Shown: in pieces, positions 1 through 24,828 of the stretch
Layout of the letters: each line of letters opens with the position of its first letter
How positions within the stretch are numbered: the first letter of the stretch is position 1
Source of the DNA: a virus
Strand: one strand, 5' to 3'
DNA length: 24,828 nucleotides
Virus record (IMG/VR): IMGVR_UViG_3300030090_006221
Coordinates: 1-24,828 of that record
The notes under the pieces: model-generated
The model's database searches: none
Seen by the model: only the letters and a program-made list of their open reading frames with translations
What the model was told of the DNA's origin: nothing
Translations under genes and position numbers: made by a program

Positions 1-659
1 ATTAATACTGGCTTAGAAACGTGACCAATAATGGTTGGTTCCTCTGTTGTGATGCCACCAGCGATGACTGGATCAAGGAAGTGAACACAGCCCGGAGAGA
101 GTGCGGGAGTGGTTTTTATGCCATCAATTTGTCCCTGAACAACAACTTCAACTCTAGAGTTTCCGCTGATACCTTTGACCACACCAAACACTTCAGCACT
201 TTCAACCGAGTCGGCTTTGGCAAACGTTAAACCATCAAAGTTATAAGACGCAACTCTGGTGTCGGTAAGACCGGTTGCAAAACGCATGAGGTGTCCAGAG
301 GTAACACCAGCGGTTCCTCCGGTGAGAGTCATACTAATTAAAGGAACACCTGTAAAATTCTTAGTGAAGTCATAGTTTAAGAAGCCATTAACCGTGACAT
401 CATCAAAAGTCATGCCTTTTGAGACACTACCACTAAGTTCAACAAAAATATCACCAGAGGATATTCCAGTAGATGGATTACCAACGTTATCTGTTGTTGC
501 ACCAACAATGACATTAATACCGTCACCGGAAATACCATCGTAAACCTTGAGACGATTTAATTTAGCAATGATCTCCGTGTTTGTTTTTGATGCCCAATCA
601 AAAAACGAAGTGTTGTTTGCTAAATCTGAAATTTGAAATTGATTATCTTCGACTCCCAT
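1..659 (-). CDS. Fiber-like virion structural protein, 3' end missing
   Basis: This reading frame begins at ATG (659-657) and stays open to the left edge, so only the first 219 residues are visible. AGAGGA lies just upstream as a ribosome binding site. The visible protein begins MGVEDNQFQI and continues with a short helical stretch (SFFDWASKTNTEIIAKLNRL) followed by Gly/Thr/Val-rich beta-type sequence. It contains the phrase KADSAESAEVFGVV near residue 150. As I remember, phrases of this kind (A.ADS..AE..GVV, then a G.V.V..G.I stretch) recur in tail-fiber and virion proteins of T4-like marine phages. It is the last visible gene of the minus-strand baseplate operon, 12 bases after the DUF4815-type gene. 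I infer a fiber or peripheral baseplate role and cannot assign it to a T4 gene number. The missing C-terminus would normally carry the receptor-binding part. Confidence 0.7.
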   Translation of the reverse strand, partial: MGVEDNQFQISDLANNTSFFDWASKTNTEIIAKLNRLKVYDGISGDGINVIVGATTDNVGNPSTGISSGDIFVELSGSVSKGMTFDDVTVNGFLNYDFTKNFTGVPLISMTLTGGTAGVTSGHLMRFATGLTDTRVASYNFDGLTFAKADSVESAEVFGVVKGISGNSRVEVVVQGQIDGIKTTPALSPGCVHFLDPVIAGGITTEEPTIIGHVSKPVL

Positions 660-671
660 TGTATCCTCTTA

Positions 672-1937
672 TTAACTATATTTTCCGATAAGAAGGTTAT
701 TCATGTATCTAACTTCTTTATTTAGGTGATCTATGTAGAAAACTGGAGAGAAAGAAGGATCCTCATAAGTTCTACAGTGTATGGCATACGCATCTATCAC
801 AAGTGGGTTGGAACCACATGAACTTTTTACATTATCACAGAAAGGACTTTCACTTGGCTTGCGATCTGGATAATGTTTTATCCAACACTGATGTTTTTTC
901 AATTGTGTGTCACATTCTATATTAACATTACTACCTTTTGGTGGAAGAGGAGAATTTGAAACACACTCCGTACACTCTTTGAAAGAATTTGTTGAGTTTG
1001 CACATTCTCTTGGATCATATGAAGCAACAAGAGAGGCAATATCACCAGAAACTCCATCTGTTCTGTTTTCATATGTTATGCCATCGAAAAAATACTGAAC
1101 TCTTCCCGTTCCTTCATCATTCACCGTTAATCTTGAGTCAGAAAGAAGATCATCCTCATATCTTGTGGTTCTCGGATAAATTTCTCTATTTTTAACAACC
1201 AATCCAACATAGGTATAACCCTCCGCATATTTTGGAACGTTTGCGGTGTATTTTTCCGTGTCTCTTGTGTCTAAGTAAAGAAATTGTCTGTATCCCTCAA
1301 CACCTTTTGTTGTCTCACTTGCCAATTTGGTGAAAAAGTAACCGGAGTTAAAAGATACATTAAACGAATTTTTTTCGTCTATCGTTGCACCTCTAGCAAC
1401 TTGACTTTTAATTGAAAATGGCTCGTGTGTCTTGTGTCTCGCATCAGAGAATTTTGTGATTCTTTCATTCTCTGATAATTTTGGACTTACTGGAGTTGCC
1501 CCATCCCAAAAAGGCCCACCGTTATGAATTTTTTCGTTTGTGGTGCTTTTTGTTTGACGAAGAACGCCTGTTTTTAGTGTTTGAGTGTAACCCTGAGCAT
1601 CAGTTTCATCTGCAAATCCCTGATAATACCCCCACCTAAAAACTGTTTCGGCGAGTAATGATCTTTGCTCATGATTTATTTCTTGAATTTCATTTAAATC
1701 CGATGAATACAATTCATTTTCATTGTGAAACCCTAAAAAGTTATAATTTGAGGGTGAACTTTTTCTATCATACTCCAAATGGGATCTTTTTGTATCCAAA
1801 GGACTTTTGATGTATCTTTCAGCATAATTATTTACCGTGAACGGAAAAGATGACCGATATTTTTCTTTTAGAGCGGGTCTTGGATAACTAAGTATACCCT
1901 GCTCTCTTTGGATGTGTATGGGATTTTTACTACTCAT
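672..1937 (-). CDS. DUF4815-type virion protein with Cys-rich insertion
   Basis: This is a 421-residue protein and a clear paralogue of the gene just upstream. Both share a LNEIQE motif (residues 81-86 here), a following WG.Y.G segment, GGP.WDGATP (140-149), a GY(Y/F)...(F/L)YL segment, a (T/S)YVGL segment and a C-terminal YMNNL(L/I)IG. I associate the LNEIQE block with DUF4815, found in virion proteins of T4-like cyanophages. Two parts are absent from the paralogue: about 40 extra N-terminal residues, and a cysteine-rich stretch at roughly 310-390 with eight Cys (312, 322, 325, 342, 351, 367, 374, 388). The start ATG overlaps the stop of the preceding gene as ATGA, which implies translational coupling. 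Its place after gp8 suggests a peripheral baseplate or fiber-attachment role comparable to T4 gp9/gp10. That role is inference; the paralogy is seen directly. Confidence 0.8.
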   Translation of the reverse strand: MSSKNPIHIQREQGILSYPRPALKEKYRSSFPFTVNNYAERYIKSPLDTKRSHLEYDRKSSPSNYNFLGFHNENELYSSDLNEIQEINHEQRSLLAETVFRWGYYQGFADETDAQGYTQTLKTGVLRQTKSTTNEKIHNGGPFWDGATPVSPKLSENERITKFSDARHKTHEPFSIKSQVARGATIDEKNSFNVSFNSGYFFTKLASETTKGVEGYRQFLYLDTRDTEKYTANVPKYAEGYTYVGLVVKNREIYPRTTRYEDDLLSDSRLTVNDEGTGRVQYFFDGITYENRTDGVSGDIASLVASYDPRECANSTNSFKECTECVSNSPLPPKGSNVNIECDTQLKKHQCWIKHYPDRKPSESPFCDNVKSSCGSNPLVIDAYAIHCRTYEDPSFSPVFYIDHLNKEVRYMNNLLIGKYS

Positions 1938-2809
1938 GTAACATCACCGATAATTAAGTTATTCATATAACGAATTTTACCAAGACTGTGATCAACATAT
2001 AAAACGGGGGACATTTCAGTAAGAGGGACTTGTCCACCTGCACCAGATGTTGCAGCACCAGTAAATTCAAACTTTACTCTTCTTGCACCAACAGCGGCAC
2101 GATTATAAAAACCGGCACCGTTATCAAAAAGAGTGTTGTCGCTTCCCTGAACACCAGACTCGCCGGGGGGTGCAACATAAGATTGAGTCATGAAAAGACC
2201 GACATAACTTATGCCACTTGTGAGTTTTGGAATGGTTGTTGTAAAGGCACTCTCACCCAAAGAGCCACCGACATAATTTAAATACATGAAATGTTTAAAT
2301 CCGTTATCAACTTCAGTTCCTGTTCTAACACTAGAAAGATAGTATCCTTGTCCGAACTGGAATGTGATACTGCTTTCGTTTTGTGTGACTTGAACTAAAT
2401 TTGGAATCTCACTTAGATCCGGAGTGGACACCCGTGGGACAACGTTCGCAGCGGGCTGGTCTTGTGGTCCATATGGTGCGATAGGTGTTGCACCATCCCA
2501 GCCGGGTCCACCGTATCTTAAAGAAGTTTCCTCGTCACCCGATCCATCATATGGTTTTCCGCAGTAAAATCCCCAAGCATTTACCATGTAAGCAAAAAGA
2601 GTGTTATCTTTCGCAGCGTTTTCTTGAATTTCATTTAATTCTGCGGCCTGAACTGCATACCCCGGTCGAAAGGCAATATACTTGTAGTTTTTTTCCTCAG
2701 CATCCTCGTTAAAAGAATGAATGGCCGTTCTGGATCTATATGGTGCAGGAGACAACGGTGTTGTTGGCTCTGTTTGCGAAACTTTAAACGGTAAAATTGA
2801 TCTTGCCAT
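1934..2809 (-). CDS. DUF4815-type virion protein, shorter paralogue
   Basis: This is a 291-residue protein. It carries FRPGYAVQAAELNEIQ (residues 47-62), which matches what I remember of the DUF4815 signature in T4-like cyanophage structural proteins, then a WGFYCG segment, GGPGWDGATP and a C-terminal YMNNLIIG. It looks like the plain version of the family, because it lacks the cysteine-rich insertion and N-terminal extension of its neighbour. GAGGT, seven to eight bases before the ATG, is the ribosome binding site and overlaps the stop of gp8. The downstream paralogue starts inside its stop codon. The two probably arose by tandem duplication and may form a heteromeric or stacked attachment at the edge of the baseplate. 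The biochemical role of the family is not known to me. Confidence 0.82.
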   Translation of the reverse strand: MARSILPFKVSQTEPTTPLSPAPYRSRTAIHSFNEDAEEKNYKYIAFRPGYAVQAAELNEIQENAAKDNTLFAYMVNAWGFYCGKPYDGSGDEETSLRYGGPGWDGATPIAPYGPQDQPAANVVPRVSTPDLSEIPNLVQVTQNESSITFQFGQGYYLSSVRTGTEVDNGFKHFMYLNYVGGSLGESAFTTTIPKLTSGISYVGLFMTQSYVAPPGESGVQGSDNTLFDNGAGFYNRAAVGARRVKFEFTGAATSGAGGQVPLTEMSPVLYVDHSLGKIRYMNNLIIGDVT

Positions 2810-2817
2810 CTGCTACC

Positions 2818-4659
2818 TCAATATGATCCAAGTGAATAAACGTATGTGAATGAAACTTCTTTTGGTTGTGTTCCAATTTCAAGACTTGTTGAGTTTGATG
2901 CGACAACCTCACCAGTGAATGGTTTAATTTCTGGAGTATTAACTTTAGAAATTGTGTATTGTGTCCCCACTGCACCAATACTTGCGAGAGAATCACCAGA
3001 TTTAAAAACATCTGCGTTTGGTGCGATGACTTCAATAATTGCTTGAGCGGATGTGGCACCTTCTTTCGAGTTCACAACTTTCGCTGCGTTCAAAACACTT
3101 TTTGTGGTTGACGCTTTGGTTCGATCCGCAGTGGAAGTTTTTGTGGTATCAATAACATTTACACTCTTTGGGAATGTTGGGGATGTAGTGCCAAAGTCAA
3201 ACGCAGGAGAACTACCCTTACTGGTTGTTATTTTTGTTACATTACTAATTACTTTGGGCTCATTTGTGTTTGCCTCTGATCCCGTCTTAAACAAAGCAGT
3301 TGCTCCACTCGAAGTCGTTCCAATTGAAAGAACATCACGAATTAATCCATAACGATTAAACGCTGATTGATCTGAACCCGAAGTTGAGGCAATTTGATCC
3401 GTTCTTAACGTCACACTAATCATAAATTTAGTGGCATTTAAGACTCTAGCCGGATTTGCGGCAAGTCCACCATAGTAATCAAGGTTCACATTAAGTCTGC
3501 CCGTTAGTGCCTCTGGAACCTCTGACAAAGTGATGTCACGATAACCTATGCCGGGTGAAGTTAACTCAACTCCATCTATGACATACAGTTCAGATCCTGC
3601 GGAAAATCCAGCATTTTTTGTTGTTAAGTTAATGATGCCACCAGTGCCTGTGGAAGAGTTTACCTCAATTGTTGGTTTTGAGGAGAAAGTTTCGAGATTA
3701 GCGTCAGTTATACCCTCTAGGTTAACAGACACTGACTGAATTTGACCGTCATTGTCAATCGCATCCTTAAAAGTTAACGCTTGTAAGTAATCATTTGAGT
3801 TTGGACTAATTGTTTTGGCTTGATCCAACAAATACTCATAGCCTTTTTTCTGTACCAGAGTTGCCGGACACCCTCCTGTTCCAGTAGACGTTCCGCAAGT
3901 CGCACCCAAGTTAAAGGTGTAATTTCTGTTCATTTTTCTTGCGATACGATAGCAATTTGAGCATAAAGTGTCGTCGATGCAGAAATCGAACTCACCGGCA
4001 CTAAAAACTTCACCTGTAACTTGATTTTTTTCACTTTCATCATAATAAAAGCAACAAGATCCTGTTTCACCTGAACTAAATCCACATCCTCGTCTAAAAA
4101 CATCCTCAGAAATTGAAGCGGTTGATGAAAAACCGTTTCTATCACTGATGTCAACAACCGGCATGTAGTTTCTTGTTTTAAACTTTGCTTGTGCCAAGTC
4201 TAACTTATACAAAAATTTCCATCGGTATCCATCATCTAAAATTGTGTTGTCGTTATCTCTTGTTGGTTTTATAGTAGAACTACTTTTACCAAAGTTATTA
4301 CTTCTATTTTTCTCGTCTGCACCTAAACATAAGAACACCTCATCTGCATCAGTTAAGGCATAGTAGTTTCTCTCTGCTCCAGTCGCACCGGCAGATATCC
4401 CCGCCGAGTCATATGGGTAATATACCTGTCCCGCTGTCCAATCTACTCTGTTGACGACAAGAGAAACGTCACTTTCTCTAACTCTCTGAAGAAAATTTAT
4501 GTCGGACCAAACTGTGTTGTCATCCTCAACAGTGTTTTTTTCTTCCGCACTCGCAGTTTCTCCCCCTAAAAAGAACAAAAGATTAGTGGAGTCTTGCTTA
4601 ACAGTATCAAGTAAGATTCTAGATAATTCAATTCCAAATGATCGTGAAGAATTTGCCAT
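2818..4659 (-). CDS. 8: Baseplate wedge subunit gp8
   Basis: This 613-residue protein is recognised as a gp8 homologue by residues 50-152. VWSDINFLQRV, NRVDW (70-74; compare RRDW in T4 gp8) and DDGYRWKFLYKL (142-153; compare GDGYVWEYLFEI in T4) occur in the T4 order. T4 gp8 has 334 residues, so this one is nearly twice as long. The length matches my memory of cyanophage gp8 proteins, which carry extra C-terminal beta-rich sequence. Residues about 190-265 form a cysteine-rich insertion (Cys 192, 202, 203, 227, 233, 236, 255, 264). In T4, gp8 is a dimer in each wedge contacting gp7, gp10 and gp6. AGAGGT stands five to six bases before the ATG. A perfect T4 late-promoter octamer lies about 108 bases upstream, so the gene can probably be transcribed separately from gp6. 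Confidence 0.88.
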   Translation of the reverse strand: MANSSRSFGIELSRILLDTVKQDSTNLLFFLGGETASAEEKNTVEDDNTVWSDINFLQRVRESDVSLVVNRVDWTAGQVYYPYDSAGISAGATGAERNYYALTDADEVFLCLGADEKNRSNNFGKSSSTIKPTRDNDNTILDDGYRWKFLYKLDLAQAKFKTRNYMPVVDISDRNGFSSTASISEDVFRRGCGFSSGETGSCCFYYDESEKNQVTGEVFSAGEFDFCIDDTLCSNCYRIARKMNRNYTFNLGATCGTSTGTGGCPATLVQKKGYEYLLDQAKTISPNSNDYLQALTFKDAIDNDGQIQSVSVNLEGITDANLETFSSKPTIEVNSSTGTGGIINLTTKNAGFSAGSELYVIDGVELTSPGIGYRDITLSEVPEALTGRLNVNLDYYGGLAANPARVLNATKFMISVTLRTDQIASTSGSDQSAFNRYGLIRDVLSIGTTSSGATALFKTGSEANTNEPKVISNVTKITTSKGSSPAFDFGTTSPTFPKSVNVIDTTKTSTADRTKASTTKSVLNAAKVVNSKEGATSAQAIIEVIAPNADVFKSGDSLASIGAVGTQYTISKVNTPEIKPFTGEVVASNSTSLEIGTQPKEVSFTYVYSLGSY

Positions 4660-4674
4660 TTTTACCTCTTTATA

Positions 4675-5883
4675 TTAAGCACAAGGTGACTCGGATGGAT
4701 CGTATGATGCGGAAAGCCCTGTGTTTGGACTGTCCTCCGCAGGAGACAGGAAGAAAAAACTACCAATATTTATATTACCAAACGCAGCACCCACAGGAAT
4801 AAACTCAGACCAGTCGGGATGTGCGAATGTTGGCAACGGACTATCTCCATCCGCTAAGGTCATTCCACAACCGGCTGTGGATGCAGTCCCTGTTGTATCA
4901 TTTAGTCTGTATGGGTTGTAGTTACCGATGATTGTAATTTCTCTTTGTCCAAATTCACCGTCAAAATCATCCGGTGGAATGTAATCATCATTCGTAACAT
5001 CAAAAATAACCTTAATGCCTGCGGGGTGTGCGATGGTGTCATACTGTTGTTTATCAAATTCTAGTGGAGTTCCAGTGAGTGAATTTTCAATTTTTAGTAG
5101 GTACGAATAGTCTTGATACCACTCACTGTCCTGTAAAACTTTCTCTCCCAACTTATTTGATCTAGACAAAAGAATGTTGCCAGTTGATGGAGCAAACGGT
5201 GGTCTACCACCGTCTAATCTAAGAATTTCTGTTTTTGGTTCAGTTACGGTAACACGAAAGTTTTGATCGGGGTATAACTTTTCAAAGTACCACTGCAATG
5301 CTGCTTTGTTTGTTTTCTTAATGTAAAATTCAGTTCTTGCTTCCTTGACAAAATCAACAACAGATGATTGTTGTCCTATGCTTTTTTCAATTTCATTTTC
5401 TAAACCCTCGGCAAATTGAGATGCAATAAGAGTGACTATTTGTGCCCGAAGATCCGGATCAGAAATAAACTCACCGTCATCATCTTCACCATCAGAATCT
5501 GCATCGACAAAAGAAACTCTATCAATATCAATAAGTTTATAAATGTCATCGGTGTCTGTGTAGTAACCAGATCCAAAACCATTATCATTTTCTGGTGAAG
5601 ATGTAAACAACCAATTGTAATATCTTTCAACAAACGATATAAAATCCGTGTAACCTAAAATAGTTAAGTATGCGGGGAGAACTGGAGATGCGTTAAAACT
5701 ATTGTAAGCAACACCACTAACTCTATCGGTTGAAAAAAGTCGAGGTGACTCTGGACCATCTGGTAATGCTTTGGGTAAAAACTTTTTTACTGAATCGGAA
5801 TAACTTGTATCATAAGCAGAAACGATATCATTATACCGATACTCCTTATTTTTTGTTATGCTTTTCAGTAAAGATCCATACAT
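4675..5883 (-). CDS. Baseplate wedge-type structural protein, possible gp7 counterpart
   Basis: This 402-residue protein sits between gp6 and gp8, the usual place in marine T4-like phages for an unnamed virion protein of this type. The N-terminal half has a helical segment (LGYTDFISFVERYYNWL, 76-92), then an acidic stretch DADSDGEDDDGE (127-138) resembling a calcium-binding loop. The pattern EARTEFYIKKTNKAALQWYF (from about 186) followed by KTEILRLDGG, then DSEWYQDYSYLLKI and HPAGIKV, recurs in myovirus baseplate proteins as far as I remember. A role as functional equivalent of the T4 gp7 wedge initiator is inference from position alone. It is much shorter than gp7 (about 1,030 residues). Its ATG overlaps the gp6 stop by one base (TAATG), so the two are translationally coupled. 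Confidence 0.75.
   Translation of the reverse strand: MYGSLLKSITKNKEYRYNDIVSAYDTSYSDSVKKFLPKALPDGPESPRLFSTDRVSGVAYNSFNASPVLPAYLTILGYTDFISFVERYYNWLFTSSPENDNGFGSGYYTDTDDIYKLIDIDRVSFVDADSDGEDDDGEFISDPDLRAQIVTLIASQFAEGLENEIEKSIGQQSSVVDFVKEARTEFYIKKTNKAALQWYFEKLYPDQNFRVTVTEPKTEILRLDGGRPPFAPSTGNILLSRSNKLGEKVLQDSEWYQDYSYLLKIENSLTGTPLEFDKQQYDTIAHPAGIKVIFDVTNDDYIPPDDFDGEFGQREITIIGNYNPYRLNDTTGTASTAGCGMTLADGDSPLPTFAHPDWSEFIPVGAAFGNINIGSFFFLSPAEDSPNTGLSASYDPSESPCA
4767..4774 (-). promoter_or_regulatory. T4-type late promoter octamer
   Basis: Read on the minus strand this is TATAAATA, an exact match to the T4 late-promoter core recognised by host RNA polymerase with gp55, the sliding clamp and gp33. It lies inside the 3' end of the preceding gene, in the codons for Asn-Ile-Asn-Ile. 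The expected start point, about six bases further on, leaves a leader of roughly 100 bases before gp8. It is the only exact match I found by eye in an orientation that serves a gene. A gp33 homologue in the window makes late promoters of this kind plausible. An 8-base match in AT-rich DNA can still be chance. Confidence 0.55.
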
Positions 5884-7772
5884 TAGATTGGCACCACGTT
5901 AACTTCTGATTGTAAAATATTGACAACCATATTTTGACCAGCGATGAATCGTGGACTTTTTGGTGTTGACACAAACCTAACCGTTGTAGCACCAACATTT
6001 GGGAATATTCGAATGAAACCTGTTTTGCGATTTATTTCACCAACACCACGGGGACTAACCACACTCACCAAGTTACCAACCTGTCTCAACAAACGCAGTG
6101 GTGAGAATCCGGCAGAGTCCTCCTCCGCCGGAGAGTCTGCAATATAAACATTTTCTTCGTCAAATTTAGGAGAGTAAAAGTCGGTACTATAAAAACCAAA
6201 GCCACCATCTAAAATTTCATTTCTAAAACTAAATTCTGTGTTTTCTGTGTTGCTCAAGAATACGTCTGTTGTTACTTGAACACCATAATCAACCAAACCA
6301 ACAAGAACATCATCTCCAAGAGTTGTTTTTACAATATCCTCGAATCTCTGAGGATCAAATGAGTTTTGAAATTTCACCGTTCCATACTCAGCGTCAACTG
6401 CATCTCTTACTGCCGATGCCACTTGATCCCTTGTTCTTGTGGTGAGTGCGGAGTTATATGTTAAATTATATGCAAGTGAAAGATCATAATTTTGTGGACT
6501 TATAAACTCAGGTATGATTGACACTGGAGCAAGATCACGAAGAGTATTTGTTATCAACTTTTTGTTTTGATCTATGGTGCTTGCACCTTCACCTTCGATA
6601 TATGAAACAAAAACTCTACCATAATAAGGGGGATCCAACTCCTCACCACCGAATACGGTAAGTGCTTCATTTGGATCTGTTATATCTGATGGGAAAAGAT
6701 CCTTAACTGCGGCTTTGTAATCATTTTTAGTAACCGCTCTGCCCTGTGCAGCGAACCATTTTGGTGCGAAGAATTTTACCAGTTCGATGTTTGGCTCAGA
6801 CGCTCCACCGAAACTTGCAACCTTCAAACTGGTAGATCCAGTGCCGTCACTGTAAACAAAATTTCTTGTGTTGTTTGCGTTTTCTCCCGATGGAACCAAG
6901 TAAGATATTCTGACAATATCTGTTGCTGTAATTTTTCTACCAACATTGTCGGTTTCGAGACTCGGGTTTTTTGATGAAAACACTTCATTACCACGAGCAG
7001 AGAAAATAATTTTTACTCCACCGTTAACTCGTTCTATCCAATAAATTCTACTGTCTTTTGTAATTCCATAATTCACGTTGTTCGACAAGGTGTATTCTGT
7101 AAACGTGGATCCGGCATCCTCACTAACTTCAATTGATATGGAATTTATGTCTATTGTTTTGTCTTTAATTGTGACAGATTGATTTCTTAGATTAATATCG
7201 TTTGATATGTCTCGATATAATACCAATCGTTGAGATTCAAACAAAACGACTTCATCAATATTTCCTGTGCTATCAGGATCATATGAAACAAGATTGTAAT
7301 AAATAAAGTTTTCACCCTCTGGTGTTGTCCCTGTAAATTTTGAATATTTTGGAATGGTGTCAGACACTCCGCTCATAGAAACGGACGCTCTTGCAGATGA
7401 ACCATATGGAACCACAAATCCCAATGGTTTTGTGATGGATATGAGAGACTCTAAACGTTGTGCAGAATCAAGATACAATTCATTTGCGATCATATTTGAA
7501 TAGAACGCATAATACAAAGTGTTGTATGTTAAAGCATCAACAAGAACTTGAAGTGCAGAAGAGGAAAAGTCATAATCTTTCAGAGGATTGTTTGGATCCC
7601 CATCCTCTGCACCCCGCTGTAAAAAGGTTATTATGCTTTGTTTAATGTCATCATATTCAAGATTACCAATTTGTATTTGATTTGATCTCAACGTAAGAAC
7701 ACTGCTAGTGTCCGCTGTTGTTTCACCAGTCGTGGAATTTGCTAAAGTTGATACGGTTGAATATACTGACAT
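5883..7772 (-). CDS. 6: Baseplate wedge subunit gp6
   Basis: This 629-residue protein is close to the 660 of T4 gp6 and belongs to the gp6/gpJ baseplate family. The diagnostic block is at residues about 70-120: a Phe-Ser-Ser-Ser-Ala helix start, LVDALTYNTLYYAFYSNMIANELYLDSA and then a PLG turn. In related phages this block reads LLDVLAYNT..YNFY.NMVANE.FLDSAQ. The long middle and C-terminal parts are beta-rich. In T4, two gp6 copies per wedge form the continuous ring that holds the baseplate together and changes shape at sheath contraction. The gene overlaps the gp25 stop by one base (TAATG) and its own stop overlaps the next start the same way, so gp25, gp6 and the following protein are made in coupled fashion. 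Confidence 0.95.
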   Translation of the reverse strand: MSVYSTVSTLANSTTGETTADTSSVLTLRSNQIQIGNLEYDDIKQSIITFLQRGAEDGDPNNPLKDYDFSSSALQVLVDALTYNTLYYAFYSNMIANELYLDSAQRLESLISITKPLGFVVPYGSSARASVSMSGVSDTIPKYSKFTGTTPEGENFIYYNLVSYDPDSTGNIDEVVLFESQRLVLYRDISNDINLRNQSVTIKDKTIDINSISIEVSEDAGSTFTEYTLSNNVNYGITKDSRIYWIERVNGGVKIIFSARGNEVFSSKNPSLETDNVGRKITATDIVRISYLVPSGENANNTRNFVYSDGTGSTSLKVASFGGASEPNIELVKFFAPKWFAAQGRAVTKNDYKAAVKDLFPSDITDPNEALTVFGGEELDPPYYGRVFVSYIEGEGASTIDQNKKLITNTLRDLAPVSIIPEFISPQNYDLSLAYNLTYNSALTTRTRDQVASAVRDAVDAEYGTVKFQNSFDPQRFEDIVKTTLGDDVLVGLVDYGVQVTTDVFLSNTENTEFSFRNEILDGGFGFYSTDFYSPKFDEENVYIADSPAEEDSAGFSPLRLLRQVGNLVSVVSPRGVGEINRKTGFIRIFPNVGATTVRFVSTPKSPRFIAGQNMVVNILQSEVNVVPI

Positions 7773-8233
7773 TACCTCGCCCTTATAAGTTGTACGGTTA
7801 CTGTTCTTGCTCTTCCTTCACCTTCAGGTTCACCGACCATGGAATATTCAATATCTAAAAATATGTTATTGGAGTCTATTTTTGTTGAATCTATATCAAC
7901 ACCAAGAAAGTCGATTCTTGGTTCATACTCTTGAATCGCATAACGCATTATGTCATTTAAGTTTGCCGAAGTTAGTGGACTATTTAAGTTTTCAAAAAGC
8001 ATGTCCACTATGTTTGTTCCAAAATTAGGAATAAAAGGTTTTTCTCCCGGTCTTGTTAATAACAAATTTTGTAAAGCCTGTAAAACAGCGTTTTCGTCTC
8101 TTTTAAGAGCGATTTCGTATCCTAATGTGTCATTTATTCTATCTCCATCTGTGTCAGATGGTGCCTCACCAATTTTGGTGAAAGCCAGATCAAAATCCAC
8201 AAATCTGTTTACTTTCTTTACTGATTGTGCCAA
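7772..8233 (-). CDS. 25: Baseplate wedge subunit gp25, TTG start
   Basis: This 153-residue protein contains the gp25/TssE core: ALQNLLLTRPGEKPFIPNFG (53-72), a LFE turn and YEPRI (103-107), the EPR motif shared by T4 gp25 and type VI secretion baseplates. In T4, gp25 links gp6 and gp53 and starts sheath polymerisation. The start is TTG at 8233, because AAGGAG lies about seven bases upstream and no in-frame ATG exists before the conserved core. Between the first beta strand and the DENAV helix, where relatives have a short turn, this protein has DTDGDRIND (27-35), a calcium-loop-like DxDGDxxxD sequence. The overlap with gp6 and the small gap after the hub gene place it firmly in the baseplate operon. 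Confidence 0.94.
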   Translation of the reverse strand: MAQSVKKVNRFVDFDLAFTKIGEAPSDTDGDRINDTLGYEIALKRDENAVLQALQNLLLTRPGEKPFIPNFGTNIVDMLFENLNSPLTSANLNDIMRYAIQEYEPRIDFLGVDIDSTKIDSNNIFLDIEYSMVGEPEGEGRARTVTVQLIRAR

Positions 8234-8257
8234 AAAAGACTCCTTTTATTCTATGTA

Positions 8258-11200
8258 TCATTGACCGGGAGGAAGAATTGGATCTGGTCTCTTCGTATCG
8301 TTTAAATCGTTTGGAACACTATCTCTTCGACAAGTTACTTGCATCACATGATTTTGTGAAGTTATAATGTGCGATGCTCCGGTCACCATCCATCTTCCTG
8401 CTTGTCGTTTGTCGGGAAAAACACTACCTTCGCCCGGATCAATATCAACGGTAATCACCTCTCCGGGCTTAAGTGAGAAGTCGCCCGGCAAAACTCCGTT
8501 TGCTTTTTGATATCCAAACTGAATCATTTGTGCCTCTCTTCTCAGAGGTGTTTCAATTGGTGTGTCCCAGAAGGTAGCGTAAGTTCTACTATGCTCTAAG
8601 TAATTAAGATACTCAGATCCTTGCTCCGGACAATTGCAACTATTTGGTGCAGTCGGATTCGAGAACAAACAACCCAAATATTCCTCACCGAGATTTTCTC
8701 GAATTAAATCACACTCGTTAATTTCAACCTCAAGTTCTTTTAGTTCTTGACAAGTTGGCTCTGTGAAATCTGCGGTTACTCCATCTGGTCCTTGTGCTGT
8801 CGCACCCTTTAATCTGTCTGGTCTTAAGTATTGTGCAGGACAATTGATATAAGGATCGTACTCCTCCAGTTCCTCTGGATCAGTCGGTCGTCGTGGAGCA
8901 AGGACAGGTCCATCGGGATTCGCACACTCATAATTGTTACAAATGTTATCTTGTTTAGCGTACACCACAAAAGTGCCACTAAAGTTACGAACGAGTTCAT
9001 GGTAGTAGTCCGTTCTTTCCAGTCCATCATCAAAAAGGAAAGTTGGTGACATCACACCATATTCACTTTCTCCACTGACATCATATCTCCATATCTCATC
9101 ATCAGAGTCACCCCTGAGTTCAGTGTTCCAAAGTTTCCACTCATAAGTTTCCCATGTTGGACCGAGGTATTGATCGGGTGAGAGTGTAAGAGACGATGTA
9201 ATGTAATCACCAATGCTATCTTCGCTTTGATCGGGAGTTAATTCAGGAAAATCAGCGCCGGGTGGCACTCGTATTCCACTGTAATAGTAATCCCACCAGT
9301 AAACATAATTTGGATCTCTTGAGGCAAAATATTCCTCAGTGTTGCCTGATCGAAGGAGACTCTTTTCAAAATCATCGTACATGACAGCGGCAATCGGTGG
9401 TGTATTAAATTTACTAATATTAAACCAGTCGTCCTCTGGTGCTTGCCAAGAGTTGGGTAATCTGCCAAAGGTTCTGTGATTCATGCCAACGTTATTAGCG
9501 GATGGGACTCGATACCATGTGGTTAAGTAATCATTATACGCATGATTTTTTAAATACTCTGATGGGAAAAATGAGGATCTGACTGTTCCAAACGGGGATC
9601 TTTCTCCTCGATAATTTCTTGTGTTGGTATCAGTTCGTGTTGCGGCAATATCAAAGCCATATGGATCAACTCCAATAACACTGATGTTAAAGGATGAAGA
9701 GTGTCGTCCAAATGGACCGGGTGTCACCTGAACAAGATATGGAAGATAATACTCAATACCCGCATCACGAATATAACCATAGGGAAACTCTTCTAATGTT
9801 TCTAATCCAATTGGCTCATTAAATTCAATACGAATGTAGTGTTGATTTTCTTGCATAAATCGAACTGGAGATTGATAATCAATAAAGACTTCATTTAAGT
9901 CAGTCTCTGCTGGAACATACCAGTTCATAGCGTTTGAATACAACTCTATTAAATTGTTTGGATCACCACAATCATACACTTCACAATAATCAAATATGCC
10001 CGGATCAAATTGATATAGAAATCCACCGTAGCGAGTTCGATTATAGTAACTTCCCAAGGCATTGTAGCCGACTAAATTATGTTGTATTTGTCCATCCGGA
10101 TAGTGAACAATTCTTTCATAACCAGTTCCTTCACCGACAATTTCTTTGGTGCTTGGAGCAATCGTTGTCTGATTTACAACAAACGTTCCTAAAGACTGCC
10201 ACCAATACCAACCATATCCCCACCAAGGTCCACCATAGTATCCACCATAGTATCTAAAACCATTGTAACCATAGTAAAAACCGTTGCCGGAATAATTATT
10301 TGAATAATAGAATAGAGACTGTTTATCCACAACATAACGAGTTGAAGTAACAGGCACATTTCCCACATCACCTATTTGAGTAGGACCGGGGTATGCTCTC
10401 TGAGTGGTTATATTTCTCTCGTGGTGTCCCTCAGTTAGAACAACACTATTATCAGAAATAAAACCATCGTTAACACCATCAATTGGAGTGTATTGTATTT
10501 CACCTGTTCCAAATTCACCGATGGTTGTATTTACGGACTGATCATAATATGGATGTAGTCCTAGTCCGAGATAAGTCATACCCTCATCATCTTCAACTCG
10601 GCCGCCAAATTCACCATAATCAACCAGATATTCGTAAGCGTCCTCTATGTCATCAACAAGTGATCTGTTAACAGCAAACACCTCATATCGAGATCCTCTA
10701 ATTTTCTTTCTTTTTATACTCTTAACATTTTGGAAAGTGAGGGGCAAATTTCCCGGTATTTCAAGGTATTCTTCTTTTGCTTTCTTAAAAACTTTTCTCT
10801 TGATCCAAGAGTCATATGCTGACAAGAAAGTTTCTTTGTATTGAACCAACAAGTCTCTCAAGTTACCATAGTAATTTAAAATATACGATCCTCTTGATAA
10901 AATACAAGTCGGTCTTGTTGTATCTACTATGACAGAAATATTATAGGAACACTCTGGGCCGTAATCGCCGGGAGGTGCTGGTCCGTTACATTCATTTTTA
11001 AAGTAATAGCAACCTTCACAGGGCCATTGTGTATAACCACCATAACCTAATGGTCCCCTGTAGTTTTGCACCCCACTAGAATATCCACCGTACCCATAAC
11101 CATAGTAATAGTAATAATACGCACTACCAATAACTGGGGACCACCAAGTGCTGTAGCCGGGATAATATCCTAAAGGAGCAGAGTATGTTGTTCTATCCGG

Positions 11201-13000
11201 TTGAGTCTCTGGACCTGTCCAGTGATCAAAGAATGGTGGTGATGGGTTTGAGGAGCAAAAGTTAATTGCCTCGGATGTTTTGTTAATCGCTTGCTCTGTA
11301 GCGTAAATTTGAGCGTCAATTTGAAAAAGAACAGCCTCAATATTATCTGGTCTTCTCAACTTAAGAAATTCTTCAAGACTCGCTTGCAAGTCTGGGTCAT
11401 TTTCAAAATCATAAGCGGGGTAGAGACCGTTTTCGTTTGCACTTTCTTCTTCAGGATCATAGTTAACAACGTCAGAAAAAGATCCAGCAGAAACTATTTG
11501 ATACCCAGTCTCCTCAAGACATGGACCTGTTGAGCCATCATTATATCCGACGAGACAACAAACAGAGCAACGATAGGCTGCCCATTTTTCTTTTAAGTCA
11601 CGCTTTCTCGCAAGTTCATCTCGTTTTTCTTTTAGAGTTTTTCTAATCTTTACAATTTCTTTCAGCAACTCTCCGGACAATTCAGTTTGATCGAACATTG
11701 ATTGCCACATTACATCTTCGTTATATGCAGCGGTGTTGCCAAGATGATTTTTATCACTCCGATATACTTCTGTCAGTGAATTTTGAGTGTGTCGAAGTCT
11801 TGTAACGGGATCATTATAGTATGACTCATCAAAGTATCCGTGTAAATTATCATAACGTCTGACGGGTATATCAGGCTCAAACTCAAACGTATCATCAACC
11901 AAAGAATAATCTTCGACGTGTCTAATTTTTTCAAATTCATCTTTGTAAGAGTATTGAACTTTACGATTTTTATGACTTCCATAAAAGGAGGTAAAATCTA
12001 AATATGGGTTTTCATAATCTGGATCAACACGAAGATACTCTGAAATGTAAGCACCAGAGTCCATGAACTTCAGGGGTGAAAACTCTTCTGAGACCTGAAA
12101 AGTTACGAAGGTGGTTGGGTCTTGTCTGCCAGTTAATGCGTCCACTTGATATATTCTTCCAGCACGCTCTGGTCCAAGTTCATTCACATCCTCTTCGAGT
12201 GTGACTTCATTGTTTGTATCTAAAATGCCTTCAATTGATCTAAAATTCCAACGATCCAAGTCTTGCCAGAATAGGAAGTTTACTGCATTTGGATTTGTGT
12301 CAGAAATAGAATTTTCTGCAAGGTAATTCATCAACTTAATAACAGGGACTTGCTGAACTGGTTTTCTGAATGGATAAAAGTTCGTATTTTTCTTCAACCA
12401 AACTGAATTTCCAGTGGGTTCAATAAACATATCCTCTTGATTTGAGTTTACCACTTCGCCTGATTGATCACCTGCGCCGGGATTAAAAAATCTATCAGCA
12501 AGCGAATTAACCAATCCTTGGTTTTCTCCAGTGACTCCTCCCGTTGCTATTTTTTTAACTATATCATCACCATCTTCAAATATGACTGGCTCAGTGTAAT
12601 TAAAATATAAATTTTCGTATCCAGTAAATTCTATAGACCAAAAAGTAGGCTTTGTTGAATTTTGTATTCTAGGATCCGCTTGATCATTTGATGGTATAAC
12701 CTTTGAAATATAAAATCTAAAGGTTTTTATATTTTGATCAACGTCAATGGAGTTACTTCTTAAAACAACCTCTAAAATCTCACCACCGATTAACGGAAGA
12801 TTTTGTCCCATATTACCAGAGTCTTTAAATAATAAAGTACCATGCACACCGGCAGAAAACATATCTTCGTTTATGGTCATTGACTGAAATATCGAAGTTG
12901 CATTTTCTGGATCTATTAAATCAATAGAGTTACCGTTTTTACTTACTATAGTCGCTTTTAGTAAAGTTAGTCCCTCAAAAGACGCTGTTGTTTCACTCAT
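8258..13000 (-). CDS. Giant gp27-like baseplate hub protein
   Basis: This 1580-residue protein is about four times the length of T4 gp27 (391). The first ~330 residues look like a hub N-terminal domain: a strand-rich start, DMFSAGVHGTLLFKDSGNM, LPLIGGEILEVVLRS and a FWSIEFTGYE segment. The last ~110 residues look like a hub end: QKANGVLPGDFSLKPGEVI, AGRWMVTGASHIIT and MQVTCRRD. Between them lies about 1,000 residues of extra sequence: a charged coiled coil (KEIVKIRKTLKEKRDELARK, about 445-465), two Tyr/Gly/Trp-rich patches (about 611-663 and 897-937) and many Cys pairs (for example CSVCC and CEGC). I saw no lysozyme or OB-fold like that of T4 gp5. AGAGGA nine bases upstream, inside the last codons of gp53, is the ribosome binding site. 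Hub identity is supported by both ends and by position between gp53 and gp25; the middle is unassigned. Confidence 0.8.
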   Translation of the reverse strand: MSETTASFEGLTLLKATIVSKNGNSIDLIDPENATSIFQSMTINEDMFSAGVHGTLLFKDSGNMGQNLPLIGGEILEVVLRSNSIDVDQNIKTFRFYISKVIPSNDQADPRIQNSTKPTFWSIEFTGYENLYFNYTEPVIFEDGDDIVKKIATGGVTGENQGLVNSLADRFFNPGAGDQSGEVVNSNQEDMFIEPTGNSVWLKKNTNFYPFRKPVQQVPVIKLMNYLAENSISDTNPNAVNFLFWQDLDRWNFRSIEGILDTNNEVTLEEDVNELGPERAGRIYQVDALTGRQDPTTFVTFQVSEEFSPLKFMDSGAYISEYLRVDPDYENPYLDFTSFYGSHKNRKVQYSYKDEFEKIRHVEDYSLVDDTFEFEPDIPVRRYDNLHGYFDESYYNDPVTRLRHTQNSLTEVYRSDKNHLGNTAAYNEDVMWQSMFDQTELSGELLKEIVKIRKTLKEKRDELARKRDLKEKWAAYRCSVCCLVGYNDGSTGPCLEETGYQIVSAGSFSDVVNYDPEEESANENGLYPAYDFENDPDLQASLEEFLKLRRPDNIEAVLFQIDAQIYATEQAINKTSEAINFCSSNPSPPFFDHWTGPETQPDRTTYSAPLGYYPGYSTWWSPVIGSAYYYYYYGYGYGGYSSGVQNYRGPLGYGGYTQWPCEGCYYFKNECNGPAPPGDYGPECSYNISVIVDTTRPTCILSRGSYILNYYGNLRDLLVQYKETFLSAYDSWIKRKVFKKAKEEYLEIPGNLPLTFQNVKSIKRKKIRGSRYEVFAVNRSLVDDIEDAYEYLVDYGEFGGRVEDDEGMTYLGLGLHPYYDQSVNTTIGEFGTGEIQYTPIDGVNDGFISDNSVVLTEGHHERNITTQRAYPGPTQIGDVGNVPVTSTRYVVDKQSLFYYSNNYSGNGFYYGYNGFRYYGGYYGGPWWGYGWYWWQSLGTFVVNQTTIAPSTKEIVGEGTGYERIVHYPDGQIQHNLVGYNALGSYYNRTRYGGFLYQFDPGIFDYCEVYDCGDPNNLIELYSNAMNWYVPAETDLNEVFIDYQSPVRFMQENQHYIRIEFNEPIGLETLEEFPYGYIRDAGIEYYLPYLVQVTPGPFGRHSSSFNISVIGVDPYGFDIAATRTDTNTRNYRGERSPFGTVRSSFFPSEYLKNHAYNDYLTTWYRVPSANNVGMNHRTFGRLPNSWQAPEDDWFNISKFNTPPIAAVMYDDFEKSLLRSGNTEEYFASRDPNYVYWWDYYYSGIRVPPGADFPELTPDQSEDSIGDYITSSLTLSPDQYLGPTWETYEWKLWNTELRGDSDDEIWRYDVSGESEYGVMSPTFLFDDGLERTDYYHELVRNFSGTFVVYAKQDNICNNYECANPDGPVLAPRRPTDPEELEEYDPYINCPAQYLRPDRLKGATAQGPDGVTADFTEPTCQELKELEVEINECDLIRENLGEEYLGCLFSNPTAPNSCNCPEQGSEYLNYLEHSRTYATFWDTPIETPLRREAQMIQFGYQKANGVLPGDFSLKPGEVITVDIDPGEGSVFPDKRQAGRWMVTGASHIITSQNHVMQVTCRRDSVPNDLNDTKRPDPILPPGQ

Positions 13001-13002
13001 AA

Positions 13003-13959
13003 TTAATATCCTCTGGTGCTTCCACCACGACCAGATTGCCTGCTGGACTGTCCAGTTCTCAATAATTTTTCGAGTTCTGTTTCTGCGAATGAAACAAAAC
13101 TCTTTCTAAGAAGTTTAATTTGTTTTCCGCCGACGAGAAAATTACTTTCAATCTGTGACTCATATGTTTCAATAGTCACACCACCCGCTTTTAAATTTTC
13201 ATCACCACCATTATGGTATTGTTTAATAACTGTCGGTCTACCACTTTTCTTTCCATTTACAGAATATGCCAAACTGGTTTTGGTTAAACTTGTTCCTTTA
13301 AATGACGCAGAGGGATTTACAACCACATCATTGTTTTTGAAAAACAAAACTGATTTTTTGAGTTCGTCGATTCGTTTTGGAACAAGGTACTCTTCAGTTT
13401 CAAATCCAGCCGTCAAGGTTTGATATTTGCTTTCACCTAAGTCTCTAAAGACATAGAAAGAATCGGTGATGCTTGTCCCTGTTGTGAGTGCGGAGAAGTT
13501 GTGTGTTCTACACTCAATTTTATTCATCGTCGGGAGGTACTTGTCCACCACACCAAACTCTTGACCAACACCACCACCAGAAGCACCAGAAAATCCAGAG
13601 TCAAGTTTTACAATGTAATCACCCGGCTTTATGTCCATTTCCTCATCAAAGTAAAACGCAAAGCCAGAATAAAGAGATTCAATTCTACTTTGTGCTTCCT
13701 CGGATGAAAATCCCCACTCCGTGTTGATGTCAATGATATCATTGGAAAGTAAAACTAACCAATAGTAATCTACACTCCCATAATATTTTTCTGCTATTGA
13801 CTCTGGACGATCACCATCTTGTAATGTGTAATATTCAAAAGCCTCTGGTGTATCTAACGTTTGTTTTGACAATTTAACACTTCTAAAAATATCTGCCATT
13901 CGAATGGTTCGATTATTAGAAAATTGATATCTAAATTTAGGAAAATTTTTGAAATACAT
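13003..13959 (-). CDS. 53: Baseplate wedge subunit gp53
   Basis: This 318-residue protein compares with 196 in T4. MADIFRSVKL (residues 21-30) matches MTDIFRNYKD of T4 gp53. It is followed by a LysM-like segment (about 41-90): YYTLQDGDRPESIAEKYYG, then YYWLVLLSNDIIDINTEWG, which lines up with YG...YWVLLMCNDNYDPYYGW in T4. In T4, gp53 completes the wedge and lets wedges join round the hub. T4 gp53 also has about 23 residues before MTDIF, so the ATG at 13959 is the natural start even though its best ribosome binding site (GGAG) is rather far upstream. The extra C-terminal ~120 residues end in an Arg/Ser/Gly-rich tail, GQSSRQSGRGGSTRGY, which resembles the end of the protein at 22901-23842. Confidence 0.9.
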   Translation of the reverse strand: MYFKNFPKFRYQFSNNRTIRMADIFRSVKLSKQTLDTPEAFEYYTLQDGDRPESIAEKYYGSVDYYWLVLLSNDIIDINTEWGFSSEEAQSRIESLYSGFAFYFDEEMDIKPGDYIVKLDSGFSGASGGGVGQEFGVVDKYLPTMNKIECRTHNFSALTTGTSITDSFYVFRDLGESKYQTLTAGFETEEYLVPKRIDELKKSVLFFKNNDVVVNPSASFKGTSLTKTSLAYSVNGKKSGRPTVIKQYHNGGDENLKAGGVTIETYESQIESNFLVGGKQIKLLRKSFVSFAETELEKLLRTGQSSRQSGRGGSTRGY

Positions 13960-13964
13960 TTAAA

Positions 13965-14885
13965 TTATCCATCTCCAAGAATACTTGATCCCTGACCAAA
14001 CTGTGCGGATAGTTGTGCCCCGGATCTACTTGTTATTAGTCCAGATGCCAGTCTGACAAGAGGCTCTATTTCAACAAAAGTTAACGTCATTGTTGTCACA
14101 ATAGGAAGAAATCCACCCCCAACTCCAATGGGATGAACACCTCCCGCCCCTGTTCTGTCGATATCGACACTTGTTAAAACAGAGGCTTGTGCGTCGTCGT
14201 TCCAAACTTGATTTTCTCTAAAAGTCATTTGCTTAAAACTTTTTTTCCCACCCTCTTCCACATATTTGTACCCGTCCCAAGACCATAACGGTGGTTGTAT
14301 GACTCTAGTTGGAAGTGATGTTTGTTGTGGTAAAGAAAATATTTTAAACTGTTGACAAATATCAGCGATGAGAGATGCCTCATCTGCGTCCTTTGCGATC
14401 ATTGTGTATTTAAAGGTAAATGTGCGACCAAGAGCAGATTCAAAAGTTGCATCTAAAAGGTCTTGAGTCACTAAACCTCTTTCCGCAGCGAATGGAGTAA
14501 TCTCCCCTCCGGCCCCAAGCAACAGAGTCCCGAAAAAATTCAGAATCCGTTCACCAAGACCAACTTCCGCACCCTCACCAAACTGTGCGGCAGCGAATTC
14601 ACCAAGTGGAGTCTGGGTGGTGTCTTCGGCAGTGTAAGAAATGTTTGTTTTGGATGCTAAATTTACCGGCATTGGTAAATAAATTTTTGTGTGTGGTTGA
14701 TCTCTTCCGGGAACTTGATTAAACGTTCTTCCATCCTGATAAGTATAAGTTTTTGCTCTTAATTTTCTTCTGTTCGTATATGGTCTCGCATTAAAACCAA
14801 ACCACAATTTCACATCATCGAACGCTCTGGATTGTTCGTTTGGAAATGCTATTGGCTTTTTAAAGTTAGGGCCATATTCGGGCAT
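13965..14885 (-). CDS. 48: Baseplate tail-tube cap gp48
   Basis: This 306-residue protein compares with 364 in T4. The central segment ALGRTFTFKYTMIAKDADEA followed by ADICQQFKIFSLP matches the tube-fold pattern of gp48/gp54 proteins (RTF.F.F...PK...EA..I..I...F...). The protein begins with an LYLP/IYLPMP-type segment (about 68-73) and ends in a Gly/Ser-rich tail. In T4, gp48 binds the hub-wedge dome and is the platform on which gp54 and then the gp19 tube assemble. It is the first gene of the long minus-strand operon, with AGGAG seven bases before the ATG. gp54 is the main alternative, but size and position beside gp53 favour gp48. Its start is 21 bases from the divergent gp4 start. Confidence 0.8.
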   Translation of the reverse strand: MPEYGPNFKKPIAFPNEQSRAFDDVKLWFGFNARPYTNRRKLRAKTYTYQDGRTFNQVPGRDQPHTKIYLPMPVNLASKTNISYTAEDTTQTPLGEFAAAQFGEGAEVGLGERILNFFGTLLLGAGGEITPFAAERGLVTQDLLDATFESALGRTFTFKYTMIAKDADEASLIADICQQFKIFSLPQQTSLPTRVIQPPLWSWDGYKYVEEGGKKSFKQMTFRENQVWNDDAQASVLTSVDIDRTGAGGVHPIGVGGGFLPIVTTMTLTFVEIEPLVRLASGLITSRSGAQLSAQFGQGSSILGDG

Positions 14886-14906
14886 AAGTTACTCCTAAAT
14901 ATTTCT

Positions 14907-15338
14907 ATGGCATATAAAACAAGATATAAACCAGTAAATGAGTCTAAGTATGTAGGTGATCCAACAAACGTTATTTGTAGATCGTTGTGGGAAAGAAAAG
15001 TCTGCAAATACATGGATACAAACGAAAATATATTAAGGTGGGGAAGTGAGGAACTCGCAATCCCATACGTTTCTCCTCTTGACAATAAAGTTCATCGGTA
15101 TTTTCCGGATTTCATAGCCGAAATTAAAACAGAGACGGGTGAAGTTAAGACGAAGGTAATTGAGGTTAAGCCTTACAAGCAAACTCAAGAACCAGAGCGA
15201 GGAAAAAAACGAAAAGCCACATTTATCAATGAGTGTGCTACATATAGTGTAAATCAAGCAAAATGGAAAGCAGCAAAAACATTTTGCGAGAAGCGGGGAT
15301 GGAAATTTACGGTACTAACTGAGAAAGAGTTGTTCTAA
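14907..15338 (+). CDS. 4: Head completion protein gp4 (gp50/65), nuclease-like fold
   Basis: This 143-residue protein is close to the 150 of T4 gp4 and very similar to it along its length: KYKPVNE-type start, RSLWERKV (26-32), WGSEELAIPYVSPLDNKVHR (45-64), YFPDF (65-69), VIEVKPYKQTQ (84-94), then AKWKAAKTFCEKRGW and VLTEKEL. The arrangement Glu29, Asp68, Glu86-x-Lys88 looks like a PD-(D/E)xK nuclease core, so the protein may trim DNA ends, although T4 gp4 is known mainly for completing filled heads before tail joining. The ATG at 14907 is chosen over one 75 bases upstream because conservation starts here. No good ribosome binding site is visible; the only candidate bases are shared with the opposite-strand gp48 signal. 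The stop overlaps the next start (TAATG). Confidence 0.95.
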   Translation: MAYKTRYKPVNESKYVGDPTNVICRSLWERKVCKYMDTNENILRWGSEELAIPYVSPLDNKVHRYFPDFIAEIKTETGEVKTKVIEVKPYKQTQEPERGKKRKATFINECATYSVNQAKWKAAKTFCEKRGWKFTVLTEKELF

Positions 15339-15919
15339 TGCCACAAAGAAAACCAATTATCCCATCAACATCAGATGATCTGAGAGCGATTCTTGCATCA
15401 AAACAGGGATTGCAACGAACAACACGTTATGAAGTGTTCATCAGAAGTCCAAATGGTGTTTTACAGTGGCCTGCGTTGTCCGTCAGTTTGCCGGGAAGAA
15501 GCCTTGACGCTGTTCCCGATGATTTGCTGTCTCAAGGAGACAACAGAAGAACTATTCCAATCAAAAGAGGATACGGCGGTGAACCAAGTGTTCTTTTAGG
15601 ATTTTACATTGATTCAAATTGGGACATCAGAACGTTTTTTGAGGATTGGGCAGATAGATTCAACCCTCTGGGATACAATGATATTAACGATGTTCAAGCA
15701 AACACGTTGAACACAGGTAGTTATGAAAATTTGGTTGAAAACTCAGCAGTGGTCATCCGATTTTTTAACCTACAAGATGAAATTCAGTGGGAAATGTCCT
15801 TAATTGAACCATATATTTCCACGATTATACAAGAAACGTACAATGAAGAGCGATTGAATGAATTAGCGACTCTTACCGTTGCTATTGCATTTAAAGAATA
15901 CACCACAATTCAATATTAA
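15338..15919 (+). CDS. Tail-tube-fold protein, gp54/gp19 type
   Basis: This 193-residue protein has the alternating strand pattern of the tail-tube family: TTRYEVFI (28-35), WPALSVSLPGRSL (44-56), a strand ending GFYID (88-92), the helix WDIRTFFEDWADRF (94-107), then EIQWEMSLIEPYISTI and a final LTVAIAFKEY strand. In T4 the same fold serves the tube gp19 (163 residues) and the tube initiator gp54 (320 residues). Its position between gp4 and gp26, away from sheath and head genes, makes a tube initiator or tube-baseplate adaptor more likely than the major tube. The size is nearer gp19. The start overlaps the gp4 stop by one base, so it is translationally coupled. Confidence 0.72.
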   Translation: MPQRKPIIPSTSDDLRAILASKQGLQRTTRYEVFIRSPNGVLQWPALSVSLPGRSLDAVPDDLLSQGDNRRTIPIKRGYGGEPSVLLGFYIDSNWDIRTFFEDWADRFNPLGYNDINDVQANTLNTGSYENLVENSAVVIRFFNLQDEIQWEMSLIEPYISTIIQETYNEERLNELATLTVAIAFKEYTTIQY

Positions 15920-15931
15920 TATGGAGAAATT

Positions 15932-16627
15932 ATGAATTTATTAGAGAAAATACAACAATCTGTACCAAAACACCAAACCAAAATACCATCGTCTGGAAAA
16001 ATCACTTTTTTTCGACCATTTTTGATGCGAGAACAAAAAGTTTTACTTATAGCACAACAAGCAAATAAACATGCTGAATCGCTCAAGGCAGTTGCCACTG
16101 TTGTTGAGGCTTGTGTCGAGGATGTCGATAATGGATTAAACTTGTCCATGTGTGATCTGGAGTATCTTTTTGCTCAAATCAGAGCAAAATCTGTCTCAGA
16201 AAAAGCGGAGCCAATATTTACCTGTCCACACACAGGGGAAACAATTAAAACCGGAGTAAACTTGACGGAAATTAAAATTTCCAACCAAGAAGTCAAATCG
16301 GAGATTAAAGTGACTGACAAATTAAAAATAGTCATGAAATCACCCACGGTGAGAGATCACATATTAGCAGAGGGTGAGGACTGGTTTGATAAACTGATTT
16401 GTAATTGTATGTCTAAAATTATATTCGAGGATGAGTCCTTTGACGGATCCTCTATCTCAGACGAAGATAAAATGGAAATTATCAACACAATGACTCAACA
16501 TCAGTACGATTTGTGTTCTAAATTTATAGAAAACCAACCACACATTTACACAGACGTTAAATATAGAACTAAGGACGGAGAAATTAGAGAGATTACTTTC
16601 AAGGGACTAAAGGATTTTTTCAGTTAG
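15932..16627 (+). CDS. 26: Baseplate hub assembly protein gp26
   Basis: This 231-residue protein compares with 208 for T4 gp26. It has the family's start (FRPFLMREQKVLLIAQQ, 28-44), then AVATVVEACV and LEYLFAQIRAKSVSE (76-90), matching the LEYLF.QIRAKSVGE pattern of gp26-type proteins. A CPHTGE turn and a C-terminal helix-rich half follow. In T4, gp26 acts in assembly of the baseplate hub together with gp51. GGAGAAATT before the ATG is a good ribosome binding site. The gene ends in GAT-TTT-TTC-AGT-TAG, which contains a T-TTT-TTC slippery heptamer that would let some ribosomes continue in the -1 frame (see the extension entry). Confidence 0.88.
   Translation: MNLLEKIQQSVPKHQTKIPSSGKITFFRPFLMREQKVLLIAQQANKHAESLKAVATVVEACVEDVDNGLNLSMCDLEYLFAQIRAKSVSEKAEPIFTCPHTGETIKTGVNLTEIKISNQEVKSEIKVTDKLKIVMKSPTVRDHILAEGEDWFDKLICNCMSKIIFEDESFDGSSISDEDKMEIINTMTQHQYDLCSKFIENQPHIYTDVKYRTKDGEIREITFKGLKDFFS
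16601..16621 (+). promoter_or_regulatory. Probable -1 programmed frameshift site at end of gp26
   Basis: T-TTT-TTC (16615-16621) is a classic X-XXY-YYZ slippery heptamer, placed in the gp26 frame two codons before the stop. AAGGGA (16601-16606) lies eight bases upstream, where an internal Shine-Dalgarno can stimulate -1 slippage as in E. coli dnaX. A second purine run, AAAGGA, abuts the heptamer. I saw no convincing downstream hairpin. The -1 frame is open from the slip point to 16815. Confidence 0.7.
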
Positions 16628-16815
16628 CCCTTTGTCATGAGTCATTAAAATCTGTTGTGCAAACTAACTTTGATTTGTTTATTCACTTTAAAATGGGTTT
16701 GCAGGACTTGGATGGGATGATTCCGTGGGAAAGGGATGTTTACATAGAGTTAATTAAACAGCACGTTGAAGAGGAAAACAAAAAGATAAGGGAACAGCAG
16801 ATTGCAGGACGATAA
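16621..16815 (+). CDS. gp26 frameshift extension, 64 residues in the -1 frame
   Basis: After a -1 slip on T-TTT-TTC the frame continues CAG-TTA-GCC and adds 64 residues, giving a gp26 fusion of about 294 residues. The extension begins QLALCHESLKSVVQTNF and includes LQDLDGMIPWERDVYIELIK and a charged C-terminal helix. It looks like the short helical protein that, as I remember, follows gp26 in many T4-like phages (HESL...Y...F...L...MLPWERD.Y), sometimes called gp51-like. No ATG, and no GTG or TTG with a ribosome binding site, exists before the CHESL block. The first in-frame GTG (16657) and ATG (16693) would cut into it. Frameshifting is therefore the simplest way to translate it. By analogy with lambda G/GT, the two products could act as a chaperone pair; that is inference. 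Confidence 0.72.
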   Translation, partial: QLALCHESLKSVVQTNFDLFIHFKMGLQDLDGMIPWERDVYIELIKQHVEEENKKIREQQIAGR

Positions 16816-18466
16816 AGATTTCAACAAAGATGGCACGGTTTCAAGTGCCGAAGTTAAGTTTGATAACTTGCTTCGGGATGTTTTTGTTGATACTGATGGT
16901 AACTATGATAAAGAGATGGCAGATCAGGCTGTTGCAGAACTTAGACAAATAGCACAAAATCCAATACTTAATACCGCTCAGGCTGCGGAAGCCTTCGTTG
17001 AAAATTATGGATTAGAAGAAAGTGACATAAGACCTGTTTCAAATGTTTTTAGTGAACTCCGAAAGAGTCACACAGACAGTCTTAGTCCAACGGAAATGGC
17101 ATCGTTTCAGTCAGAATTTGAAGCGAATCAAAAAAGTATAAAAGATGCTGAAAGAATGCTTGAGAGTGCGATCCTTGAATCGGATATGCAAGCAGATTTG
17201 ACCTTTGAAGAAAATATGAGATCCGCTATGGGTGTTACCTATGATGCCACTAAGCCCATGCGAGATCATATGGCTGGTGTTAAAAAATCTAGAGGAAGAA
17301 GCGGTAGACTTGCTTCGAGATCGGAACGGACAAGGAGCCCATCGTTCTATGGCTATCAAACTCAAGGTGGATCTAGAATTCCAAAACCAGAAAAACCCGA
17401 AACAGAAAGAAAAAAAACAGGTTCTTCAAAATCAAAAAAATCTAAAAAATCCTCAAGTGAATCAGATTCAACTGCAACACGAGTAATAGATTACGCAGGA
17501 ATGATTCTTAATGTGAGAACTCCTGCAACAAAAGGCCCACACTCTGAATCATACTATAGTGATAACGGAGTGGCAGCGAGATTTTATGGTCGAGGAGTTT
17601 TTGTAGACAGAAACCGTGATGGAAAAATTACCGAAAAAGAACGAGCAGAGGCAAGAGCAATCGCAAATTCTGGGGCACTTGATCCCATCACATTTGAACA
17701 TGATAAAAAAGAGATGTTAGATAGAAGTCTTAAAAGACAACAAACACTTAAATTAGATCCCAAGACTTACAACATAGGTGGTATTTTAGTGGACGCAAAC
17801 GGTGATGGTATTATCTCTCTTATCGAAGAAGAGGAAGCGAAAAAGCAAGCACTACAAAATAATATCGCTAATGTAATTGCATCCAGAGAACAAGATAAGG
17901 CAGAAAGATCTCTTTACGGTGGAATGACACGAGAAGATGCGGTCAGACGCTTTGGTGAAGACTTAGTTTTAGAAAGAGAGCAGGCAGCGTTAGAAGGACC
18001 TTTGGGTGATTATTATGCTCCCACTATTAAAGCAGCAACAGAAGGTGGGATTGACCCGGAAACAAAAGAAACAATTCCAAGAGATCGCAGTGCCAGTTTT
18101 GGTGGATCTGCTTATGACATTCCACGGGGAACAAATACTCCCAGCGAATCCCCAAGTCAAATTAGTTCACCAACAGCAACAATGACTCTCGAATCAGCGA
18201 TACAAAATGCACCAGAGGGTGGGGGAAGAGTCCCCGGTGGAATTGATGTTGCTCCACGATCACCACAATTTGCTCCAGCCGGAGCAACTGACATACCCAG
18301 ACGAATGCCAGCAGGTAATCAATTAGCAGCATTGGGTGGAGGTGCTGGTGGTGGTGGATTCGGTGTCAAAAGAGGACAATCACCCGCAAGTGTTTCCTCT
18401 GGAGAATTTAGATCAATGAAAAGAGAAATGCAAACTTTACCTAATTGGAGAACAGTGGTTGGATAA
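16802..18466 (+). CDS. EF-hand-containing protein, probably virion or tail assembly
   Basis: This 554-residue protein starts at TTG (16802), inside the end of the gp26 frameshift frame. AGGGA lies about eight bases upstream, an in-frame stop lies at 16787, and the first ATG (16916) would remove the first motif. It has three textbook EF-hand loops: DFNKDGTVSSAE (6-17), DRNRDGKITEKE (269-280) and DANGDGIISLIE (331-342). A degenerate fourth, DTDGNYDKEMAD, begins at residue 30. Residues 40-160 look helical, and 163-225 are a disordered Arg/Ser/Lys-rich linker. The C-terminal ~150 residues are Pro/Gly/Ser-rich and end in SMKREMQTLPNWRTVVG. Its place after gp26 suggests a structural or assembly role. 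T4 gp29, the tape measure, has a similar length (590) and neighbourhood, but the low-complexity middle and calcium loops do not look like a tape measure. Function unknown. Confidence 0.75.
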   Translation: MQDDKDFNKDGTVSSAEVKFDNLLRDVFVDTDGNYDKEMADQAVAELRQIAQNPILNTAQAAEAFVENYGLEESDIRPVSNVFSELRKSHTDSLSPTEMASFQSEFEANQKSIKDAERMLESAILESDMQADLTFEENMRSAMGVTYDATKPMRDHMAGVKKSRGRSGRLASRSERTRSPSFYGYQTQGGSRIPKPEKPETERKKTGSSKSKKSKKSSSESDSTATRVIDYAGMILNVRTPATKGPHSESYYSDNGVAARFYGRGVFVDRNRDGKITEKERAEARAIANSGALDPITFEHDKKEMLDRSLKRQQTLKLDPKTYNIGGILVDANGDGIISLIEEEEAKKQALQNNIANVIASREQDKAERSLYGGMTREDAVRRFGEDLVLEREQAALEGPLGDYYAPTIKAATEGGIDPETKETIPRDRSASFGGSAYDIPRGTNTPSESPSQISSPTATMTLESAIQNAPEGGGRVPGGIDVAPRSPQFAPAGATDIPRRMPAGNQLAALGGGAGGGGFGVKRGQSPASVSSGEFRSMKREMQTLPNWRTVVG

Positions 18467-18495
18467 AAAAAGCCTCGCCGAAGCGAGGCTTTTTT
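18465..18495. terminator. Bidirectional terminator, EF-hand gene / gp32
   Basis: The stem GCCTCGC / GCGAGGC (18472-18478 and 18483-18489) closes a CGAA loop on the plus strand, which reads as the extra-stable C(UUCG)G tetraloop on the minus strand. It is flanked by seven A on the left and six T on the right, so it can stop transcripts from both convergent genes. The A run overlaps the stop codon of the plus-strand gene. Confidence 0.93.
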
Positions 18496-18500
18496 CTTTA

Positions 18501-18517
18501 ACTGAGTTTAACTCAGT
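18501..18517 (-). repeat. Inverted repeat across the gp32 stop codon
   Basis: ACTGAG-TTTAA-CTCAGT forms a six-base-pair stem with a five-base loop. On the minus strand the gp32 TGA stop lies in its first arm and the terminator follows 5 bases later. It may add 3'-end protection to the gp32 message. A similar arrangement stands at 23875-23890. Confidence 0.6.
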
Positions 18518-19394
18518 CGTCGTCACCCAAACGCTGGAAGTATGACAGAGCGTCAGTTTCCTCACCCTCTACCTCTCCATTGTCTGAAGATACTGTCTCC
18601 TCCACAACAACATCCTCCGCAGTCTTTTGACTCACAAAATCAGATTCCGTTGCACGAATGTCTTCACCGACCACATCCTGCAACTTCTTCTTCAATTCAT
18701 CATAAGTCTTGAACTGATCTGGAGCAACGAACGCTTGAAGAGAGTGCTGTGTTTTCCACAACTCTTCAAGTTTGGCATCATCACCACCGAGCAACTCGGA
18801 AGGTGACTCAAACTCAGACTTGTCATAGTTGATGTAACCACCAACCTTACGAACCTTCAACTTGAAGTTCGCACCAGCCCAGTAATCAAATGGGTTGATA
18901 GGATCTTCGTCATCAAACTCAGGCTGCATTGCTTCCTGAATCTTGTTGAAGATTTTCACACCATACTTGTAGAGGAACACTTTGCCCTCGTTCTCAGGTG
19001 CGCCAGGATCCTTTAGAACAAGGATGTTTGAGATGTAAGACAACTTACGCTTACGATCCCTAGCGATGTCCTTGTCGGATTCAAGACCGCTGTTCCAGAG
19101 TTCTGAGTTCATCTCTGAAACTGGATCCTTTTCACCAATCGTGGTGCGAGAGTTTTCGATATACCAGCGACCACCAACCTTGAACGCATGGGTGTAAAGT
19201 TTAGCCCAAGGCATATCTTCATTTTCCGGTGCCGGGAGGAACCGAAAAACAGCCATGCCGTTGCTTGCTTTGTCAAGTGTTGGTTTCCAGAAGCGATCAT
19301 CCTGATAAGAATTTTTCTTTTCAGCACTCTCTAATTTCTTTGTCAGTTCGCTGATGCTACCGACAGACTTTCTTTTCATGTCTTTAAAACTCAT
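18513..19394 (-). CDS. 32: Single-stranded DNA-binding protein gp32
   Basis: This 293-residue protein compares with 301 in T4. MSFKDMKRKSV at the start gives the basic KRKS motif used in T4 for cooperative protein-protein binding, and RKRKLSY around residue 115 corresponds to the second such motif. The OB-fold core reads SNILVLKDPGAPENEGKVFL, then YKYGVKIFNKI and GANFKLKVRKVGGYINYD, very close to T4. The C-terminus is acidic (EVEGEETDALSYF, ending GDDD), the part that recruits replication partners. There is not a single Cys, so the T4 zinc site (His64, Cys77, Cys87, Cys90) is absent; TIGEKDPVSEMNSELWNSG occupies that region, as I recall for cyanophage gp32. Codons look more GC-rich than those of neighbouring genes, which fits high expression. 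AAAGGA six bases before the ATG is the ribosome binding site, preceded by two hairpins. Confidence 0.96.
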   Translation of the reverse strand: MSFKDMKRKSVGSISELTKKLESAEKKNSYQDDRFWKPTLDKASNGMAVFRFLPAPENEDMPWAKLYTHAFKVGGRWYIENSRTTIGEKDPVSEMNSELWNSGLESDKDIARDRKRKLSYISNILVLKDPGAPENEGKVFLYKYGVKIFNKIQEAMQPEFDDEDPINPFDYWAGANFKLKVRKVGGYINYDKSEFESPSELLGGDDAKLEELWKTQHSLQAFVAPDQFKTYDELKKKLQDVVGEDIRATESDFVSQKTAEDVVVEETVSSDNGEVEGEETDALSYFQRLGDDD

Positions 19395-19451
19395 AAACTT
19401 TCCTTTCCCAAGGATCTCCCTTGGCCTGTTACTTTGTGGGAACTCCCCACT
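19395..19451 (-). promoter_or_regulatory. gp32 leader with two tandem hairpins
   Basis: Between the gp33 stop and the gp32 start the minus-strand RNA can form GUGGG-GAGUU-CCCAC (19450-19436) and CCAAGG-GAGAU-CCUUGG (19424-19408). Both loops have the form GAGNU and each stem-loop junction contains GGAG. The second stem ends one base before the AAAGGA ribosome binding site (19406-19401). T4 gp32 represses its own translation through a leader structure, and T4 RegB cuts at GGAG; either could act here. The pairing is seen directly, the role is inferred. Confidence 0.65.
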
Positions 19452-19685
19452 TCAAAATAATGATGTTTGTCCTTTGGGGACATTAATGTTATAGTTTAGC
19501 GTTGCTGCTTCGATTTGCAACTTTTCTTTTATTGGTTTTGAAACTAATTTACCTGCAACCTCCGGAGACAGGTTCATCTCTTCGGATATACATATAACAG
19601 CGTCTAAGTAAGTCCCTCCATTCTGGAGAACATACTTTTCTACACGCTTTGAGAATTTTTCTTGTTCGTTTTCGATAAATATCAT
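19452..19685 (-). CDS. 33: Late transcription coactivator gp33
   Basis: This 77-residue protein compares with 112 in T4. The block YLDAVICISEEMNLSPEVAG, then KPIKEKLQIEA (about 26-60), lines up with YLEATTAFLEENSIPETQFA, then GIIEKIQSEA in T4 gp33. The C-terminus ends TSLF, comparable to the DFLL end of T4 gp33 that binds the sliding clamp gp45. In T4, gp33 bridges RNA polymerase and the clamp to activate late promoters. The T4 order is also 33 then 32, with 59 between them; 59 is absent here. The protein lacks most of the T4 N-terminal extension. No ribosome binding site precedes the ATG, and a sigma70-like promoter ends seven bases before it, so the message may be leaderless. Confidence 0.87.
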   Translation of the reverse strand: MIFIENEQEKFSKRVEKYVLQNGGTYLDAVICISEEMNLSPEVAGKLVSKPIKEKLQIEAATLNYNINVPKGQTSLF

Positions 19686-19692
19686 TTGAATG

Positions 19693-19720
19693 ATTATAGC
19701 CCTTCTTTGAGAAAAGTCAA
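19693..19720 (-). promoter_or_regulatory. Sigma70-like promoter for gp33-gp32
   Basis: On the minus strand TTGACT (19720-19715) and TATAAT (19698-19693) are separated by 16 bases, a near-consensus host housekeeping promoter. The predicted start point falls within a base or two of the gp33 ATG at 19685. This suits early expression of gp32 and gp33 before the late programme begins. Confidence 0.8.
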
Positions 19721-19727
19721 TACCTTC

Positions 19728-19735
19728 TATTTATT
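19728..19735 (-). promoter_or_regulatory. Late-promoter-like octamer upstream of gp33
   Basis: The minus strand reads AATAAATA, seven of eight bases of the T4 late core TATAAATA. Transcription from it would give gp33 a leader of about 36 bases, in contrast to the sigma70-like promoter downstream. Together they would form an early/late pair. The match is short and may be chance. Confidence 0.35.
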
Positions 19736-19745
19736 GGAGTTTTAA

Positions 19746-21044
19746 ATGCCAGACACCGGATCAAACATAACCATCGACATTAGCGGAAACACCGCTGAGA
19801 TGGCAACAGATTTTGCCTCTAGTGGTGTAAATGTCACCGGGGCACACGTTCCAATCCAAAAACTCGCTTTTGGAGACTCTACTGTATCAAAAAGAGTAAG
19901 CAGTAGCAACCCCTTACCCATAACAATTCAAAGTTATCAATCTAATGTTGGTATCTCTGGTGATGTTGGTATTTCAGGAAACGCTATTGTATTCAACGCT
20001 TTTGAAACAGATCCTACTGGTGTTACGAATAACTGGTTGAAAGTCGCTGGATCTGTCACAGGTGGTGACATTGGAATCACTGGTACAATTCAAGGCATCG
20101 CTGGTGGTTATCCAATTGGTGTGACAGGAACCGTCGCTATCGACGAACAAACAGGTATTCCTGTCCACGGTATCAGCGGTCAGGACGGCTTTACAGGAAC
20201 CGCTGCTCCGATCCTTGCAACAGGTGGTAGACACCTCACAGCCGCAACAGACACCGTTACCGTGACGGGTACGGTTAATGCAACGGGTGGTAGAAATATC
20301 CTCGCTGCGACTGATAGCATCAAAGTCTTTGGTTCTGACGCTTCTCAATATATCCCTGCCATTTTATATCGAAGTTCATCTGGAGCAACCGCTGGATTCT
20401 CTGGTGACGCTCTGAAAGTTTCTATTGTTGACGCAAGCATCGCAATCACAGCAAGCGTTCAAACAACTCACGGTGTCACAAACGACAGTGTGGATAACGC
20501 TCTGAGAATTCAGGGACTCACTGGTGCAGAACCCGTCTTAATTAAGGGTGAAAACGGTGGTGCCGTTCCGATTACGACATCTAGTGCCATTACAGTAACG
20601 CAAAGTGGAACCGTAACAATTGACGATACAAACATCACGACATCACTGGAATCATCGTCTAAACCAATCGTTTCCAATCTTACCTCGATCAAGAGTAACA
20701 CCAACTCCATTCCGGGGATTAGAACTGATCTTGCCTCCGGCAACGTTCAAGTTAAAGTTCTCGAATCAGTGCAACCATCCTCCTTGTCAGCAGGAAGTAG
20801 ATCGGTAAACACCACAGCATCTCAACTTGTCACGAATGTTGAAGTGAAGAGTGGAGTTTCGATTAAGTCTAGTGTTGATAACACAGACACGATCTTAGTC
20901 GGAAGTTACACGTTAACACAAGGTGATAGAAACGGATATCCATTGGAGCCGGGTGAGTCGTGTTTCTTAAACGTCAACAACGTTGGATTGGTTTATTGTA
21001 AGTCGGTTCGGGGATCACAAACGGTTCACTACTTAGGATCGTAA
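19746..21044 (+). CDS. Repetitive fiber-like structural protein
   Basis: This 432-residue protein is almost entirely short beta-type repeats: VGISGD-VGISGN (about 69-80), DIGITGTIQG, PIGVTGTV and two copies of ATGGR...AATD (around residues 158-195) interleaved with VTVTGTVNATGG. The N-terminus (MPDTGSNITIDISGNTAE) is also strand-like. The C-terminal ~70 residues are less repetitive (TILVGSYTLTQGDRNGYPLE, then a Cys-containing end), which may form a cap domain. This resembles fibers or decoration proteins made of thin beta-helical trimers, but I cannot assign it to a named family. GGAG six bases before the ATG is the ribosome binding site. It heads a three-gene plus-strand operon, with a one-base gap to the next gene. 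Its codons look more GC-rich than those of the following genes. Decoration of head or tail is inference. Confidence 0.7.
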   Translation: MPDTGSNITIDISGNTAEMATDFASSGVNVTGAHVPIQKLAFGDSTVSKRVSSSNPLPITIQSYQSNVGISGDVGISGNAIVFNAFETDPTGVTNNWLKVAGSVTGGDIGITGTIQGIAGGYPIGVTGTVAIDEQTGIPVHGISGQDGFTGTAAPILATGGRHLTAATDTVTVTGTVNATGGRNILAATDSIKVFGSDASQYIPAILYRSSSGATAGFSGDALKVSIVDASIAITASVQTTHGVTNDSVDNALRIQGLTGAEPVLIKGENGGAVPITTSSAITVTQSGTVTIDDTNITTSLESSSKPIVSNLTSIKSNTNSIPGIRTDLASGNVQVKVLESVQPSSLSAGSRSVNTTASQLVTNVEVKSGVSIKSSVDNTDTILVGSYTLTQGDRNGYPLEPGESCFLNVNNVGLVYCKSVRGSQTVHYLGS

Positions 21045-21045
21045 C

Positions 21046-22887
21046 ATGAATAATAATCGACGTTACAATCGAAAGAGGATGGGCCAAAAACTGGACCATC
21101 AATCAACTCAGTCTTTTTTAGCGTTACAATTCACTGACAGTTTAGATGACTTATACACAAGTGAATATGTGGAATCGAATCCATCGGTTATTATTTCTGG
21201 AACGGATTTTATTTTTGATTACTCGTCAAAAACAAACAAAGACAAGTATCAAGATGTTGTAACTCTACTTAAATTAAAAAAATCTGGCATAACGTTTGAT
21301 ATATCAAATGCAGAGTATTATAATCCAGAGAATAATATCTCCGCTGATTTTTCTGGAACTTACACACTGTCAAGATTTCTCGGTGATGACAAAATTATTT
21401 TGTCAAATGTAAGTGGTGCAACGTGGGACTCTAAGCAAAAACTATACAAAGATAATTATTTTAAAAGCAATGTCTTAATGGGATTAACGCTCCCCACTGG
21501 AGCAACAGGACATTATAGAGTAACGAATCAGTTGGGTTACACCTCAAGTGAATCCTTTTCAAAAATGGGTGCCGTTGCGGGTGATTTCTTAAAGATCGTC
21601 GCAGCCACTGGAGGAATAAAAGAAAATAAACTATATGAGATTCTAGAATTTGATATTGATTATCAAGGAAAAGAAATACTTACGGTTGATAGAGAAATTC
21701 CAGAAATAGACTTAACTGGCGAAACAGTTTCTATAACGTTGTTTAAGCCAGATCAAAATCCAATGGAAAAAACGTTAGATGGAGCGATGTGTTTTTATGC
21801 AAAAGAAACTCTGTTTAATCCAACAACATATCAGTATATTGAAAAAGGTTCACTTGTAGAGTGTCGAAACGGTAGAGAACAACAAGGCAGAATTGAATCT
21901 GTTGAAAATGGTTTTGATTTTATCTTTGCGGCAAAGATTGAAGATTTAAGTGAGGAGAAGTTTAATGCAACCGAGTGTGAAACGTGTCCTCCGTTCTATC
22001 AACAAAATCCAGAGACTGAAATTCAAAGAGAACAAACAAATAACTCTTTGAGAAACTTAACTGATGTTGTTAACGCATATGATGATCTTTTGTATCCTCA
22101 AGTCACAGACATTACCACAGAGGGTGCAAGAGAAGCCATTAGGCAAAGACTCCAAGACGTATCAAATTTTAGATTTAAAACACCACAAGAATACAAAAAT
22201 GTTTCTGAGCAACTGATAAAAAAACAAGTTGAGTCATCACTTGGAACTAATGTTGCGTTAGAAACACCGATACAACAAGAATTCAGTGTTAGATTGCAAA
22301 ATAATAAAGCAACAATAGATGGTAATTCGGCATCTGTTTTGAATTTAGTCAGAGGACAGACATATAAATTTTTATTGTCATTACCAGACGATGTAAATTT
22401 AGAGCAAGGTCCGTTTGCAGTTTATGGAACAGACTCCAACAGAGGATTACCAACAGGGTTTTATTATCCCATGTTTGTTACCCCACCACAGGGTATTTCA
22501 ATTGATGAAACGCTAAGTGATCCAACAAAATATCATACTCATAAAATAGATGAGATTCCAAACGTTACTTTTTACATGCCGAACACATCCAGAAATCACG
22601 GTAGATCAACAAAAGGTGGCTACCCACAATATTTGGCAAGAACTCGTTTGGAAAATGACTCGGATAATGTCATAATTCCAACTCAACATAGATTATCATT
22701 TTCAAAAACACCAGATGGATCAAACGCTGGTGGTAGTCTAATTTACACTGGTGTTCAGCGTGTGAATCTTACAAACTCTAATTATGTTTTACTTACAGTG
22801 CCTAAAAACTTAAACGAATTTTATTACTTCCTCGAAGGGTTGCCGGGAAGTGGTGGAAAAATAAACGTTCTCGGGCAGGGAACATAA
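21046..22887 (+). CDS. Unrecognised protein, probably virion structural
   Basis: This 613-residue protein is one I do not recognise. It begins MNNNRRYNRKRMGQK, a basic, Asn-rich start, followed by a largely beta-type first half (for example TYTLSRFLGDDKIILSNVSG). Around residues 270-310 it has ECRNGREQQGRIESVENG and a CETCPP motif. The middle (about 330-410) is helical and charged. The last ~200 residues include a segment (YHTHKIDEIPNVTFYMP) that could be a small adhesion or fold domain, and a final YKFLL...LLTVPKNLNEFYYFLEG. No signal peptide or membrane helix is seen. It follows the fiber-like gene by one base and precedes another unknown gene by 13 bases. Its length and neighbours suggest a virion component of the same appendage. 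Confidence 0.65.
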   Translation: MNNNRRYNRKRMGQKLDHQSTQSFLALQFTDSLDDLYTSEYVESNPSVIISGTDFIFDYSSKTNKDKYQDVVTLLKLKKSGITFDISNAEYYNPENNISADFSGTYTLSRFLGDDKIILSNVSGATWDSKQKLYKDNYFKSNVLMGLTLPTGATGHYRVTNQLGYTSSESFSKMGAVAGDFLKIVAATGGIKENKLYEILEFDIDYQGKEILTVDREIPEIDLTGETVSITLFKPDQNPMEKTLDGAMCFYAKETLFNPTTYQYIEKGSLVECRNGREQQGRIESVENGFDFIFAAKIEDLSEEKFNATECETCPPFYQQNPETEIQREQTNNSLRNLTDVVNAYDDLLYPQVTDITTEGAREAIRQRLQDVSNFRFKTPQEYKNVSEQLIKKQVESSLGTNVALETPIQQEFSVRLQNNKATIDGNSASVLNLVRGQTYKFLLSLPDDVNLEQGPFAVYGTDSNRGLPTGFYYPMFVTPPQGISIDETLSDPTKYHTHKIDEIPNVTFYMPNTSRNHGRSTKGGYPQYLARTRLENDSDNVIIPTQHRLSFSKTPDGSNAGGSLIYTGVQRVNLTNSNYVLLTVPKNLNEFYYFLEGLPGSGGKINVLGQGT

Positions 22888-22900
22888 TAGGGAGAAACAA

Positions 22901-23842
22901 ATGTCACATGAAGGATCGGGTGGTGGATATCAAGCACTTCTTGACTTGTATCCAGAAATTAAATACAACTTGAGAACATCATCCTCACAGATATTTAACG
23001 GTGGTCTTGGTTGGACACCTAGAGGAGACCTAAGAAACCCGACCGCAAACATAAACGATGGAAGAAGAATAAGCGGACCGGCATCTCTTGCAAATCCTTA
23101 TTTAGAGGTTGAATTGACCGTTCAATACGAAACCACTAATCAATATAATTATAATGCGTGGAAGTGTTTAACTGGGGCCACAAATGTCCCCCCCACAGGT
23201 AATCCGACTTTACCACCATCAACACCAAGTGGTGCTGATCTGGGAAATTACTTATATGGTGAAGTAAAACTCAGTGATGGTAGACCGTTTGATTTGGGTT
23301 ATGTAAAAATGGAATTAGATGATCCAAGAGGTCTAGTGGAGTATGTGCCCGGAAAGCCTGCACGATGGAAAGTTCCGATTAAAGACACGGGTGCTTGGTC
23401 TTTTCGACAATTACCGGCTGGTTTTTTTAAACGTTATGTATACTTATTTCGATATAATATATCGTTTCCAGAGCCACCACCACCCACTGTTACCAAATGG
23501 GGACTAACTTTTACTTGTAATGGAATTGTTAAAAATTACCAAAACTCCCTTGTTGGTGGATGTCCCGGTTGGTCAAATGCCATGTGTGATATTAGTCAAA
23601 CAAATTATCCCATTGTGTCTCGACCCGGAACTCCATGGCAAGGTTCAAATATAACTCACATGCACTACTTAAAAGAAGCATCCGCTCTACAAACTTTTGT
23701 CAGTGATTGCGAAGCATATGAAAGAAGAGAGTGGGCTTTAGGACCAAGTATTGTGTCTGCACGAAGTCGTGGAGGGTTTGGGCAATCGAGATCGGGTTCT
23801 CCATCAAGATCATCACCATCAACCAGAGGAACAGGGTATTAA
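22901..23842 (+). CDS. Unrecognised protein with Arg/Ser-rich tail
   Basis: This 313-residue protein is one I do not recognise. GGGAG six bases before the ATG is a strong ribosome binding site. It contains a Pro/Thr-rich linker (PPTGNPTLPPSTPSG, about 96-110) and a strand-rich central domain (LYGEVKLSDGRPFDLGYVKM). A Pro stretch (FPEPPPPTV) follows, then a region with four Cys (TCNG, GGCPGWSNAMC and DCEAY), Trp and His residues. The C-terminus is low-complexity, GQSRSGSPSRSSPSTRGTGY, and resembles the end of gp53. It is the last gene of the plus-strand operon and is followed directly by a bidirectional terminator. A virion role is inferred from its neighbours and from the shared tail. Confidence 0.65.
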   Translation: MSHEGSGGGYQALLDLYPEIKYNLRTSSSQIFNGGLGWTPRGDLRNPTANINDGRRISGPASLANPYLEVELTVQYETTNQYNYNAWKCLTGATNVPPTGNPTLPPSTPSGADLGNYLYGEVKLSDGRPFDLGYVKMELDDPRGLVEYVPGKPARWKVPIKDTGAWSFRQLPAGFFKRYVYLFRYNISFPEPPPPTVTKWGLTFTCNGIVKNYQNSLVGGCPGWSNAMCDISQTNYPIVSRPGTPWQGSNITHMHYLKEASALQTFVSDCEAYERREWALGPSIVSARSRGGFGQSRSGSPSRSSPSTRGTGY

Positions 23843-23869
23843 AAAAGGGAGCCCGAAGGCTCCCTTTTT
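23841..23869. terminator. Bidirectional terminator after the plus-strand operon
   Basis: The stem GGGAGCC / GGCTCCC (23847-23853 and 23858-23864) closes a CGAA loop, read as C(UUCG)G on the minus strand. It has six A on the left and five T on the right. It separates the convergent genes ending at 23842 and 23887 and uses the same loop as the terminator at 18465-18495, with a different stem. Confidence 0.93.
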
Positions 23870-23874
23870 CCAAG

Positions 23875-23890
23875 GTGATTTTGAAATCAC
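23875..23890 (-). repeat. Inverted repeat across the stop codon of the small CxxC gene
   Basis: GTGATT-TTGA-AATCAC forms a six-base-pair stem with a four-base loop. On the minus strand the TGA stop of the gene at 23887-24240 lies in its first arm, and the UUCG terminator follows a few bases later. This is the same architecture as at the end of gp32. Confidence 0.6.
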
Positions 23891-24240
23891 TCTGAGACTT
23901 CTGCAACCTCGACAGAAGTTTCTTCAAGAACGGCTTCAGCCTTTTCTTCTTTCTTCTTACCACAGGATGTGCAGCCCTTCTTTGCACCAGCGGGAGTTTG
24001 AACGTCCCTAAAGTTTGGTGCAGCGTTGTCACCGCCCATTGGGGGTGGATTCGCACCAGCGGGTGGCATGGGAAGGTTGATGGTGACATCAACACCACTG
24101 TCAAAAAGGTCTTGAACTTGTGATGCTTCGATCACTTGTCCGGGCAGAACATCAACGATGTTCGAGACGGAAAGAACAAAGAAGTCCTCCCGAGCGGGGG
24201 TTTTGTTGAGAAACGCTCTCTTAATAATTTCGTGTGCCAT
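23887..24240 (-). CDS. Small unrecognised protein with CxxC motif
   Basis: This 117-residue protein starts at ATG 24240. AAGGAG lies about seven bases upstream, which rules against the TTG two codons earlier. The first ~55 residues look folded (MAHEIIKRAFLNKTPARED, then FVLSVSNIVDVLPGQVIEAS and DLFDSGVDVTINL). A Pro/Gly/Ala-rich linker (PMPPAGANPPPMGG) follows, then GCTSCGKKK and an acidic Glu/Val-rich end. The CxxC pair flanked by lysines could bind metal or form a disulfide, but two Cys alone are not a complete zinc site. Codons appear enriched in the GC-ending forms also used by gp32, suggesting strong expression. The terminator and stop-codon hairpin mirror those of gp32. I do not recognise a family. 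Confidence 0.75.
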   Translation of the reverse strand: MAHEIIKRAFLNKTPAREDFFVLSVSNIVDVLPGQVIEASQVQDLFDSGVDVTINLPMPPAGANPPPMGGDNAAPNFRDVQTPAGAKKGCTSCGKKKEEKAEAVLEETSVEVAEVSE

Positions 24241-24264
24241 TGGCAATCTCCTTACAAAAAACGA

Positions 24265-24280
24265 TTAAAACATGTTTTAA
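24265..24280. repeat. 16-base perfect palindrome upstream of the small CxxC gene
   Basis: TTAAAACATGTTTTAA reads the same on both strands. It lies 25 bases upstream of the gene start at 24240 and could be an operator for a dimeric DNA-binding protein. AT-rich DNA makes such palindromes more likely by chance. Confidence 0.5.
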
Positions 24281-24285
24281 AACAG

Positions 24286-24305
24286 TAGAGTATGTATATG
24301 CTCTA
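24286..24305 (-). other. Hairpin just downstream of the tRNA
   Basis: On the minus strand TAGAGCAT-ATAC-ATACTCTA can form an eight-base-pair stem (one G-U pair) with a four-base loop, starting three bases after the tRNA discriminator. No T run follows, so a processing or stability signal is more likely than a terminator. Confidence 0.5.
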
Positions 24306-24308
24306 CAA

Positions 24309-24383
24309 TACGCCGTCTTGGAATCGAACCAAGTTTGCACGATTATAAGTCGTCCTGAGAAATGCCAATTCCTCCCACGGCGC
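24309..24383 (-). tRNA. Probable tRNA-Ile (anticodon UAU)
   Basis: The minus strand folds into a 75-base cloverleaf. The acceptor stem is GCGCCGT / ACGGCGT (one G-U pair), the D stem GAGG / TCTC with GG in the loop, the anticodon loop CTTATAA (anticodon 24347-24345) and the T arm CTTGG-TTCGATT-CCAAG. The discriminator is A and CCA is not encoded. Weak points are a G instead of U at position 8, a G-G mismatch at the top of the anticodon stem and a short variable loop. It would read the AUA codon, common in AT-rich phage genes. Its 5' half overlaps the last 13 codons and stop of the upstream gene. It could be a degraded relic. Confidence 0.72.
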
Positions 24384-24828
24384 TTTCATATGCTCTCCAG
24401 TTTGCATACATTACACGATAAGTTGGGTTGTGTCTAGCCTCATCATATGCTTTTTTGAAGATTCTTGCAGACTCCGCTTTTTCACAAGTCCAGTGATCTG
24501 GTTCCTGTGGTTTCACGTTGCCTTTATTATCATACTTCTTTCCACTTCGATGGTTTGCGTATCGTCTTGCTCTTGTCCATCCCATCATGAGGAACTTGCG
24601 TGCCATATCAGCGCCAATAAACTCATCACGAACAAGATAGTCATGGAACATAGCACTAATTCGATTCGCCGATGCTTCTGCGATTTCGGGCGTGCGAAAA
24701 CGCCAATATTTACAAATTTCCGATTTATATGGTTCAACTAATAATACTCCTTGTTCACCTCTACCAATACGATAGAGTTCGGGATTCTTCCGAAAGTTAA
24801 TGTTGTCGTAATCTAAACTGTAATCAAA
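24343..24828 (-). CDS. DUF4385 family protein, 5' end missing
   Basis: The frame is open from the right edge to TAA at 24345-24343, giving 161 visible residues without the N-terminus. It contains the characteristic run RIGRGEQGVLLVEPYKSEI, WRF(R)TPEIAEASANRI, DMARKFLMMGWTRARRYANH and GKKYD...GNV, then EKAESARIFKKAYDEAR. That matches what I remember of DUF4385, a family of unknown function in T4-like cyanophages and some bacteria. An internal ATG at 24651 opens a 102-residue stretch that is not a separate gene, because the family similarity continues upstream of it. The C-terminal ~20 residues (WRAYESAVGGIGISQDDL) look like an addition to the family core, and their codons run into the 5' half of the tRNA. 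No activity can be assigned. Confidence 0.88.
   Translation of the reverse strand, partial: FDYSLDYDNINFRKNPELYRIGRGEQGVLLVEPYKSEICKYWRFRTPEIAEASANRISAMFHDYLVRDEFIGADMARKFLMMGWTRARRYANHRSGKKYDNKGNVKPQEPDHWTCEKAESARIFKKAYDEARHNPTYRVMYANWRAYESAVGGIGISQDDL

Follow-up and report, generated by a model that had tools for sequence, protein, structure and literature searches.

Phage lambda makes a short tail assembly chaperone, gpG, together with a minor long form, gpGT, through a -1 frameshift on the heptamer GGGAAAG. The two are encoded between the tail tube and the tape measure, and neither product is found in virions (PMC5009743); the same 2016 review describes G-T frameshifting as conserved in long-tailed phages "except T4." T4 gp26 and gp51 have been listed among the hub assembly chaperones (PMC3004832). 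The chaperone genes of T4-like phages were identified by Vladimirov, Gautam, and Davidson (Virology 2022, doi 10.1016/j.virol.2021.11.003), a study credited, in the passages of two later papers that cite it, with the poly-T signals for slippage in the TAC-N genes of T4-like phages (PMC12846349) and with the finding that some of these phages have, in place of the slip, a short gene and a separate long one (PMC10885494). For the Vandenendeviridae and Andersonviridae, the relevant passage of PMC12846349 likewise describes TAC-N being extended in the -1 frame close to a poly-T run, with the added part wrongly annotated as a hypothetical gene.

The locus studied here lies in a 24,828-nucleotide stretch of DNA (the window), IMG/VR record IMGVR_UViG_3300030090_006221, from an uncultivated T4-like phage. 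The abstract of the 2022 study reportedly names genes 26 and 51 and states that several T4-like groups retain frameshifting. The original prediction of a slip at the end of gp26 in the window had left undecided whether such an event was already described in T4-like phages; it was, in 2022, as the citing passages of PMC12846349 and PMC10885494 indicate, and the frameshift as a novelty of T4-like phages is thereby ruled out. As far as those passages describe them, the published T4-like TAC-N/TAC-NC genes and the gene in the window are of the same kind, with the same -1 poly-T slip and the same two-gene alternative, and the window differs only as another, uncultivated member. The motif GTTTTT given for the Vandenendeviridae and Andersonviridae in the same passage differs from the full T_TTT_TTN found here. 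Compared with lambda, the arrangement of a short chaperone and a minor -1 long form is shared, whereas the heptamer here is U_UUU_UUC, a putative Shine-Dalgarno (SD)-like stimulator is added, and no sequence homology was detected.

The 3' end of gp26 reads AAG GGA CTA AAG GAT TTT TTC AGT TAG, with the heptamer in the phase T (16615), TTT (16616 to 16618), and TTC (16619 to 16621), followed by AGT and the stop codon TAG (16625 to 16627) (Table 1). The AAGGGA element precedes the heptamer by 8 nucleotides. The -1 frame is open from 16588 to 16815, with its TAA at 16813 to 16815, and a -1 slip would add 64 codons (QLALCHESL...IAGR) to give a fusion of 294 amino acids. The in-frame heptamer had been predicted and was confirmed base for base, and the upstream element and the 64-codon open frame were found where they had been proposed. 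The further claim, that no usable start precedes the conserved part of the extension, also holds: the earliest ATG, GTG, or TTG is a GTG at 16657, which is 12 codons past the slip site (codon 13), lies within the conserved part, and is replaced by GTT in the close relative L001.

Table 1. Coordinates of the frameshift locus and its neighbors in the window
Feature	Coordinates	Strand	Basis
Tail-tube-like gene (gp54/gp19 family), upstream	15338..15919	+	PHROG 45 tail tube, E 1.7e-5
gp26 / TAC-N, short form, zero frame	15932..16627	+	231 aa; ORF list, PF12322, PHROG 150, AlphaFold2 model
Shine-Dalgarno-like element AAGGGA	16601..16606	+	Sequence; family-wide anti-SD peak at -12 and GAG excess; window dG -4.3, modest
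Slippery heptamer T_TTT_TTC	16615..16621	+	Sequence; TTTTTT invariant in 81/81 non-redundant relatives
-1 frame extension, gp51-like C-terminal domain, TAC-C	16621..16815	+	64 codons + TAA; PHROG 634, E 1.4e-19; L001 identity
Zero-frame stop TAG, one codon past slip site	16625..16627	+	Sequence
Next ORF, 554 aa, usual tape-measure position (putative)	16802..18466	+	ORF list; three EF-hand loops

A tblastn search of 50,697 phage records with the fused 294-aa protein (E ≤ 1e-5) returned 515 matches, 486 of them with at least 80% query coverage, and among the matches listed nearly all of the well-covered ones consist of two joined pieces, as expected of a frame change. Related loci were collected from IMG/VR and phage records. 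Both gp26 and the extension are carried by 103 of them, which became 102 after removal of one duplicate of the window and 81 non-redundant loci after collapsing at 80% identity. The comparison of gp26 loci suggested with the original prediction found that cyanophages, pelagiphages, KVP40, Aeh1, and others keep both the heptamer and a -1 frame that is open and conserved at the protein level. The extension lies in the -1 frame behind T_TTT_TTN (last base C, T, A, or G) in 103/103 loci, and the six T are invariant in all 81 non-redundant loci (P of about 1e-29 from codon usage given the amino acids, uncorrected for relatedness). Mendera keeps TTT at the slip site though this codon makes up only 16% of its Phe codons. 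As a control, 298 ends of other ORFs from these loci were checked: T_TTT_TTN occurs within the last 12 codons in 2, and in none is it accompanied by a -1 frame that stays open for at least 40 codons. The same site is present in phages of Prochlorococcus, Synechococcus, Pelagibacter, and Methylophilales, and in KVP40, D479, PX29, Aeh1, VmeM-32, phiM7, Ochrobactrum OC, Cr30, DLP6, Mendera, and ACP17.

The gp26 of the window matches the Pfam family T4_baseplate (PF12322; E 3.5e-45) and PHROG 150 (1.4e-54), and the extension matches PHROG 634, "baseplate hub assembly catalyst," that is, gp51 (E 1.4e-19). T4 gp51 itself matches PF12322 over residues 1 to 201 (4e-52) and PHROG 150 end to end, and its residues 147 to 246 match PHROG 634, the same profile as the extension. 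T4 gp26 matches PF12322 (9e-64) and has neither the extension nor the slip site. These profile matches make T4 gp26 the short and gp51 the long member of a paralogous pair, so that T-even phages make both forms from separate genes. Since T4 gp51 equals a gp26 domain plus the same extension, the extension stands in the place of a separate gp51, as had been proposed. An unrooted tree of 33 gp26 domains, with long branches for the gp26 of RB43 (g26_RB43) and Aer31 (g26_Aer31), places the T-even rows for 26 and 51 together on the same side of one branch (96/94) and the T-even gp51 rows in one group (99/97), a grouping consistent with a single duplication. Set against the frameshift found elsewhere, the two genes of T-even phages would be a clear instance of recoding traded for a duplicated gene. 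RB43 (L106, 1501 to 2794) has the long gp51 gene and the short gp26 gene in tandem on one strand, while the T4 arrangement is divergent.

Collectively, it is very probable that one message yields a tail assembly chaperone in two forms, gp26 being TAC-N and the -1 product TAC-NC, and that the phage of the window joins the group making its chaperone pair by frameshifting. That slippage occurs in the window, and with what efficiency, we infer from sequence, as we do the chaperone role of gp26 and the fusion. Most ribosomes would stop at TAG and release the 231-aa TAC-N, and a minority would shift one base backward at U_UUU_UUC and append the 64-residue gp51-like domain to give the 294-aa TAC-NC. 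By analogy with lambda gpG and gpGT, the short form may act as a coat on the tape-measure protein and the long one as a tether for the tail-tube subunit or the baseplate hub.

The principal alternative treats the extension as a small gene of its own, gp51, with translation beginning either independently or through coupling to termination at the gp26 stop codon. This is how most GenBank records annotate the extension, including gp51 of P-SSM2, PX29, and phiM7, and the KVP40 junction, also annotated as a separate gene, reads TAATG. However, D479, a close relative of KVP40, does not have the ATG. In 97/102 loci, the -1 frame contains no ATG, GTG, or TTG up to the slip site, leaving the conserved FFxIALSH block without a preceding start codon, and the frame opens no more than 9 nucleotides from the slip site in 25 loci. 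The first possible starts fall 1 to 32 codons inside the domain and are not conserved, and a separate gene would leave the invariant T6 run unexplained. We consider this alternative improbable. The -1 frame evolves as a protein under purifying selection: substitutions at codon positions 1:2:3 are distributed 33:16:50%, with position 3 the most variable across pairs, and the extensions of the window and L001 are 90% identical in amino acids and 78% in nucleotides (64% amino acid identity for gp26).

These observations bear on existing annotation. The "gp51, baseplate hub assembly catalyst" of hundreds of cyanophage records is usually a -1 extension and not a gene. Cyanophage gp51 has been reported at only ∼20% of full length and gp51 as missing in Aeh1 (Sullivan et al. 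2010, PMC3037559); the frameshift accounts both for cyanophage proteins some 200 residues too short and for the "missing" Aeh1 gp51. In several GenBank records (e.g., L013, L014, L019, and L115), the gp51-like extension is unannotated or given a late start, and part of the conserved domain is thereby lost from the annotation.

An SD-like element about 10 nucleotides upstream of the slip site is kept by synonymous codon choice. Pairing with the anti-SD sequence peaks sharply at -12 across the family (mean dG of -6.1 kcal/mol against a background of -0.2), and the codon before an invariant Gly is GAG in 33/43 cases, where the codon usage of each locus would predict 11.1 (z of 7.8), with GAG in 107/371 of the Glu-Gly pairs elsewhere. 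The element of the window is modest (dG of -4.3). Downstream of the heptamer, one cyanophage clade (13/81 loci) has a stem of 8 to 12 bp, 11 in most, starting about 5 nucleotides after the heptamer, and another 3/81 loci have a 9-bp stem 7 nucleotides past it. Covariation lends the clade hairpin slight support, since it consists of just one covarying pair in two sequences, and RNAalifold found no common RNA structure over all 81 sequences. In Escherichia coli dnaX, an SD-like element lies about 10 nucleotides upstream of the slip site, and a hairpin follows downstream. The spacing of the SD-like element here equals that of dnaX, and the hairpin 5 nucleotides downstream in the one cyanophage clade is a further likeness; in contrast to dnaX, the heptamer and product differ, and the hairpin is lineage specific.

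The putative stimulators also weigh on transcriptional slippage, in which RNA polymerase would slip on the T run and leave a fraction of the mRNAs frame-shifted. The run comprises 6 to 8 T in all loci and reaches 8 T in 17/81, but 55/81 loci have just 6, fewer than the 8 to 9 usually needed for such slippage. The selected SD-like element about 10 nucleotides upstream and the one-clade hairpin 5 nucleotides downstream would be stimulators of ribosomes, and we regard slippage of the polymerase as slightly less probable still than a separate gene. None of the frameshift-type loci showed the two parts fused in frame at this position. That the T6 run and its FF reflect protein conservation only, the -1 frame being a remnant in decay or a frameshift introduced by sequencing, has a negligible chance of being correct: FF is strongly kept in the protein, but in 8/103 loci a Leu codon (TTA or TTG) takes the place of the second Phe codon with the six T retained, so that the nucleotides of the slip site are better kept than the amino acid, and independent phages have the identical junction to a -1 frame that is under purifying selection.

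Several observations run against ribosomal frameshifting to a chaperone pair as the reading of this locus. The window's own clade has no conserved downstream RNA structure, and the window has neither hairpin type. The Ackermannviridae (L119 to L136, L110, and L113) retain a homologous -1 extension after gp26 without T_TTT_TTN; in ZQ1 it matches PHROG 634 (E 4e-4), and in the ZQ1 relatives examined the junction is ATT TTC ATY TAA. Junctions in this family have TAATG in some members and TAATT in others, and the start is thus not conserved; a reading of their extension as a separate ORF starting at TAATG was withdrawn because of the members with TAATT. Tentatively, we suggest that the T4-like frameshift is tuned by a selected SD-like element together with lineage-specific hairpins 5 to 7 nucleotides downstream, and that the Ackermannviridae imply a further decoding route. 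Both the putative stimulators, SD-like and hairpin, and the junctions of the Ackermannviridae may add to the published work, and the stimulator data provide testable targets.

The AlphaFold2 model of gp26 has a mean pLDDT of 96.1, and among PDB folds the HK97 tail assembly chaperone 2ob9 ranks first, a suggestive match that falls below significance (E 0.17, probability 0.80, TM 0.19/0.39) and to that extent also counts against the chaperone reading. Searching PDB sequences with the alignment of the fusion gave nothing of note. The order of tail tube, TAC, and large ORF fits the canonical lambda-like order, with the large ORF as a putative tape measure; in Cr30, a large ORF just downstream is annotated as tape measure. 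A comparison of the downstream ORFs with T4 gp29 found no homology, a further point against this reading.

Elsewhere in the window, positions 8258 to 13000 on the minus strand encode a Tyr/Gly-rich protein of 1,580 aa that has no Pfam match and adjoins gp25 and gp53, in the place expected of a hub gene. The ORF directly after the extension contains canonical EF-hand calcium-binding loops, three of them in the window. The EF-hand motif was seen in L001, L002, L004, L007, L008, L017, L024, L028, L037, L070, L089, and L099, and in several relatives it occurs in a separate small protein of 84 to 139 aa, at least some of which have a hydrophobic, membrane-like stretch.
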